This document shows, in pieces, positions 1 to 64,000 of a stretch of DNA of 64,000 nucleotides. The notes under the pieces were generated by a model. The model saw only the letters and a program-made list of their open reading frames with translations. It made no database searches and was not told the DNA's origin. The DNA lies in contig NZ_CP030128.1 of the NCBI RefSeq assembly GCF_003568845.1, positions 62,001 through 126,000 on the forward strand, written 5' to 3'. This stretch comes from Indioceanicola profundi. Lineage in GTDB: Bacteria; Pseudomonadota; Alphaproteobacteria; Azospirillales; Azospirillaceae. The position numbers were made by a program, and so were the translations under genes. Position 1 is the first letter of the stretch, and each line of letters starts with the position of its first letter.

Positions 1-279
1 TCCTGTTCCATCGCACGCCTGCGTACGCAAGCGTACCCAGCCCAACAGGTCGGTATCTGCAATGTCGCTGCGCCGGAACCACGGCATTTCGTTCACGCCC
101 GCGCGCAGGTCCTCCCAAACGAGCCCGCGTCCGGCGCGAGCATTGTTACATCGCGTACCGGCAGGAGGCATGCAATCGCGAATGGACGGAAAGGCAAGCC
201 CGCCACCTCAGAAAGCTCGGCGTTGCCGCCGGATCAGGATGGCGGACACCGCTGACATCCATGCTCACTCCGCGGTCAG

Positions 280-426
280 CTATCTCAGCTGCGCAACGGG
301 ATCACCTGCCAGCTGGAACACGGTGGCGGTGCAAGGGTCGAGACCAACGGAACGGCATAGCGATTGGAGCGCCTCCTCGTGTTCAAGCAGCCGTCTCAGT
401 TCCTCCTTGCACGTATCTACGGCCAT
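280..426 (-). CDS. Small hypothetical protein (48 aa)
   Basis: Reading from the ATG at 426 gives a 48-residue soluble, mostly helical acidic protein with no motif I recognise. A GAGG-type ribosome site lies about 9 bases upstream. The frame could be opened further upstream, but the added residues look like non-coding sequence. It stands alone between the window edge and the response regulator cluster. Function unknown; it may be spurious. Confidence 0.3.
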   Translation of the reverse strand: MAVDTCKEELRRLLEHEEALQSLCRSVGLDPCTATVFQLAGDPVAQLR

Positions 427-685
427 GATCCTGACCTCATGGTGAAGCAAGGAAGCCAATCTAGGCGCATGTTTCGGGTGATGGTCCAGCCCCACCTAGA
501 TACGGTTGCTCACGCCATTGGCCAGGGTGACCGGACCGGCGGTTCGCAAACCGATGTGCCTAAGACCTTCCCCGCCAGGGCGCGTCGTATCTTCCCGAGC
601 CGATCGGAAACACCGCTCCCGACCAACTGTGCGCAACCAGTCCGTCGTTCCGGTTCGCTTCTCGCAGATCCAGAACATGCGCGGC

Positions 686-1144
686 TTACGGGGGCGGTGA
701 CCGGTTGCATCCGGTCCAGAACCGGGCGCTGGTCTGCATCATCCGCACCAGCCCCCGGTACTCGTTCGGCTTCACCAGGCAGGCATTGGCGCCCAGGCTG
801 TAGCAGGCCGCGATTGCCCCAGCGTCGGACACGCCGGTGAGCATGACAACGGGCAGCCTCCGTGTCCGCTGATTGCCCCGGAGGCGCTCGAGGACGTCGA
901 GACCGCTCGCACCAGGCATGTGGATGTCCATGAACATGACGGATGGCCGAAGCCGTGCGGCCGCTGTTCCAGGGTTCTCCAGCAGCGCCTCCAAGGCTTC
1001 GCGACCGGAGCGGGCGACGGACACCTTGCCGCTGAACCCAGCCTCCTCCAAGGCGCAAAGCATCAGGTCGAGATCCATGGGATCATCCTCGACCAACAGG
1101 ATGGAAGCGGGATCAGAACTGGTGGCGGTCAGGTTGGCATTCAT
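686..1144 (-). CDS. Single-domain response regulator (Rcp1-like)
   Basis: A 152-residue protein that is one receiver (REC) domain with a short tail. The acidic cluster ED-D is at residues 19-21, the phospho-acceptor is Asp73 in FMDIHMPG, and the conserved lysine is Lys125 in LVKP. The long loop before the acceptor and the MDIHMPG motif resemble cytoplasmic regulators paired with phytochrome-type kinases (Rcp1 class). There is no output domain, so it probably passes phosphate on or acts by protein contact. It starts 24 bases after the stop of the next upstream regulator, on the same strand as the hybrid kinase, so the three may form one operon. Confidence 0.9.
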   Translation of the reverse strand: MNANLTATSSDPASILLVEDDPMDLDLMLCALEEAGFSGKVSVARSGREALEALLENPGTAAARLRPSVMFMDIHMPGASGLDVLERLRGNQRTRRLPVVMLTGVSDAGAIAACYSLGANACLVKPNEYRGLVRMMQTSARFWTGCNRSPPP

Positions 1145-1168
1145 GGGTGCCGCGATCTGAACAGGCCG

Positions 1169-1564
1169 CTAATGTGCCAAGGCTCGGCCATCCATTGGCC
1201 CGAGGTTCGTCGCCTTCCAGACGGCCGCCTCGATCTGCTCCGGGGTGAAGGGCTTGGGCACTGCTGCCGAGGCGCCGACCAGAGTGGCCTCGCGCCTGCC
1301 GACCGTTCCTGACACCATGATGACCGGAATGCCGAGCGTGCTGGAAATGGCAGCCGCGGCGACCAGGCCTGAGGTCCCTTCCGCCAGCACCCCGTCCATG
1401 GTGACCAGATCCGGGCGATGCTGTCGCGCAAGCTCCAGCGCCTCAGGCCCAGTGCGGGCCATCCAGCAGACTTCATGGCCCAACTCGGCGAGCGTGTCTT
1501 CCAGCGCCATGGCGATCAGCGCCTCATCCTCCGCCACAAGGACCTTGAAGATGTTCGGTGCCAT
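1169..1564 (-). CDS. Single-domain response regulator
   Basis: A 131-residue receiver domain: acidic residues ED-E at 12-14, acceptor Asp57 in VTMDGVL, and Lys104 in PKPF. The sequence AEDEALIAMALED is typical of the stand-alone regulators that accompany HWE kinases in alphaproteobacteria. It lies between the hybrid kinase (219-base gap) and another regulator (24-base gap), all read leftward. A GAGG ribosome site is about 9 bases before the ATG. No DNA-binding or enzymatic output is present. Confidence 0.9.
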   Translation of the reverse strand: MAPNIFKVLVAEDEALIAMALEDTLAELGHEVCWMARTGPEALELARQHRPDLVTMDGVLAEGTSGLVAAAAISSTLGIPVIMVSGTVGRREATLVGASAAVPKPFTPEQIEAAVWKATNLGPMDGRALAH

Positions 1565-1783
1565 TTGGGTACCTCACAAACTTCTAATGAACGGAGCGCC
1601 AACGTGCGCCTGCCAAGGGAGTTCCGCTACGCATTGTAGGTACCGTAACGCATATTGCGTCCGGGACCAGGTTGGAAAGGTGCCGGGCAGCGAACAGGGT
1701 TTGATGTATTCTCCGGGCGGAGGCAGCAATCAGCGCGGAAGGCAGAGCAGGCTTGGGCCATCTCCGGGGTCGGGCCACCAGCT

Positions 1784-4051
1784 TCACGAACTCGGCGGCG
1801 GGCTTATCAGTGCAGCCATGGCCGCCGTGAGGGACTGCCGGGAGAACGGCTTGGCCAGGCGGGGCGCGTCTCCCCAATCCGCATCCAGCACGTCCTCATA
1901 GCCTGTGCACAGCAGGACCCGAATGCCACGGCTGCGCAGCCGCCGGGCCAGGGGCAATGACGAGCACCCGTGCATATCCACGTCCAGCACGGCGGCATCC
2001 AGCATCGGGTTCCCGGCGAGCCTTTCGGCATCGGCCAGCGTCAGGGCCGGGCCGACCACATCGCAGCCCATACCACGCAGGGCATTCTCAAGCTCCATCG
2101 CGATCAGCGCGCCATCCTCCACCACCAGGACCCGCCGCGGCAACGGCCCGCCTTGTGCGCCCGCCTCCGGTGCAATGCCTAGCCCGGACCGGAGGCACAG
2201 ATGCGTAGACGGAAGCCGGATTTCCAGCATCAGCCCCTCCGGACGCCAGTCGAACAGCAGCCGCCCGCCCAGCTGCTCCTCAATTGTGGTGCGGAGCAAG
2301 GTGGAGCCGAAACCGCGGTGCGTCGGCGGAGCCGTTGGCGGACCGCCGCTCTCTCGCCAATCCAGGACCAGGCTGCCCTGTCCGTCAATCCGCCAAGCGA
2401 GATCGAGCTGCCCGGCCTCCGTCGAGAGCGCGCCGTATTTGGCGGCATTGGTCGCAAGCTCGTGGAGGGCGAGCCCAACCGGCATGACGGCATCGGCGAC
2501 GAAGGTGACCTCAGGGCCAGAAGCCTGGACTTGGACCGGCGGAAAGAGATCGAGTTCGTCCCGGACCAGGGTGGCTAGGTCGGCACCGGTCCATTTGTCA
2601 CGGGCGAGCACGGAATGCGCACGCGCCATGGCAGCCACCCGCCCCTCGACGGCATCGGCGAACTCCTCTTTGGTTTCGGCACGCGTCAGCCGCACCAGGG
2701 ACAGAACCACCGCAAGCGTGTTCTTGGCCCGGTGGTCCACCTCCCGCATCAGCAGCCGCTCACGTTCCTCCGCCAGCTTGCGCTCGGAGATGTCCACGTC
2801 GACGCCGCGCACGACCATCGCCCGTTCGTCCGGGCCGGGTTCCGGGCGGTAGCGTGACAGAAGCCACCGCACCCTGCCGTCCGGCAGCACAGCCCGGAAC
2901 TCCAGATCGAGTGGCCGTGGATGCTCGATCAAGTCCGTCACGGCTGCAAGCGCCCTGGACTGATCATCGGGGTGCAGGCGCGATACCCAATGCATAAGAT
3001 CGAAAGTCCCGGAGGCCAGGTCCTGGCCATAGAGTTGGCAGAGGGATGCAGACCAGCGGATGGCGTCGGCCTTCACGTCCCATTCCCAGGTTCCGACTCC
3101 CGTCGCTTCCTGGGCAAGTTCCAGGCGCGCCCGGCTCTCGGCGAGCGCGGCCTCCGTTCGCTTCTGGTCCTCGACGTCGGTGCAGGTGCCGTACCAGCGG
3201 ACGATCTGTCCATCGGCATTACGCTCAGGCAGGGCGCGGCCAATGAACCAGCGGTAGCTCCCGTCGGCGGCACGCAGGCGGTACTCGATCTCATACGGCT
3301 CACCCGTTGTGTAGGCATGCCGCCAAGTCCGCTGGATGCGGTCCAGGTCCTCGGGGTGGAACAGGCCAAGCCAGCCATCGCCATCGGTGTCGCCGGGTCG
3401 GGTGCCGGTGTACGCGTACCAGCGCCTGTTGAAGTAGTCGTGGTAGCCGTCCTGCCGGGTGGACCATACGATCTGCGGCATGGAGTCCGCGAGCACCCTG
3501 AACTGTGCCGTACTGCGGCGCAGATCCTCTGCCAGGCGTTCCGCCTCTGCCACGCGTAGGCGTGCTTCCAGCAATCCCATGACATGCCGCGCCAGCACCT
3601 TGAGCGCGAAGCCCTGGTCCTCTGTGATCTCCCGAGGCTTGTAGTCCAGGACACAGAGGGTGCCGAGCGGCAATCCCTCGGGTGTCTCGAGCAATGCGCC
3701 GGCATAGAAACGAAGCCCCGGCTCTCCGGTGACCAGAGGATTGCAGGCGAAGCGCGCGTCCTTGGTGGTGTCCGGGATCACGAAAAGGCCGGGCTGGAGG
3801 ATGGCGTGCGCGCAGATCGAGACGTCCAGCGGCGTCTCCCGTACACCCAGACCCCGTTCCGACTTGAACCATTGGCGCTCCTTGGCGATCAGGTTCACCA
3901 CCGCGATAGGGACGTCGCAGATCTGGGCGGCCAAACGCGTGATGTCATCGAACGCCGCCTCGGCTGGCGTGTCGAGGATGTCGTAGCGGGCAAGCGCCGC
4001 GAGGCGGTCGGCTTCCGTCCATGTGCGGTTGGGGACTTCAGGATCGGTCAA
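1784..4051 (-). CDS. GAF-PAS-PAS-HWE hybrid histidine kinase with C-terminal receiver
   Basis: A soluble sensor kinase of about 755 residues. Order: GAF (about 20-155), PAS with the SMPQIVWSTRQDGYHDYFN stretch (about 175-300), a second PAS (about 305-430), an HWE kinase core with His440 in the DHRAKN box, HELATNAAKYG as the ATP-binding N box and a W-x-E motif (LDWRES), then a receiver whose acceptor Asp is in AVLDVDMHG. There are no membrane segments. I prefer the TTG at 4051, preceded by GAGACGAG at 9 bases; a longer frame reaches a TTG at 4165 but adds 38 residues unlike the family. Two stand-alone receivers follow in the same direction. The signal is unknown. Confidence 0.88.
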   Translation of the reverse strand: MTDPEVPNRTWTEADRLAALARYDILDTPAEAAFDDITRLAAQICDVPIAVVNLIAKERQWFKSERGLGVRETPLDVSICAHAILQPGLFVIPDTTKDARFACNPLVTGEPGLRFYAGALLETPEGLPLGTLCVLDYKPREITEDQGFALKVLARHVMGLLEARLRVAEAERLAEDLRRSTAQFRVLADSMPQIVWSTRQDGYHDYFNRRWYAYTGTRPGDTDGDGWLGLFHPEDLDRIQRTWRHAYTTGEPYEIEYRLRAADGSYRWFIGRALPERNADGQIVRWYGTCTDVEDQKRTEAALAESRARLELAQEATGVGTWEWDVKADAIRWSASLCQLYGQDLASGTFDLMHWVSRLHPDDQSRALAAVTDLIEHPRPLDLEFRAVLPDGRVRWLLSRYRPEPGPDERAMVVRGVDVDISERKLAEERERLLMREVDHRAKNTLAVVLSLVRLTRAETKEEFADAVEGRVAAMARAHSVLARDKWTGADLATLVRDELDLFPPVQVQASGPEVTFVADAVMPVGLALHELATNAAKYGALSTEAGQLDLAWRIDGQGSLVLDWRESGGPPTAPPTHRGFGSTLLRTTIEEQLGGRLLFDWRPEGLMLEIRLPSTHLCLRSGLGIAPEAGAQGGPLPRRVLVVEDGALIAMELENALRGMGCDVVGPALTLADAERLAGNPMLDAAVLDVDMHGCSSLPLARRLRSRGIRVLLCTGYEDVLDADWGDAPRLAKPFSRQSLTAAMAALISPPPSS

Positions 4052-4322
4052 TCGGCAATGCTCGTCTCGTGGCCGTAATGTTCTCAGGCTCCGTGCTCCA
4101 GAGCAGGTGCCGCCAATCTGATACGGCACATGAGCGGCATGGGTTCCCCTCAGCCTCCTGCTCAAGCGCTATTCTGGGGCAATATGGACCGCGGGCCTCG
4201 GAAGGAAATAGCCGAAGCATGGAACGCCGCGCCTGCGATGGCGCGCCGTCAGGATAGCGGAACAGCCGCGGGCTTGACGTCGACAGCTTGCCAGGGTGAT
4301 CTCCGTCCGGGGAGGCGAGTGG

Positions 4323-6314
4323 ATGGACACGTCGTGCGCTGAAGGCGGAATCATTCGGGATGTGCCCCTGCCCGAGCAGGAGCGGAAATCCAAGGTGCGC
4401 CTGCCTTACGGCTGGTCGCCCGACAGGAACCGTCTACTGCATGTCTCCGAGGTTAGTTCGGGCCTGGCGTGCCGGTGCGTCTGCCCAGGCTGCGGAACGC
4501 CGCTGGTCGCCCGGATGGGGCGGCAGCGGGCCGCCCACTTCGCCCATCACGCGCCGACCTCCTGCACGGGCGCCTACGAGACCATGCTCCACCTGCTGGC
4601 CAAGCAGGTGATCGCAGAACGCCGACTGGTGATGCTGCCGCCCGTCCAGGCAGGGCACGGCGGTGTCAAGGTGCTGAAGGCCAGGGCCAGGGAGTTCCGG
4701 CCGGACGAGGTTGTGCTGGAGCAAGGAATGGACGGCATCCGGCCGGACATCGTCGCCAGCGTCCAGGCGCCAAGTGGGACCAAGAGGCTCCTCGTCGAGG
4801 TCGCCGTCACGCATTTCTGCGGGCCCGAGAAGGTTGCGCTGATCCAGGACCGCAAGCTGGCCTGCATCGAGATCGACCTCAGCAAGCTGCCGCGGAACGC
4901 GCCCCGGGAGGAGATGGAGGCCGCCATCCTGACGACGGCCCCGCGGCACTGGATCTACAACGAGGTGGCGGCGCGCGAAAACGAGCGGCTGCGGCAGGAG
5001 GCCGAGCGGCGGGCCGAGCGCGAGGAGGCGGAGGCCGCGCGCCGGACCAGAGCGGCCGCGCAGCGGGTCGTGGCGGATTTCAGGACCAGGACGGCGATCC
5101 GGCGCTCGGGCGGAACCCGGGAGCAGCGGATGCACCTCGCGCGCTGCGCCGATGCCGGGTGGGGAGAGCACGAGGGCATTCCGGTTCTTGGTGCGCAGGC
5201 CCACATGGCCGTGCAGGACAGGGTCTGGCAGGCCGCCATCCTGGACATCTTCCTGCTCCGGAAAAGCGGCATCCGCCAGAGCAGCTTCTACCCGTCCCAG
5301 GCGCTCCGCACATTGCGCGACAGCGGGTTCCTGAAGCCGGGGGCGCCGCCCGCGTGGAAGGACGACCAGGTCACCGCAGCGGCGCGCAGCCTCGACCCGG
5401 ACTACAGGACATCGGGAGAGGTGGTCGAGGCGTATCTGGCCCACCTCGTCACACGGGGCCTGCTCATCCCGCTGCCGCATGGGGACTTCGCCACCAACGA
5501 GACGCGCGCGTCGCAAGCCCGCGCCCGTATTCGGGACGCGGAGGAGTCACGCGCCCGCGTCGCCGACCTGAAGGTCAGGGTGGAGGAACTGATCGGCATG
5601 CTGCCGCCGGGCCGGCAGTCCCGCGTGGATACCGCTCTCTGGCTCCGGACCTCCCTGCCTGGACGTCCCGAAACCCCCGCGGGGCTCGCCGCCGGCGGGG
5701 GCCTTCCCCATTCCTCGCTGATGGCCAAGCTGGATCGTCTGAAGCTTCTCCTCCGGCCCGGCACGGCCATCGAGGAGGACCTTCTTGGGCTGCCCCTGGA
5801 GTCCGAACTCGAGGCCCGCCGGCTGGAACGGGCGGCCGCAGAGGAGCGGACGCGGCTGGAGCGCGAGGAGCACCAGCGCGCTGAGGCCGCCCGCGAACGG
5901 CAGGAGGAGGAAATCCGCCGGCGCCGGCTGGTCCAGCGGGCGATCACGCAACTCGGCGAGGAAGGGGCCGCCGCGTGGCTGGCGACGCCGACCCGGCTGC
6001 TGGACGGGCAAGCCCCCGCGAATGCCACCGGCCTTGCGGACCACCATTTCATCTGGCTGGATCAGGCGCTCGACGAGGAGAGCCGGCGGCTGGGCCGCCA
6101 GGAGGCCGCGGCGGCCAGGGCCGAGGAATGGCGAGAGCGCATGCGGGAGCACGTCGCAGCCCACACCGACAGGGGCTACGCCGAATTCTGGATGCGGTCG
6201 GCCAATGCCCGGCTGGGTATGGCCCGGCCCAGCAGCGTCTGCGTCGACGAGGCCGGGTTCGCGCGGTGCAGGGAGGCTTTCGGGGCCGACGCCAGGCACC
6301 CGCGCCGGCGGTGA
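4323..6314 (+). CDS. CoiA-like zinc-ribbon/nuclease-fold protein with coiled-coil tail
   Basis: A 663-residue protein. The N-terminus carries a zinc-ribbon-like pair (C54-P-G-C57) followed by HFAHH (72-76), then a PD-(D/E)XK-like core with Asp142 (RPDIVAS) and Glu159 (LLVEVAVTHF), the arrangement of the CoiA competence family. Residues from about 215 onward are rich in Arg/Glu/Ala heptads (long coiled coil) and end in an unassigned domain of about 60 residues. The start at 4323 has GGGGAGG seven bases upstream. CoiA proteins act with recombination enzymes on incoming DNA. This copy has no com neighbours and is much longer than Gram-positive CoiA, so a plasmid or defence nuclease is equally possible. 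Confidence 0.7.
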   Translation: MDTSCAEGGIIRDVPLPEQERKSKVRLPYGWSPDRNRLLHVSEVSSGLACRCVCPGCGTPLVARMGRQRAAHFAHHAPTSCTGAYETMLHLLAKQVIAERRLVMLPPVQAGHGGVKVLKARAREFRPDEVVLEQGMDGIRPDIVASVQAPSGTKRLLVEVAVTHFCGPEKVALIQDRKLACIEIDLSKLPRNAPREEMEAAILTTAPRHWIYNEVAARENERLRQEAERRAEREEAEAARRTRAAAQRVVADFRTRTAIRRSGGTREQRMHLARCADAGWGEHEGIPVLGAQAHMAVQDRVWQAAILDIFLLRKSGIRQSSFYPSQALRTLRDSGFLKPGAPPAWKDDQVTAAARSLDPDYRTSGEVVEAYLAHLVTRGLLIPLPHGDFATNETRASQARARIRDAEESRARVADLKVRVEELIGMLPPGRQSRVDTALWLRTSLPGRPETPAGLAAGGGLPHSSLMAKLDRLKLLLRPGTAIEEDLLGLPLESELEARRLERAAAEERTRLEREEHQRAEAARERQEEEIRRRRLVQRAITQLGEEGAAAWLATPTRLLDGQAPANATGLADHHFIWLDQALDEESRRLGRQEAAAARAEEWRERMREHVAAHTDRGYAEFWMRSANARLGMARPSSVCVDEAGFARCREAFGADARHPRRR

Positions 6315-7406
6315 TTCCGGCCCCCTGATTCATTCAATAGATTCGGGGGCATTTCGGCGTTTTGGATCAATGGCTTGCAGGTTTAGTTCACTACAAATCG
6401 CGCCGAAGTTCACCACATGTCGCGCCAATGTCACAGCCCCGGCGGACGTCCCGAAATCCTTAGCGGCCCCTGTCGGCAGGTGGCTGTGGATTCCTTGGCA
6501 CTTGGCCGGCATCGATGATCCAAGGCTGCCGGACTACAACCCCCGCCAAAGTTCCTGGTGCACCGGTGCATATGACCTGCTTGCCCGGCATCGGACGCCG
6601 ATCGGCTCGGCAAGGATTGCTGCCAAGGAAACAGGAGCCTGGCTGGAGTAGGCGCGCCACCGCCGCCCCGGAACCTGCGGCGCCGTCGACCGGTTCGGGG
6701 GACTCAGGGCAGAGATGGCCTGCAGAAACCGGGCGGTAGACAAGATGGAGAGTGGAAGGGCCGGTAACCCGCTGCCATTGCCATTGGATGTCGGCGACTG
6801 TGGGGGGCAGCGCTACGGACGACCACGGGGTCGTCCGCATCTAAACCACGGCGGTGGTCCCGAAAATGATGGGCAACACCCATCAGCCCGTGAGCCAAGG
6901 CATCCTGATCATGCATCCGGGTTCAGGTTGCTCTGGATTTTGGAGCGGCTGCTCTAGGCAAATGTGGTGGAAGCGACTGCCGCGCTGCCAACTCAAGCGC
7001 CCAAGCATATCAGCGCGCGAGTTGGTTCACCGGGAACAGGAGTGATATTCGGACGATAATGTCCATCCTGCTCATGTAGAAAGCCAGGCAGCGGGACAGG
7101 ATGTCCGGTCGCCTTGAGGAGCTCATAGTCGCCGGCGCCCGCATCCAAATTCCGGTTTGAGGATGTGCTCAGGTCCCTGCCGACTGGAGCGGCATGTCTG
7201 AGGACGCCCGTCATGCAGCAGCTATGACAGGATTTCACACCTCCCTATAAACCCACTTTCGTAGACATTGGCGATGTTCTAACGTTAAAGATCGTATAGT
7301 CCGTACACGCATGCCAGTGCGGGGACCGGACCGCGTGGAATGGCCGGAGCGGCCAAGATATGCCCCATCGGCCACTGGCAGCTTCGCTGGCTGGGGAGTA
7401 GCCGCC
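6315..7406. other. Gene-free stretch of about 1.1 kb
   Basis: No open frame on either strand shows a recognisable domain, and frames longer than 100 codons here have frame-shadow composition. The only structure I see is a pair of 22-base direct repeats near 6385. The last 150 bases are more AT-rich and presumably hold the promoter of the diguanylate cyclase gene, but no convincing -35/-10 pair could be fixed. Confidence 0.5.
6385..6428 (+). repeat. Two tandem 22-base repeats
   Basis: Copies at 6385-6406 and 6407-6428 match at 18 of 22 positions and share the cores AGTTCAC and TCGCGCC. GTTCAC-type repeats spaced by about two helical turns occur at the ends of IS21-family elements and could also be plasmid iterons. 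No istA/istB or rep gene is adjacent. I read it as a possible left-over IS end. Confidence 0.5.
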
Positions 7407-9443
7407 ATGAGGACGTTTGCAGACCTTCTTGGCAGCTTGGGTATTCAGCAAGCCACGAGACTCCTAACGCGGCCAGTGCAGTTCTCCCGGCTCTCTCTTC
7501 ATGCCAGGGGTGTTGCCCTCATCCTCCTCGTCTGCGTACTCCTGGTCGGGTTGGACAGCCAGCGGACATGGAACGCCCGGACCGCGGTGATCCGCAGCAC
7601 CGAAGTGGAAACCACCAACCTCGGACGTTCCCTCGCACAGCACGTTCACGGCGTCGTCCAGAGCGCCGACACGTTGCTGCTGGGCCTCTTGGACGAGATC
7701 GAACGGGACGGGCTGTCCGAGGTGGCGATCGAAAACATGCGCGAGCGGATGCTGGCCCGTGTCGGCCAGCTGCCCAGCCTGCACGGGCTGTTCCTGTATG
7801 ATGCCGAAGGCCGCTGGCTTGCGACCTCATTTCCGGCGGCGCCGCTCGCCAGCCGGAACAACGCGGATCGGACTTACTTCCAGTACCACCGTCTGAACAG
7901 AGACCGGCGTGCATACATCGGGCCGGCCGTCCGCAGCAAAACCACCGGCGAGTGGATCTTGACGGTGTCGAGGCGGGTCGATACGGCAGACGGCGGATTC
8001 GCTGGCGTCCTCCTGGCGACCGTCTCGATCGCCTTCTTCCAGAATGCCTTCGACAGCTTCGACGTGGGCCGGCAGGGCTTGATCGTCCTCGGCCACGCCG
8101 ATGGCACCATCCTCGCTCGCAAGCCATTCAGCGAGGCTGCGATCGGGATGGACCTTTCAAAGGGACCGGTCTTCAGCGTCTACCTGCCGAATGCGCCGGT
8201 CGGCACTTACGAGTCCATCTCCCCCGTTGACGGCGTCGGGCGGATCGGCAGCTACCGGCGCGTTGAAGACTACCCGCTGGTCGTGATCGTATCCCGCTCC
8301 GTATCCGAGATGCTGGCCGATTGGGAGCGGGACGCGCTTTTTCGCCTGGCCGCGATGCTGGTCATCGCGGGCCTGATCGCTGTTCTCGGGTTCCGCCTTG
8401 TCAGCCAGGCCCGGCGCCTGAGTGAGGCCGAGGAGCAGTACCGCCTCCTTGCCGAGCATTCGGGTGACGCCATCACCAGCCTCGGCGCGGATGGCATCCG
8501 CCGTTACGCCTCGCCCGCCTATGCAGTGCTCACCGGCCTGCCCGCGGCCATGGCGGTTGGGAAGCAGTGGCAGGAGGGCGTCCATCCGGACCAGCGCGGC
8601 CATGTCGAGGCGGCGATCCAGCGAACATGGTCGGGAGCGGAGACCACGGCCACATTCCAGATCCGCCGCCATGACGGCAGCTACCTGTGGGTTGAGGCCA
8701 AGTTGCGGCTGATGCCAGACACCAAGGTCGGAACCCCGCTGCTGGTGGCGAACATACGCGACATCTCCAGGCGCAAGGCTTTGGAGGAGCGCCTCGAGGC
8801 GGCCAACAGCGAACTGCGCGTGCTGGCCAATGCTGACAAGCTGACCGGCTTGGCCAACCGACGACGGCTGGACGAAGCACTCCGGCTCGAGTGGCGGCGA
8901 ATGGCCCGCAAGGCCGAACCCTTGTCGTTCATCCTGATCGACGTGGATCACTTCAAAGCCTACAACGACCGCTACGGGCATGTGAGCGGCGATCACTGCC
9001 TCGCCAGGATCGGCGCCATCGTCGCCAAGGCGGCCCGGCGTCCGGGCGATCTGGCCGCCCGCTACGGCGGAGAGGAACTCGCCCTGCTCCTGCCCGGCAC
9101 GGACCTGGCCGGTGCGGCCGACGTGGCCGAGGGTGTGCGGGCGGCGCTGGCCCATGCCTCCATGCTGCACGAGGGAAATGGCGGGGGTATGGTCACCGCG
9201 AGCTTCGGCGTGGCGACAATGCACCCCGCGTTGAACCCGGACATGGAGATCAGCATCCACACCTTGGTCTCGGATGCCGACGGGGCCCTTTACGCCGCCA
9301 AAGCGGCAGGACGCAACCAGGTGCGCAGGGCGGCGGAAGGAGTTCCGGAGAACAGTGATGGCGGTTTGCGGGAACCGCCGCCCTCCGGTCAGCCTAAGCT
9401 TCTTCACAGCGACGAGGCACGCCAGACGCACATTTTCGATTGA
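7407..9443 (+). CDS. Membrane diguanylate cyclase (Cache-PAS-GGDEF)
   Basis: Makes cyclic di-GMP from two GTP. From the ATG at 7407 (GGAG eight bases upstream) the protein has 678 residues: a membrane helix near residues 35-50, a periplasmic double-Cache-like sensor to about 305, a second helix near 310-328, a cytoplasmic PAS (about 345-470) and a GGDEF domain. The active site is an intact GGEEL (554-558), and an RxxD inhibitory site (R-P-G-D) lies five residues before it, so product inhibition is expected. Earlier in-frame starts lack a ribosome site and add Pro/Arg-rich residues. It stands alone and probably links an extracytoplasmic ligand to motility or biofilm control. Confidence 0.92.
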   Translation: MRTFADLLGSLGIQQATRLLTRPVQFSRLSLHARGVALILLVCVLLVGLDSQRTWNARTAVIRSTEVETTNLGRSLAQHVHGVVQSADTLLLGLLDEIERDGLSEVAIENMRERMLARVGQLPSLHGLFLYDAEGRWLATSFPAAPLASRNNADRTYFQYHRLNRDRRAYIGPAVRSKTTGEWILTVSRRVDTADGGFAGVLLATVSIAFFQNAFDSFDVGRQGLIVLGHADGTILARKPFSEAAIGMDLSKGPVFSVYLPNAPVGTYESISPVDGVGRIGSYRRVEDYPLVVIVSRSVSEMLADWERDALFRLAAMLVIAGLIAVLGFRLVSQARRLSEAEEQYRLLAEHSGDAITSLGADGIRRYASPAYAVLTGLPAAMAVGKQWQEGVHPDQRGHVEAAIQRTWSGAETTATFQIRRHDGSYLWVEAKLRLMPDTKVGTPLLVANIRDISRRKALEERLEAANSELRVLANADKLTGLANRRRLDEALRLEWRRMARKAEPLSFILIDVDHFKAYNDRYGHVSGDHCLARIGAIVAKAARRPGDLAARYGGEELALLLPGTDLAGAADVAEGVRAALAHASMLHEGNGGGMVTASFGVATMHPALNPDMEISIHTLVSDADGALYAAKAAGRNQVRRAAEGVPENSDGGLREPPPSGQPKLLHSDEARQTHIFD

Positions 9444-9684
9444 CCGGTACGGTGATTTGCCTCGGCTGACGCTCAGCGTCTTTCCTAAGGGAATGGGCGG
9501 GGTTCATTTTTCCAGTGCGGTCGGCGTCTTGACGCAATCGGACCTATGCGGCCCACTCGAGGGAGCAGGTCAACACCCAGATCCAATACCCACATCCTCT
9601 TCACGCAACGCGTTATTCTGTCCGACATAGCACGCGCATGTTGGCGTGGAGACATTAGGGTCACCGGCGGGGGATTCCGGCGGA

Positions 9685-10027
9685 ATGGTGGATACGGTTC
9701 TCAACTCAGCGGACGAGGCTCACCTCGAGTCCGTCCGTTCCGCCCTGCGGACCGCCGCTGGTGCTGCTGGGCCGTTGAGCGATACGGAGCGCCAGCTGAA
9801 GGCGGTGCTGAACAACGCCACCGTGGCGATCTTCCTGATGGGCGGCCGAGGAGCTTACCGGGTTCACGCTGGACGAGGTGCTGGCGCTGGACCGGCCCCT
9901 GCACGACATCATCCACCACACGCATCCCGACGGGTGCGATTTCCCGCTCGAGGACTGCGCAATCGACCGCGCCTTTCCCGCCAACGATTGCGAGCCAGGC
10001 GAAGAGGTGTTCGTGCACCTTCGCTGA
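9685..10027 (+). pseudogene. Remnant of a PAS-domain sensor gene
   Basis: From the ATG at 9685 the first 50 codons read as the start of a PAS protein (ERQLKAVLNNATVAIFLM). The frame is then lost at about 9840, and PAS sequence resumes in another frame (EELTGFTLDEVLALDRPLH, then DIIHHTHPDG and EEVFVH) to a TGA at 10025. The segment that should join the two halves is missing, so a small deletion with frameshift removed part of the PAS core. Nothing of a kinase or other output follows. Confidence 0.75.
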
Positions 10028-10198
10028 AGAGAGCATCTCCTGTTCGGCGAACTTCGTGCGCTTTAAGGAGTCATGGCTGGCCGCGCCCGTAATCAAGGAG
10101 CCTGACCAAGCTCGCGAATAAGTATTGCGGTCACTGTCCAATATACGCTCGTATTAATACTTCGCATGTAGCCGAGCAGGCAAGTAACGTCCGCGCTT

Positions 10199-10247
10199 TT
10201 GACCTGCATCAATGCTCGCTTGGCTGAGGTCTTTTTCAATACAGGCA
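10199..10247 (+). promoter_or_regulatory. FNR/FixK-type box with spaced -10 element
   Basis: TTGACCTGCATCAA (10199-10212) matches the TTGAT-N4-ATCAA palindrome at all but one base. TTCAAT at 10235-10240 lies where a -10 hexamer should be if the box centre is at -41.5, giving a start near 10247, 23 bases before the NTF2-like gene. This is the geometry of a class II FNR-activated promoter. Expression of the radical SAM operon at low oxygen is inferred. Confidence 0.55.
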
Positions 10248-10269
10248 GCTGTATGGGAGTGAACATCAT

Positions 10270-10795
10270 GGACCGAAAAGAAATAGTGCGTAAAAGCCTC
10301 CAGCCGTTCAACAATATCGAGACCATAAGGAAGTATTTCTCTGCCGTAAAGACAATGGACCGGGCGGCCGTCGCAAACAAGAAGTTCGATACGGGCCGTA
10401 TCATGGCTCTATGGCATGAGGACGGGAAGCTCACAATTGGAGGAAAGCCGCTCGGCGGCGATCACTCGTACTCCGGCGCGGATGAGATCTCGGGCTTCTA
10501 CGAGCGCCGAGCCAAAGGCGTCGACGGCGAAATCGCCGTGAATGTCTCCTCCATTGAGGTCGCGAACGCGAAGAGTGCCGACCATGTCGTGGCGAGCGGG
10601 TTGCGCTATGTCGTAACGCACAAGGAAGAAGGCCTGCAGGTGCCCTTCACGCACAATTTCACGCTGCGCGACGGCCGCATCGCCGAATTGCGGATCCACG
10701 TCGGCACTCCGGCCGAATCCAAGATTGCACCGCTAGGCGCGCTACAGATCGAAGATCTTGGCCATCTTTCCGCGATGGCATGGATGGTCGCGTAG
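10270..10795 (+). CDS. NTF2/SnoaL-like protein heading the radical SAM operon
   Basis: A protein of about 174 residues with the pattern of an NTF2-like cone fold: an N-terminal helix with the Met-Ala-Leu-Trp-His segment, the GG-x5-Y-S-G-A-D-E-I-S-G-F-Y stretch and a C-terminal sheet (FTLRDGRIAELRIHVG). The ATG at 10270 follows GGGAGTGAACATC; an upstream in-frame TTG at 10199 falls inside the FNR-type box and is unlikely. The first 100 bases are more AT-rich than the neighbours. NTF2-like proteins bind or transform small molecules. As first gene of a cluster of radical SAM maturases it is either an accessory enzyme or, speculatively, the protein substrate itself. No catalytic residues could be assigned. 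Confidence 0.75.
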
Positions 10796-10797
10796 AA

Positions 10798-10824
10798 GCG
10801 GGCGTAGGGTAAAGCCCGTTTCTC
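10798..10824 (+). terminator. Weak hairpin between first gene and radical SAM genes (possible attenuator)
   Basis: GCGGGC (10798-10803) can pair with GCCCGT (10814-10819) across a ten-base loop and is followed by TTCTC. It starts two bases after the stop of the NTF2-like gene. A leaky terminator here would leave the first gene more abundant than the enzymes. The T-run is poor, so the call is tentative. Confidence 0.35.
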
Positions 10825-10846
10825 GCTCAGCCGAAGAGAGGACGTC

Positions 10847-11896
10847 ATGAAGCTCGGCACGCCACTCTACGTCGTGTGGGAGACCACGCTAGACTGCAAC
10901 GCCCGCTGCGTTCATTGCTACTCGGACGCCGTCTTCGGGCATGGGCCACTTTTCTGGCCTCTCGAGGAAAGCCTGGATCTGATTGATCAACTTGCGGCGG
11001 CGGGTGTCATCATCATTGCGTTCTCCGGCGGAGAATTCCTACTCCGCGACGACTGGGAGATTTTGGTCGAGCGAGCCGAAAGCCGTGGCATGCAGGTTAC
11101 CTTTGCCACGAATGGCCTACGGGTGTGCCAATCCGTCAGCCGTCGGATCAAGGAACTCGGCGTCGCGAATGTAAGCGTCAGCCTCGACGGTGCGACCGCG
11201 GAGGTGCACGAGGCCATCCGACAGGTTCCCGGCATATTCAACAAGGCTTGCGAGGCTGTGCGCAGCCTCGCTGAGGCTGGAGTGCGCGTGACAGTCAACT
11301 ACACGCCAATGCGCACCAACCTTGCGCAGGCGGAAGACTTGATCGCGCTCGCCCATGGGCTCGGCGCAAAGAAAATCAACCTCACCGAATATGTTTACAC
11401 CACCCGGGGGGGGATCAACCTGATGCCGCTGCCCTCGGAACTCGGCGCGCTCATGGCACGCTGGACGAAGGCCGCCGCAGAATGGAAAGGGCGGATCGAG
11501 GTCGACTGGCACGACTGCCGGGTAGCACTCATCCTGCCCGGCGCCGAGGCGGATCCCTACAAGGGATGCGGCGCCGGGTACACACACTGCCGGATCACCG
11601 TCGACCACGATGTGACGCCTTGTGTCGTCCTTCCCCTCCCAGTCGGCAATCTCCGCGAGATGAGCTTTGCCGAGATATGGAGAACAGCGCCCGAACTGCG
11701 GAAAATCCGGGACAGAGGCAATATCCGCGCCGGCAACTGTGCAGGGTGCGAGCATCTCGAGCGTTGTGGCGGCTGCCGGGCTGCTAGCTTCGCCCGATAT
11801 GGTGACGCCTATCTCGGAGACCCTACTTGCTGGATTAGGCCCGACGGTACTGAGGTCGGCAACCGTTTCGTCCCGAATAGGATGGTGCCGTCATGA
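10847..11896 (+). CDS. Radical SAM/SPASM peptide- or protein-modifying enzyme (first copy)
   Basis: A 349-residue enzyme. Cys17, Cys21 and Cys24 (CNARCVHC) bind the [4Fe-4S] cluster that cleaves S-adenosylmethionine, and the GGE motif (FSGGEFLL) follows. The C-terminus is a SPASM region with spaced cysteines (CGAGYTHC, TPC, NCAGCEHLERCGGC and a last Cys near DPTCW) for auxiliary Fe-S clusters. This layout is that of maturases such as AnSME, PqqE and sactipeptide synthases. The ATG has GAGAGGA five to six bases upstream. Its stop overlaps the ATG of the PqqD-like gene (ATGA), so translation is coupled. The substrate is unknown. Confidence 0.9.
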   Translation: MKLGTPLYVVWETTLDCNARCVHCYSDAVFGHGPLFWPLEESLDLIDQLAAAGVIIIAFSGGEFLLRDDWEILVERAESRGMQVTFATNGLRVCQSVSRRIKELGVANVSVSLDGATAEVHEAIRQVPGIFNKACEAVRSLAEAGVRVTVNYTPMRTNLAQAEDLIALAHGLGAKKINLTEYVYTTRGGINLMPLPSELGALMARWTKAAAEWKGRIEVDWHDCRVALILPGAEADPYKGCGAGYTHCRITVDHDVTPCVVLPLPVGNLREMSFAEIWRTAPELRKIRDRGNIRAGNCAGCEHLERCGGCRAASFARYGDAYLGDPTCWIRPDGTEVGNRFVPNRMVPS

Positions 11897-12171
11897 CTGA
11901 GTTCTTCTCGTTCGTTTCGAAGGCGGAGAAGATTCGCTGTCGCCCCGAGGAAGCAGGTAACCATTTGCTCTACAACCCGCGGACCGACCTGCTCCACATC
12001 GTGGACTTACGCGGCAAGCAGATATTCGACCTGTGCGACGGACGCGCGATCGACGACGTCGTGCGCGAGGGCTGCGCCCTGTTCGAGGGAACTGCTTCGA
12101 CGGTGGCGGCCCAGCAGGTTCTAGATTTCCTTTGCGCGCTGAAGAGGCGCGACCTTGTCGTGATGCGCTGA
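11893..12171 (+). CDS. PqqD-like peptide-recognition protein
   Basis: A 92-residue protein matching the PqqD/RRE fold: an N-terminal strand pair (LLYNPRTDLLHIVDLRGKQI), then helices around LCDGRAIDDVVREGCALFEG and a final helix ending in DLVVMR. PqqD-type proteins hold the leader of a precursor and present it to a radical SAM enzyme. It overlaps the upstream radical SAM gene by four bases and ends two bases before the next ATG, so all three are made together. Its presence is the strongest hint that the cluster modifies a peptide or protein. Confidence 0.85.
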   Translation: MTEFFSFVSKAEKIRCRPEEAGNHLLYNPRTDLLHIVDLRGKQIFDLCDGRAIDDVVREGCALFEGTASTVAAQQVLDFLCALKRRDLVVMR

Positions 12172-12172
12172 C

Positions 12173-13621
12173 ATGACGAAAGGACAGATCCTCTTCGTCC
12201 AGCCGCCGGCGTCGTTCAGCAATCCGTCCCCCTGCCTGGACGATAAGCAGTTCGGGCTCGGCATTCTGGCGAACGCAGCTTGGCTGCAAGGTCACGGCTT
12301 TGCGGTTGATGGCATCCACATCCCGCTGATGCTCCACCAGGGCTTCTCGGCGGAGGACGCTATCTCGCTCATTCTCGCCAAGGAGCCGATCCTGGTCGCC
12401 ATTGGGCTGAACTGGGTCCATTTCAGCCACGGCGCCCTTGAGACGGCAAGGCGCCTGCGAGAACGGAGCCAGGACCTGCCGATCGTCATCGGCGGCCAGC
12501 ATGCCGGGCTGTTCGCTGACGAGATAGCCGCATTGGCCGCCGACTGGGTCAACGGCGTCATCCGCGGCGAGGCCGAGGTGCCGCTTCTCCGCTTGGCTGA
12601 GGCCATATCAACGGGAGGAGGCTTTCCGACGGACGTACCGGGACTTCACACCGGCCGTGCACCGGCCCCGCCGCCAAAGGTTGTCGATGAGCTTGACAGC
12701 CTGCCCGTCTACAGCTACCGGAGCCTCAAACCCCGGCCCCTCCGGCCCGACGTTGCGGCAATCTCGACGGCGCGTGGCGCGTGCCCGTTCCGTTGCGCCT
12801 GGTGCATCGAACCCGTTGTTGGGCGGATGCAGGGCCGTCCCAAACTTCGGTTCCACTCGCCTGACCGGATCGTGGACCAAATCGAGGCGTTGACGGCGGA
12901 AGGCATCACCCGCTTCACGATCCAGGATAATTTCTTCGTCGGCGGCGACCGCAAGCTCGTGGCACTCGCTGACGCTTTGATACGGCGAGCTATCCGGCCA
13001 GGGCACCTCAATATCTTCGCTCATCCCGACAGCTTCACGGCCCATGGCATGAGCGCGCTAGCCGCCTGCTGCGAGCTAGGCAGCATCGATTACGGCATCG
13101 AGACCGGCTCGGCGCGGGTTGCTGCCATCAACAACCGACGGCTTAATCCCGACGAGGTCGTGGAGCGCGTCGCCAGCGCTGCCTCGCTTGGCCTTGAGCC
13201 TTATAGCTGGTGGATGGCCGGACTGCCCGGCGAGGACGAAGCAGCGCTCTCTGAAACGGAGGAACTGATCGGGCGGACGATGGACGCCGGCGGCATCCCG
13301 CGTTGGGTGAGCCCACTCATCCTGTTTCCGCAAACGGACATTCACCTCAACCCAGAGCGCTACGGCGTGCGGCGTCGGTTTGAGGGCTTCGCGGACTACG
13401 CGATCTTTTCGGAAATCAGTCTCGCCGAGGCCGTGATGTTTTCGGAGGCCGTTGCGCATGAGACCGCGGAAGCGACACGGGACGAGATCACGGCCGCTGC
13501 GCTCCGGTTGCGCCGCTTCATCGTCTCCAATCTGCACCGCCTCCATCGCGCCTATGAGGGTGCCGCGAGGCCACCTGATCTCGCCGGTGTAGAGGCGCGG
13601 ATCCGGCAGTCATTCATGTGA
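12173..13621 (+). CDS. B12-binding-type radical SAM enzyme
   Basis: A 482-residue protein. Residues about 20-145 form a cobalamin-binding-like Rossmann region (VAIGLNW, then IVIGGQHAGLFADEI and GVIRGEAE). The radical SAM core carries Cys204, Cys208 and Cys211 (CPFRCAWC) and the later DYGIETGS and MAGLPGE motifs shared with MiaB/Elp3-type and class B methylase-type enzymes. The cobalamin-ligating D-x-H-x-x-G motif is not clearly present (nearest DGIHIP at 46-51), so B12 may bind base-off or not at all. Class B enzymes often methylate unactivated carbons or rearrange rings. It sits between the PqqD-like and second SPASM genes. Confidence 0.88.
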   Translation: MTKGQILFVQPPASFSNPSPCLDDKQFGLGILANAAWLQGHGFAVDGIHIPLMLHQGFSAEDAISLILAKEPILVAIGLNWVHFSHGALETARRLRERSQDLPIVIGGQHAGLFADEIAALAADWVNGVIRGEAEVPLLRLAEAISTGGGFPTDVPGLHTGRAPAPPPKVVDELDSLPVYSYRSLKPRPLRPDVAAISTARGACPFRCAWCIEPVVGRMQGRPKLRFHSPDRIVDQIEALTAEGITRFTIQDNFFVGGDRKLVALADALIRRAIRPGHLNIFAHPDSFTAHGMSALAACCELGSIDYGIETGSARVAAINNRRLNPDEVVERVASAASLGLEPYSWWMAGLPGEDEAALSETEELIGRTMDAGGIPRWVSPLILFPQTDIHLNPERYGVRRRFEGFADYAIFSEISLAEAVMFSEAVAHETAEATRDEITAAALRLRRFIVSNLHRLHRAYEGAARPPDLAGVEARIRQSFM

Positions 13622-13634
13622 TGCGAGGGTGAAG

Positions 13635-14702
13635 ATGTTCCGGCCGTCCTTCCCGCTGCACTTCGTGTTCATCCTGGGCTACAAGTGCAACCTCGCCTGC
13701 ACGCATTGCTCGTCGAACGCCGACAGCCATGGGTCGCTGGGGTATTCGACAGCAGAGGCGCAGGCCATACTGCGCCAGATGTCGGCGGTCGGTGTTGTCG
13801 ATGTCGCCTTTTCCGGCGGCGAGCCGCTGCTTCGGCGGGACCTCGAGGAACTGATCCGGTTTGCCCGCGACGAGGGGATGTCGACCGGCACGAGTACCAA
13901 TGGCTATCCCATGACGGGCCGGCGGGCCCGCTCGCTGAAGGTTGCGGGTTTGGACCGGCTGCAGGTCAGCCTTGACGGCACGCGCGAAGCGCATGAGCGC
14001 GTGCGCGGGAGCGGCGCGTTCGACCACGCGGTCGGTGCAATCCGGCGGAGCCTAGATGCAGGGCTGCGCACCCACATCTGTTTCACCGCGATGCGCAGCA
14101 ACGCGCATCTTCTGCCTGAAATAATAGGCATCGCCCTGGAACTCGGGGTCCATGGCTTCAACTTGTCGCAGTTCGTACCGACGGGGCGGGGCGCGGCCAT
14201 CGAGGCGCTAGCGCCTTCGACAGCGAAACGCCTGCTCGAGATCTGGCTCGACGCCAAGATTCGCCATCCGGAGCTACACCTGACAGCGCATTCTTCAGGC
14301 CTCGCAGCGCTTTCGCCCGACGCGGGGAATTGCCGTGGCGGTTGCCAAGCCGGGATCAGCATCGGTTGCATCGCCCCCACCGGGGATGTTACGCCGTGCG
14401 TGATGTTCCCCCTGTCCCTCGGGAATCTCAAAGAGCGGCCGCTCGCAGAGATCTGGTCGACCTCACCCACCGTCAGAACCTTGAAGTCCCGCGAGGTGAG
14501 TGGCGCCTGCGGCACGTGCGCTCATCGCATGCGGTGCGGCGGCTGTCGTGCGGGCGCGTGGGCGATGACGGGTGATATGATGGCGGAAGACCCATCATGC
14601 TGGCTGGCCGATGGCACTGCATCCAAGGCCTGCGGCAGCAATCGGAGAGGCATGGCATGCCGCACATCGTCATCTACTCCCCACGACTTACTCGTGAAGT
14701 GA
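13635..14702 (+). CDS. Radical SAM/SPASM enzyme (second copy)
   Basis: About 355 residues from the ATG at 13635, which has GAGGG five bases upstream; a GTG at 13629 would add two codons. The cluster-binding motif CNLACTHC is at residues 18-25, followed by FSGGEPLL. The SPASM cysteines resemble those of the first copy (CRGGCQAGISIGC, TPC, CGTCAHRMRCGGC and DPSCW), so the pair probably arose by duplication. The two copies differ enough in the middle domain to act at different positions or on different residues. The last 46 bases overlap the tautomerase gene. Confidence 0.9.
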   Translation: MFRPSFPLHFVFILGYKCNLACTHCSSNADSHGSLGYSTAEAQAILRQMSAVGVVDVAFSGGEPLLRRDLEELIRFARDEGMSTGTSTNGYPMTGRRARSLKVAGLDRLQVSLDGTREAHERVRGSGAFDHAVGAIRRSLDAGLRTHICFTAMRSNAHLLPEIIGIALELGVHGFNLSQFVPTGRGAAIEALAPSTAKRLLEIWLDAKIRHPELHLTAHSSGLAALSPDAGNCRGGCQAGISIGCIAPTGDVTPCVMFPLSLGNLKERPLAEIWSTSPTVRTLKSREVSGACGTCAHRMRCGGCRAGAWAMTGDMMAEDPSCWLADGTASKACGSNRRGMACRTSSSTPHDLLVK

Positions 14703-14887
14703 AGATTGCCTGCGCAGAAGCAGTGACACGCGCCTTTGAAAGCGCCACAGGGCATTCTGCTGAGCTTCTAACGATTCACTTTGAGGAGCACTCGTACGAC
14801 AACATCGCTGTTGGAGGCAAGTTGCTGACCGATTCCTTTCCAGAACTTGCTGAGCGGGAAAATTCATACCGCTCCGGACCCACATAG
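14657..14887 (+). CDS. 4-oxalocrotonate-tautomerase-family small protein
   Basis: A 76-residue protein whose ATG is followed directly by Pro (MPHIVIYSPRLTREVK), giving the catalytic N-terminal proline of the tautomerase superfamily after Met removal. The stretch IHFEEHSYDNIAVGGK matches the active-site loop and dimer strand of this fold. GGAGAGG lies about 8 bases upstream. The gene begins inside the end of the second radical SAM gene, so it belongs to the operon. It could isomerise the modified product or a small co-substrate; that role is inferred. Confidence 0.85.
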   Translation: MPHIVIYSPRLTREVKIACAEAVTRAFESATGHSAELLTIHFEEHSYDNIAVGGKLLTDSFPELAERENSYRSGPT

Positions 14888-14894
14888 GGTCCGG
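14874..14894 (+). terminator. Perfect 8-bp hairpin over the tautomerase stop codon
   Basis: CCGGACCC (14874-14881) and GGGTCCGG (14887-14894) form an uninterrupted stem with loop ACATA, and the TAG stop (14885-14887) spans loop and stem. No T-run follows. It may end or protect the operon transcript before the convergent TIR gene. Confidence 0.4.
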
Positions 14895-15045
14895 CAACTC
14901 GCGATGTTTCCGGGAGTGGCGCACAGCGTCGTCCCGACCTCGACCTGGGCCATTTCGGGCCGGGCAGCGGGCACGGTGCACCGGACAGTCCAGGCGCATG
15001 GCAGGGCCTCTTGTATCCTCCGGCGCAAGGGGCGTCCGGCCGCAG

Positions 15046-15627
15046 CTATCTGCGGAGCTTTCCCGGGTCGCTCTTCCAAGATTGGAAGCTGGAGTACTCG
15101 TATATCGATTTGTTGACCCGGAGCTCCTCCCGCCCGCTGCCGACGGCCATGTCGGCGTCGACGTATGGGTAGATGCCCAGGTACTCCTGACCGGCGAATG
15201 TGCTGGCCGGTCTCTTTACCACCGGCAGGATCGCGACAGCCCCCTTGCGGCCGTCAAAGAACCCCAACTCCCACGGCATCCACTTCGACGAAGGCGAGTT
15301 CTCGGTATGCATGTAGAGGAGCGATTCAGATTGCAGCATGCGGGTTCGCAGCACGCGGGCGGTGTCCGGCGTGACCGACTCCCGTGACAGCTGCGCGTCG
15401 ACGATCCAGTCGACGTAGACCACCAGCCCCTTGTCCTCTAGCTCCAGCCTGGCCCCGTCCACGAGCTCCGCGTCCTTTATGGAGTGGCTCAGGAACACGT
15501 CGAAGTGATCCGTCCTGGACGCCGCGGCTACGGCCTCGTTCAAGCGCTGGGGAGCCGGTTTGTAGGAACGCTGGAACTCGCGTTGAGCCCTTGCCCTAAG
15601 CCGCTGTTCTGTAAGGAGCGCCATCAT
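15046..15627 (-). CDS. TIR-domain protein divergent from Thoeris
   Basis: A 193-residue protein from the ATG at 15627, with GAGG just upstream; a longer frame to 15750 adds Cys/Arg-rich residues without a ribosome site. Residues about 40-165 are a TIR domain: FDVFLSHSIKDAELVDGARL, then VYVDW, and MPWELGFFDGRKG with the Glu expected for NAD+ cleavage. It differs in sequence from the ThsB next door and belongs to the general bacterial TIR type. It is divergent from thsB across 255 bases, so both may share a control region. I infer a second signal-generating TIR for the same effector; independent function is possible. Confidence 0.8.
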   Translation of the reverse strand: MMALLTEQRLRARAQREFQRSYKPAPQRLNEAVAAASRTDHFDVFLSHSIKDAELVDGARLELEDKGLVVYVDWIVDAQLSRESVTPDTARVLRTRMLQSESLLYMHTENSPSSKWMPWELGFFDGRKGAVAILPVVKRPASTFAGQEYLGIYPYVDADMAVGSGREELRVNKSIYEYSSFQSWKSDPGKLRR

Positions 15628-15706
15628 GTCCCTCGTGCCAGGTTGATCCGCCACGGCGGTCGCCTCGGCAGTTTTCCGCTCCACGGTTAAGAATTTACTG
15701 CCCGCT

Positions 15707-15721
15707 CCGCCGTAACGGCGG
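15707..15721. promoter_or_regulatory. 15-base palindrome in the divergent TIR/thsB intergenic region
   Basis: CCGCCGTAACGGCGG reads nearly the same on both strands (seven-base arms around one base). It lies 80 bases before the TIR gene start and 162 before thsB, a position suited to an operator. No regulator gene is adjacent. Confidence 0.3.
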
Positions 15722-15882
15722 CAACGGCAGGCGGGGCGCCCTCCAGGCATCCGCCGGAGGATACCCCGCTAATGCCCCTGCATCCAGATTGCGCATGACA
15801 ACGTTGGTGCCGGGCATCAGAATGGACGAACGTTGGCCGTCCGTGGGCCCAGTCCCCGGCGGCACGCATACGGGAGTTCGGA

Positions 15883-16569
15883 TTGTCGCGCCTGCTCGGG
15901 ATGGGGATCCTCGCCGCGCTTGGCTACGTCTTCAAGGATGACATCGCCATGTTTTTCAACGCGCCCACCACCATGCGGTGGGTCTATTTCAGCTTCCATT
16001 TTGATCGCGACGTGATGCGGCTGCACCAAGTCAAGAACCACTGGGTGACCAAGCCCAACCGCAAGGAAGCGGGTTACTTCGACGGCTCCCTCGAAGAATT
16101 GGCGAAAAAGGAAGGCTCCGTGGCCGTCAAGCGCGCCATCAACAAGGGTCTGGCCGGATCATCCGTCACATGCGTCCTGATTGGCACCGAGACCTACGAG
16201 CGCCGGTGGGTGCAGTACGAAGTCTTCAAGAGCATCGAGAAGGGGAACGGGATTTTCGGCGTACGGGTCCACGACCTCAAGGACCCCCGGACCCGGAGCA
16301 CGGACCCCGAAGGCCCGAACATCTTTGACTATCTTGGCTACGGCTGGAGCGAGCGCTCCGCCAAACTCGTGCCCAACGTGCTGGAGAACGGGAAGTGGGC
16401 TGTCTACGACGATGCCGACCCTATTCCCGCCTCCTCGGCGACTTACCTGACGGCAGGGACGACTCCCACGCTATCGGACCTTTTTCCTGTTTACGACTGG
16501 GTGCAGGACGACGGGTACAACAACTTCGCGACATGGGTTGACGCGGCGGCAAGACACGCCGGTCGCTGA
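15883..16569 (+). CDS. thsB: Thoeris ThsB (TIR-like, DUF1863 type)
   Basis: A 228-residue protein. From residue 31 it follows the ThsB pattern closely: MRWVYFSFHFDRDV, then NHWVTKPN, SVTCVLIGTETYERRWVQYE with the catalytic Glu, KSIEKGNGIFGVRVH, GPNIFDYLGY and a C-terminal VYDWVQDDGYNNFATWV. ThsB proteins sense phage and make a cyclic ADP-ribose isomer that activates ThsA. I chose the TTG at 15883 because GGGAG lies six bases upstream; this gives a 30-residue extension with a short hydrophobic run absent from classical ThsB. An ATG at 15973 would match the usual start but has no ribosome site. ThsA follows after about 110 bases. Confidence 0.9.
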   Translation: MSRLLGMGILAALGYVFKDDIAMFFNAPTTMRWVYFSFHFDRDVMRLHQVKNHWVTKPNRKEAGYFDGSLEELAKKEGSVAVKRAINKGLAGSSVTCVLIGTETYERRWVQYEVFKSIEKGNGIFGVRVHDLKDPRTRSTDPEGPNIFDYLGYGWSERSAKLVPNVLENGKWAVYDDADPIPASSATYLTAGTTPTLSDLFPVYDWVQDDGYNNFATWVDAAARHAGR

Positions 16570-16679
16570 CCGGCCCACCGGCCCGGGCGCTCGAACATTG
16601 TGCGTCCGAGCCGCCAGGGCGCCCACTGGCCTTGGGGATCCAAGGGCAACATGGCGGGTCCGCAACCAAGGGATTTGCG

Positions 16680-18143
16680 GTGCACAAAGACAAATTCATC
16701 GAGGCGCTCGCGGAAAGGTTCCGGGCCGGAACGATCAGCGTCTTCATCGGCGCAGGCCTGTCACGCCCGGCCATGTATCCCGACTGGGCCGGACTGCTGA
16801 AGGACATAGCGCAGGAGATCGGCCTGGATGCATCGCGCGAGGACGACCTTCCCGGCCTCGCGCAGTTCTACCTGAACCACAAGAGCAACGCGCGCACCCG
16901 CATTACCGAACTGATCGTCAAGGAGTTCCCGGAGAACCGCGGGATTCCCCGGTCGTTCCGCATCCTTGCGCGCCTGCCGATCCCTGAGCTCTGGTCGACC
17001 AACTACGACACGCTGCCCGAGCGCGCCTGGGCCGAGGCGAAAAAGCAGATGGAGGTGAGGCCCAACCAAGCGTCCCTGACCCGGCCACATGCTGGCGCGC
17101 ATACCGTCTTTTACAAGATGCACGGCACCGTCCGGGAACCGGAAGGCATCGTGCTCGCGAAGGAGGATTACGAGCTTTACCGGGCCAGGAGACCCGGTTT
17201 CATCCCGTTGCTCACGAGCCGCCTCACCACGACGAGCATGCTGTTCCTGGGCGTCGGCTTCCGGGATCCAAATCTCTCGCACGTGTTCGCGGCCATCCGC
17301 GAAGCCAATCCGGACCGTAACCATCAGTCGCATTTCACGATCCTCCGCAGGCCCCCCAAACCGCAGGGCGGGGGCAGGAAAGACCGGGAGAAGCATGAGT
17401 ACGACACGAAGCGCCACGAGCACCTGGTGAGGGACCTAGCCCGCTACAGCATCGAGGTTCTCGAGATCGACCGTTTCGACGAGATCGAGGAGGTGCTTGC
17501 CGCGGTCGAGCGGCGGCTCTTCCTCGAAAGCGTCCTCGTCTCCGGCAGCTTCCCCTTGCATGACACCGAGCCCGGCGATCCGCTACGCCGCAAATTGCTG
17601 GTAGAGACATCCACCGAGCTTGGTCGCCTCCTCGCTTCCAGCGGCAAGCGGATCGTGAGCGGCTTTGGCCTGACCGTCGGCGCCGCGCTCCTGTCCGGCG
17701 CCCTTGAGGAACTCTACGCGGCGGGTTCGCCCAACCTGGACCGGTCGTTGCTGTTGCGGCCTTTTCCCCAGAGCGGGCCGAACCTCGCCGACCTTCAGGC
17801 CCGCTACCGCGAGGACATGCTCGCCCAGGCGGGCATCGTTGTGTTCGTCGGGGGAGAGAAGGACGACGAGGCCATGGGCGGTGGTTCGCGGAGGATCACC
17901 GCGAACGGGGTCATTTCGGAATTCGAGGCGGCAGCGGCCTCGGGACGCCACGTCGTCCCGTTGGGCGCCACGGGCGGCGCTGCCGCGCAGATAGCTGATC
18001 GCATAGCGGACGATTACGACCGCTACATGGGGGCGCTGCCGCGCGCCCTCTTCGACGCGCTCAGAGCAACTGATGCGTCCGGACGCCAGCTTGCCAAGGC
18101 CGCTATGACCGTGGTGGACTGGTATTCCAGCCGCGGAAGCTGA
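16680..18143 (+). CDS. thsA: Thoeris ThsA effector (SIR2-SLOG NADase)
   Basis: Depletes NAD+ when the SLOG domain binds the ThsB signal, stopping infected cells. From a GTG at 16680 (AAGGGA about six bases upstream) the protein has 487 residues, close to the 476 of Bacillus cereus ThsA. The SIR2 part shows GAGLS (24-28), STNYD with Asn108 and KMHG with His148, the pair equivalent to the known catalytic Asn112/His152. The SLOG part begins near residue 295 (VSGSFPL), with IVSGFGLTVGAALLSG and later GATGG. An in-frame ATG at 16632 would add 16 residues with no support. It completes a type I Thoeris locus. Confidence 0.93.
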   Translation: MHKDKFIEALAERFRAGTISVFIGAGLSRPAMYPDWAGLLKDIAQEIGLDASREDDLPGLAQFYLNHKSNARTRITELIVKEFPENRGIPRSFRILARLPIPELWSTNYDTLPERAWAEAKKQMEVRPNQASLTRPHAGAHTVFYKMHGTVREPEGIVLAKEDYELYRARRPGFIPLLTSRLTTTSMLFLGVGFRDPNLSHVFAAIREANPDRNHQSHFTILRRPPKPQGGGRKDREKHEYDTKRHEHLVRDLARYSIEVLEIDRFDEIEEVLAAVERRLFLESVLVSGSFPLHDTEPGDPLRRKLLVETSTELGRLLASSGKRIVSGFGLTVGAALLSGALEELYAAGSPNLDRSLLLRPFPQSGPNLADLQARYREDMLAQAGIVVFVGGEKDDEAMGGGSRRITANGVISEFEAAAASGRHVVPLGATGGAAAQIADRIADDYDRYMGALPRALFDALRATDASGRQLAKAAMTVVDWYSSRGS

Positions 18144-18429
18144 GCTCGTGCCCCCGGTGCCCGCTCCGCGGAAGTGACCGGCGCCCCCGCATGTGGAGGA
18201 TCACCCGCTGGAATGGCGTACGATCGCTGCTCCGAACCGGCGTGCCTCTCAGCAGCTGCTGGCCCCGCACCGGAGGGTTCTCAAGACAGGTCGCGTGGAG
18301 ATGTGGCCGAAGGCGTGGTCGGAAGCAGAGGCTCCAAGGAGATTGCCAGTGGACGGCCCGACGCAATGGGATGATTTCACCCTCTGCCCGTCCGGGACAC
18401 ACGTCCATCCGACCTGGGCTGCGTCGATG

Positions 18430-21030
18430 CTAAGCGCAGATCGTGAAGCGCGCGCCGTTGACGTTCTCGATGCGCATGCGCCCGTTGATCTGATCGAGCA
18501 TGGCTTTCACCACCCGCATGCCGAGCCCGCCCGGGCCAACGCCTGCAACGAGATCGGCCGGGAAGCCGCGTCCTTGGTCGGAGATCACCATGCACACGCA
18601 ACCGTCCGCATCGGGGCTGATCCTGACCTCCACGCTCCCGGTCTGTCCCGGCGGGTAAGCGTACTTGATAGCGTTGGTGATCAGTTCGGCCGCGATGATC
18701 GATATCCCCACGGCCTTGCGGTACGGCATCATCAGGCCCTCGCCGGCTCGGACCACCAAGTCTCGCCCGTCCCCGGCAATCGGGGCGAGGTCCTCGCATA
18801 ATCGCCTGATGGTCTGCCCGATATCCACCTCCTCCACATTCTCAGCCTGATAAAGGCTGCCATGAACCCGCGCGACGCTCATCACCCGGGCATAGGCCTC
18901 TTGCAGCGCCGCCGCGCTGGACGGATCGCCAGCCGCCCGCGCCTGCATCTGGAGGAACGAGGCCACAATCTGGAGCGAGTTCTTGACCCGGTGGTCGACC
19001 TCTCGCACCAAGACGTCCTTCTGGGCAAGGAGCTTTTCCTTGTCGAGAAGGACGGCGATGAGTTCCTCCTGCTTGGCGTTCAGGGTGGCGATCTGCCGGT
19101 TCTGACGCCAGACCACGCCATCGAGGGCATCAGCAAGAGCCTTGGCGATGTCCAGGTGCCACGTCTCCCAGGGGGTGCTCGATCCTGCCTTTTCCTCCAA
19201 CCATCGCTCGAAGCTGCGGCGGGGCAGGACCGCCGTGCCGCCATCGGGCGCCTCCCCCACCGGCCGGCGGGGATCGCCGCCCCAGGCGACGGTCCTCACC
19301 ACCTCGTGCCTGAACCAGAGCAGCGCCCGCCGACGGTCCGGACTGAAGGCGGCCAGGAGCCCGCTGGCCATACTGCGGTAGGCGGCAGCCTGCGGGTACA
19401 GGTGGGACAGGTGCTCCGTAGCGAAACTTGTCTGGGCTGGCTCTTGGCCGAGGAGCCAATCCACCAGGTCCAGCACTTGGCCCTGGTCCGGTGCCGCACC
19501 GAGCAAACAGACCTCGCGATCGTCCACGATCGCCGCGCCGGTCGCGTCGAACAGGTTCAGCAGGGTGACGGGACCATGCAGGAGCGCTCCGGCCAGATCC
19601 TCCGCCCCGGCCATCCGGTCCAGCAGAGCCGCCTGGGCAGCAACATGCTGTCGATAACGGCGGGAGAGGTCATCAGCCTGGACGCCCTCAAGGCGCAAAC
19701 TGAACGCCTCGACCAACGTCGACACCGCGGCACGAGTTTCCGGGGCCACATAGTGGGGCTGCCTATGGTGGCCAATCACCAGGCCCCAGAGCCGTCCGTC
19801 GACGATGATGGAGGCTGACATTGACCCGTTCACACCCAGGTTCCGCTGGTACTCCAGGTGGCTTGGCGACAGGCTCCGGGACGTAGCGAAACTGAGGTCG
19901 ATGGGGACGCCTTCGAGGCGATCCCCTGGGAGCAAGGGCACCGGCGCGTAGTCGCGGTCGACCACGAAGCGTGGCGGGGCGATGACATACAACGCCCTGG
20001 CCTGGGCCGGGATGTCGGAAGCAGGAAAGCGCAAGCCGAGGAGCGACTGTTCCCAGTCTTCAACTTTGCTCTCGGCAATTGCATCGCCGTTCCAGTCCCG
20101 GTCGAAGCGGTAGACGAGCACCCGCTCGAAACCCGTCAGCGCCCTGCCCTCCTCGACAACCGCCTGTGCAAGCTCCTTGGCATCGGTCACGGACCGCAAT
20201 CGTGACACGGCGTTGCGAACAGCGGCCCGACTGGGCACGGCGAAGTCACGGTCCTGCGGAACACGTTCGAGCTCGACCAGGATGTTGCCTGCATGCTCGT
20301 GAACACTTGCCAGGTAGTCGATCCCGCCAAGCTGGATTGGAAGCTGGACCTGACGGGCCGGACCGGGCGCCAGATCAGCACGAGCCCGGACCTGGGTGAT
20401 TTCCGAGGTGAAAGTTGCCGGGAACAGATCGCCCAGCACGCGCCCGATGAGGTCGTCAGCTCCGCAGCCGAATGCCTCCCCGGCGTTGGCGCTGCATGCC
20501 CGAACGCACCAAGTCACCGGGTCGGCGACGAGCAGCGCCATGTGGGGCTGAATCGCTCCCGGCATATGGATCGTCTCTCGGGCGCAAGCACTCAGGGTCT
20601 CCTGTTCGGCCGACGCGTTCTGCTCAATGGCGGGAACTGCCGCCCTTGTGCGCTTCTCGAGGTATTCGAGCGGCCTGACGGTGATCCAGAAGCGGTCCGG
20701 CGACCGGGCTTTCCACATCGTGACAGCGACCCGGACCGGGCGTGGCGTAAAGCTGAACGTGTACACGAAACTCTCATCCAAGGCGCCGCTGCGCACGCCT
20801 TGGAGGAAGCGGCCGTGGAAGGCGGGTAGGTTGGTGCAAGGCGCCACCTCGCGGAAGAAGTGACGGCCCAGCACCTCCTCCGGCCGCCGGCCCGAAAAGC
20901 GGCTCTCCGCGGCATTGTAACGGGTTACAATTCCACGGCCGTCCAGCTGGATCACACCAAAGCTGAGGGCATCCAAGTCGGCGTCGGCAAGGGTGTCGAG
21001 GTCTGCACCGCCATCCGGACACGTCGGCAT
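18430..21030 (-). CDS. ppr: PYP-phytochrome hybrid histidine kinase (Ppr)
   Basis: A two-colour photoreceptor kinase of about 866 residues. Residues 1-125 align without gaps to photoactive yellow protein: Tyr38, Glu42, Arg48 and chromophore Cys65 (VAPCT) correspond to PYP Tyr42, Glu46, Arg52 and Cys69; Met100 is replaced by Pro96. A bacteriophytochrome module follows: biliverdin Cys149 (ACARETIHMPG), GAF with PASDIP (Asp339), His391 (SPSHLEY) and GHH at 420-422, then a PHY tongue motif PRRSFERW near 604. The kinase is HisKA_2 type with His680 (DHRVKN). R. centenum Ppr has the same order and 884 residues. The start could instead be the ATG at 21048. A lone receiver gene lies upstream. Confidence 0.93.
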   Translation of the reverse strand: MPTCPDGGADLDTLADADLDALSFGVIQLDGRGIVTRYNAAESRFSGRRPEEVLGRHFFREVAPCTNLPAFHGRFLQGVRSGALDESFVYTFSFTPRPVRVAVTMWKARSPDRFWITVRPLEYLEKRTRAAVPAIEQNASAEQETLSACARETIHMPGAIQPHMALLVADPVTWCVRACSANAGEAFGCGADDLIGRVLGDLFPATFTSEITQVRARADLAPGPARQVQLPIQLGGIDYLASVHEHAGNILVELERVPQDRDFAVPSRAAVRNAVSRLRSVTDAKELAQAVVEEGRALTGFERVLVYRFDRDWNGDAIAESKVEDWEQSLLGLRFPASDIPAQARALYVIAPPRFVVDRDYAPVPLLPGDRLEGVPIDLSFATSRSLSPSHLEYQRNLGVNGSMSASIIVDGRLWGLVIGHHRQPHYVAPETRAAVSTLVEAFSLRLEGVQADDLSRRYRQHVAAQAALLDRMAGAEDLAGALLHGPVTLLNLFDATGAAIVDDREVCLLGAAPDQGQVLDLVDWLLGQEPAQTSFATEHLSHLYPQAAAYRSMASGLLAAFSPDRRRALLWFRHEVVRTVAWGGDPRRPVGEAPDGGTAVLPRRSFERWLEEKAGSSTPWETWHLDIAKALADALDGVVWRQNRQIATLNAKQEELIAVLLDKEKLLAQKDVLVREVDHRVKNSLQIVASFLQMQARAAGDPSSAAALQEAYARVMSVARVHGSLYQAENVEEVDIGQTIRRLCEDLAPIAGDGRDLVVRAGEGLMMPYRKAVGISIIAAELITNAIKYAYPPGQTGSVEVRISPDADGCVCMVISDQGRGFPADLVAGVGPGGLGMRVVKAMLDQINGRMRIENVNGARFTICA

Positions 21031-21382
21031 TGCACTTCCATTCCTCATTCGCCTCACGCTACCGATGCGGCGGAAGTCAGCGAAGCATCCAGCCAAAGCG
21101 GGAGCAATGTGGGGTCGGACTCCTCCTTCGAAGTGCCCGCCCCTAAATCCCTGCCTACGCACCCCAGCCTAGGCGCGCATTAACATAGGATAACCGCGGG
21201 CGCCGCTCCTCCGGCTACCAACGAGCGCTTGTATGAGACGCCCTGGCAAGACGTCGCGCCGGAATGCCGAATCCCATCGGACCAATGGATGCCGTCCGAA
21301 GCCTTTTCGATAAGGCCGCAGGACAGCGGAGTCCTTTCGGGAGCACCCAACAGGAGCCTGGCCCCTCCGCTACACAAGTGAA

Positions 21383-21775
21383 TCACCGCTTTAGCTCGCT
21401 TGCGAGGCGGCTTGTCAACACTACGGCTGGCGTTGGCTTCGCATAGATCGGCACTTGCGGAAACCGGACCCTGACCTCCGGGGGCAAGGCCGTTCCGGTA
21501 TGGACGACCACCGCCGCCGACCTCTCGATCAAGGCTTCCAGAACTGGCCCGACATCCCCGTCTGGAAGGTTCACGTCCAGGATCGCGGCCTTGATGTCCT
21601 GGGCCTTCACCATTGCCAACGCCTGCCGCACCGTTGCCGCGGGACCAACCGGCATGCCATTCGCGTCCTCAACGGCATAAACAAGGTCCATTGCGATAAA
21701 CGGCTCATCCTCGACGACGAGCACTTCGGCCCTGCCAAGGCTTGGATGAACGATGTCGGACTCAAGTTGAGCCAT
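21383..21775 (-). CDS. Single-domain response regulator
   Basis: A receiver domain of about 130 residues without output. Numbered from a GTG nine bases upstream (21784), acidic residues ED-E are at 25-27, the acceptor is Asp70 (AILDVNLPDG) and the conserved lysine is Lys116 (AKPT). The usual Thr/Ser region reads VVVHTGT. The gene follows the six-PAS kinase by about 50 bases on the same strand and precedes ppr by about 335 bases, so either kinase could be its donor. Neither candidate start has a strong ribosome site. Confidence 0.85.
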   Translation of the reverse strand: MAQLESDIVHPSLGRAEVLVVEDEPFIAMDLVYAVEDANGMPVGPAATVRQALAMVKAQDIKAAILDVNLPDGDVGPVLEALIERSAAVVVHTGTALPPEVRVRFPQVPIYAKPTPAVVLTSRLASELKR

Positions 21776-21831
21776 ATTGCACACTTACGTTAATGCGCTT
21801 CCGCATGACAACCAACGTTTCCCCCGCCAGT

Positions 21832-24800
21832 TCACTTTCCGAGCCGCTCGAGCGAGGCTACCAATGTGATCTCGGCACCTATCGTCCGCCAGGCATACAA
21901 TATAGTACCATTCAGTTGACTGCCCATCCCCATGCGGGCCAGCCGCGATCCGAAGCCTTCGCGGGCGGGCGGGGCGTCCACGGCCGGCCCGCCAACCTCC
22001 TTCCAGGTCACAGTCAACTGGCCCTCGGCGGAGGCCCAAGCGACATCCAGGCATCCTGCGGGCGTGGAGAGCGCACCGTACTTGGCTGCGTTGGTGGCAA
22101 GCTCATGGAGCACCAGCGCGAGGCTGGTTGCGGCCGTCGGCCCAATGCGCACATCCGGCCCCCCGCTGCACAACCGGCCCGTGTCCGGGGGAAGATGGGG
22201 GGCAAGAATGGCCTTCACGAGCTCGTCAAGCGAGGTGGTCTCGTCTCCGAAGCTGATCCCGGTCACCGCGGGCCGTATGAGCTCATGGGCCTGCGCCAGC
22301 GCCATCAGCCTGCCGGTCAGCGCCGAAGCCATGTCGCGGACGCTGCTGGCCGAGCGCGCCGTCATGTTGACCATGCCTGTAGTGATCGAGAAGAGGTTCT
22401 TGACGCGGTGGTTGAGCTCGCGGACGAGAAGCTGCCGGTCGTTCTCGGCCCGCTTGCGCGCGGTCAGGTCCGTGGAGGTCCCGACCAGGCCGACAACAAT
22501 ACCCTGTTCATTCCTGAACGCAGCCTTGTGGGAGAGCCAAATGCGTGGGCCATGTTCGTCATGGCCGACAACCTCTTCAAGCTCCTCCGTCAGCCCGGCC
22601 TCCATGATGCGGCGGTCGGTCGCCATGACCCGGGCGGCCTGTTCCGAGTCGTCGAGGAACTCGAGATCCGAGCGGCCCTCGACTTCGCCCCAGGGCTTGC
22701 CGATCAGGTCCAGGACCGGGCCGTTGGCGATCTGCATGCGGCCCTCCCGGTCCTTCACGTAGATGAGGGCCGGCACGGCATCGATCACGGCCTTGAACAG
22801 GCGCATGCGCTCACGGGCCTCGACCTCGCTCCGCCAAAGTCTATCCTCGGCCTGCTTGCGGTGCTCGATGTCGATGAGCACGCCCGGGAACCGGAGCGGT
22901 CGACCGTTGCTGTCGAGATCGCAGCGACCGCTCGCCTCGATCCAGCGACACAAGCCGTTGGGCTGGAGGACCCTGTACTCGGCGCTGAAGCTCCCGCCCT
23001 GCTCCAGGGCGGCGGCGATCAACGCTTCCACACGCGCCTTGTCCCCGGGATGGATAGAATCCGTCACCGCATTGAGCGGCAAACCCTTTTGGCATTGCTT
23101 CGGGTCCAGGGCGAAGGCGTGCGCGAAACGCTCGTCCGCCGTGAGACGGTCGGCCTGGATATCCCAGACCCAGGTGCCGACGATGGCGCCGCTGTTGAGC
23201 GCCAGTTCGATGCGCTCGTGCGCCTCACGCAACGCCGCCTCGGTCCGGCGATTTCTGTCTATGTCGAGGCAGGCCACGACGCCTCCTGCGACCCGGCCCG
23301 CCTCGTCCAGGATCGGGGCCGCGATCAGGCGCACCCAGGTTTTCCGGACGGCGTCTCGCTGATAGAGCACTTCGAGTTCGGACTGCTTCTCCGCCCCCGC
23401 AATGACGCGCGCCAGGGGATATTCCGCCGCAGCCACCTCGCGCCCATCCGGGTGGTAGCATGCCCAACTGCCATAGTCGCTGATGCCAGACGACGGGAGA
23501 ATCGGGCGCCCGAAAATGCTTTCGGCCTGCTTGTTCCCTCCGACGATGCGCCCTGACGGGGCATCGGCGATGATTATGCCCACCGGCACCGTATCCAGGA
23601 TCGCCTGCAGCCGCCGCTGGCTAACCGCCAGCGCCTCCTCCGTCCGCTTGCGGTCGGTGATGTCGATCGCGACGCCGGGGAAGCGGACAGGCCTGCCCTC
23701 CCCGTCCATGAAGCACTGCCCGCGGGCCAGCACCCAGCGCTCTGTCCCGTTCAACGCAACGACCCGGTACTCAGCGGTGAAGTCGCCGCCGCAGGCAAGA
23801 GCCCGCTGGATCTGAGCGCGGACGCGGTAACGGTCTTCCGGATGGATCCCAGTTACGTACGAGGCGATAGGCAGGCCCTTGGCCGCCTTCACGGGGTCGA
23901 CGCAGTAAAGGGCCGCAAAAGCAGCATCGGCAACGAGGCGGTCACCCTGGATATCCCAATTCCATGTGCCGACGCCGCCAGCGGCCTCGAGCGCGAAGCG
24001 GAACCGTTCCTCGCTGTCCCGGAGGGCCGCTTCCGCCTGCTTCAAATCATGGACATCGGTACATGTCCCGTGCCAGCGAACAATCCGGCCTGCCTCGTCC
24101 CGCTCAGGTTGGGCGCGGCCAATCACCCAGCGGTACTCGCCGGAGCGATGCCTCAGCCGGTACTCGACATGATAAGGCTCGCCGGTGGAGAGAGAATGAC
24201 GCCACCGTGCCCAGGCGTGCTCCCGATCGTCAGGATGGAACATATGGCTCCACCCTCTCCCATCCGTAGAGCCCTCGGGCACGCCGGTGAACTCGTACCA
24301 ACGGCGGTTGTAATACTCGTGGTAGCCGTCCGGCCGCGCCGACCAGATCATCTGGTCGACAGAATCGGCAATGGCTTGAAATCTGCTCTCTGAACCCAGC
24401 AACGTGGCGGAAGCCTGCTGGTCGGGACCGGCCACGCGGCAGAGTACGGTTATCCCGGATGCCATTCCATCCGCCGACGCAATGGGAACTGCCGTGACCG
24501 CGATGCCAACCGCGGTACCGTTGCCGTGCCGGTGGACAGCCTCCGCCTCCACCTTCTCACCGGCAAGCGCGCGCGCCAGTATAGCGTCCGCCGCATCAGG
24601 GAAAAGGTCGGGCAGCAGCTTGCTGGCGGTTGCGCCGATGGCACTGGCCTGCGAGTGGCCGAAAAGGCGGGTTGCCGCGGGATTCCAGCTTACAATGCGC
24701 TTGTCTGCCGCGGCAATGCCGATAATCGCGTCAGACGACAGGTCCAGGACGACAGCCAGCTGTGCCTTCCGCTCCTCTTCGCCCCACCCGATGGCTCCGC

Positions 24801-24846
24801 TGCAGGAAGTTCGGTGCAGCGTGCTGGTCGACGGAGTGGATGTCAT
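21832..24846 (-). CDS. Multi-PAS HWE histidine kinase
   Basis: A soluble kinase of 1004 residues with about six PAS/PAC units in tandem; the second holds the SVDQMIWSARPDGYHEYYN type sequence shared with other kinases here. The HWE core has phospho-acceptor His813 (LNHRVKN), the N box LHELATNAAKYGALS and W-x-E in VTWKEVGGP. There is no receiver and no membrane helix. AAGGG lies five bases before the ATG. Several PAS units resemble each other (two GTWNWDIQ/GTWVWDIQ blocks), pointing to internal duplication. The stand-alone receiver just downstream is the likely partner. Confidence 0.9.
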   Translation of the reverse strand: MTSTPSTSTLHRTSCSGAIGWGEEERKAQLAVVLDLSSDAIIGIAAADKRIVSWNPAATRLFGHSQASAIGATASKLLPDLFPDAADAILARALAGEKVEAEAVHRHGNGTAVGIAVTAVPIASADGMASGITVLCRVAGPDQQASATLLGSESRFQAIADSVDQMIWSARPDGYHEYYNRRWYEFTGVPEGSTDGRGWSHMFHPDDREHAWARWRHSLSTGEPYHVEYRLRHRSGEYRWVIGRAQPERDEAGRIVRWHGTCTDVHDLKQAEAALRDSEERFRFALEAAGGVGTWNWDIQGDRLVADAAFAALYCVDPVKAAKGLPIASYVTGIHPEDRYRVRAQIQRALACGGDFTAEYRVVALNGTERWVLARGQCFMDGEGRPVRFPGVAIDITDRKRTEEALAVSQRRLQAILDTVPVGIIIADAPSGRIVGGNKQAESIFGRPILPSSGISDYGSWACYHPDGREVAAAEYPLARVIAGAEKQSELEVLYQRDAVRKTWVRLIAAPILDEAGRVAGGVVACLDIDRNRRTEAALREAHERIELALNSGAIVGTWVWDIQADRLTADERFAHAFALDPKQCQKGLPLNAVTDSIHPGDKARVEALIAAALEQGGSFSAEYRVLQPNGLCRWIEASGRCDLDSNGRPLRFPGVLIDIEHRKQAEDRLWRSEVEARERMRLFKAVIDAVPALIYVKDREGRMQIANGPVLDLIGKPWGEVEGRSDLEFLDDSEQAARVMATDRRIMEAGLTEELEEVVGHDEHGPRIWLSHKAAFRNEQGIVVGLVGTSTDLTARKRAENDRQLLVRELNHRVKNLFSITTGMVNMTARSASSVRDMASALTGRLMALAQAHELIRPAVTGISFGDETTSLDELVKAILAPHLPPDTGRLCSGGPDVRIGPTAATSLALVLHELATNAAKYGALSTPAGCLDVAWASAEGQLTVTWKEVGGPAVDAPPAREGFGSRLARMGMGSQLNGTILYAWRTIGAEITLVASLERLGK

Positions 24847-26295
24847 CTATGCCCTTGATCCTGATAAGCACCGGGACCACCGTGTCCGGCCAGTCTCAAA
24901 TCCGTTGCAGCCTGTGGCCCATCGGCGGGCTGCGCAAGGGACAATATCTCGCAAGGCGGGCACGGCAAGGGTGCCATTGGCCTTCCCGAGGTGAGACACC
25001 TCGATATTGAAGATGCCACTGGCGCAAGCTCCTCTCCCAAAACGACACGAGCGTGAATTGCCTTTCGCAAACGGCGCGGCCCAATGTTTTCCAAGGGGCG
25101 CAGCGGACTTCCGCGGCGGCTGGCCTCCTTCGACTCGCGGATCGGGGTTGCTGGAGCCGTCTTCCGGCGTCTCCCGCGGTGGCTCCCGGAGGGTTGTGGC
25201 GAAGCCGCCTGGCGCCGCTCCGAACTGAGCCACAGAGGCAAGCGCACAATGGGCTTCCGTCCCGCACCCGTACCGCCGCCTGCCCGCCACTGGCATTATT
25301 TGTGGCGACTTTGCCCCGCATGCGCCCCCAGCACGGGGTCGCCGGGCACAGTTCGGCCCCGTGCTGGAGAGGACCGAAGATGCAGCCCACCTCATGCCCC
25401 TGGCAAGCATACCGGCGGCTTCCTCAATTTCCCGCCGACGGCGCATGCCATCCGAATGCCCCTGGCGCTGCTGACGGCCGCCAACGGCAAGATCATCGGG
25501 AAAGGGCCAGCTACGGCAAACATGCCGCCTCCGGCAGCTTGGTTCCATAGGCACCAGACATACCGCCCCCGGACAGGGCGCCCGCGGATAGAGCTTGCAG
25601 CGGGACGGCGAGAGGCCTAGGAGAAGTCGGCACGGCATCCTTCCCTGCGGCACAGAATTCGGCGGCATCGGGCCGGAAAGGTCACCTGCCGATCGCATGC
25701 CCAAGGCACGAATATCGAGCGTTTCGCTATCGGCATCCGGAACTCTCAAATCGTGCCTGGCCGCACTCAGCGGGCCCATGGGGCCGTCAAGCGAAGGACT
25801 ATCGACAAACGCGTGTCGACAAAGGCCACTGGGTCGGCGCCTCAGTCCAAGTTTGCCAGCACATCCGGCTGGTGAAGTTTCTGCCGGACGCCAACACCGT
25901 AGGGGCTGGCACTCGACGGGCACATGGAAGCTCAACATCGGAAATCCACGCCTGCGCCAGCCATCCCCAGAAGGACAAGCGGCACCGGGGAGCACCCGTA
26001 ATTGGTCATAGGTTAAAGACGTACCGCGTACCGACCTGCTAGGATCGGTACGCACATTCCCGCCAGCATCAACGCGAATGATTAGCATAAGGAACACTGC
26101 ATTTCCCGCATGGAGTCCGCACGTGCGTCCTAAACGGCATTCCCCTCGACCCCAGGTGCGCAACTGCCCTGGCGTCAGCACCCATCTATCGTAGCGGCGC
26201 TTCTCCGGAGTCGAGATCGCGTTTCGGGCCCATCCTCGCCCAAGCTGTCCTCTCGGATCGGCAAACCACCACCTCGAAAAGGCGTTCGGCGGATC
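24847..26295. other. Gene-poor stretch of about 1.45 kb
   Basis: A frame of 500 codons is open on the minus strand, but its translation is Arg/Pro/Gly/Cys-rich with no domain, no repeat and no family resemblance. Overlapping frames on the other strand are also open, as expected at this GC content. I find no IS ends, RNA gene or hairpin with a T-run. It separates two oppositely read kinase genes and may be degraded sequence. Confidence 0.45.
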
Positions 26296-27798
26296 ATGAT
26301 CAGTGAATTGGCTGGCACGCGCCTGGCATTCCTGGCCGGCGGGGGGCACACCGGTACGCTCATGCGCGCGCGCGATTGGTCCGAAACGCCGCTCGGCCAG
26401 GCCGCTGGCTGGCCGCAGTCCCTGAAGGCCCTGGTGTCCGTGATGCTCGGCTCAAACCAGCCAACGTTCATTGTCTGGGGACCCGAGCGCACCTTGCTGT
26501 ACAATGACGCCTTCATCCCGTTGTGCAGGCAGCAGCATCCGTCGGCGCTGGGGCAAGCCTTCGCGGATGTGTTCGGCCGCCTGGCGGAGCGCGCTGGCCC
26601 GGTCCTGGACCGCGTCTACGCAGGCGAAGTCGCCGATACACTTGGCATTCCTTTCGATCTTCGCCGGAACGGCGATCCAGGCGCGGCCCGCTTCCGCTTC
26701 TCGTCCACGCCCGTGCGCGACCGGGACGGGCGAGTGTCGGGCGTGTTCTGCACAGGCTGGGAGATGGCGGGGGAGTCCAGTGCGAGATCCACTTGCGAAG
26801 AAGCTGAGCGGCTGCGGACGCTCATTGGGCAGGCGCCCGGCTACCTTGCCTATTTCGAAGGCCCTGCCCACAGGGTGAGCTTCGCCAGCAATGCTTTCCT
26901 GCGGCTCCCGGGCCGCCACCGCTTGGTCGGGAAGACCGCCCGCGAGGCGCTCTGCGGACCTGACCACCAAGCATTCCTTGATATCCTGGACCGTGTCCAC
27001 GCCACCGGAGAGGCGCATACGGGCCGTGCCTTGAATGTTTCTCTTGAGGGCGAAGCCACACCACCGGCAGGGGAGCGCTTCACGGACTGGGCTTTCCAGC
27101 CGATCACCGACAGGGCGGGACAGGTCACGGGCATTCTCGTCCAGGGCTCCGACGTGACGGAGCGCGTCCGGTTAGAGGAACATCAGCGGCTCCTGATCGG
27201 TGAGTTGAACCACCGCCTGAAAAACACGCTATCCTTGGTCCTGGGCATCGCCCGGATGACCATCGGGCAGCAGCGGAACGAGGCGAGCCTGGATTTCGAG
27301 AGCCGCATGTTGGCTCTCGCCAACGCGTACGCCCTGCTCACCAAGGAAAACTGGGGGGCCACTGAACTTCACGACGTCGTGGGCACGGTAACCGCTCCAT
27401 ACCGCGGAAGGGCCGGCAACTTCGCCATAGCTGGCCCGCGTGTTCGCGTGCCTGCGCGTGCTGCGGTATCAGTCGTCATGGCTCTCCACGAGCTTTGCAC
27501 GAACGCCGCAAAGTATGGCGCCCTATCGCGGGAGGGTGGCAGCGTACGGTTAGAATGGTCGCTCGACGGAGCGTCGCCGCGCCGGCTTACCTTGACATGG
27601 CAGGAGGCCGGCGGCCCCGCGGTCACGTCCCCGCACCGGAGAGGATTCGGATCGCAGCTGATCGAGCAGATGCTTGCGCACGAATTGGACGGAAACGTTC
27701 GCCTCGACTATGCGCCGACCGGTGTCGCTTGCGTCATCAACTTCCCCATAGGGGAGGAAGACCTTCGACCGGCCGGTGAGGTGCTCCCGCCTCGCTGA
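26296..27798 (+). CDS. PAS-PAS HWE histidine kinase
   Basis: A 500-residue soluble kinase. The N-terminal PAS begins with the family signature RARDWSETPLGQ...WPQSLKALVSVMLGSNQP, which also opens the hybrid kinase at 29.4-31.4 kb. A second PAS covers about 170-290. The HWE core has His306 (LNHRLKN), LHELCTNAAKYGALS and W-x-E in LTWQEAGGP. No receiver is fused. The ATG has GGCGGA close upstream. It is read opposite to its left neighbour, followed convergently by a small hypothetical gene. Confidence 0.88.
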   Translation: MISELAGTRLAFLAGGGHTGTLMRARDWSETPLGQAAGWPQSLKALVSVMLGSNQPTFIVWGPERTLLYNDAFIPLCRQQHPSALGQAFADVFGRLAERAGPVLDRVYAGEVADTLGIPFDLRRNGDPGAARFRFSSTPVRDRDGRVSGVFCTGWEMAGESSARSTCEEAERLRTLIGQAPGYLAYFEGPAHRVSFASNAFLRLPGRHRLVGKTAREALCGPDHQAFLDILDRVHATGEAHTGRALNVSLEGEATPPAGERFTDWAFQPITDRAGQVTGILVQGSDVTERVRLEEHQRLLIGELNHRLKNTLSLVLGIARMTIGQQRNEASLDFESRMLALANAYALLTKENWGATELHDVVGTVTAPYRGRAGNFAIAGPRVRVPARAAVSVVMALHELCTNAAKYGALSREGGSVRLEWSLDGASPRRLTLTWQEAGGPAVTSPHRRGFGSQLIEQMLAHELDGNVRLDYAPTGVACVINFPIGEEDLRPAGEVLPPR

Positions 27799-27852
27799 CA
27801 TTCCGTGACGAGACCGGAAGCTCCGGCTTGGCGCGGCCCCGCCTTCCCGCTC

Positions 27853-28119
27853 TCAGGTATTGTCTTTCGGCACCGTGTCCTGGCCCTGCTGCATCGAAGG
27901 GAGGTTTCCAATGAGTGCTTCGATCACTTGAGCCGCCGCAGCCTCGCGCTCCCTGTGCTCGGCCGAGCCATTCGCATTGCGATGAGCGGCAGCCGCGTCC
28001 TCGAGGGCGTCGACCACGTCCTCCGTCTTCAGGAGCCCGCGATCAAGGAGCGTCAGCAACAGGCTCTCGCAAATCGAGAATGCAGCCCGCCCCATGACCC
28101 CATCCTGATTATTACCCAT
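27853..28119 (-). CDS. Small hypothetical protein (88 aa)
   Basis: A helical, acidic 88-residue protein with a leucine-rich centre (ICESLLLTLLDRGLLKTEDVVDALEDAAAAHR) that suggests a small helical bundle or dimer. The ATG at 28119 has GGGGG about seven bases upstream; upstream codons in the same frame look non-coding. It is divergent from the Crp/Fnr-type regulator gene about 240 bases away. I do not recognise a characterised family. Confidence 0.55.
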   Translation of the reverse strand: MGNNQDGVMGRAAFSICESLLLTLLDRGLLKTEDVVDALEDAAAAHRNANGSAEHREREAAAAQVIEALIGNLPSMQQGQDTVPKDNT

Positions 28120-28361
28120 GAGAACGCCCCCACGTACCACGCCTTTAGAGATTACACGCCGACACGCCGACGGCGGGTCCATTAACAGTTCCGCGGCCGA
28201 AGCGTCGCAATCTGTACTCAATAAAATCTCATCTGGTTTAACCCAGGACATAGCCCTTCCCGGGGCAAAAGCGGAATCCTCTTCAGCCCATGATCCGTGG
28301 GTCTCCATCGGACGGTATAACCGATGAGCAGGATGACAGTTGGCATACAAAGGTCAGGTTG

Positions 28362-29147
28362 ATGGCCCCAAAATCTTGCTCTCTGCTGGGCTCCGATCGG
28401 AAAGAAACGGCGCTGCACCTCAAGCTAGAGAGCTATGTTCCACTCTCTGAACCGGAGCGGGCATATATAAGCCAGCTTGTGGACCGGGCCGAAGTGGTGC
28501 GGCCGCGGATCGACATCATCCATCAGGGGGAGCAGTTTGCCTCCGCCCATGTCTTGCTCTCCGGGTGGGCGATCCGCCACAAGGCGCTCCCGGACGGTCG
28601 CCGGCAGGTGGTCAACTTCGTTATTCCCGGCGACTTTATCGGGTTGTATGCCCACCTCTTCGAAATTGCCGACCATACTGTGACCACGCTGACAGGCGCG
28701 ACCACGGCCGCAGTGGAAATCGACCGGATCGTCGAGATCTTCAAGCGCTTCCCCCGGCTTGCCGCCGCGCTTGCCTGGTCGAGTGCCCGGGAGGAGTCGA
28801 TCATCGCCGAGCGGCTGCTCAGCTTGGGGCGGCGCACCGCCTTCGAGCGCATGGCGCATCTCCTCGCCGAGTTGCTGCGTCGCTTGCAAGTCGTCCAGCT
28901 GGCATACAAAGGGCAGTTCATTCTGCCGGTCACTCAGGAAACCCTGGCGGATGCGCTTGGGCTCAGCCTTGTCCACGTGAACCGGACGTTGCGCCGCCTC
29001 CGAGAAGCCGGGCTGATCGACATTGACGGGCAGAAACTGATGGTCAACGACGCCGCAAGTCTCGCGGACGCAGGCAAGTTCGACGAGATGTACCTGCATC
29101 ATAGCGGCCTATCGAGACGGCTGCAGAAAAAGCTCGCACCGGCATAG
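28362..29147 (+). CDS. Crp/Fnr-family transcription regulator
   Basis: A 261-residue DNA-binding regulator: an N-terminal cyclic-nucleotide-binding-like jelly roll (PRIDIIHQGEQFASAHVLLSGWAIRHK), a long dimer helix, and a C-terminal winged helix with the recognition segment LSLVHVNRTLRRLREAGLI. The N-terminal cysteines that hold an Fe-S cluster in FNR are absent. The recognition helix has His and Asn where FNR uses Glu and Ser, so its DNA site probably differs from the TTGAT-N4-ATCAA box. The start at 28362 fits domain length. The effector is unknown. Confidence 0.88.
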   Translation: MAPKSCSLLGSDRKETALHLKLESYVPLSEPERAYISQLVDRAEVVRPRIDIIHQGEQFASAHVLLSGWAIRHKALPDGRRQVVNFVIPGDFIGLYAHLFEIADHTVTTLTGATTAAVEIDRIVEIFKRFPRLAAALAWSSAREESIIAERLLSLGRRTAFERMAHLLAELLRRLQVVQLAYKGQFILPVTQETLADALGLSLVHVNRTLRRLREAGLIDIDGQKLMVNDAASLADAGKFDEMYLHHSGLSRRLQKKLAPA

Positions 29148-29408
29148 ATGCCGCAGCCACCCGTAACGGGAGAGATCCTGTCCGCGCGGGTTGGGATTGC
29201 CCGCCGACGGCCTCGAACGGGACGGATGCTAGCGCTCCCCCTGCCGTCGCATGACATCGCCGCCCTGCCCGCCCCCGATCGGGTCCGCCGCTGCGGCTGG
29301 CGCCGGAGGCCAGGGTTTCCGCCGGGATAGCGAATCAGCACAGGGCGAACATGCCTGCGCGTGCTCGCCAGGCGACTTGCAGCTGGAGAAGGCCCTACCT
29401 CGCTCCTG

Positions 29409-31436
29409 CTACCGCCGGTCTGGCTTCGTGGCTGCGCGTTCATCCGTAAGCGCCAGCACCGTTTCCCTTAGCGCCCATACGTCCACTGGCTTGGTCAGCA
29501 GCCGCAAACCTGCCTCGTGGGCTCTCCGGAGGGTCCGCGGCCTGGTATCCCCGGTCAGCAGGACGGAGGCGGAGCCCGCTGCCCGTGCTGCCTCTATCGC
29601 ATCAAACCCGTCGCCGTCCGGCAGCTGGAAATCCGAGATGACCACACCGAACCGCTCCCGTGCCAATTCCTTTCGCGCATCCGCAACGGAGTGCGCAACG
29701 GTGGCCTCCAGCCCCCAATCCTCCAAGGTCATGGACAGGGCCGCCGCCACCATCCGGTCGTCTTCTACGATCAGAACCTTGTGTGCTGCCAGAGCTCTTT
29801 CCTGGCATCGCGGCAACGGCGGCGGGGCGGTCTCCCTTCCCTCCGGAACCCAGACGCTGAACGTCGACCCGCACCCGGGACTTGAGCGCACCTCCAGTTT
29901 GTGCTCCAGCACAGCAGCCGCGCGCCGGGCCGTGGACAGGCCCAGTCCAAAGCCCGTTGACCGGCTCTCCTCTCCCAGCTGCGCGAAATCGTCGAAAATC
30001 CGCTCCAGGTGCTCCGGCCGTATGCCCGGTCCGGTATCGGTGACGTCTATGCGCACCCACCCCTCCTCGCGCACGCATGCTACGGCCACCTCGCCGGATT
30101 CGGTGTACTTCACGGCATTGGAAATCAGGTTGCGCAGGATGAGCTCCAGCAGCAGGCGATCGCTCCGCACGGTAACGGTGGTCGGCGGCACCCTGAGCGA
30201 CAGCCGCGCCGCGCGCGCAGGTCCCTCGAATTCTACCCCCAACCTGTGCAGCAGTCCCTGGAGCGCGAAGGCTTCCAGCTTTGGCTGGACCACGCCCGCC
30301 TCGAAGCGGGCCGTTTCCAAAAGGCCGTTCAACATGCCGCGCAGGCCCTCCAGGGACAACGAGGCCATCTCCACGAGGCCGCGGAGATCCGGATCCTGCA
30401 CGCGGCTCTCCAGCAGCCCCAGATACAGGCCCGCCGCCATCGCGGGTTGGCGCAGGTCATGGCTCGCAGCGGCCAAGAAACGCGACTTGGCCCGGTTGGC
30501 GTCCTCGGCGACGGTGCGCGCCCGCTCTGCCTCGTCGCGTGCCGCCTTTAGCGCCTCCTCCGCCTCCCGCCTCGCGGTGACGTCCTGGACAGCACGGATG
30601 GCGTGCAGGAAGCGTCCATGCCCGTCCCGGACGGCTGTGACCCGGACCTCCGCCCACCAGCGACGGCCGCCCTTGCTGGTATAGGGCCGCTCCTCGGCGT
30701 AGCTGTCCACCTCGCCCCGGATCAGGCGGGCGAAGTTGTCGTGCGCTTGGACCCGGTCGTCCTCTCCCTCAATGGAATCAAAGAAAGTCCGCCCGTCGAA
30801 GTCCGCGAGCACGTAGCCGGTCACCCGGGTAAACGTCTCGTTGATGAAAAGGTAATGGCCTTCGGCATCCACTTCCTGGATGCCGACCCCGACATTGGCC
30901 TGCGTTGCCCGGAGACGCAGATCCTGCTCATGGCGCGCGAGCACCGCTTTGGTGGTTTCCGAGATGATCACCAGCACGCCGCCGACGCCGTCCGGGGCAT
31001 CTGGGTCGGCGATCGGGCCGTAGCTGTAGGTCCAGTAGACTTCATCCTGCTTGCCATGCCGGACGATGGACACCAGCTGGTTCTCATGCCAGGTCGGCTC
31101 TCCGCCAGCCATGACCTGGTCGATCTGGGGGCCGATGATGGGCCAGATCTCGGGCCAGGCATCCTGCCCAGGCGCCCCCAGGATGGCCGGATGCTTTTCC
31201 GGCCCAAGCGAAGCCGCGAAGCCGTCGTTGTAGAAGCAGATGTGCTCAGCACCCCAGAAGACGTGAACGGGATGCCGGGTGCTGAGCATGATCCCGATCG
31301 CCGTTTTCAAGCTTTGTGGCCAGGCTTCCACCGGCCCCAGGGTCGTACGCGCCCAGTCATGCGACCGGAGCAGCGCTCCCATGGTCCCGCCGCCCGTCGG
31401 CCATACCTTCCGGGCCGCATCTCGGTCAGACGCCAT
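29409..31436 (-). CDS. PAS-PAS hybrid histidine kinase with receiver
   Basis: About 675 residues from the ATG at 31436. The N-terminal PAS has LRSHDWARTTLGPVEAWPQSLK, close to the kinase at 26.3 kb. A second PAS with PAC (about 155-285) precedes a coiled linker and a classical HisKA domain with His326 (AASHDLRQP). The ATPase domain shows NLISNAVKYT, DTGPGI and GFGLGLS; the receiver has its acceptor in ISDFQLPDGDG and lysine in TKPVD. The SHDLRQP box is typical of a hybrid kinase group that often works with small receivers. It is the only classical HisKA kinase here. An upstream ATG at 31454 lacks a ribosome site. Confidence 0.88.
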   Translation of the reverse strand: MASDRDAARKVWPTGGGTMGALLRSHDWARTTLGPVEAWPQSLKTAIGIMLSTRHPVHVFWGAEHICFYNDGFAASLGPEKHPAILGAPGQDAWPEIWPIIGPQIDQVMAGGEPTWHENQLVSIVRHGKQDEVYWTYSYGPIADPDAPDGVGGVLVIISETTKAVLARHEQDLRLRATQANVGVGIQEVDAEGHYLFINETFTRVTGYVLADFDGRTFFDSIEGEDDRVQAHDNFARLIRGEVDSYAEERPYTSKGGRRWWAEVRVTAVRDGHGRFLHAIRAVQDVTARREAEEALKAARDEAERARTVAEDANRAKSRFLAAASHDLRQPAMAAGLYLGLLESRVQDPDLRGLVEMASLSLEGLRGMLNGLLETARFEAGVVQPKLEAFALQGLLHRLGVEFEGPARAARLSLRVPPTTVTVRSDRLLLELILRNLISNAVKYTESGEVAVACVREEGWVRIDVTDTGPGIRPEHLERIFDDFAQLGEESRSTGFGLGLSTARRAAAVLEHKLEVRSSPGCGSTFSVWVPEGRETAPPPLPRCQERALAAHKVLIVEDDRMVAAALSMTLEDWGLEATVAHSVADARKELARERFGVVISDFQLPDGDGFDAIEAARAAGSASVLLTGDTRPRTLRRAHEAGLRLLTKPVDVWALRETVLALTDERAATKPDRR

Positions 31437-31698
31437 AGGCCGGTCCCGGTTCATTATTGGGCAAAAGCATGGTGGGGGGCATGGGACCTTGAGGAAGAGT
31501 CTATTCCGGACTTCGGTGGTACTGAATTGGGCCACCATTTCATACCACATTGATACATCGGCCTGGTATTCCCATGTATGCGTCGCCTACACGCATGGAA
31601 AGGCGTCGCGGCAGAAGTTCATTGCTCCCGCAGCTGGCCACGCACATCGGCGCGGTTCGCCGCTCTCAACACTGGACGCAGTCGTCGTGAATGGCGCC

Positions 31699-34600
31699 TC
31701 AACCGATTTGGTGCTTCGGCTCCCTGGCGACCAGCCTTGCCAAGGCCGCTTCCAAGGCCGACCTTGAGAACGGCTTGCCCAACCGCGGCAATTTCTCCAC
31801 GTCCGCGTCCGTGACGTCCTCATAGCCGGTGCATAGCAACACCGGCACGCCACGCGCGTGTAGTTTCCGCGCCAGGGCAAGCGATGACTGCCCGTGCAGG
31901 TTCACGTCGAGCACGGCCGCATCCAGTTCGGCGTCACGCGCCAAGCGCTCGGCATGCGCAAGGGACAGGGCCGGGCCTACAACGTCACACCCCAACTTGC
32001 GCAAGGCATCCTCGAGCTCCATGGCGATTAGGGCTCCGTCCTCCACTACCAGGACCCGCCGGGGGAGACTAAGGGGAACGGCACCGTCCTGTGGTTCGCT
32101 GGAGGCGGATGCAGCCGCAAAGGTCCAGTGCTCTGCCGGAAGCCGCATCTCCAGATAGAGCCCTGCCGGGCGCCAGTCGAGGGTCAACCGGCCACCCAGT
32201 TGCTCCTCGATGCTGGTGCGCACCAGCAGCGACCCGAAGCCACTCCGCGTCGGCGGTTGCACAGGTGGTCCGCCGCGCTCCCGCCAGAGCAGGACCAGAT
32301 CGCCCTCGGGCGCAATGTGCCATCCTACGTCCAGTCGCCCGGCCTCAGTCGAGAGGGCGCCATACTTGGCGGCATTGGTCGCGAGCTCATGCAGGGTGAG
32401 CCCGATAGGAAGGACGGCGTCGGCGACAAAGGTTATATCGGGTCCGGACACGTTGGCCTGCGCTGGCGAAACCATATCGAGCTCCTCGGCGAGCAGGGCC
32501 GCGAGGCGTCCGCCCGTCCACCTGTCCCGGGCCAGCAGGGAATGCGCGCGCGCCATGGCCGCCACCCGGCCTTCGATCGCCTCCGCGAACTCGGCCTTCG
32601 TGTCGGCCCGGGTGAGCCGCACCAAGGACAGGACCACGGCCAGAGCATTCTTGGCCCGATGATCCACTTCCCGCATCAGCAGCTGCTCACGCTCCTCCGC
32701 CCTCTTACGCTCGGTGATGTCCATATCGACGCCACGGACGACTGCCGCACGTCCGTCCAGACCGGGTTCAGGACGGTACCGGGTGAGCAGCCAGCGGAAC
32801 GTGCCGTCCGGCAGCACCGCACGGAACTCCACGTCCAGCGGACGCGGGTTTTCCACCAGGTCCATGACGGCTGCCACGGCGCGGGACTGGTCATGGGGAT
32901 GCAGAAGCGAGATCGAGCGTTCCAGGCTGTAGGGTCCCTCCGCCGGGTTCCGGCCGTAGAGTTTGTAGAGGGACGCCGACCATCGCATCACGTTGGCCCT
33001 GACATCCCATTCAAAGGTGCCGACACCTGCAGCCTCCTGGGCCAGTTCCAGACGCGTCCGGCTGTCCGCGAGCTCCGCCTCGAACCGCTTCTGCTCCTCA
33101 ATGTCGGTGCATGTCCCGTACCACCGGACGATCCGGCCATCCGCATCCCGCTCAGGCAGGGCCCGCCCGATGAACCAACGGTATGCTCCATCTTTGGACC
33201 GCAACCGGTACTCCATTTCGTATAGGTCACCAGTCGCGAGTGAATTGTGCCAAACCTGCCGGGTGCATTCCCGGTCGTCGGGGTGGAAAAGAGCGAGCCA
33301 TGCATCGCCATCCGCCTCACCCTCACCAGCACCCGTGTACGCATACCAGCGGCTGTTGAAATAGTCGTGGTAGCCGTCCTGCCTGGTAGACCATACGATC
33401 TGCGGCATGGAATCAGCCAATGCCCTGAATCGCTGCTCACTCTGGCGAAGGGCCTCCTCCGCGCGCCTGCGGCTAGTGATGTCCTCGACAGTGACAGCGA
33501 TGCGGCCCGGCTCTCCGGGCAAAGGCGCGCAGGTGAGGCGGGCGGTGACGCGCCGTCCGTCCCGGTGCTGGAAATCCTTCTCGTACGGATCCCACCAGCC
33601 GCGCTCGCGGATCTGCGCCACGGCCCTCTGGCTCACCTCGATGAACTCGGGCGGTGTCGTGTTCCGCCAGTGCCATTCGCCGCGATTGAACTCCTCCCGG
33701 CTGCCCCCGGTGATCTCCAGCAGGCGGTCGTTGACCGCCAGCGCCTGATCAATGTTCGCGTCATAGATGGCCATGCCCATGACCCGGGACTCGAACACCC
33801 CGCGGAACCGGGCCTCACTTTCCTTGAGGGCAGCCTCCGCCCTGCGCTGATCCTCCACGTCCAGGAAGGCGCACACAACCGCTTCGGGGGGCTCACCGGG
33901 CGGGCCGACGGGAGCCGCGCGGACCGACAGGCGACGCGTGGTGCCATCCCGGCGCCGGTACAACAGGTTGCTGTCCTCCACCCGCTCGCCGAGGAGGACA
34001 GCGCGGGCCGTGGGATACTCCTCCGGCGCGTACAGGCGACCATCCGGATGCAAACCGCCATAGGCGCCGTAGCCCCCGACATCGTCGGCCGGAAGCAAGG
34101 GATGGCCAAGGATCTCCTCGGCCGCGCGGTTGTAGGAGAGGATGCGGCCGGAGGGAACTTCGGTGACGATCAGCCCGACGGGCATCTGCTCGAGCACCAA
34201 CTCCAGGCGGGCACGCTCCATCCTCAGGTCCGCGAGCAGTTCCTCCCGCTCCGCCTGTGCCGCCCTCCACGCGGTGATGTCCTCGACGGAAAGGGCGACC
34301 TGGCCGTGTCGCCCGGGAACCGGCGTGGAATGCAGCCGCACCCAGATCCGTGTCCCGTCCCGCCGCGCATACTCCTTCTCGAAACTGTCTGCCCAGCCTC
34401 TTTCCCGGATCTGCGCGGCAGCACGCTCGTCCATGGGCAGGTACTCGGCCGGGGTCACGGCACGCCAGTCCATCTCGCCGCGGTCGAATTCCTCCCGCGT
34501 GTAGCCCAGCAGGTCCAGGAGCCGGTCATTCGCCGCGAGGGTCTCGCCGGTCACGGCGTCGAAGATGCTGACCCCGGTTACCTCCGCATCGAAAACCCCC

Positions 34601-35070
34601 CGGAAGAATGCCTCCCGCTCAAGGACGCGCTCACCGTCTTCCTCTACCTGACGCGTCGCGGTCACGTCCCTTGCAATTCCCAGTACCCCGAGCACCTGCC
34701 CGTCCGGGCCGCGCACGGGCGACTTCGTCGTGGAGAAGATGGACCGGACACCATTGATGGTGACGGGCACATCGTAGGTGACCGCAGTGCCGGCCTCCAG
34801 GACGTGGCGGTCACCCTCCCGGAAACGGGCCACATCCTCGCCGCTGTGGAACTCCGCGTCCTGCCGGCCGATGAACGACTCTGCGGAGCACCCGTGGAGC
34901 CTGGCCCCGTACTCGTTCATAGCCAGATAGCGGCCGCTCCTGTCCTTGACGAAGATCGCTGCGTCGGCGGTGCTCAACAGACTGGCGAGCATCGCGCGCA
35001 AGGCGCCCTCGTTCAGGTCGGGGTCGATGCCGTCTGCGGCGGCCCATGCGCTTATTGTCGGGAAGTCCAT
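31699..35070 (-). CDS. Large multi-PAS HWE hybrid kinase with receiver
   Basis: About 1123 residues from the ATG at 35070; an ATG at 35160 is an alternative. It holds about six PAS/PAC units, including two adjacent copies of a VTGVSIFDAV/VMGMAIYDAN type and one SMPQIVWSTRQDGYHDYFN unit almost identical to that in the kinase at 1.8-4.1 kb. The HWE core has His804 (DHRAKN), LHELATNAAKYGALS and LLWRERGGP. A C-terminal receiver ends the protein (AVLDVNLHG). Its last 600 residues follow the 1.8-4.1 kb kinase closely, so the two are recent paralogues differing in their N-terminal sensors. Confidence 0.9.
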   Translation of the reverse strand: MDFPTISAWAAADGIDPDLNEGALRAMLASLLSTADAAIFVKDRSGRYLAMNEYGARLHGCSAESFIGRQDAEFHSGEDVARFREGDRHVLEAGTAVTYDVPVTINGVRSIFSTTKSPVRGPDGQVLGVLGIARDVTATRQVEEDGERVLEREAFFRGVFDAEVTGVSIFDAVTGETLAANDRLLDLLGYTREEFDRGEMDWRAVTPAEYLPMDERAAAQIRERGWADSFEKEYARRDGTRIWVRLHSTPVPGRHGQVALSVEDITAWRAAQAEREELLADLRMERARLELVLEQMPVGLIVTEVPSGRILSYNRAAEEILGHPLLPADDVGGYGAYGGLHPDGRLYAPEEYPTARAVLLGERVEDSNLLYRRRDGTTRRLSVRAAPVGPPGEPPEAVVCAFLDVEDQRRAEAALKESEARFRGVFESRVMGMAIYDANIDQALAVNDRLLEITGGSREEFNRGEWHWRNTTPPEFIEVSQRAVAQIRERGWWDPYEKDFQHRDGRRVTARLTCAPLPGEPGRIAVTVEDITSRRRAEEALRQSEQRFRALADSMPQIVWSTRQDGYHDYFNSRWYAYTGAGEGEADGDAWLALFHPDDRECTRQVWHNSLATGDLYEMEYRLRSKDGAYRWFIGRALPERDADGRIVRWYGTCTDIEEQKRFEAELADSRTRLELAQEAAGVGTFEWDVRANVMRWSASLYKLYGRNPAEGPYSLERSISLLHPHDQSRAVAAVMDLVENPRPLDVEFRAVLPDGTFRWLLTRYRPEPGLDGRAAVVRGVDMDITERKRAEEREQLLMREVDHRAKNALAVVLSLVRLTRADTKAEFAEAIEGRVAAMARAHSLLARDRWTGGRLAALLAEELDMVSPAQANVSGPDITFVADAVLPIGLTLHELATNAAKYGALSTEAGRLDVGWHIAPEGDLVLLWRERGGPPVQPPTRSGFGSLLVRTSIEEQLGGRLTLDWRPAGLYLEMRLPAEHWTFAAASASSEPQDGAVPLSLPRRVLVVEDGALIAMELEDALRKLGCDVVGPALSLAHAERLARDAELDAAVLDVNLHGQSSLALARKLHARGVPVLLCTGYEDVTDADVEKLPRLGKPFSRSALEAALARLVAREPKHQIG

Positions 35071-35082
35071 GCTTATCGGATT

Positions 35083-35099
35083 GCCGCCAAAAAGGCGGC
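35083..35099 (-). promoter_or_regulatory. Hairpin just upstream of the large kinase start
   Basis: GCCGCC and GGCGGC form a six-base stem around five A/T bases, ending 13 bases before the ATG at 35070. No clear ribosome site is visible, so the stem may shape translation initiation. If the true start is 35160 it lies inside the gene. Confidence 0.3.
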
Positions 35100-35313
35100 T
35101 TCTATCATGTTCCGCAACAGGCCTACGCTTGCCAATGAGTGGTAGAGGGGCTTCCGGCATGTTCCTGCATCCGGGTCGGTACCCTTGGCGCCTGCCTATA
35201 CGGAACGGTACCCATGGCGGCGCTTCCGCGCCTGCATGAGATGCTCCAGGCGGGACAAGTGCTCCTGTTCTCTGTTGTGAACGGCTGACGGATGGTTGCC
35301 GTCTCCAGAACTG

Positions 35314-35344
35314 AAGACCGCCGCTCATCGGCGGTCTTTTCTTT
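35314..35344 (+). terminator. Strong Rho-independent terminator without an assigned gene
   Basis: AAGACCGCC (35314-35322), loop GCTCATC, GGCGGTCTT (35330-35338), then TTCTTT. The T-run is on the plus strand, yet no plus-strand gene ends upstream: both flanking genes are read leftward. It could end a small RNA from within 35165-35313. As a reverse terminator for the gene at 35.4-36.4 kb it would lack a T-run. Confidence 0.75.
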
Positions 35345-35368
35345 GGCAGTGCCGCCGCTCTGCTGCTC

Positions 35369-36385
35369 CTAACCTGTGGCCTGCCGGACAATCTCCCCCA
35401 TGAGGGTCAGCACCCCCCGGTGTACGGCCAACGGCATACCATCAGCACTGGGTGTTGTATACCCGGACATTCCGTCGATAAGCCCGGCGTCCGCGCTGGC
35501 CGTGAGCAGGCGGCTTTCCGCATCCGGCGTGTGGAGCAGGTCCAGGTTACCACTCGCCGCCGCGAGGCAGGCGGCGACCGCATATGCCCCCCAATTCGAA
35601 ACGGCCGCCGTCACCAGCACCTCGACTTTGGTGACCGGCGCCGGATCCCGCCCGACCTTTTCGGCAGCGCGGCTGAGCACGCCGCCCAGCTGATCCCGGA
35701 TGCTGCCGAAGCCGAGCTCATTGCCGCCGTCCCCGATCCCGACGGTCAGAAGGCACCGGTCCCGCGCCTTCCTGAACAGAGCATCGAACTTCGGGGTCGC
35801 CTCGGTCGCCGGAGTGCCGCGGAATGTGTGGATTTCCCCTTCGCTATCCTCCCCCCCAACCTCCACGGAAATGAGGGCAGTGGGTTCATAGGCGTTCAAC
35901 AGGTGATCGGCGTGGGCCTCCGCCTCCTGGCGGTTGCGCGGAAACCGGAGGACAGCGGCTCCATGGATGGGCGACGGAGCCTTCTTCATGCCCGCGACCG
36001 CCTCCTCGATGCGCAGGGTGCTGAGCCCAGCCGCGCGCACCACCTGCGATATCGGCCCGATCAGGTCCTCCTCGGTGAGGAACACCGGAATTGCGCCGGT
36101 TGCCTTGTGCAGGGCAAGTCCGAGCACCGCAGCCCCCGGCGGGCCGTCCGTCTCGGCGATCCTGGAATTCACGCCCTGGCGGTCATGCCAACCGCTGGCC
36201 AGGAACACGGCCCGACCCGCCCGGCATTGCTCCAGCAGCCTTTGTGCAGCAAGCAGGCAGGGCGGTCCGCCCTGCGCCTCCCAGGCGGCTTGTGCCAGCT
36301 GATCGACCGAGCCGCGCCCCGAGATGTCCAGGTTGCTCAGGCAATGCAGGCGGACTCCTACATCCGTAAGGACGGATTTCTCCAT
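35369..36385 (-). CDS. DUF4392 / D-glutamate-cyclase C-terminal-like protein
   Basis: A 338-residue soluble protein. GIGDGGNELGFG (about 222-233), followed by a Ser/Ala-rich Rossmann-type tail (VTAAVSNWGAYAVAA), is the hallmark of the glutamate cyclase domain family. The earlier segments AVFLASGW, GPPGAAVLG and PVFLTEEDL also fit. In animals the related enzyme converts D-glutamate to 5-oxo-D-proline; bacterial members are mostly untested, so the substrate here is inferred. The gene stands alone between the orphan terminator and a divergent chemoreceptor. Confidence 0.75.
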   Translation of the reverse strand: MEKSVLTDVGVRLHCLSNLDISGRGSVDQLAQAAWEAQGGPPCLLAAQRLLEQCRAGRAVFLASGWHDRQGVNSRIAETDGPPGAAVLGLALHKATGAIPVFLTEEDLIGPISQVVRAAGLSTLRIEEAVAGMKKAPSPIHGAAVLRFPRNRQEAEAHADHLLNAYEPTALISVEVGGEDSEGEIHTFRGTPATEATPKFDALFRKARDRCLLTVGIGDGGNELGFGSIRDQLGGVLSRAAEKVGRDPAPVTKVEVLVTAAVSNWGAYAVAACLAAASGNLDLLHTPDAESRLLTASADAGLIDGMSGYTTPSADGMPLAVHRGVLTLMGEIVRQATG

Positions 36386-36559
36386 GTCGCCGCTCCCACT
36401 CGATCACTTCAGAACCAATGAAAATGACCAGTGGCAGGTTCCCTTCCTGGTGCATCTGCGGGCACCCGCCCTGCCATGGCGGTTCAATATGAGGTCCGGA
36501 CGACCCCCTCACCCGAATGGGGCATTCTAGCCAAAATTTCGTTATATTTTATCCTGGTT

Positions 36560-36565
36560 TATAAT
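36560..36565 (+). promoter_or_regulatory. TATAAT -10 element before the PAS chemoreceptor
   Basis: A perfect TATAAT lies 53 bases before the ATG at 36618 in an AT-rich island (36530-36590) that stands out from the GC-rich surroundings. The base run 17 positions upstream (TTTCGT) is a poor -35, so activator help or another sigma factor is possible. Confidence 0.4.
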
Positions 36566-36617
36566 CTGTTTTATGTTCATTCCCGTACACAGGCTGTTCC
36601 AACTTCGGAGATAGCGG

Positions 36618-38102
36618 ATGTTCGGTCTAGCTCAAGCACGCGAGTTGCAGGCGCTCAAGGCGGAGTTCGCCGCCCTGAACAAGGCGTTGGCTGTCATCGA
36701 GTTCACGCCGGAAGGCCAAATCCTCGGTGCCAACGAGAATTTCCTCAAGCTGATGGGCTATTCCCTGGCGGAGATCCAGGGTAGGCATCATTCCATGTTC
36801 ATGGAACCCGGTGGCCGGGACAGTGCGGACTACCGCCAGTTCTGGGACGGCCTCCGTCGGGGCGAGTTCCACGCAGCCCAGTACAGGCGCATCGGCAAGG
36901 GTGGTCGTGAGGTCTGGATCGAGGCGTCCTACAATCCCGTGGCCGACGCCAAGGGCAGGACGTTCAAGGTTGTGAAGTACGCGACCGATGTGACGCGGCA
37001 GAAAGCCGAGCATGCGGACCTCCGCGGGAAAGTGAACGCGATTGAGCGGTCGCAGGCCGTCATCGAGTTCGAGCTCGACGGGACTATCCGCACGGCGAAC
37101 CCGAACTTCCTGAAGGCCCTGGGCTACACGCTCTCCGAAGTGCAGGGGCGTCACCATTCCATGTTCCTGGATGCCGCGACGCGAAGCAGAGCCGAGTATA
37201 CACAGTTCTGGGAGCGCCTCCGGGGTGGCGAATACCAGGCCGGGCAGTTCAAGAGAGTCAGCAAGGGCGGCTCCTCGGTCTGGATCGAGGCATCCTACAA
37301 TCCGGTGCTCGACCTGAACGGAAGGCCCTGCAAGGTGGTGAAGTTTGCCACCGACGTCACCAAGCAGGTCGACCTGCTGATCAGCCTCAAGTCGCTGATC
37401 GACGGGAACTTCGCCGAGGTCGACACCGCCATCCGCACATCGACGGAACAGACCCGCAGCGCCACGCAAGCCGCGGCCCACACCTCCGGCGATGTGCAGA
37501 TGGTCGCCTCCAGCGTGGAGGAACTGTCCGCGTCCATCCGTGAAATCTCTGAAAGCATGGTCAAGTCGCGGGAGGCCGCCGAGGGCGCCTTCGGCCGTGC
37601 CGAGGCTGCCGACCGTGCGACCCAGCAACTCGTCGGCGCAGCGCAGCAGATGACCGGCATCGTCGACCTGATCCGGCAGATCGCAGGCCAGATCAACCTG
37701 CTGGCGCTCAACGCCACCATTGAGGCCGCCCGCGCCGGCGAAGCCGGGCGCGGCTTCGCCGTGGTGGCTACCGAGGTCAAGAACCTGGCCGGTCAGGCCG
37801 CCAATGCCACCAGCCAGATCGCGCGGGAGATCCAGCAGGTTCAAGACGTCTCATCCGAGGTGGTGGGTGCGCTGACGGAAATCCGCGGAGCCATCGGCAC
37901 GGTGCGGGAGCATGTGGCTGGCACGGCCGGCGCCGTCGAGGAGCAGAGCGCCGTCACCCTTGCCATGTCGAGCACCATGCAGAGCGCCGCGGCGGGTGTT
38001 GAAGCGCTCACGAAAAGCATCGGCGAGATCGCGGCCGCCGTGGACCAGGTCACGCACGCGGTCGGCAGCACCAAGCAGGCCGCCGAGGTGCTGGCGCGCT
38101 GA
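36618..38102 (+). CDS. Soluble chemoreceptor with two PAS domains
   Basis: A 494-residue methyl-accepting protein without membrane helices. Two closely similar PAS units (about 20-125 and 140-250), each with GRHHSMF, FW-x-x-L-R-x-G-E and VWIEASYNP, precede a signalling domain whose hairpin tip reads [29 protein letters not shown]. Cytoplasmic PAS receptors of this type (Aer-2/BdlA-like) sense redox state, oxygen or flavin. GGAG is seven bases before the ATG. No cheA, cheW or methylase gene is nearby, so it must use a chemosensory array encoded elsewhere. Confidence 0.9.
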
Positions 38103-38138
38103 CCGCCCGTGCCGGATTGTCGAGCAGAGGAGATCGCA

Positions 38139-38675
38139 ATGCATTCGGACATCATGGACCATGGCACTAACGCGGAGCGAAAACGGCTGGAGGCCCTGCA
38201 TGCCCGCCGCATACTGGACACTGCCGACGAGGAGGCGTTCGACCGGCTGACCCGCTGGGCGCAAGCCTATTTCGGCGTGCCGATCGCACTGATTTCCCTG
38301 CTGGACGAGTCCAGGCTCTAGTTCAAGTCGGTCCGGGGGCTGGACGCAAGGGAAACGCCCCGCGCGACCTCCTTCTGTCGCAAAACCATTCTACAACGTG
38401 ATCCGCTGGTGGTGGAGGATGCCCGGCTCGATGCCCGTTTTGCTCACAGCCCCTTGGTTACCGGCAAGCCGCATATCCGCTTCTACGCCGGGGCCCCGAT
38501 CCTGACCCGCGACGGCTTTGCCCTGGGCTCGTTCTGCATCATTTCACATGCCCCGCGATCGCTCGCGCCGGATCAGCGCATCGTGCTGGCGCGGCTTGCG
38601 GGGGTGGCGGCAGCAGCATTGGAACTGCGGGAGGCTTTCCTGGCGTCGGGAACGCAAGCTCCCGCGCTGCCCTGA
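38139..38675 (+). pseudogene. GAF-domain gene interrupted by an amber codon
   Basis: From the ATG at 38139 (AGAGGAG six bases upstream) the frame encodes a GAF domain like the N-terminus of the 1.8-4.1 kb kinase: RRILDTADEEAFDRL, VPIALISLLDESRL, then TAG at 38319-38321, then FKSVRGLDARETPR and the rest to LEL. Relatives have Trp at the interrupted position (DESR-x-WFKS), so a TGG to TAG change is likely. Otherwise the frame is undamaged to the TGA at 38675. It lies 36 bases after the chemoreceptor. A free-standing GAF protein or readthrough product is possible. Confidence 0.75.
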
Positions 38676-38822
38676 CGGAATACCCGGGTTACGCATACCA
38701 CATCGTGGGAGGCGGGCATGGGCGACATTGTGCGGCTTCCCTTCCGGGGACCGGCTGGCCGCTTGGCGCGGCTGCTCCTCGCCGAGCGCCTCCTGGAACT
38801 CGAACGGCAGGAATAAAAGTAG

Positions 38823-38875
38823 TGAACCGCTCCGGGTTTGTTGGTGTGGACGGCCCTACGGCATCGTTGTGCCAA
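38823..38875 (+). repeat. Left arm of a 53/54-base inverted repeat
   Basis: Matches the reverse complement of 39216-39269 at all but two substitutions and one single-base indel. The arms bracket a 340-base segment with the start of an IS110-type transposase gene. IS110 elements normally lack long inverted repeats, so the arms probably belong to another element or a MITE-like derivative. Confidence 0.8.
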
Positions 38876-38913
38876 GGTAGCGTCATCGACCAACGCCGAG
38901 GGAGCGCCAGCAG

Positions 38914-39217
38914 ATGGAGATCCAGCGCATTTCGATCGACACGTCCAAACATGTCTTCACGCTGCACGGGGTGGATGCCCAGGAGCGTCCGGTTCTTCGG
39001 CGTGAATTGAGGCGGTCGCAGATTGCAGGGTTCTTTGAGAAGCTTTCGGCGACGGAGGTCGCCCTGGAAGCCTGTGCTGGTTCGCATCACTGGGGGCGTC
39101 TGCTCACCGGCATGGAAAACTGGGTGAAGCTGATTCCGCCGCAGTACATGAAGCCCTTCGTCAAGCAAAGCAAGAACGACCACAATGATGCCGAGGCGAT
39201 CTGCGAGGCGGCGTTTT
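38914..39217 (+). pseudogene. IS110-family transposase, N-terminal fragment
   Basis: About 100 codons match the DEDD RuvC-like N-terminus of IS110 transposases: ISIDTSKHVFTLHGVD with the first acidic residue, LEACAGSHHW, LIPPQYMKPFVKQSKND and HNDAEAICEA. Sequence similarity ends where the right inverted-repeat arm begins (39216); the rest of the transposase, with its Ser-containing C-terminal domain, is missing. The ATG and flanking 5' region survive, but the fragment is not functional. Confidence 0.85.
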
Positions 39218-39269
39218 GGCACAATCGATACCGTAGGGCCGTCCACACCAACAAATCCGGAGCGGTTCA
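39216..39269 (-). repeat. Right arm of the inverted repeat
   Basis: Pairs with 38823-38875. It ends against three GGTTCA hexamers in tandem and the cut 3' end of the IS5-type fragment, so this is a junction between nested elements. Confidence 0.8.
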
Positions 39270-39272
39270 GGT

Positions 39273-39644
39273 TCAGGTTCGGGCCCGTGCCAGCGCCCCT
39301 TTTTTTGCCCGGATCGCGGCGCTGTCAAGCGAGGCACGGGTCCCATCGATGCGGTCAGTCTGGTGCAGCTTGGTAAGGAGCACCCCATGCAGGCGGTCCC
39401 AAACACCAGCCTGGTGCCAGTCCCGCAGCCGGCGCCAGCAACTCATGCCGCAGCCGCAGCCCATCTCCTGGGGCAGCATCTCCCAGGGCAGGCCGGACTT
39501 CGGCACAAACAGGCTCCCGGTCAGCGCCGCCCGGTTGTCAACCGGCGGGCGGCCACCTTTCGGACGCGGGTGCTCTGGAGGCAACAGCGGCTTCACTACC
39601 GCCCATAGCTCATCAGAGACAAGGGGCCTTGCCAAGCCCAGCAA
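39273..39644 (-). pseudogene. IS5-family transposase, N-terminal fragment
   Basis: Codes for the first part of an IS5-type transposase: PLVSDELWAVVKPLLPPEHP, KGGRPPVDNRAALTGSLFV, WEMLPQEMGCG, WRRLRDWHQAGVWDRLH, then DSAAIRAKKG. The frame runs into the inverted-repeat arm at about 39270, so the catalytic second half is lost. A further open stretch upstream (to 39839) looks like non-coding sequence. Another IS5-type fragment, of the opposite half, lies at 63.2-63.6 kb. Confidence 0.85.
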
Positions 39645-39888
39645 GCAGCCTAGAAACCGGGCCTGTCGCGGGTTCTCGAGCTTGTCGCTCCGCACGAAGG
39701 TCGCCTTGGATTGCCGTATTCGAAGGCAGCCCCATTCCCCCCCGTTGCGGAAGAGGTCAGAAACTGCCATGAACAGCAGCCAGTCGTTTCCGGTTGCACA
39801 TGCTCCGTGGCTCTGGCCTTTGCCTTTCCTGCATTGCATACTCTTGGGAATATTTTTCCTTTAGCTGAATGACACTTTGCTGCCGCTC

Positions 39889-41388
39889 CTACCGACGCGC
39901 CGCTTTCAAGAATTCGTCGATCTCCGCACTTAGTCGGCCCGACGCCTGATTCAGTTGCGTCGCCGCATTCCCCACCGTCTGGGCGGCGTTCCCTGTTTCA
40001 CGACTCGCAGCGGACACGCCTGATATGTTTCGGGAGACCTCCGCCGTGGTGACGCTCTGTTCCTCCGCGGCCGTGGCCACCTGGGCCGCAATAGCGTTTA
40101 GCGCTTGGATCGTGCTGCCAATCCGGCCGATCGCCGCGACAGTGGCACCGGTGGCTTCCTGCATGCGCTCGATCTGACGCTTGATGTCCTCCGTGGCCCG
40201 GCTGGTTTGGTTGGCCAGGCTCTTGACCTCGCCGGCGACCACGGCGAAGCCCTTCCCGGCCTCGCCAGCCCTTGCCGCCTCGATTGTAGCATTCAGGGCC
40301 AGTAGGTTCGTCTGCGCGGCAATTGCTCCGATCACGTCGGTGATCTTGCTCACTTCCGCTGCCACTTCGGCCAACCCCGACACCAAGCCGTCGGTTCGTT
40401 CCGCCTCCTCGGCCGCGCTTCCGGCGATGCGCGAGGCCTCGGCAATCCTGTCGGTGATCGCACCGATCGCAGCCGACATCTGCTCGGCCGCCTCGGCGAC
40501 CGAGCCGGCGAGACCGACGCCATTGCCAGCCAGTTCGAGCAGGTGCCGGGCGGAGCCGTCCATCTGGGCGGCGCTGGCGGACACAGATCGCACCACCTCG
40601 GACACGCTTTCTTCCATTTTGACTTGGTCGCTGATGATGGCCCAGGTGAGCATGGGCCCGAGATAGGCGCCGGTTCCGTCGGTGATCGCGGAAACGCGCA
40701 AGTTCAATACTTCGGGACCGACGCGGATGTTGGCCTGATGCGGCAGATTCCTAGGATCCGCGAGCAGCTTGCGCTGGTGCGTTGGCTGCTTGTGGAAAAC
40801 ATCGATGGTCTGGCCGAGCATCCTATCGGCCGGGGTTGGAAGGTGGGCTTCAATGCGCTTGAGCGTTTCGCGGCTCGTTTGGTTCAGGTAGTTGATCCTG
40901 AAGTCGTCATCCGGATCGCAGGTCATCACATTGATCGGCATCCGGTCGATCATCTGGAGCAGGCGGCGGCTTTCCTTTTCCACCCGCACCCTTTCAGTTA
41001 CGACCGACCAGGTCAGGGCCGCATGGGTGTAAGTGCCCCTGATGTCATGCACGGCGTCAATGTGGAGGTCTAGGACTTCTTCCCCCACCGTGATGCGCGC
41101 CTTGTGCGGCAGGTTCTTCGGATCAGACATCAGCCTGCGCTGATGTTCAGGATGCTTGTGGAAGATATCGACACTCGTGCCTACGATCTGGGCGGGGTCG
41201 ATCCGCAGCACGTGCCGGATGCTTTGCAGCAGCCTGCGAGACTCCGCGTTGGCATAGTCGATCCGGAAAGTTCGAATATCACAGGTCATGACGGCAATGG
41301 GAAGCCTGTCAAGAACCGCGCCCGCGCCACGCTGGCTGTCCTGGGTGCGCCCGCGAGACATCAAAGTTTGGATTGTTGCCCGCACCAT
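39889..41388 (-). CDS. Soluble chemoreceptor with two PAS-like domains
   Basis: About 499 residues from the ATG at 41388, preceded by GGGGAG at five bases. Two similar N-terminal units ([12 protein letters not shown]...[20 protein letters not shown] and [13 protein letters not shown]...[20 protein letters not shown]) form a duplicated PAS-like sensor. The signalling domain has [33 protein letters not shown] at its tip. There are no membrane helices. The His/Pro/Arg-rich motif is shared with heme- or flavin-independent PAS receptors of unknown ligand. It is the second cytoplasmic receptor in this block. Confidence 0.9.
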
Positions 41389-41514
41389 GCTCTCCCCTTC
41401 TGCGGTGCTGGTTCCACCGCGGCAAGCTGAGTTGGAACTAGATCCGGCATACATTCGTATTACATGCACTAGCTGAGACTTAATCTGACATCTTGTGTTT
41501 TGAGGAGGAGCCGA

Positions 41515-41558
41515 GGGCGTTGCGGAGCGCTCACCCGAGCCGGCGCTCCGCAACGCCC
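41515..41558. repeat. Perfect 15-base inverted repeat before the IS481 transposase
   Basis: GGGCGTTGCGGAGCG (41515-41529) and CGCTCCGCAACGCCC (41544-41558) can form a stem with a 14-base loop, 24 bases before the transposase ATG. A stem here would block outside readthrough into the transposase gene. No T-run follows. Confidence 0.7.
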
Positions 41559-41581
41559 CGGCGGATCGGACGAGGTGTCAC

Positions 41582-42618
41582 ATGACCCAGGAGCAGAAAG
41601 TCATTCGTGCCAAGGTCGGGCTGCTGGAATTGGCCCGGCAGCTCGGCAATGTCAGCAAGGCCTGCCAGATCATGGGCTACTCGCGCGACAGCTTCTACCG
41701 CTTCAAGGAGCTCTATGAGCAGGGGGGCGAGATGGCCCTGCAGGGGAGATGACCCGGCGCAAGCCGGTGCTGAAAAACCGGGTCGCCCCCGAGATCGAGC
41801 GTGCTGTTGTCGAACTGGCTGTCGAACAGCCGGCCTGGGGCCAGCTGCGGGTCGCCAATGCGCTCAAGCAGCAAGGCCTGTCCGTATCCCCGGCCGGTGT
41901 GCGCTGTGTCTGGCAGCGCCACGATCTGGAAACCATGAAGAAGCGCCTGAAAGCGCTGGAAGCCAAGATGGCCCAGGAGGGCGGCGTGCTCACCGAGGCG
42001 CAGCTGGCGGCCCTGAAGAAGGCCCGCCAGGACCAGGAGGCGCATGGCGAGTTCGAGAGCGAATGCCCGGGCTATTGCGTGGCCCAGGACACCTTCTATG
42101 TGGGCACGCTCAAGGGTGTAGGGCGGGTGTACCAGCAGACCGTGATCGACACTTACAGCAAGGTGGCCTTCGCCAAGCTCTATGACCGCAAGACACCGAT
42201 CACCGCGGCCGAGATCCTGAATGATCGGGTGGTGCCCTTCTTTGACGAGCACGCCATCCGCATCAGCCGCATCCTCACCGACCGTGGCACGGAGTTCTGC
42301 GGCAGCCACCAGAGCCATGAGTATGAGCTCTATCTGGCGGTGGAGAACATCGACCACAGCCGCACCAAGGCCAGGAGCCCGCAGACCAATGGGATCTGCG
42401 AGCACTTCCACAAAACCGTCCTGGACGAGTTCTATCGGATCGCGTTCCGCAAGCGCATCTACGCCAGCATCGAGGAGCTGCAGGCGGATCTGGACGCCTG
42501 GATGCGCCAGTACAATGAGGAGCGATCGCACCAGGGGCGCTGGTGTTATGGCAAGACCCCAATGCAGACCTTCCTCGACACGCTTCCACTGGCAAAGGAG
42601 AAGCTCATGGCCGCATAA
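41582..42618 (+). pseudogene. IS481-family transposase, frameshifted
   Basis: The first 56 codons ([20 protein letters not shown], then [20 protein letters not shown]) form the helix-turn-helix start and stop at TGA 41750. The remainder continues in another frame from 41749 ([13 protein letters not shown]) through an rve-type DDE core ([50 protein letters not shown]) to the stop at 42618. Two extra G in the run at 41743-41746 explain the break. No A6G-type slippery site is present, so I read it as inactivated. A programmed shift cannot be excluded. Confidence 0.8.
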
Positions 42619-42665
42619 TCTGCAATCGGACAGTCCGCCAAAACCGGACAATCCTTCACCTGTCA

Positions 42666-43028
42666 GATCAAGCCGTAGCTAATACATATTACATGGCGCA
42701 TGGATTCAAGGTTATTTGCACGTTAACTATATATAAGCTGCCAAGCACCTGAAGCGGGGAAAGCATCCGTGTGGCCGATATATGTTTCATCGCAAATCCG
42801 TGCAGCCGCCACTTGCGATCGGGCCGGGTTTAGTATGAATTGCGGCAATCTGCGCGCCGGCCGTGTCGTTACAAGGGTGTTGCTGCGCCCTGCAAGGTCG
42901 GTCCGCAGCGTCTTTAGGGAAACCTCGTCCTGCCGATTGCGGCAATCGTACTGAGCCCGGTAGGTCACGGCCGCTCCAGCCCACTTTATCGCATGAGCAG
43001 GAGCGTTCCAGGGCGGACGCGAATTCCG
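42666..43028. other. Gene-free spacer of about 360 bases
   Basis: No gene seen. The first 90 bases are AT-rich (ACTATATATAAG near 42725) and could carry a promoter exposed by the IS insertion; the rest has no open frame with family features. Confidence 0.5.
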
Positions 43029-43427
43029 CTATTCGCAGGCTGCACCTGCGAACCTGACCGTAGCGGCCGGTCCTGCATTTTCGTCTGTGGTCAGCTGTCG
43101 CCGGTATAGTTGGATCCGGTCAAGGACATTGGCGCAGTTGCTCAGCACTTGTTGTACCGACGCGGAACTGGGCGTCCCGTGCTGCAAGTCGTGCATCAGG
43201 TCGGGAACCGTAGAGAGCAGTTCGGTCGCGTCTGCCAGAACACCCACATAATCCTGTAGGATTTCGGCCCGTCCACCGTCCAGCGCAACGGCAGCTACAA
43301 AATCCCGCTGCTTGCACATTTGAAGCACGTAGCTCCCGAGCTCGGCTTGCAGCATGCCTAAGCGACGCGCCATTTCTAGCCGTGCGCGCGGGTGCAGTGA
43401 GATGGTCGCAGCAGAAGCGGATGACAT
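43029..43427 (-). CDS. Hypothetical helical protein downstream of a chemoreceptor
   Basis: A 132-residue protein predicted to be almost wholly helical, with a central stretch (EILQDYVGVLADATELLSTVPDLMHDLQHG) that could form a four-helix bundle. GAAGGAA lies seven bases before the ATG. It follows the 43.5-45.2 kb chemoreceptor by 92 bases on the same strand, so the two may be co-transcribed. I do not recognise the family. Confidence 0.6.
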   Translation of the reverse strand: MSSASAATISLHPRARLEMARRLGMLQAELGSYVLQMCKQRDFVAAVALDGGRAEILQDYVGVLADATELLSTVPDLMHDLQHGTPSSASVQQVLSNCANVLDRIQLYRRQLTTDENAGPAATVRFAGAACE

Positions 43428-43519
43428 CGCTTGGTTCCTTCAATTCCTCGGATGCTGTGGGCAACTTTCCCGCCCCAGCCGGACGCTCCCATGCGCCCGG
43501 CTGGACCGGTCCCTGCTGC

Positions 43520-45223
43520 TCAGGCAGAGCGGATGGCCGCGAGAAACCTGTCGACCTCGCTGCGCAATACTCCAGCATGGCGCCCAAGCTCACCGGCGGA
43601 GGCGAGCACCTGGCTGGCTGCAGCGCCCGTTTCACCGGCACCCTGGCTCACCCCGTCAATGTTCTGCGACACCTCCGACGTGCCGCGGGCCGCTTCGGTC
43701 ACGTTCCGCGTAATCTCCGATGTCGCGGCAGACTGTTCCTCGGCCGCGGCGGCAACCTGGGCGGAGATGCCGTCCATTTCGCGGACCGTGCCGCCAATCA
43801 TCCTAATTGCCTCGACCGATTGGCGTGTCGCATCCTGCACGGCGGCAATCTGGGAGGCGATCTCCTCCGTGGCTTGGGCCGTCTGATTTGCAAGGCTCTT
43901 GACCTCGCTGGCGACCACGGCGAAGCCCTTTCCCGCCTCGCCAGCCCGTGCCGCCTCGATGGTAGCATTCAGGGCCAGCAGGTTAGTCTGACCGGCAATC
44001 GACTTGATCAGGTCAGCCACCTCTCCAATCCGCCCCACCGCCTGGGAGAGGTGCCGGACGGCTCCGTCCGTCTGCTCCACCTGAGCCACCGCTCGCCCGG
44101 CGGTGCTGGCGGACTGCGTCATCTGGCGGGTTACCTCAAGGATGGAGGCCGCCAGTTCCTCCGTGGCGGCTGCCACGGTCTGGACGTTGCTGGACGCCTG
44201 GTTGGCGCCGGCGGCTACCGCCTGAGCTTGGCGGCTGGTCTGTTCAGCGGTCGCCGACATGCCTTCGGAGGTGGCGCGCATCTCGGTTGCAGCCGAGGCC
44301 AAGCCATCGAGCATAGATCGCACCGTGCCATCGAACCGCTCAATGTTCGCCTCGATCATCCTTGCCCGATGCAATTGGCGATCGGTAGATGCCTTTTGCT
44401 CCGCCTCCAGCCGAACCCGCGTAACGGCATTCTCCTTGAATACCTGCGCGGCATCCGCGATGTCGCCAATTTCGTCCCGGCGTCCGATCCCGAACACCTC
44501 GACATTCAGGTCCCCCTCGGCCAGGCGGCGGAGGCCGGCAGCAACCGCGGCGATCGGCTTGACGATGCCGCGTTGCGAGACAAGCCGCCCGGCAACGACG
44601 CCGATGAATATGCCGACACCTGCGACGATGCACATCGTCCATAGCGTGCGGAAGTATGCCCTGCGGGAATACTCGACCGTCGCCGCCGCCTGCTCGTCAG
44701 TATATTCAAGGTACTTCACGACTTCCGCCCGGAATGCAGAAGCCGCCTCGCGGCTTTCCTGCACAGACGCCAGCAATTCCCTCTGTGCATCGCTGAGCTC
44801 GACCGAACCAACCTTGCGCCTAGCCGTCTCCAATGTCTGTTCCAGCCGCGGCAGGTATCGAGCGTACAGGGCCTCCACTCGAAGCAGCATCTCGCGTTGC
44901 GCGTTATCGGCTGTGGTCCTTATGGTAGCCAAGCGCTCCTCCAGACCCCGCCTTTCCTCGGCGATCCTGATCTCGGCTTCGCGCAGGCTGTCGGGCGTGG
45001 GATTCGCGGCCAGTTCGTATTCCGCTCTGCTGAGGGCGACCAGAGCGGTGTTCATGCGCGCGCCCAGCAGTGCCTCCGACGCGGCGACCTCCACCTTTAT
45101 GACGGCGCCTTCCATCGCACGCAGCCCAACTATGCTGGTACCTGTGATGATAGCAGCAACTGCGGCGAGCAAGGTGATGAGAGCAAAGATCTTCGCTGAA
45201 ATCCGGAACTGCCCCAAGTTCAT
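43520..45223 (-). CDS. Transmembrane chemoreceptor (four-helix-bundle sensor, HAMP)
   Basis: A 567-residue receptor. Membrane helix one at about 12-33, a periplasmic helical bundle (about 34-185), helix two at about 192-212 ([16 protein letters not shown]), a HAMP domain ([24 protein letters not shown]) and a signalling domain with [38 protein letters not shown] is six bases upstream of the ATG. The sensor type (4HB_MCP) usually binds small organic acids or amino acids. It is followed by a hypothetical gene and preceded by another receptor, all read leftward. Confidence 0.92.
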
Positions 45224-45295
45224 AGCGATCTCCCATATGGGTTAATCCTTGAGGCCTAAACATACTCCGATAGGCAGAAATGCGCATGTAATTTC

Positions 45296-45308
45296 GCTAA
45301 AATTTAGC
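45296..45308. promoter_or_regulatory. 13-base palindrome upstream of the 43.5-45.2 kb chemoreceptor
   Basis: GCTAAAATTTAGC has six-base arms around one base, in the AT-rich gap between two chemoreceptor genes, 73 bases before the start of the downstream one. It is a candidate operator. No second copy was found before the other receptors. Confidence 0.3.
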
Positions 45309-45398
45309 TACATTTCCGCAAGGCTGATATGAAGCTGGATGGTCTGCACTTGCCCCAATCCTGACCACGCTTGCCCGCAGGGTCGTCAAATGCCAGGT

Positions 45399-47489
45399 TC
45401 ATGCAGCCCGGATGCCGTCCAGGAACCGCTCGACGTCAGCGCGTAACCCCTCTGACTGCCGGGACAGTTCGGCCGCCGCCCCCATGACCTGCTGTGCAGC
45501 AGCACCGGTTTCCGCAGCCGATTGCGTGGCCTGGACGATGTTCGTAGAAACCTCCCGCGTCCCAGCCGCCGCCTGCTGCACATTCCGGCTGATTTCGTCT
45601 GTGGTCGCGTGCTGCTCCTCGACCGCGGCCGCGATCGCGGACGCCGCATCGTTGATGGAGGTGATGGTACGGCCGATCGCCTGGATCGCCGTGACCGCCT
45701 CGCTGCTGACCTCCTGCATGGCCGCGATCTGCTGGCCGATTTCCTCGGTGGCCCTGGCTGTCTGGTTCGCGAGCGCCTTCACCTCGCTGGCGACAACGGC
45801 AAAGCCCTTGCCAGCCTCGCCGGCCCTGGCCGCCTCAATGGTTGCGTTCAAGGCCAGCAGGTTGGTTTTCGCCGCGATGTCCTGGATCAGCTTGATGACA
45901 TCGCCGATCTGCGAGGCGGCCGCCGAGAGGCCGCGGACGGTTTCGTCCGTCCGCTCGGTTTCGCGAACCGCCTGGCCCGCGATGCTGTTGGACCGGGCAA
46001 CCTGTTGGGCGATCTCGCGGATGGACGCGGACATCTCCTCCGCAGCGGAGGCAACCGTCTGGACGTTGGCGGAAGTCTGCTCGGCCGCAGCCGCTGACGC
46101 GGAGGCTTGCCGGCTTGCTTCCGCGGCGATGCTTGACATGCTTTTCGCCGTGCCGTCCAACTCGGTCGCCGCCGACGCCACTGTCTTCAGCGTTGTTGCA
46201 ACGGAGGCCTCGAACCGGGCGATCAGTTGCTCTTGCGTGCGGAGGCGGCGTTCACGGGCCTCGCGTTGTTCCGCCTGCTCCGCCTCCAGTCGCAAGCGCT
46301 CGATCGCATTGCGTTTGAAGACGAGCACCGCCTCGGCCATGGCCCCGACCTCGTCCGTGCGGTCCGTGCCGGGCACATCGACGGTGTTGTCCCCGGCGGC
46401 GAGCCGCCCCATCGCGGTGGTCATGGCCGAGAGCGACGCCACGATCCGGACGAGGACAAGCCAAGCCGCGGCGGCGGCCACGCCCGTGCTGACCAGGAGG
46501 AGCGCCAGGCTGGTGGAAAGGGCGATGAGGCGGGAACTGGCCGCGGCCGCGACCGCAGCCTCCACCTCTGTGCTGACCGCCCGAGAGAGTGCCAGGATCG
46601 TGTTGATGCCTGCCGTCGCCCGCCCGATCCACTCATCCGCAGAAATCGGATAGCTTCCCTCGGCTGCCCCCTCGAGTACGGCTCGACGGGTGGCGTCGAA
46701 GTCGCGGAAATAGGCTGCTTCCACGGGGTCGATGGCGCGCAGAACCTCCTGCGGCATGTTCGGTTGCGCCCGCAGGGCCTTCATGGCGGACCAAGCTGCC
46801 TCAATCCGACCGCGCCCGTGCGCAAGGAAGCGCGCCCGCTCCGCGTCCAGTGCTGCTCCCGAGGCGATCAGGCCTCCCATGAGTCCGCGTTCCTGACCAG
46901 CGAACTCGGAGATCTCGAAGGCTTGGTGGCGGAACTGGACCAGTTGCAGTGTTTCCGGGGCGGCCGGCAGGACCAGCGCCTCAAGTAGCATACGCAGGTC
47001 CTGCACGACGGCAATGAAGGTCGTGACATTCTGGAAGAAGGCGTCCCTGACAGCTGCGTCTCGACCGTTCGCCGGTTGGGACAGCGCCAGATCGGCGTTC
47101 CGGCGCACGTTCTCGTATTCTGCCATGGAGTTCTGCAAGGCGGTCAGCAGGTCCGCGCGCTCCCTCATCCCGGGAATGCCCTTGAGCTTCTCCATGGCTT
47201 CGCTCAACGCCCGCGTGGCGGTCTGGCGGAGCGCCGCGATCTGGTCGCGCTTCTGGACGGTAATGGGAGCAGCCGCATGCAAGCTCCCGTTGGTCACCCC
47301 ACGCTCCTGGGCCAGATCACCCGCAGCGTTCAACAGAAGCGCCGAAATTCGATTCACATCCAAATAGGCTCTGGAGTGCGCGTAATGCCCGTACGCCTCC
47401 CAGGCATCGCGGCCGGACATGGACACGGAAAGAAGCGCCAAGCCGCCAATGGCTGCCGGAAGGACGATGCGGATGGGAAGGCGAAGCAT
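45399..47489 (-). CDS. Transmembrane chemoreceptor with NIT-like sensor
   Basis: A 696-residue receptor: membrane helix one at about 6-25, a large periplasmic helical sensor (about 30-305) with [21 protein letters not shown] and [21 protein letters not shown], which resembles the nitrate/nitrite-sensing (NIT) fold, helix two at about 325-350, HAMP, and a signalling domain with [36 protein letters not shown]-like sensors respond to nitrate or nitrite in some proteins; the ligand here is not shown. It lies directly upstream of the 43.5-45.2 kb receptor. Confidence 0.9.
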
Positions 47490-48961
47490 GACAGCGGGCC
47501 TTTACATTAAAAACAGCCGAATACTCCCCTCGAAAGAGTTAAACGTCCGTTAGCGGCAACCTTCGCGCAACAGCACACTGGCGGCGCAAAGATTACCGCG
47601 CCCCGGCTCGAGGGGCGCCGTCTCGTTGCCCGCTGTGCCGTAGCCGTCGACGGCGGAGCCTGGGGGCGCTGGAAGCCGGCAACTGCGCGCTGCGGCATTT
47701 CCGCCGGGATGATGCTGTCCTGCCGGGCGCCATGACAAACATCCCCGTCCTGGCTGTGCAGCGCCGGCTTCGCCAAACCGAAGTGGAGGAGGCTGCAGCC
47801 GGGAGCAAGCGCATCGTCACCCCGGTCAGCAGGAGGTGGAGGGACTCGAAAAGCATATCCCGGCGAATGGGACCACGTCATCGGCCGAATGGTGCATTCC
47901 CTTCGAGCACGAGACCGCCCGCGCGCCGAAGCCCAGGGATCCGACAGCCCTGCTTTGGCCCAGCCAAGCGCTGAGCCTTCTCAGCCACGAGGTCCTCAAG
48001 CGGATCCACGGTGCGGAGCGACGTCCGGTGATATCAAGTCGCATCGATCAAAGCCCATGATGCCATGCAAAGGCGCCACGGGATGCTCGGGGCAGAGAAT
48101 CTCCGATGCGACATGGCGGGCGGATCAGGGCTTGCCATCGCAGCGGCAGTCAGGCCTCGGGGCGACGTTATCGTGGGCCGTGTCCATAGGCCGGCGGAGG
48201 CTCGGACGGTCGGTCCAAGCCGGAGGTGGTTCTCGGCATCACGGGAAATATCGAAGGAGGCATGCGGAGCGGTGCGGCCAGGATCGTTGAAGCAGGTCCG
48301 CAAGCGGGGTGTCGCGATTCAATTGTCAAGGCCTGGATGGCCCGATCGATTGTAGGGCCCGAGGACATGCGCCGCGACCCAACACGGTCCAGTTGGCCGC
48401 GTCAGCCGGAAAAGTTGGAGCCGGACCGACACCTGCCACACATGGCGCAGTCCAGCAACGGCTGGCCGACTTGAAACCGTGGGCCTGGGCACCTCCTCCT
48501 CAGCGCTAGCACGTAACGCTCCAGTCGGGAGTCGCCCGCTCTGAGCTATCGCGATCTTTAGTGGCCCAAGGCGACCCAGGTCCCATCGCCCCCACTTACC
48601 ATACAGTGCGGCCCACAGATCAGACTAGCGCATCCCGGCGCACCGGCGCATACGACCAACAACCTGCTACGCCCGCGCAAGATGCCAAGGAACTCTTCCG
48701 AAAAGCCCTTCGCGGCATACCATCAACCGCTGCCCGGACGGGCATGGTCGGTGGCTCGCAGCGCTTCCTACCGCCGACGCTTCGCATGCCGGGAATCCAG
48801 CGCATAGGTCGACCTGGTTCCTTCATGAATGTTGCGCACGACCGTTCGGTTCGCTCAAGAATACGAGGAGTTCGGGTCGAATAAATGCACGTTACCGAAT
48901 TTTAACGAGCTACTTGCTCTGATGTCCCCATGATTCGTCATCCCTGATCATGGAGAGTCCG
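47490..48961. other. Gene-free stretch of about 1.47 kb
   Basis: Open frames on both strands are short and show no domain. I see no CD-NTase, effector or IS sequence that would complement the E2-E1 operon on its right. The last 70 bases are AT-richer and must hold the promoter of that operon, but no confident -35/-10 pair is visible. Confidence 0.5.
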
Positions 48962-49120
48962 ATGCCTCAGAACGACAACAATGGGAAGGGCAATCCTCCC
49001 GGCCGCCCGGATGGCGTCCCTCATGGCCCACCGGACGGGCTCCCGCCCGGCCCGCCCGAGGGGCGGCCGAACGGCCCCAAGAACCCCCCGGTGCCGCCGA
49101 AGCCGCGCCAGGTAGGCTGA
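48962..49120 (+). CDS. 52-residue Pro/Gly-rich protein ending in glycine
   Basis: Starts at ATG 48962 with GGAGAG four bases upstream and stops at TGA 49118-49120, overlapping the next ATG by one base (TGATG), so it is coupled to the E2-E1 gene. The product is disordered: 18 Pro and 10 Gly among 52 residues, with three eight-residue repeats (RPDGVPHG, PPDGLPPG, PPEGRPNG) and the C-terminus PKPRQVG. It has no beta-grasp fold. A terminal glycine is what an E1 enzyme activates, so I infer it may be the tag or target of the neighbouring conjugation enzymes. It could instead be a flexible adaptor. Confidence 0.7.
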   Translation: MPQNDNNGKGNPPGRPDGVPHGPPDGLPPGPPEGRPNGPKNPPVPPKPRQVG

Positions 49121-50802
49121 TGCGGCTCTGGTGGGAGACGCTGCCCGGTCTCCGGCAGGCGGAGATGGACGCCTTTGAGGCCCGAGGGTGGCGCGTACGT
49201 GTTGATCCGGCCGCCGAGGCTCAGGGCTTTCTTGTCGTCCACGTGGAGTTCCCGCTGGACGGAGAAGCCCTGCCCCTGCGCGTCGCCTACCCAGCCCAGT
49301 TCCCCTACTTCCGCCCGGCGGTCTACGCCCCGCCGGGCCGTTTCCCGGAGCATCAGAACCCTATTGACGGCGTCCTGTGCCTGCTCGGGCCCCGAACGCA
49401 GGAGTGGCACCCGGAGACGACGGTCGCGGGCTTCCTCGAGGAGCGCATCCCGGCCCTGCTCGATGCGATCGACGGCGGCCGCCCGCTGGTCGAGCAGCAG
49501 GCCGAGATTCGCGCCGGCTACCTGCCCTACGATGACCCGTCATACGTGCTCTTCGACAGCGCCTGGGCGCCACCGGCTGGTGCGCGATCTGGTTCCCTCG
49601 TGGCGAAGGGCGCTCTCTTGGCATCCGGGGAGCGGTTGCTCCTGCGGATGGCCATAACCAAGGCCAAGACAGGCGGGCGCGAGATCCCGGTCGAAGTCGT
49701 TCCATTCCAATCCGCCCCTGGCAGTTTCACGATCGAGTTTCCCTTCGCCGTTGTGGACGGCCTCGACATGGAGGAGAAACCCGACGCGCACTGGGCGAAA
49801 GTGGCGCACCTGTTCCCCGGCCTCGACCGCAGGCTCAAGGAGTCCACTGTCGGCGGGAAGAAATGGCAGTTCGCTGTCGCGGCGCTGCTCGCCGCCGAGG
49901 AGATCCAGAAGGGCATCAGGGGTTTCAGCTTCGTGACGTTCCTGATCCACCGCCCCAAGGGAACGCGGGATTTCCGCGTTGCCAGGATCCGCGGCTTGCG
50001 GGCCGGCCGGCAGGACATGGGGGCGCGGGTTCCGGCCACTCAGATCCTTCGTGACCGACACGTGCTACTTGTCGGGTGCGGTGCTATCGGCGGACAGATC
50101 GCGGTCGAACTGAGCAAGGCGGGCCTGGGCCGCCTCACGCTGTTCGACTATGACCATGTCGAACCCGGGCCGACCGTGCGCTGGCCGCTCGGGCAGTCCT
50201 TCTTCGGCGAGTCCAAGTCGGCGGCGCTGGCCGCCCACATCAAGCAGCACTGGCCCCAAGCCAAGGTCACGGCCTACACCGGCGTGGTCGGCGGCGCGGC
50301 GGTGCCGGAAGGGCCTGTCGAGGGGGTGACGCTTGACGAGGTCATGGAGGGCGTTCACTTGGTGATCGACGCGACGGCGGAAGTGGGCGTCCAGCACTAT
50401 ATGTCCGACCGCTGCCGTGAGGTCGGCATTCCCTACATCTACGCGTCGGCGACTCCCGGTGCAAAGGGCGGCATCGTCGCCCGTTTCATGCCGCGGGATG
50501 GACAAGGCTGCTGGTTCTGCCTTCAGCACGCCATGTACCAGGATGGAGCCATCCAGGAGCCGGGCCACGACGATGCCGCCGAGGTCCTGCCCGCGGGCTG
50601 CAACCACCCGACCTTCGCCGGCGCCGGCTACGACCTGCTCGAGGTGAGCCTCCAAGGCGTCCGGATGGCAGTCCAGGCCCTTGACCCAAGACGCACAGCC
50701 GAGACGTTCGCCGCCGTGCTCGATTTCAAGGAGGAACTCGGCCTGCCCGCCTGGCGTGCCCACGGCGTGCCGCGGTTCGGTGGTTGCGAATGCCAGGGAT
50801 AG
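49120..50802 (+). CDS. E2-E1 fusion (ubiquitin-like conjugation enzyme)
   Basis: A 560-residue protein. Residues 1-130 form an E2/UBC-like domain with HQN (78-80), catalytic Cys87 (GVLCLLG) and Trp96. After a linker domain, residues from about 300 form a ThiF/E1 adenylation domain: ATP loop GCGAIGG (319-325), LFDYD (341-345), DAT at 417-419, and cysteines 464, 467 and 494, of which one may carry the thioester. The order matches Cap2 of type II CBASS. The protein ends in CECQG. It overlaps the genes on both sides (1 and 13 bases). Expected role: adenylate a C-terminal glycine and ligate it to a target. Confidence 0.88.
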   Translation: MRLWWETLPGLRQAEMDAFEARGWRVRVDPAAEAQGFLVVHVEFPLDGEALPLRVAYPAQFPYFRPAVYAPPGRFPEHQNPIDGVLCLLGPRTQEWHPETTVAGFLEERIPALLDAIDGGRPLVEQQAEIRAGYLPYDDPSYVLFDSAWAPPAGARSGSLVAKGALLASGERLLLRMAITKAKTGGREIPVEVVPFQSAPGSFTIEFPFAVVDGLDMEEKPDAHWAKVAHLFPGLDRRLKESTVGGKKWQFAVAALLAAEEIQKGIRGFSFVTFLIHRPKGTRDFRVARIRGLRAGRQDMGARVPATQILRDRHVLLVGCGAIGGQIAVELSKAGLGRLTLFDYDHVEPGPTVRWPLGQSFFGESKSAALAAHIKQHWPQAKVTAYTGVVGGAAVPEGPVEGVTLDEVMEGVHLVIDATAEVGVQHYMSDRCREVGIPYIYASATPGAKGGIVARFMPRDGQGCWFCLQHAMYQDGAIQEPGHDDAAEVLPAGCNHPTFAGAGYDLLEVSLQGVRMAVQALDPRRTAETFAAVLDFKEELGLPAWRAHGVPRFGGCECQG

Positions 50803-51290
50803 TCTGGCTTGGCAACGACCTTTTCAGAGGCATGTGCTCGGAGGCGGAACGCAAGTGCCCCGACGAGACCGGCGGGGCATTGCTGGGGTATCGCAGCGGT
50901 GAGGACTACGTGATCACCGACGTACTCGGCCCCGGCCCGGACGCCCAGCACGCCCGGATGTTCTTCCAGCCGGACTATGGCTGGCAGGAGGAAGTGATTG
51001 CTCGGCGGTTTGCAGAGACAAACGGCACCACGACCTATCTCGGGGATTGGCACACGCACCCAGGCACCTCCGTCCCGGCAATGAGCAAGGACGACCGGAA
51101 GGTCCTGAGGCAGATTGCCTCCTGCCCCACGGCGGGGATAGACAGGCCGCTGATGGCCATCCTGGCAGGAAGCCTCGGCAACCCCTGGGGATTGGGCGTC
51201 TGGTCAGGTGCATCGCGTCCGCGGCGGCTCCTGAAGGCCTGGAACCCTTCCGACATCCTGAAACTGCCTGTCCGGCGGTACGGTTTCTGA
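50790..51290 (+). CDS. JAMM/MPN metalloprotease (Cap3-like)
   Basis: A 166-residue JAB-type peptidase. The zinc site is Glu26 (DETGG), His88 and His90 (WHTHPG) and Asp102, with Ser99 before it (SKDD). The ATG at 50790 has GGTGG six bases upstream and overlaps the end of the E2-E1 gene by 13 bases. In type II CBASS the equivalent Cap3 removes the conjugate. Here it would cleave after the attached glycine or trim the small first-gene product. No other operon member follows within 500 bases. Confidence 0.9.
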   Translation: MPGIVWLGNDLFRGMCSEAERKCPDETGGALLGYRSGEDYVITDVLGPGPDAQHARMFFQPDYGWQEEVIARRFAETNGTTTYLGDWHTHPGTSVPAMSKDDRKVLRQIASCPTAGIDRPLMAILAGSLGNPWGLGVWSGASRPRRLLKAWNPSDILKLPVRRYGF

Positions 51291-51800
51291 CCTCGCCGGA
51301 CACCACGCGGCAAGCTCGGCTCTTCATGGTGGTGCACGGCGGATTGCGCGGAGTGCCTCCCTTTATAGGGGCGGCTGCACGCTGCATGCGTGCAGGCCAT
51401 CTGGTCTCCCGGGATCGGGCCACATGCCCCCTCGCAGCACGGGTCCTTCCAGCGCCAGGCTGGCAGCTGCCCCGTCCTATAAAATTGGCCTCGGAACGTG
51501 AACTAAAACAGGCGATGGACGGTGTCGTGGCCTTGGCAATGGAGGGGGTCCGGACACCGTTGAAGGTGTCCGCCAAAGCCAGTCCACGTGCAATTGGGAA
51601 CGGCTTTCCCGCTGTATCAGCTGCTTCAAGGCGCAATCTGGAGCAGTTGACTCGTGCCGTCATAGCTGGAGGTTGTCGAATGGCTGATTGGAGGGCAAGC
51701 TCCTCATGGAGGGCACGATGCTTACGGTCACAGCGCCTTGACGGAGAGTAGCGATGTTCCTGGGCTTGGGCCGCACCCGCCCGCTTCAGAGCGTAACGGG
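51291..51800. other. Gene-free stretch of about 510 bases
   Basis: No frame on either strand shows family features, and there is no T-run hairpin just after the JAMM gene. A plus-strand frame of about 75 codons around 51515-51750 is not recognisable. Confidence 0.45.
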
Positions 51801-52130
51801 CTACTCCGGCGTAAAGTACTTCTCCATGATCGCCTGATAGGTCCCATCTGCACGAATGGCTGCAAGGCCTGCATTGAAATCGGCAGCTACGGAGGCCTCA
51901 CGGAATCCCGCCGCCCGGGGAGTTGGGGTGAAGAGCGGGTGGAGCTTCCACTCCTTCCAAACGCCCATTGCTGCCATCGCCATTCGGAGATGATGCAACA
52001 GAATGCGGCAGTCCCCGATGATCACATCGGCACGGCCATGAATCAGGGTGAGGACCTGCCGGTCCTGACGGCCTTCCTCCTGATAGGCAGCAAAGTCGGC
52101 AATCGCATTGGCGAAGGCCGGCCCAAGTGC
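51801..52130 (-). pseudogene. C-terminal remnant of a periplasmic solute-binding protein
   Basis: The frame ending at TAG 51801 reads as the last 110 residues of an amino-acid-type ABC binding protein (SBP_bac_3): GRADVIIGDCRILLHHLRMA, LHPLFTPTPRAAGFRE and DFNAGLAAIRADGTYQAIMEKYF. The upstream part fades at about 52130, close to the IS6 left end (52197), and no signal peptide or N-lobe is present. The IS insertion or a linked deletion removed the rest. No permease or ATPase gene is nearby. Confidence 0.75.
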
Positions 52131-52196
52131 CTTTCACATGTGGGCTTTCTCCTGTTCGCGTGCCGCCGCCTCTGGCAGGCGCAGCAGGCGACGACG

Positions 52197-53091
52197 GGCG
52201 CTGTTGCAAATATTGAAGACCGCCGCATCGAGGTAGTTGTCAGCACCTTGGACGGCGCTACGCCGCCTTGAGATCCATCTGCTCGCTGAGAATCGTCATT
52301 GCTTCGGCCAGTGCACAGGGTCCAATGCCGAAAGCGCGCTCGATGAGGCGGGCCTCGCCGCGCATGTCGCGGGTGAGGTTGAAGGCAGCGGCCTGCCCTT
52401 TCCGGAGGGCCCGCATCACCTCGAAGCCCTTGATGGTGGCGTAAGCTGTCTTCAGCGTTTTGAAGCCCCGCACCGGCCGGATCAGCTGCTTGAGCTTTCC
52501 GTGGTCGGCCACGACGACGTTGTTCAGGTACTTCACCTGTCGGTGCTCGGTGTCCTCGGGACATTTGCCCTCGGCTTTCAGCTCCGCCAGGGCGACCCCA
52601 TAGGTCGGTGCCTTGTCGGTGTTGATGACCGTCGGCTTTTCCCGATCCTTCAGGTCGTTCAGCGCCTTGCCCAGGAAGCGCTTGGCCGCCGCGGTGTTCC
52701 GCGTGGGAGAAAGGTAAAAGTCGATCGTGTTCCCGTGCTTGTCAACCGCCCGGTACAGATACGCCCACTTGCCGCCGACCTTCACGTACGTCTCGTCCAC
52801 CCGCCAGCTGGTCGATCGCGGGCAACGCCATTGCCAGCGCAGACGCCTCTCGATCTCCGGCGCATACTTCTGGACCCAGCGGTAGATGGTTGAGTGGTCG
52901 ACCTAGACGCCGCGCTCGGCCATCATCTGCTCCAGATCGCGATAGATGATCCCATACCGGCAGTACCGCCGGACCGCCCACAACACGATCTTGCCCTCCA
53001 AGTGGCGACCCTTGAAGTCCGACATGGTCCGGCTCCCCCTCTCGTTGGAGCCATTCCCACGAAGGCCAGCCAATTTTGCAACAGCAGCAGC
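52197..53091 (-). mobile_element. IS6-family insertion sequence
   Basis: GGCGCTGTTGCAAA at 52197-52210 and its inverted counterpart around 53075-53091 (TTTGCAACAGC) are the typical IS6/IS26-type ends. They enclose one transposase frame. No 8-base target duplication is evident, as often when IS6 elements fuse replicons or delete flanks; the binding-protein remnant on its left fits a deletion. Confidence 0.8.
52258..53025 (-). pseudogene. IS6-family transposase with internal amber codon
   Basis: From the ATG at 53025 the frame gives SDFKGRHLEGKIVLWAVRRY, YRDLEQMMAERGV, then TAG (52903-52905), then VDHSTIYRWVQKY, WRVDETYVKVGGKWAYLYRAVD with the first catalytic Asp, INTDKAPTYG and EHRQVKYLNNVVVADHGKLK. 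Everything except the single TAG is intact and in frame (255 codons). Family members have a sense codon there, so the gene is disabled unless the codon is suppressed. Confidence 0.85.
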
Positions 53092-53242
53092 CCGGCTCGT
53101 TCCAATTGGAAGGGGCAAAATGCTTTAAAGGCGACCAACAATATTTCGCGATCTTAAAAAATTATGAAACCTTTTGTCTGTGGCGATGCAACATTCCTTG
53201 TTCAGGTTCGTTGGGGCTGCGTCAACATCAGGAGCGGCTCAT

Positions 53243-53626
53243 ATGGCATGCGTGGTGATTGCCGAGGATGACACTCTGGTCGCGTTCGCGCTCCAATGTG
53301 CCCTCGATGCGATGGGACACAAGGTCGTAGCCGCCGTAGATACCGGCCCCGCAGCCGTGCAGGCCGCGTTCCAGCATCAGCCGGACCTGGTGATTACGGA
53401 CGGCCAGCTTGCCCAAGGAACAAGCGGTGTGATTGCCGCGGTTCAGATCCGCGAGCTCGGCGTCCCGGTGATCCTGGCGTCTGCAACCGTCGACGAGGTC
53501 ACCGCAATGGACGCGGGCGCAGAGGTCTTCCTGCAGAAACCCTTCTCACTGGATCGAATCCAGCAGACCATCAGCGATGTGTTGGCATCATCCGCATGCC
53601 GACGACGCGTCCTGGCATCGATTTAG
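53243..53626 (+). CDS. Single-domain response regulator
   Basis: A 127-residue receiver from the ATG at 53243 with GGAG eight bases upstream. Acidic residues ED-D at 8-10, acceptor Asp53 (VITDGQLAQGTSG) and Lys99 (LQKPF). The sequence is closest in style to the 1.2-1.6 kb regulator (both have a D-G-x-L-A-x-GTSG acceptor loop). No kinase is adjacent; a strong terminator follows at 53727. The region to its left is an IS6 element, so it may have been separated from its original partner. Confidence 0.88.
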   Translation: MACVVIAEDDTLVAFALQCALDAMGHKVVAAVDTGPAAVQAAFQHQPDLVITDGQLAQGTSGVIAAVQIRELGVPVILASATVDEVTAMDAGAEVFLQKPFSLDRIQQTISDVLASSACRRRVLASI

Positions 53627-53726
53627 CCACGTTCGCCCTAATGCCCAGGGGACACCTACTGGCGACAGCCCCTAGACGGAAGGAGCCGGCAAGGGTACGG
53701 CTCCCGTGTGCCAGCCCCTCCTCTAC

Positions 53727-53750
53727 AGCAACTCTATGGAGTTGCTTTTA
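53727..53750 (+). terminator. Rho-independent terminator after the 53.2-53.6 kb regulator
   Basis: AGCAACTC (53727-53734), loop TATG, GAGTTGCT (53739-53746), then TTTA. A perfect eight-base stem, about 100 bases after the regulator stop on the same strand. Confidence 0.8.
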
Positions 53751-53890
53751 TGCGGAGCGTTGCCCCGTAACCACGCCAACGACTATTGGCAGGCTGCGTT
53801 CCATGCTGTTTTGCTGAATGAAACGGTTCGGTCCTGACGAAATTGCACACGGGATCTCCGACGTCAACAGTATCATCCTGGCCAGGATTG

Positions 53891-54298
53891 CTATTGGATG
53901 CTGGCCTGTTGTTGCTGCCGCAGAATCTGCAGGCCCCCACCCTGGGCCATCTCCTGCCGGAGTTCCACGACGGGCAGGCGCAGGGCGGATCCGGGCACCT
54001 GCATCATACTCGCAGTGAAAGAGGTCTCCGCTCCCATGCCGGCAACCAAGCCCACCAGCCCCTCGCGCCCCAACAGCCCGACCTCCTGCTCCTGGCCGCC
54101 CTCTAGCTGGACCAGTTGCGAGATCATGCCCTGCTCGACGAAGTAGACATGGCGGATCGGCTCGCCGGCCTCCTGCAGCACCTGGTAAAAGGGCAGATCC
54201 ACCGGCGCCGCCTAGGCCAGCAGGCGGTCGCGCACCTCGGACGGCAAGGCGCATAAAATCAGGTTCCGTGTGGCAGTGCGCTTGTCGGGATTGTCCAT
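53891..54298 (-). pseudogene. Truncated Crp/Fnr-family regulator with amber codon
   Basis: From the ATG at 54298 the frame reads TRNLILCALPSEVRDRLLA, TAG (54212-54214), AAPVDLPFYQVLQEAGEPIR, then VYFVEQGMISQLVQLEGG and GREGLVGLVAGMG, the N-terminal effector domain of a Crp/Fnr regulator. CAG to TAG would explain the stop. The frame ends at 53891, before the dimer helix and DNA-binding domain, so the gene is also cut at its 3' end. It cannot bind DNA. Confidence 0.75.
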
Positions 54299-54629
54299 GA
54301 CAAAGTGCCCGGTGCTGATAGCGGGAGCACACATATGGTTTCGGCCATCCACGGGCGCATGTGGCTGCCGACAAGAGACCTTGTACCGCCGATGCCGCCA
54401 GGATGGCGATGGTTCTTCAGGGTATACCGCCCGTCTCCACTTGCGGCGGCGCCATGTCCGCACGTCGAGACTGGCGTTTGGCGCGTTCGGACGGGGAATA
54501 GCCTAGGGCGTTCCGCCAGTTGGTCCCGGCTCCTGACGCAGAGCCTAAAGCGTACGCAATCGTACAGGAATCTGCTGTTGCGGTGCATTCAATTCATCTA
54601 AAGTTCCCGCTTTCCCGACGGGGTTCAAC

Positions 54630-54893
54630 ATGACAGGCGATCTCGAAGCGGAGCGGGGGCGGCTGAAAGCGCAGCGGGACGCCTTGCAGGCCCTCTACCG
54701 CCAGCTGGACCAAGATCCACGCACGGCCTCCCGCACATCATTGGCGGATCCAGCGAGGGTGGCCCCGCAGCCTATGCCGGCTACCCCGGCCCGAGAACAA
54801 GGCGATGCGCCGCGTCACCCGGCCTACGCCTTCGTACGGTTCCGCACAAAAAATCCGCACTGCGGCAGAACTGGGGCTGGCACGGCGGGTTGA
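54630..54893 (+). CDS. Small hypothetical protein before a response regulator
   Basis: Reads as an 87-residue protein with an N-terminal coiled-coil-like helix (LEAERGRLKAQRDALQALYRQLD) and a disordered Pro/Ala-rich tail. A GGGG run precedes the ATG. It ends 27 bases before the next response regulator on the same strand. The family is unknown, and the tail looks like frame noise, so the original gene may have been altered. Confidence 0.35.
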   Translation: MTGDLEAERGRLKAQRDALQALYRQLDQDPRTASRTSLADPARVAPQPMPATPAREQGDAPRHPAYAFVRFRTKNPHCGRTGAGTAG

Positions 54894-54920
54894 GGCGGCA
54901 CCCGGAACAGAGGTGTCGCG

Positions 54921-55478
54921 ATGCGGATCCTGGTGGTTGAGGACGAGCCGCTGATTGCCCTGTGGACACAGGCGATCCTGGAGGATGCTGGCCACATGAT
55001 CATTGGCCTGGCGCAGAGCCGTGCAGAGGCAATGGCTTTGGCGGAGCAAGACCGTCCGGATCGGGTGCTGATGGACATCAACCTGGCTGACGGGCACGGG
55101 GTCGGCATCGAGCTGGCCCGCCGCATCCGCCAGCAGTTCGGCGCCTGCTCCCTGTTCCTCTCCGGCCAGAGCGACGAAGCCCGAACCAATCGCGATGCGG
55201 TCCTGGGATATCTGGCCAAGCCCTGGGAAGCTTCGGCCCTGCTGGCCAGCATCATGGCCGTGTTGCAAAGAATGCTGCCGAAACATTTTCGGCCTTTCCA
55301 GCCGTGTCGGCGCGGAACTCCACAGCCACGGCACTGGCCGACTGAGTCGTCTGCGAGCAACTCGAGCGAAGGCCACAGCCTTCGCGTTTACGTTTGGTTT
55401 AGCACTCGCTCATATGAGGAGGCTTCTTTCGGCGAGCACAGGCCATACCATGACCCGCATCCTCATTATCGACGATGA
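54921..55478 (+). CDS. Response regulator with unusual C-terminal tail
   Basis: The first 120 residues are a receiver: ED-E at 7-9, acceptor Asp52 (VLMDINLADG) and Lys100 (LAKPW). The remaining 65 residues are Ser/Arg/Pro/His-rich and look like readthrough into non-coding sequence, overlapping the start of the next regulator by 29 bases. A lost stop or frameshift near 55290 is likely. No output domain exists. The next receiver follows immediately, so the two were probably an operon. Confidence 0.8.
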   Translation: MRILVVEDEPLIALWTQAILEDAGHMIIGLAQSRAEAMALAEQDRPDRVLMDINLADGHGVGIELARRIRQQFGACSLFLSGQSDEARTNRDAVLGYLAKPWEASALLASIMAVLQRMLPKHFRPFQPCRRGTPQPRHWPTESSASNSSEGHSLRVYVWFSTRSYEEASFGEHRPYHDPHPHYRR

Positions 55479-55794
55479 TCCGTCCTTGTTGGCTACCCTG
55501 GCCCATGCCGTGCGCCATAGCGGGCACGAGGTCCGTCTGGCTGGGTCGGGAGAAGAAGGCCTGGCACTTTACGGCCAGATGCAGCCGGATGTGGTGCTTT
55601 GCGATCTGTTGCTGCCTGATCTGGACGGGGCGGAGGTGATCCGGAGCATACGTCAGTGCTCGCGCACGGTGCGGATCTTCGCCATGACCGGCTGCCGCTC
55701 CCTGGAGGTCGCCCCTGGCATGGCGGCTGCCCTGCACGCCGGCGTGCAGAAGCTGCTGGTTAAACCTTTCAGCCTTGCCGAACTGGAGTTCTAG
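55450..55794 (+). CDS. Single-domain response regulator
   Basis: A 114-residue receiver from the ATG at 55450; an in-frame ATG at 55414 with GAGGAGG context would add 12 residues. DDD at 8-10, acceptor Asp52 (VLCDLLLPDLDG) and Lys105 (LVKPFS). It ends with TAG soon after the last helix, a little earlier than usual. A strong terminator follows at 55841. The regulator lies in the same orientation as the one before it. Confidence 0.85.
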   Translation: MTRILIIDDDPSLLATLAHAVRHSGHEVRLAGSGEEGLALYGQMQPDVVLCDLLLPDLDGAEVIRSIRQCSRTVRIFAMTGCRSLEVAPGMAAALHAGVQKLLVKPFSLAELEF

Positions 55795-55840
55795 CGCTGG
55801 ATGCAGCGGCGCAAGCCGGGGTTCATGCGGCTTCAGAAAG

Positions 55841-55873
55841 AAGGAAGCGGCAGGAAAGTGCCGCTCTCCTTTT
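55841..55873 (+). terminator. Rho-independent terminator after the paired regulators
   Basis: AAGGAAGCGGCA (55841-55852), loop GGAAAG, TGCCGCTCTCCTT (55859-55871) with one small bulge, then a T-run ending near 55873. It closes the 54.9-55.8 kb transcript. Confidence 0.8.
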
Positions 55874-55947
55874 TCTGTTCACCAATCGGCCAGTGATACC
55901 GTCTATCCGGCACTGCTGACCCTATCCACCCTCGACAGGAGGCCGCC

Positions 55948-56190
55948 GTGAGCAAGAAGCAGGATCAGTGGACCAAGGAGGAGTAGGTCAAGGCTGCGGA
56001 GAAGGGCCAGGGCGCTGGAATCGGGGCAGAACATGGCTTAGGCGAAAACCCTGCATCCGCCAAAGCCAAGGGCGAAGCTGATATGAGCGCTGATGGCATT
56101 GATGCACCTGAAGGCGTTATGCCCAAAAATGGAAAGCAATTGACCAGCGGCGCCGGCGTAGCAGCTATGCCGCCTCGATCATTCGCCTGA
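55948..56190 (+). pseudogene. Small basic protein gene with amber at codon 13
   Basis: A GTG at 55948 has an excellent AGGAGG five bases upstream and the frame stays open for 80 codons except TAG at 55984-55986. The product begins SKKQDQWTKEE, then continues KAAEKGQGAGIGAEHGLGEN and ends in AMPPRSFA; it is hydrophilic and low in complexity. I do not recognise the family. The good ribosome site and codon choice suggest a once-functional gene; GAG to TAG is the simplest change. The next 300 bases hold no gene. Confidence 0.5.
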
Positions 56191-56490
56191 TCGTTGCCAG
56201 GTGCCAGCTACCCTGTCTGGGAGCATGGCAATGCGTGGGCGGTCAGCGCCTCCGCGAGGGCGGCCAGGGCCGCCTTGGTCCGCTGCGAGATCATCTGTGG
56301 TCAGCGCCAAGGCCAGCAGGAGCTGGTCCCTGCAGCGACCCGGCTGCGTTCGGCTAGGCGGGCAAAGAACTTCGGCAACCGGTTGCCTAGGGCCGCCAGC
56401 GCCGTGGAGAACCCACCAAATTGGAGGCCCGAGACCGCCGTAACGACGATCGCGGTTTGTAGGACAGGTCGGCGCGGACCAGAACTTGGT

Positions 56491-56886
56491 CTAATCGCTG
56501 GCGGCGGCAGTTCTTCGGGCAGGATCACTCACCGCTGTCGGCTCCCACAACTCGACAGGGTTGCCCTCTGGATCATAGAGCCGGGCGAAACGGCCGACCT
56601 GAGGGGAGTCCCAGTCTGGGTTGCGCGTAATGGCTATCCCCGCAGCGGAGAGATCGGCCAGCATGCTGTCCAGGTCATCCACCCGCAGGTTCAGCATCCA
56701 GCCCCTGTCGGCCGGAAAGTAGGCGCTATCCTCGGAGAAGGGCTGAAATACGGTGGGGCCAGCCTGTTGCGGCCAGACAAACGCGCCTTCTGGTGCCCCC
56801 ACGCCAAGGTGGGTCAGGTACCACTCCGCCAATGCTTGGGGATCCCGCGCTCGGAAGAAAAACCCGCCGATGCCTGTAACGGCCAT
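56491..56886 (-). CDS. VOC-family (glyoxalase/dioxygenase-like) protein
   Basis: A 131-residue protein with the paired beta-alpha-beta-beta-beta units of the vicinal-oxygen-chelate fold: GIGGFFFRARDPQALAEWYLTHLGV at the start and LRVDDLDSMLADLSAAGI followed by RFARLYDPEGNPVELWEP at the end, with the typical metal-site Glu in VELWEP. GGAGG lies five to six bases upstream. Such single-copy VOC proteins are often of unknown substrate. It stands alone between broken genes. Confidence 0.85.
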   Translation of the reverse strand: MAVTGIGGFFFRARDPQALAEWYLTHLGVGAPEGAFVWPQQAGPTVFQPFSEDSAYFPADRGWMLNLRVDDLDSMLADLSAAGIAITRNPDWDSPQVGRFARLYDPEGNPVELWEPTAVSDPARRTAAASD

Positions 56887-57082
56887 AGTCGCCTCCCTCA
56901 GTAGGTTGCAAGGCGAAGCATATCAGAAGTTCCAGGTCGCAGGGTCCGGTCACCGCTGTCTGCCCAGCTTGTAAATCGGCGCGGGGTCTTCTGCCGATCG
57001 GCGCGCTTAAGCTCCTGATGCGACGCAGAGCTCAGGGGCTAATCTCCGACTATGAAAGACAGCAGAGGCGGCTGACCATCCC

Positions 57083-57994
57083 TCATGCAGGCTCCGCCTC
57101 CCGCACCAGCCCCTGCTCCTTGGCGCGGTCCAGCAGGTTCTTGACCGATGAGCGGCTCCAGCGCAGACCGCCGCGCGGCGTGCGCTGCCCCATGCTCTGG
57201 AGCCGGCGCGCGATGCCGTCCAGCGTGAGGCCGGGTTCCAGGCGCGCCAGGCCAGCCACCATGAGCACCAGGTCGTCACTGTCAACACGCTTGGGCGCAG
57301 CAGCGAGCACATCCTGGCGGACCAGACCCGCCGCAGCCAGCCGGCGCACGGCCCGGATCAGGCTGTTGGGCGTCCACGGCTTGCGATCCCAGGGCCGGAT
57401 GCTGCCCGAAGCATTCAAGGCGCGCACAACCCGATCCCAGGCCGCGGTCGGCCGAAGCGCCTCCACGGTTGGCAGGAACTCCTGCGCGTGGGCGATGACG
57501 AGGTCGTCCCGGGCCACCTCCCTCCCCTGCCGCACCTTCTCCAGGGCCGCGGGGTCGCGCCGGCGCAGCCCGGGATTGCCGGGCGCCTTTCCCCTGGCCA
57601 CGGCCGCTTTGAGCCCGGCGATGGAGCGCTCGCGGATCAGGGCCCGCTCCAGTTCGGCGGCAGCACCGAGAACCTGCAGGGCGAAGCGCCCTTGCGGGCT
57701 GGTGGTGTCGATCGGGTCGCCCAGGGACTTGAAGGCGATGCCGCGCTGCTCCAGCCCGTCGATCACCTCCAGCAGGTGAAACAGCGAGCGCGCCAGCCGG
57801 TCGATGCGGGCCACCACCAGCGTGTCGCCCTTTTTTAGGCTGGCCAGGACCTTGGCCAGCACGGGCCGGTCGCGGTCGCCGCCCGAGGCATGCTCCTCGA
57901 AGATGCTGGAGCACCCTGCCTGCTTGAGGGCGAGCAGCTGCAAACCTGTGGACTGGTCTTCGGTCGAGACGCGGGCGTAGGCGATAAGGGCCAT
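57083..57994 (-). CDS. Serine recombinase (resolvase/invertase type) with long C-terminus
   Basis: A 303-residue site-specific recombinase. The catalytic Ser is in AYARVSTEDQ near residue 10, followed by DRDRPVLAKVL, VVARIDRLARS (active-site Arg residues), DTTSPQGRFALQVLGAAAELERALIRERS and the long E helix. The C-terminal half (about 150-303) is longer than the helix-turn-helix of Tn3-type resolvases and has a RWSRSSVKNLLDRA helix that may bind DNA. AGGA is seven bases before the ATG. A cluster of short repeats begins just upstream (58019), where a recombination site would be expected. Confidence 0.88.
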   Translation of the reverse strand: MALIAYARVSTEDQSTGLQLLALKQAGCSSIFEEHASGGDRDRPVLAKVLASLKKGDTLVVARIDRLARSLFHLLEVIDGLEQRGIAFKSLGDPIDTTSPQGRFALQVLGAAAELERALIRERSIAGLKAAVARGKAPGNPGLRRRDPAALEKVRQGREVARDDLVIAHAQEFLPTVEALRPTAAWDRVVRALNASGSIRPWDRKPWTPNSLIRAVRRLAAAGLVRQDVLAAAPKRVDSDDLVLMVAGLARLEPGLTLDGIARRLQSMGQRTPRGGLRWSRSSVKNLLDRAKEQGLVREAEPA

Positions 57995-58018
57995 GGACGA
58001 TCCTGTGGCTTCCTGTCA

Positions 58019-58329
58019 TTCCGGCTTCATGAGCGGACTGGCTTTTGAGGATTTGCGCCGTTGCGTTCCGGCTTAAATGGTGGCGCTTCCGGCTTCAAGG
58101 GCGGAATCTCCGGCTTCATCGGCGGACAAAACGTCACCACGATGTTGCGGGCTCAGCCGCCACGCCGGAGTTTTCGTCGGACGTCACGGCCGGGGATACC
58201 GCCATGGCTAGAAGCGACAGCAAAGACGACAGCAGACCGGTCCTGAAGCCGGAGATCGGATCAGGATTCAAGCCGGAGAATGGGCGGGAAAGCGGCCAAA
58301 TGGGCCAGATTCCGGTATTGAAGCCGGAG
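58019..58329. repeat. Inverted cluster of CCGGCTTCA-type repeats
   Basis: Four plus-strand copies of a 19-base unit (consensus TTCCGGCTTCAAGGGCGGA) start at 58019, 58066, 58087 and 58108; the last three are exactly 21 bases apart. Three opposed copies of the core (TGAAGCCGGAG) lie at 58244-58254, 58268-58278 and 58319-58329. The two sets face each other across about 118 bases without a gene. This suits the multiple terminal repeats of IS21-type elements with the interior lost, or a recombinase/partition site. Helical spacing favours a protein-binding array. Confidence 0.7.
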
Positions 58330-59188
58330 CGACAACCGCGTAAGCCGTACCGTCATCCCTCTCGATTTTCAAGCCTTGCGGCGGGGCATAACCGGGCGGA
58401 TGAAAGCCAGCGGAAAAGATTGTGGCCTGCCGGACAGCCCCTGACCGCTCCCTTTTCCCGGGCACGATCCGGAGGCCGATGGCGCCGCACCCTCGGGCTT
58501 TACGGGCGCTCCGATTTCATGGGCTCTGCTGCGACCCTACTCGTCGCCCACGGTCGATCAGGACAAAGGCAGCCTTCTGAAATCCAGGGAATACGCCGCT
58601 TTGGCGGTTTCACCTAGCACTCGGCCCCAGTTCGGCCCCGACGACCCTTCTACGGAATGAGGCACCAAAACGGGGGCGCTCCGCCCCGAAAAGCCGCGGC
58701 ATCCAGCTTTTCTACAGAATGGCTGCACAGCGACAGTCAGCGGCAGATTCCAATGGCCAGAATCCAGGCAGGGCCTGGGTTTTAGAACCGTTCTACTGAC
58801 ATCAAGAGTGATCCGCTGACAACATGTCTGACTCACTGACAACATGTATGAGCGTTCACAAGCGGCATCCTGCCCTTCTATGGAACGGCTGCACCGAGGC
58901 AGCCGACGCGACATGTTTACGTGCAGCTACCATTGTCACCTTTCACTTGACGATCGCGGACTCACGAACGCCGCGATCCTCGGGTTTTGCCCCGGAAAAT
59001 CCAATTTCCAATAACCGTGCGAAGCCCGTTGCTGAGGCAGTCCCACTTGCGGCTGCATGGACCCTCGCCGGTTCATTCTGCGGCAGTGGATAGAGGGACG
59101 CGCTGGCGTGTTCGAAATGCGGTCTGATGGGCTGGCGTCCGGGTCCGGTTGGACCTATATTCTGGTCAGCTAGTCAGGAGGTGGAGGC
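58330..59188. other. Gene-free stretch of about 860 bases
   Basis: No credible gene. It holds three 20-base tandem repeats (58796-58855) and a 60-base AT-richer segment. The last 30 bases carry the AGGAGG site of the antitoxin gene. Confidence 0.5.
58796..58855 (+). repeat. Three tandem 20-base repeats
   Basis: Units start at 58796, 58816 and 58836, each with CTGACA; the second and third share CTGACAACATGT exactly. The spacing is two helical turns. Iteron-like or IS-end-like; no rep gene is next to it. Confidence 0.6.
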
Positions 59189-59473
59189 ATGGAACGGGTG
59201 AACAGGCCGGGAACTGGCGGCGGGTGGAAGCTGGAAGATGCGAAGGCGCGGTTCAGCGAACTGGTGCGCCGGGCCCGCACGGAAGGACCACAGCTGGTGA
59301 CCCGGCGGGGAAGGGATGCCGTGGTTGTCATCGCGGCGGAGGAGCTGGAACAGCTGCAGGCAACGCAGGCCGCGCCGGGCGGATTTGTGGAGTTCATGGA
59401 AAGCCTGCATGTTGCAGGCGCTGAGCTGGATTTCGCGCGCGACCACGATACCGGGCGGGACGTGGAGCTGTGA
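59189..59473 (+). CDS. Phd/YefM-type antitoxin
   Basis: A 94-residue protein with the Phd/YefM DNA-binding start (WKLEDAKARFSELVRRARTEGPQLVTRRGRDAVVVIAAEELEQL) and an acidic C-terminal tail that would wrap the toxin. AGGAGG is seven bases before the ATG. The stop overlaps the toxin GTG (GTGA). Antitoxins of this family repress their own operon. Confidence 0.9.
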   Translation: MERVNRPGTGGGWKLEDAKARFSELVRRARTEGPQLVTRRGRDAVVVIAAEELEQLQATQAAPGGFVEFMESLHVAGAELDFARDHDTGRDVEL

Positions 59474-59949
59474 TTGGATGGCTGCTGGACACCAATGTCG
59501 TGTCGGCCCTGATCAATCCGTCGGGAGCCCCCAGTGTCAAGCAGTGGGCGGCATCGCAGGACGAGCATCTGTTCCATCTCAGCATCCTGACCATCGGGGA
59601 GTATGAAAAGGGCATTGCCAACCTGCCGCCGGACAGTGCGGATCGGAGGCGGCACATGGCCAGCCGCGACGCGCTGATTGCCCGCTTCGGCCCACGGCTG
59701 CTGCCGGTCAGTGATGGGGTGGTGCGCCGCTGGGGCGTGATCAGTGGCACCGTGCGGCGCGATACGGGGCACCCGCCACCTGTCATCGACACGCTGTTGG
59801 CCGCCACCGCGCTCGAGGCCGAGCTGTATCTGGTCACCCGCAATGGCAAGGATGTGCGGCACAGCGGGGCGGCGGTGTTCGATCCATGGACGGACGATCC
59901 CGCCCGCTTTCCGGTCAGCCGAAAGCGGCGGGGACATCGACCGGGGTAA
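59470..59949 (+). CDS. VapC-type PIN-domain toxin
   Basis: A 159-residue PIN ribonuclease. The metal-binding acidic residues are Asp7 (LLDTN), Glu44 (GEYEKG), Asp107 (VIDTLL) and Asp128 (TRNGKD). The GTG start overlaps the antitoxin stop, so translation is coupled. VapC toxins cut tRNA or rRNA when the antitoxin is lost, stabilising plasmids. The basic, Arg/Gly-rich tail after residue 148 is unusual and may be accessory. Confidence 0.9.
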   Translation: MIGWLLDTNVVSALINPSGAPSVKQWAASQDEHLFHLSILTIGEYEKGIANLPPDSADRRRHMASRDALIARFGPRLLPVSDGVVRRWGVISGTVRRDTGHPPPVIDTLLAATALEAELYLVTRNGKDVRHSGAAVFDPWTDDPARFPVSRKRRGHRPG

Positions 59950-60018
59950 GCGCGGGGCTTCGAGACGGATAGCCCAACAGCATGAAGGCTTGACCGCATC
60001 CGGCGGTTCCTGCCGGAC

Positions 60019-60495
60019 ATGCTGTCGGCGGCTGGCCAGCAATGCATGTCTTTCGATGCTGCGACGATAGAATGCTTGATCGCTGCGGCGGAGCTGCTGC
60101 TTGAAACGGCCAAGGATGAGATCAGCCCGAACGAGGCTGCTCGGCTCCTTGGCATGTCCCGGCAATCCGTGGTGAACCTGATTGGGCGCGGCACCCTCCC
60201 CTACAGGAAGGTCGGCGCGCATCATCGGCTTGGCCGGCGTGAGGTCGAGCGCTATGCCGAGCCGCAAATGGGGCTCCGCCGGAACACTCTGGACACCATC
60301 GCCTCTATTTCGCAGCAGTACGATTTCAAACTGTGGCAGAAGCAACGAAGCCGACCCCGGTGCTGGACGCCTGCGTTCTTTTCGTGGGCAACGTACCCAC
60401 TTCCTGCTGAACTTGGTGGAAAAAGGGTGTGTTCACGCCGGCCTGGTCTTTGCTCATCCACGAACAATGGATACGCAACGTCCGTCGGCAGCTAG
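60019..60495 (+). CDS. Excisionase-type HTH antitoxin with readthrough tail
   Basis: Residues about 10-95 form an excisionase/MerR-like DNA-binding domain (ISPNEAARLLGMSRQSVVNLIGRGTLPYRKVG...RLGRREVERY) followed by LDTIASISQQYDF, the antitoxin of HTH-PIN pairs. The last 55 residues overlap the PIN gene in another frame and look unnatural, so a normal stop near 60330 was probably lost. The start may be 60019 or the ATG at 60046. It precedes a damaged toxin gene. Confidence 0.7.
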   Translation: MLSAAGQQCMSFDAATIECLIAAAELLLETAKDEISPNEAARLLGMSRQSVVNLIGRGTLPYRKVGAHHRLGRREVERYAEPQMGLRRNTLDTIASISQQYDFKLWQKQRSRPRCWTPAFFSWATYPLPAELGGKRVCSRRPGLCSSTNNGYATSVGS

Positions 60496-61205
60496 GCATT
60501 CCGCTCAAAGCGCTGGCGTATCGGCGAGAGCGAATGGATCTTGCGTTTTCGGAGGCACTCCACCAGCCGCTGTCGTCATGGGTTTCGGAGGTCCTGGCTG
60601 GGTGCCGCACGGAGGGCCAGCGGAAGGACGCCCACGTAATCGCGTTGGCGATCACTACCAAGGCCAATCCTGTCATCACGGACAGTGAAAGGGATTTCCT
60701 TCGCAAGCTGCTCGACAGCAGGGGGCGCGCCGCAATCCCTCCGGATGCATTCTGTATAGATATGATCCTCACCCAGCCGGTTGAGGTACTGGCGCCCCGT
60801 AGCCATCATCGGTCATTGCGGCGGCCACCAGTGACGGCGCACCAGTACCTGGACCATCTGGCAGGCTCCAAGATCGCACCGCCCAAACTGGCCGGTCACA
60901 TCAAAGTCGAGACTCTGGAACAGGCCCCGCTTCCGCTGGGGGTCAGCCGCGTGCCGGCGCGGATTGCCCTCAGCTGCAAAGCCTACTCACATCCCCGCTC
61001 CGGCGGACCACGGCCACCGCCCGCCAGATTGGCGCCAGCCCAACTGGCAGGCTGGGATCCTGGGTCCTGGATATGGGCCGCCGGCGCTCTCACCGCCACG
61101 ATCCGAAGGCCAGCCGGAATCGCAACCTCCTGCCCGACCGGCCACGCCCCCATCTTCCAACACGCGTCAGCGATCCTCGACCGCTTGGACCTGCCGGGAG
61201 TCTGA
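60333..61205 (+). pseudogene. PIN-domain toxin with two compensating frameshifts
   Basis: A GTG at 60333 opens a PIN gene: TPVLDACVLFVGNV, then one base is missing near 60391-60396, the sequence continues as FLLNLVEKG in another frame, and an extra A in the run at 60420-60424 restores the first frame for VFTPAWSLLIHEQWIRNVRR, KDAHVIALAI, VITDSERDFL and CIDMILTQPVEVL. Between the two shifts the first frame has a TGA. The downstream part to about 60920 resembles a VapC C-terminal helix; the rest to 61205 is doubtful. The gene is inactive unless the two errors are sequencing faults. Confidence 0.7.
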
Positions 61206-61784
61206 GGGGCCCAGTTCCGGACTTTCCCCAGTGACGTCCCCGCTTGCCTTCAACGCGGCCTCGACGCGGCGCAGCTCGTTCTGCAGCACCTTGATCTGCG
61301 CCTTCAACCGCTCCCGGCGTTCGAGAAGGCTCTCCTGGCGGCTCCGCGGCTGTTCGGCCGCGTTCCGGCGGAACGACACGACACGGCGGTAGGAGACATC
61401 CGGCGCCACGACGCGCTCCGCCACGGCCTGCTGCAGCAATGGTTCCGGCATGAGCGAGATCTCATACACCGTTGCATAGCTCTTCGGCAGAAGGGCGGCG
61501 TCGACGCGACCGGAATCGATGAACCGGGCCGCCGATCTCAGCTTCGACGCCGTTGCCTTGCTGAAGGGCAGGCTGAGCCGGTCGACCTCCTCCTCACCGA
61601 ACTTGGCCGCCGCTTGGTCGAGATGGCGCCCGATCTCCAGGAAGGTCTCCTCGGCCCGGTCCCACAGGCCCTGGATCCGAACCTCGTAGTCCTGCAGCGT
61701 CTTTGGCACGAAGACAGCGGTCTGCTCGTTGCGATGGGCGCGGACCTGCTTGGTCGAGAGCTGAAAGGCTGGCTTAGCGGTCAA
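61167..61784 (-). CDS. ParA-partner protein (helical, DUF3102-like)
   Basis: A 205-residue protein from a TTG at 61784 that overlaps the parA stop by 11 bases; GGGAGA is seven bases upstream. The centre (EETFLEIGRHLDQAAAKFGEEEVDRLSLPFSKATASKLRSAARFID) resembles DUF3102-type plasmid proteins, and the C-terminus is a long coiled coil (QESLLERRERLKAQIKVLQNELRRVEAALK). It lacks a ParB nuclease-like domain. I infer a site-binding or ParA-stimulating partner in a type Ib-like partition unit. Confidence 0.65.
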   Translation of the reverse strand: MTAKPAFQLSTKQVRAHRNEQTAVFVPKTLQDYEVRIQGLWDRAEETFLEIGRHLDQAAAKFGEEEVDRLSLPFSKATASKLRSAARFIDSGRVDAALLPKSYATVYEISLMPEPLLQQAVAERVVAPDVSYRRVVSFRRNAAEQPRSRQESLLERRERLKAQIKVLQNELRRVEAALKASGDVTGESPELGPSDSRQVQAVEDR

Positions 61785-62505
61785 GGCCAATCTCCCGTCG
61801 CACGAAGGCCCAAAGCCCCTCCACATAGTCCGTCGCCGGCGAGCGCGCGATCTCCTGTGGACCGACGCCCAGTCCGAAGCTGTCGTTGAACACCTCATAC
61901 TGAGGGATTTCGACCGGCACCAGCGGCCCGGCCGCGTTCAGCTTCAGCCGCGCCGTATTCGTGTTGGTCTTCACATTGTGCTGGATCCGGTTCAGCACCG
62001 CGGCAAAGCGGCTAACGCCCAGCACATTCAGGTGCTCCAGCCAGCGTGTCGCCGCCATGACGTCCGGCGGTCCATGCTGGCTGGGCACCAGGACCAGATC
62101 TGCTGCTTTCAGCACGGCTTCCATCTGCTCCGGCGCCGCCTCCACGCCGGGCGGCGTGTCGACGATGATGATGTCGAGCGGCTGCTCACGCGCCACATCC
62201 AGAAACGCCTGCACATTGCCCATCCCGACATCCTCGAACATAGCGATCTGCGGCGCCGCGTCCGGGCGTTCGCTCCACCAGTCCCGCAATGACTTTTGCG
62301 GATCCAGATCGACCATGGCGACCTGAAGCCCCGCATGCGCCGCGGCGACCGCCAGCGCGCGGGCCACGCTGGTCTTGCCGACGCCGCCCTTGCTTGCCGA
62401 GATTACGACCAGCTTCGGCACCTGCACCGGCGTGGCGCCGGTCTGCCCCTTGCCTGCCGGCTTGGCGGCCTTGCCGGTGCGGCGTTCCTTGACTGCTACG
62501 GCCAT
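61774..62505 (-). CDS. parA: ParA-family partition ATPase
   Basis: A 243-residue ATPase from the ATG at 62505 (GGGGGAG four bases upstream). The deviant Walker A is KGGVGKTS near residues 40-47, Walker A' is VDLDPQKS and Walker B is IIIVDTPPG. The short N-terminus without a helix-turn-helix marks the small ParA type (Ib) used by plasmids, where the partner protein rather than ParA represses the operon. It is coupled to the partner gene downstream. It drives plasmid positioning by binding nucleoid DNA with ATP. Confidence 0.9.
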   Translation of the reverse strand: MAVAVKERRTGKAAKPAGKGQTGATPVQVPKLVVISASKGGVGKTSVARALAVAAAHAGLQVAMVDLDPQKSLRDWWSERPDAAPQIAMFEDVGMGNVQAFLDVAREQPLDIIIVDTPPGVEAAPEQMEAVLKAADLVLVPSQHGPPDVMAATRWLEHLNVLGVSRFAAVLNRIQHNVKTNTNTARLKLNAAGPLVPVEIPQYEVFNDSFGLGVGPQEIARSPATDYVEGLWAFVRREIGLDR

Positions 62506-63170
62506 TGGCTCCCCCGATTTCAAGATGCGCCATCCTACATGCCCTCCGCCTGTCGGCAAGCCCGCGCTGCCGGTTCGGCGCTGAACCCTCCTTTCCTGTG
62601 GCGCAGGCGCTGCAGGCCGTTGTGGCCGGAGATGCAACGGCCCTCGTGAGAGCCACGCCTCATGGTCCTGCGCCGGGATCTGGTCCGGTCAGCGGGCCGG
62701 TCCAGCCCCGATCGGGAGGAGGCCCATCCTGGAGGAGAGGGGCCGTCCGAACGCAAGCCAGAGCGGATTCGATGCGACCCTGCCACGCCGCCCTGGCCAT
62801 TCTCCGGGTTGGCAACCGGAAGGTTCTCCTCCTGCACATCGCCCTTTGATGGGCGCCGGCATCCGCCCCGACGGGTTTCAACGTTGAAACCTCCACCTGG
62901 ACAGCGCCGGAACAGCCCTGGTCAAATTTCCGGGGTCCCGCTTCACAGGATGTGGATGAGATCACATCCTGGTGACGGGTGGGGCGGAGTCAATCTCACG
63001 ATCCATGCTTGCCGCCACCGCCGTTCCGGCAAGGACCTGGTGTACAGGAAAGATTCAAATGCCCTGCACCATCGGGTTCAAGCGCCATCAGGGTCGCGGC
63101 CGCTGTACAATGTGCCGGATCGGCGCGTGCTGCTGATGGCAGCTCAGGCCTTGCGCGGATCCAAGCGCGC
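62506..63170. other. Gene-free stretch of about 660 bases
   Basis: No gene recognised. As the upstream flank of parA it is the expected place for the partition promoter and centromere-like repeats, but I see no clear direct-repeat array. Confidence 0.45.
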
Positions 63171-63615
63171 CTAATAAAGCCATCTTTGGACGACGCGCCA
63201 GCAGATAAGGCCGGCGGCGCGGTGGCGGAAGCCTGAGACGATGTCGGCGCGGCGCCCGCAGCGGTTGACGAGGCGGCGGTATCGGCTGAACCATGCGAGC
63301 GTCCGTTCCACCGCCCACCTGTGGCGAACTAGGCGCTGGCCGGTGTCCATCCCGCGCCGGGCGATCCGGGGCGTGATGCCGCGGCGGCGCAAAGCCCGGC
63401 GAACAGGGGCAACGTCGTAGCCCTTGTCGGCGTGGAGCTTGGCCGGGCGGCGGGGCCGTCCCGCGCACTGCCGGACCGGCGGCACGGTGTTGACCAGGGC
63501 CACGATCTCCTTGCTGTCGTGCCAGTTGGCGGCAGTGAGCCTCAGGGCGAGAGGGATGCCGTTCACGTCCACGAGGATATGGCGCTTGGAGTCCAGGGTT
63601 TGGCGGACATGGTCA
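63171..63615 (-). pseudogene. IS5-family transposase, C-terminal fragment
   Basis: The frame encodes the DDE second half of an IS5-type transposase: TLDSKRHILVDVNGIPLALR, AANWHDSKEIVALVN, KLHADKGYD with a catalytic Asp, RRALRRRGITPRIARRG and RHRWAVERTLAWFSRYRRL with the catalytic Glu. The upstream part fades at about 63615, so the N-terminal half is missing. It is not the missing half of the 39.3 kb fragment: the two belong to different subtypes. Confidence 0.8.
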
Positions 63616-64000
63616 CCCGAAATGAAGGCCCTACAGTCCGGATGGATGTTGCTGCGGGCCAGACTGCCCTCGCTCTCTCCTGGCCGACCGAAGCCATGGG
63701 CTACCGGGCTCGCCGCTTCAACTCAGCCACTGGTCCGGGTTTCGATCGGCTGCGCTCCGACGCCATAACCCCACCGGCTTGGCTCCTCACGGCCCCTCCC
63801 TTGGAGAAGAGCGGATACGAGCACGGGCCAGGACTTTGACTGCGGCACGCCGGAGCGGCTCATGACCGCCATACGCCCGCAATGCCACCCGGCCGGTCAT
63901 GCTATATGATGTTGCCGCTTCGTGAGAGGGCCGGGTTCTGGCCGGAGCAACTGGCCGGTAACATAATGAGTTGGACCATGGACCTTCAGCTTCGCCCTGC
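63616..64000. other. Gene-free end of the window
   Basis: Nothing recognisable in about 385 bases. A short frame on the plus strand has no family features. Confidence 0.4.

Follow-up and report, generated by a model that had tools for sequence, protein, structure and literature searches.

The mycofactocin peptide is modified at its C-terminus. In proteusins the leader is a folded enzyme-like domain, which is followed by a Pro-rich linker and by the disordered end that is modified (PMC10858898). Triceptide enzymes link Trp to the beta carbon of the residue at position i+2, and Val is not among the listed i+2 partners (PMC11002830). ApyD, the B12 radical SAM enzyme of aminopyruvatide, C-methylates Tyr beside the C-terminus of a RiPP (PMC10635010).

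The operon described here lies in the window, the whole stretch of 64,000 nucleotides of Indioceanicola profundi DNA that was analysed. The original prediction took it for a RiPP-type radical SAM maturation cluster, and this reading was supported in part: an RRE-type PqqD-like protein and SPASM enzymes are encoded, without a classic short precursor. The operon probably encodes a RiPP-like maturation system that is induced at low oxygen and acts on the NTF2-like protein as its ribosomal substrate.

Gene organisation and upstream box

All six ORFs were confirmed on the + strand by ORF, Pfam and NCBIfam checks of the window, in agreement with the six genes of one direction, with named domains, that had been predicted.

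10199..10212, + strand: FNR/FixK/NnrR-type box TTGACCTGCATCAA, with 9 of 10 consensus positions, centred 62 bp before the NTF2 ATG
10268..10795, + strand: NTF2/SnoaL-like protein, the proposed precursor (SnoaL_2, Pfam E=1.9e-7; fold from AlphaFold2), with orthologues in 7 further clusters of type I and in 5 of type II
10742..10792, + strand: conserved tail LQIEDLGHLSAMAWMVA, residues 159-175, comprising a proposed recognition motif DxGxL and a proposed core AWMVA (pLDDT<50)
10847..11896, + strand: SPASM1, predicted radical SAM/SPASM maturase (Pfam), CX3CX2C intact
11893..12171, + strand: PqqD-like RRE protein (PqqD, Pfam E=4e-5; AlphaFold2 pLDDT 88)
12173..13621, + strand: B12-type radical SAM enzyme (Pfam), CPFRCAWC, type I only
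13635..14702, + strand: SPASM2, second predicted radical SAM/SPASM maturase (Pfam), CNLACTHC
14657..14887, + strand: 4-OT/DmpI-like tautomerase (NCBIfam DmpI E=4e-15), Pro1 conserved in the alignment; type I only, not in locus L002

The predicted ATGA and 46-base overlaps are both present, the former joining SPASM1 and the PqqD-like gene (11893-11896) and the latter SPASM2 and the tautomerase gene (14657-14702); 1 base lies between the PqqD-like and B12 enzyme genes. Two starts in the ORF list had to be corrected by orthologue alignments. The NTF2-like gene most likely begins at ATG 10268 rather than at TTG 10199, because the alignments favour the former and the latter lies inside the regulatory box, and SPASM2 was placed at ATG 13635 because its orthologues start there.

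The radical SAM domains of SPASM1 and SPASM2 are recognised by Pfam with E=2.8e-23 and 9.9e-22, respectively, and that of the B12 enzyme with E=5e-12; its B12-binding match (29.8 bits) falls just below the Pfam cut-off of 32.1. The tautomerase has a Pfam E-value of 8e-5. The intact CX3CX2C motif of all three radical SAM enzymes places dedicated modifying enzymes inside the cluster. The core genes include no leader protease or exporter.

In 10 of 12 operons a strict TTGAYNNNNRTCAA box stands no more than 150 bp from the first gene, and an eleventh operon has 9 of the 10 positions; the chance of the strict pattern is at most 0.002 per promoter. Selection probably maintains the box, given that the remaining flanking sequence shows no relationship from one genus to another. 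The consensus is common to FNR, FixK, ANR and the NO-responsive regulators, so that the signal would be low oxygen or NO, and the presence of the box in 10 of 12 operons suggests that expression is probably anaerobic, that is, induced by low oxygen. Strong nirS or nirK matches above the cut-off occur in 9 of 13 host genomes. A link to denitrification as a requirement was rejected, because the genome of the window has no strong nirK/nirS match: no NirK exceeds the cut-off, and the Cytochrom_D1 matches are weak only.

Relatives, cluster types and the SPASM enzymes

The B12 enzyme, used as query against 84,980 species genomes, yielded eight loci. Scattering of the genes in relatives, which the original prediction had named as telling against it, was not observed; all six genes form a conserved unit of the same order in Pseudovibrio (four loci), a Bauldia MAG and a Rubrivivax MAG. 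Five of the six are present in an Opitutaceae MAG, the tautomerase alone being missing, and a Lysobacteraceae contig begins within the B12 gene. A decayed copy (L016) was identified in a genome of the Pseudovibrio family, in which the NTF2 and SPASM1 genes are broken and the B12 gene is truncated; SPASM2 and the tautomerase were not found in this copy.

The proteins of the window and of Rubrivivax are 78-85% identical. Nevertheless, no second copy was found beyond the window's own genome among 385 genomes of the class and 82 of the order, and for the NTF2-like protein the own genome was the sole match among 398 genomes of the phylum. This patchy distribution, together with the identity to Rubrivivax, is best read as horizontal spread. 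Flanking DNA is unlike between clusters, save within Pseudovibrio, and outside the core nothing is common between genera among the matches listed, with the exception of one weak match. The recurrence of the gene set in unrelated genomes goes beyond chance. Phage origin was rejected, no viral relatives having been found; plasmid relatives were likewise not found for the B12 enzyme over its full length or for the NTF2-like protein.

Profiles of the NTF2-like protein, applied to a sample of fewer than 2,000 genomes, revealed a second cluster type (type II) in five genomes. These clusters encode the NTF2-like protein, two SPASM enzymes and the PqqD-like protein in shuffled order, SPASM1-PqqD-SPASM2-NTF2 in three (L021, L022 and L030) and SPASM1-PqqD-NTF2-SPASM2 in two (L028 and L029). 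No B12 enzyme or tautomerase gene lies near any of the five, which places both outside the minimal system. The original prediction had combined three radical SAM enzymes and a tautomerase in one set; the combination stands for type I and does not extend to type II. In about 1,400 genomes, all NTF2-like homologues that passed the thresholds adjoin SPASM/PqqD-like cluster genes.

In the phylogenetic tree SPASM1 of types I and II forms one clade (support 100/99), as does SPASM2 (92/95); both enzymes thus predate the split between the types. Their top NCBIfam scores were obtained with AhbD, TIGR04053 and NirJ2 (179-204 bits). These matches, the FNR-like box on the operons and the frequent strong nirS/nirK matches of the hosts could indicate a tetrapyrrole pathway akin to heme d1 or to an alternative heme route. 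However, all of the scores are far under the cut-offs of 395-500, those for the heme d1 and alternative heme equivalogs being below half of them, and AhbC, AhbD, NirJ and TIGR04053 form a separate clade that excludes SPASM1 and SPASM2 (97/97); AU tests did not reject a grouping of the SPASM enzymes with the tetrapyrrole enzymes (p 0.12-0.18). The window's own genome, as given above, has no NirK over the cut-off and only weak Cytochrom_D1 matches, and such a pathway would leave the RRE and the tail unexplained. Tetrapyrrole membership, against which both the NCBIfam scores and the tree speak, was rejected, and we regard it as very improbable.

The two SPASM proteins also do not reach the equivalog cut-offs for MftC (142.8 and 154.4 bits against 265), PqqE (125 and 135.9 against 381) or the GeoRSP radical SAM protein (148.6/172.5 against 400). 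The best NCBIfam match of the B12 enzyme is ApyD (94.9 bits, cut-off 750) and that of the PqqD-like protein is GeoRSP PqqD (27.3 bits, cut-off 100). As none of the six genes attains an NCBIfam equivalog cut-off, the original statement that the combination could not be matched to a named pathway is borne out for the libraries searched.

The NTF2-like protein as candidate precursor

The best PDB matches of the AlphaFold2 model of the PqqD-like protein are lasso-peptide RREs bound to leaders (TbiB1-leader), PqqD and the PbtF RRE. By this comparison the protein is predicted to be a peptide-binding, leader-binding RRE, and no complete cluster lacks its gene. The proposed search of the neighbourhood for a conserved small gene revealed no short precursor gene common to the relatives in the gaps or within 600 bases of either end, and no PqqA-like shared small gene in the same gaps and flanks. 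Comparison of the ORFs of at least 30 aa between clusters likewise gave no shared small precursor among the matches listed. The claim that no short precursor is visible therefore stands as far as a shared small gene is concerned, but a candidate precursor is present in the C-terminal tail of the NTF2-like protein. Sequence comparison indicates that the missing precursor is most likely this protein itself.

The NTF2-like protein can be divided into a putative leader that is folded (about the first 147 residues), a Pro-containing linker and the conserved tail, for which the consensus LxxxDxGxL(S/A)xxAW(M/A/P)V(A/V)-COOH holds in 13 of 13 clusters. Seven of the 17 tail columns are invariant, namely L, D, G, L, A, W and V, which are the same in both types, versus 14 of 140 elsewhere (p=0.0023, 13 sequences; these are all of the homologues, and the alignments are thin). 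Between types I and II identity is 49% in the last 17 residues and 22% in the rest of the protein. Among the proteins encoded by the type I operons, the NTF2-like one shows the smallest proportion of invariant columns (28%, the other five having 30-57%), and its last five residues never vary, while the C-termini of the other five proteins do, except for QSF in the B12 enzyme. The tail codons differ at synonymous positions, so that it is the protein, not the DNA, that is held constant. In the AlphaFold2 model the NTF2 domain is folded and residues 150-175 have pLDDT below 50; because the model rests on a thin alignment (8 rows, mean pLDDT 67), the tail may become ordered upon dimerisation.

An enzymatic role is usual for proteins of the SnoaL fold. 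SnoaL-type families are the sole family matches of the NTF2-like protein, with no nitrile hydratase-like or Nif11 leader domain, and its model matches 303 chains of solved structures at E<=0.001, with PhzA/B and TerC at the top. The protein might thus act as a SnoaL-type cyclase or isomerase that works, with the tautomerase, on the radical SAM product of an unlinked substrate, the tail being structural and closing, for example, the pocket of the dimer partner. Membership in the SnoaL_2 family, the enzymatic nature of the nearest folds and the accessory genes that adjoin the clusters (the tautomerase, glyoxalase/VOC genes in L003 and L029, ABM-like genes in L021 and L022) agree with a small-molecule pathway of this kind. 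Nevertheless, we judge it unlikely, given that the RRE-type protein is a peptide-binding module retained throughout the complete clusters, that the tail, unordered in the model, is conserved across the types more than the domain, and that type II keeps the tail without having the tautomerase or the B12 enzyme. A match to a characterised small-molecule neighbourhood was the other outcome named as adverse to the original prediction, and none was found.

A variant of the favoured explanation, in which the tail is modified, makes the NTF2-like protein both the substrate and the finished enzyme, with a redox or catalytic group built at its own C-terminus. The absence of a protease or exporter from the core, the low-oxygen control and the invariance of Y23, W49, Y78 and H129 in the domain, besides the tail, are consistent with such a protein-derived cofactor, but these residues could equally be structural; the variant appears doubtful.

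Proposed maturation and comparison with known systems

The conserved gene unit, the conserved tail, the predicted RRE fold and the box upstream are established by comparison; the tail as substrate, the order of the steps and the chemistry are what we infer from them. In the proposed scheme the NTF2 domain would serve as a folded leader. The DxGxL motif is a possible docking site for the PqqD-like RRE, which would bind the tail and bring the SPASM enzymes to it, and SPASM1 and SPASM2 would modify the C-terminal AWxVx core. Because the invariant Trp and the invariant Val stand two residues apart, the motif suggests a Trp-Val crosslink, and joining of these two residues would be the most plausible modification; alternatively, the C-terminus could be altered oxidatively, as happens in mycofactocin. 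In type I the B12 radical SAM enzyme could then introduce a further change, probably a C-methyl group, and the tautomerase could adjust an enolisable product. Either a small product would be released, or the modified tail would be kept on the NTF2-like protein.

A more far-reaching and rather unlikely idea is that the system makes a new low-oxygen cofactor derived from a peptide or protein, in which an RRE-guided SPASM pair rewrites the terminal W-x-V of a protein with NTF2 fold, with a B12-dependent step in one branch; the protein may use the resulting group as a catalytic centre. If the favoured scheme is true, the NTF2/SnoaL fold becomes one more of the few enzyme domains that have been taken over as RiPP leaders, and it becomes clear why finders of short-peptide precursors would miss such clusters. 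AWxVx would represent a small modification site that occurs in two natural branches, of which one has the B12 enzyme and the other does not, and the clusters would mark a low-oxygen function that is scattered and has spread horizontally. No paper describing a SnoaL or NTF2-like RiPP precursor (with RiPP, SPASM or PqqD) was found in the open-access literature searched.

Among known systems, ApyD is the nearest curated relative of the B12 enzyme; however, the MNIO, the P450 and an ApyA-like precursor are absent here. GeoRSP likewise combines a SPASM enzyme with a chaperone of the PqqD type, but the PqqD-like and SPASM scores are far under the GeoRSP cut-offs. As in the mycofactocin (MftA/MftB/MftC) and PQQ (PqqA/PqqD/PqqE) systems, a PqqD-type RRE adjoins a SPASM enzyme; unlike these, the clusters encode two SPASM enzymes and a proposed folded substrate of 175 residues with a different core, and lack MftD/MftF and PqqB/PqqC. 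The W-x-V motif, with an invariant aromatic residue at i, a variable residue between and a conserved residue at i+2, resembles triceptides, a likeness that is suggestive only and comes from sequence, whereas the family libraries named no triceptide maturase family for SPASM1 or SPASM2. In comparison with proteusin (nitrile hydratase-like) and Nif11 leader RiPPs, the proposed leader has an NTF2/SnoaL fold instead of a nitrile hydratase or Nif11 domain, the proposed core consists of about five residues at the extreme C-terminus and the modifying set differs, but the NTF2-like protein has the same plan of folded domain, linker and disordered end.

Genes flanking the six-gene cluster

The six-gene radical SAM cluster (window 10199-14887, + strand) is preceded by a diguanylate cyclase gene, and a Thoeris-type defence system (window 15049-18143) lies immediately downstream. 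Among the matches listed, no such cyclase was seen in the genes common to the relatives.

7311-9443, dCache-PAS-GGDEF diguanylate cyclase
15049-15750, - strand, ThsB-like TIR protein
15883 (start) to 16566 (end), second ThsB copy
16632-18143, ThsA with SIR2 and STALD domains

Damaged copies

In a Pseudovibrio-family genome the six-gene cluster is present as a decayed copy (L016, G841:C2:256000-272000), multiple genes of which are jointly broken or gone. At L009:8661-11447, in a P. denitrificans draft, one frameshift splits SPASM1 and another the B12 gene, perhaps through sequencing error.

First genes of related operons

Two type II operons, whose core genes encode the NTF2-like, both SPASM and PqqD-like proteins, begin with a gene for a small ABM-like protein, immediately preceded by an FNR-like box (FNR/FixK-type promoter element).

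L021:12063-12368, - strand, ABM-like protein
L022, ahead of SPASM1 (start 12995, - strand), ABM-like protein

Glyoxalase/VOC-family genes occupy the first position in one operon of type I (with the B12 enzyme) and one of type II, the two being alike at least at the superfamily level.

L003:2292-2714, type I operon
L029:1313-1741, type II operon

Follow-up and report, generated by a model that had tools for sequence, protein, structure and literature searches.

The question raised by this locus is whether one gene of Indioceanicola profundi joins two working light sensors, blue and red, to a single histidine kinase, and how the two inputs would then be used. The gene lies in the window, i.e., the whole stretch of 64,000 nucleotides analysed here (C3:62001-126000 of a 5.37 Mb genome in four contigs). 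The earlier note placed a Ppr-type double photoreceptor at 18430-21048, and these coordinates are correct: the minus strand carries an 872-residue open reading frame with no internal stop. An ATG start puts the upstream (5') end of the gene at 21048, and the first GTG further upstream would move it to 21162. None of the candidate starts has a good ribosome-binding site ahead of it, and the true start may lie upstream of the ATG, as far as 21162. Ppr, a PYP-phytochrome-histidine kinase, was first described in Rhodospirillum centenum. The layout of the window gene and of the nearest regulator is as follows.

18430..21048 (-): ppr-like gene, 872 aa, PYP–PAS_2–GAF–PHY–HisKA_2–HATPase_c (Pfam and NCBIfam)
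20674..21000 (-): PYP domain, residues 17-125 (TIGR02373, NCBIfam)
20836-20838 (-): codon of Cys71, equivalent to PYP Cys69
20743-20745 (-): codon of Pro102, in place of Met100
20266..20586 (-): phytochrome PAS domain, residues 155-261
20584-20586 (-): codon of Cys155, predicted to bind biliverdin
19696..20181 (-): phytochrome GAF domain, residues 290-451, with Asp345 of PASDIP, His397 and His428
19102..19638 (-): PHY domain, residues 471-649
19210-19224 (-): PRRSF tongue motif, residues 609-613
18784..19002 (-): HisKA_2 dimerisation/phosphoacceptor domain, residues 683-755, with His686
18439..18705 (-): HATPase_c domain, residues 782-870, with N-box Asn792
21383..21784 (-): single-domain response regulator (Pfam), ~335 bp upstream of ppr on the same strand

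The Pfam and NCBIfam matches are far beyond chance, with E-values of 2e-38 for PYP (TIGR02373), 5e-45 for PHY, and 1e-22 for HisKA_2. The PYP part scores 131–136 bits, short of the TIGR02373 equivalog cut-off of 143 bits, as do most fused PYPs; the seed of that model consists of four PYPs only (PMC9664959). In phmmer searches of the PDB, the first 130 residues match best to 1MZU (4e-38), which is the PYP domain from R. centenum Ppr, and residues 144–647 match bacteriophytochromes (1e-93). The AlphaFold2 model, built from 26 sequences, has all domains folded, with a mean pLDDT of 79.6; the PYP core and most of the phytochrome exceed 80, and the linker (residues 133–158) and tongue (residues 590–616) are low. 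Foldseek matches the model to full-length and photosensory-module bacteriophytochromes in the PDB. Thus, domain order, residues and the 1MZU match bear out the assignment to the Ppr kind.

The alignment also recovers every chromophore residue that had been listed for the protein. Tyr44, Glu48, Arg54, and Cys71 correspond to PYP Tyr42, Glu46, Arg52, and Cys69, and the biliverdin Cys, the PASDIP Asp, the GAF His, and the PRxSF tongue are all in place. Arg52 does not define the family, for which a consensus of Leu52 has been published (PMC12826048). The rest of the pocket is kept as well, i.e., Ile31, Tyr42, Glu46, Phe62, Val66, Ala67, Pro68, Cys69, Phe92, Phe96, and Trp119 in PYP numbering. Two further positions deserve attention. 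Position 50 is Ser (Ser52 in the window protein), and position 100, which is Met in H. halophila PYP, is Pro102, a replacement absent from the earlier residue list. At the level of sequence, both the blue and the red site appear intact. Photochemistry requires these conserved residues, but they do not guarantee it. The window protein is best described as a genuine, apparently functional double photoreceptor kinase and a new member of Ppr.

We consider it likely that the product is a Ppr of HisKA_2 subtype, a histidine kinase with two light inputs in which a slow-reset blue domain may modify a red/far-red switch. The proposed workings are as follows. Blue light would be sensed by the N-terminal PYP domain, with p-coumaric acid bound at Cys71; absorption is predicted near 434 nm from the Ser at position 50. 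With biliverdin bound at Cys155, the PAS-GAF-PHY module would interconvert between red and far-red forms. The helical linker would carry both signals to the HisKA_2 kinase, where autophosphorylation of His686 would be followed by phosphotransfer to a response regulator, possibly the upstream one. The lit PYP state is predicted to reset slowly since Met100 is Pro, so the blue domain, instead of acting as a rapid sensor in its own right, may have a long-lasting modifying effect on the red/far-red switch.

PYP-phytochrome hybrids had been called rare, a claim that does not survive a scan of genome contigs. That scan gave ~46 further full-length PYP-phytochrome proteins, most of them ~50% identical to the window protein, from Methylobacterium, Methylorubrum, Roseomonas, Belnapia, Dankookia, Paracraurococcus, Sphingomonas, Arenibaculum, and Aerophototrophica, plus one protein of the Ppd kind from a Chromatiaceae MAG. 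Within the family of I. profundi, three more genomes contain Ppr-length PYP frames. A published survey has 52 PYP-PHY fusions, 37 of them with a histidine kinase (PMC12826048). The kind is therefore known and not rare, and rarity is ruled out as a ground for interest; the integrity of the blue site remains informative despite the commonness of the kind.

Three groups of relatives can be compared with the window protein. R. centenum Ppr (Rhodocista centenaria; a relative whose Ppr contains the 1MZU sequence was taken to be this one) shares the order of PYP, phytochrome, and kinase, the chromophore residues, and Ser50, at 38–39% identity over the whole protein. It differs in having a classical HisKA domain and Met100, where the window protein has HisKA_2 and Pro100. 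Its PYP absorbs at 434 nm, recovers in 50 s, and regulates the kinase (PMC12826048). The HisKA_2/HWE fusions of Methylobacterium, Roseomonas, Belnapia, Sphingomonas, and Arenibaculum are closer, at ~50% identity, and match the window protein in architecture, kinase type, and absence of Met100, but about half of them lack the PYP pocket that the window protein keeps. The Ppd proteins of Thermochromatium tepidum and Chromatiaceae (PYP-phytochrome-GGDEF/EAL) share the PYP and phytochrome input but have a c-di-GMP output and no kinase; in the Chromatiaceae relative Met100 is kept and Glu46 is Gln.

Kinase type and position 100 go together. Classical HisKA kinases are found in the R. centenum and Aerophototrophica fusions, and HisKA_2/HWE kinases in 45 fusions, including the window protein. 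Among these 45, Met occurs at position 100 in none, the residue being Pro in 40, Thr in 2, Ser in 2, and Glu in 1; where the pocket is intact, Pro100 and Ser50 occur together in 20/20. Met is found in both HisKA fusions, in Ppd, and in 14 other PYPs, namely 13 stand-alone PYPs and a divergent third PYP of the I. profundi genome. In the phytochrome tree the HisKA_2 fusions form one clade (99/99), with Arenibaculum and the window protein branching first. Because they are one lineage, the Met100 loss is probably one evolutionary event rather than 45, and Pro100 may be compensated by other changes.

Loss of Met100 in H. halophila PYP slows recovery by orders of magnitude, and the slow dark recovery predicted for the window PYP is an extrapolation from that protein. 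A mutagenesis scan of H. halophila PYP placed Met100 among the residues that most affect color or recovery, it has been named a candidate for natural tuning, and the two Ser50 PYPs that have been measured absorb at 432–434 nm (PMC12826048). We found no open paper on an M100A mutant. The lineage-wide Met100 loss is presented here as new; a search of the openly available literature gave no mention of it.

Is the blue site, then, in use? Across 49 aligned fusions, one row with a broken frame aside, no member lacks the biliverdin Cys, PASDIP Asp, GAF His, or kinase-column His, and PRxSF is missing only from the Ppd type. The PYP pocket, however, is intact in 23/49 (the window protein included) and lost in 25/49, with Glu46Gln in the Ppd. 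In the 25 lost pockets Cys69 and Glu46 are always gone together, with Tyr42 gone in 23 and Arg52 in 24. Cys69 loss in methylobacterial Ppr has already been reported (PMC9664959). To this we add that the phytochrome tree requires two losses, one on the Methylobacterium/Methylorubrum branch and one in Sphingomonas jatrophae, and that divergence is confined to the PYP part. That is, mean identity to the window protein in the PYP part is 59% for intact-pocket and 40% for lost-pocket fusions, whereas the phytochrome (49 and 50%) and kinase (54 and 54%) do not differ, so the PYP part alone diverges where the pocket is lost. We tentatively suggest, as a possible but doubtful history, that replacement of Met100 in the HisKA_2 branch let blue light be stored for minutes or longer and gate the red/far-red switch, and that this slow step preceded pocket loss in Methylobacterium and S. 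jatrophae.

Use of either site presupposes chromophore. The earlier note proposed looking elsewhere in the genome for tyrosine ammonia-lyase, coumarate ligase, and heme oxygenase; all three were found, so both chromophore routes exist. A locus at C3:216867-220672, on the same contig as ppr and ~134 kb from it, encodes a stand-alone PYP (194 bits), a PYP-type coumarate-CoA ligase (343 bits, over the curated cut-off), an aromatic ammonia-lyase, and the divergent third PYP. The lyase is the tyrosine ammonia-lyase candidate: its substrate-selectivity pair is His-Leu, whereas that of the genome's other three lyases is Ser-His, the pair of histidine ammonia-lyase. In the PDB the candidate matches best to 2O6Y, which we take to be the Rhodobacter tyrosine ammonia-lyase and which the PDB labels a putative histidine ammonia-lyase. 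The third PYP, very divergent, follows the lyase gene (C3:216867-217160; L012 1001-1375) and keeps Tyr42, Glu46, Cys69, and Met100, with Ala50 and Leu52.

Since the lyase and ligase belong to a stand-alone pyp operon, their products may have no role in loading Ppr. Among fusion-bearing genomes, 8/47 have a full-length PYP-type ligase, with a small PYP frame beside it in 8/8; of the 22 genomes searched in which the Ppr pocket is intact, 17 lack the ligase, R. centenum being one of them. The ligase thus tracks stand-alone PYP genes, which makes the pair weak evidence of a loaded Ppr and rules it out as proof. From the sequence, the ligase shows that the cell can activate p-coumarate and says nothing firm about the loading of Ppr.

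The genome has a single heme oxygenase match, on contig C1, and none beside ppr. Heme oxygenase has been said to be always a neighbor of ppr (PMC9664959); contrary to this, the two are unlinked in I. profundi, R. centenum, and Arenibaculum, although close together in many Methylobacterium genomes. Heme oxygenase is a usual companion of Ppr, not a defining feature. The genome also has a second phytochrome on contig C2 (L078 8967-11210), with a classical HisKA-like kinase and Asn at the His290 position, adjoining an HWE hybrid kinase. It could be the client of the heme oxygenase.

The main rival to a dual-light sensor holds that in vivo the phytochrome half alone is active and that the PYP domain, though folded, is unloaded, either a structural cap or heading to loss as in Methylobacterium. 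The frequent loss of the pocket in fusions that keep the phytochrome site, the disappearance of Met100 throughout the HisKA_2 lineage, and the many intact-pocket genomes with no PYP-type ligase all fit this reading. We nevertheless judge it unlikely for the window protein, which keeps every listed pocket residue from Ile31 to Trp119 and whose PYP identity to the other intact members is high, in a genome that encodes both synthesis of the acid and its ligase. A PYP domain turned redox or other non-light sensor has been proposed for some methylobacterial Pprs with Y42C/S50C (PMC9664959). For the window protein, which has neither substitution and keeps Cys69, such a role is very improbable.

Because the genome also encodes a stand-alone PYP and another phytochrome, the PYP part might be supposed to have been copied recently from the former and fused to a local phytochrome. 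This is scarcely credible: the PYP tree sets all Ppr PYPs apart from stand-alone PYPs (100/98), so the PYP part is not such a copy, and the window phytochrome sits in the 99/99 Ppr clade, far from the second phytochrome. A single origin of all Ppr fusions is compatible with the PYP tree and disfavored by the phytochrome tree (AU p 0.016, for a group chosen after the tree was seen and with long branches). In the same phytochrome tree, three phytochromes with no PYP domain (L126, L128, and L130; L126 with a HisKA_2-type kinase) fall close to Ppr. Either a loss of PYP or a lineage older than the fusion could account for them.

The dual-light sensor that we favor would act outside photosynthesis. 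The phototroph R. centenum and Aerophototrophica have a photosynthetic reaction-center gene (Photo_RC), but none was found in the I. profundi genome, so control of photosynthesis is not the role of the sensor in this host. The target of R. centenum Ppr is chalcone synthase (PMC2993699), and one gene of the chalcone/stilbene-synthase family is present in I. profundi, on contig C1. Few dual-colour receptors of the Ppr/Ppd kind have been measured (R. centenum, T. tepidum), and the literature search found none of HisKA_2 type. As an early-branching member with an intact pocket, chromophore enzymes in the genome and no reaction center, the window protein is a good candidate for blue and red sensing outside photosynthesis. 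It is also suited to asking whether Met100 loss gives a long-lived blue signal.

The response regulator at 21383..21784 is a possible phosphoacceptor partner of Ppr. It also lies 47 bp after a kinase gene with five PAS domains and an HWE kinase (21832-24846), so its partner could be either kinase, and no homologue of it was found beside other ppr genes. Apart from general PAS kinases, none of the window's neighbors recurs next to other ppr genes, and a plasmid search with the region gave no match. Two further large ORFs with PAS-kinase similarity lie at 29409-31550 and 31699-35391. In Belnapia mucosa (L121 9543-12234), a frameshift or a sequencing error divides the PYP-phytochrome gene between two frames. 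On the other side of ppr, Thoeris-like defence genes occupy 15046-18143: ThsA (SIR2-STALD) at 16632-18143 (+), a ThsB-like TIR gene at 15883-16569 (+), and a second at 15046-15750 (-).
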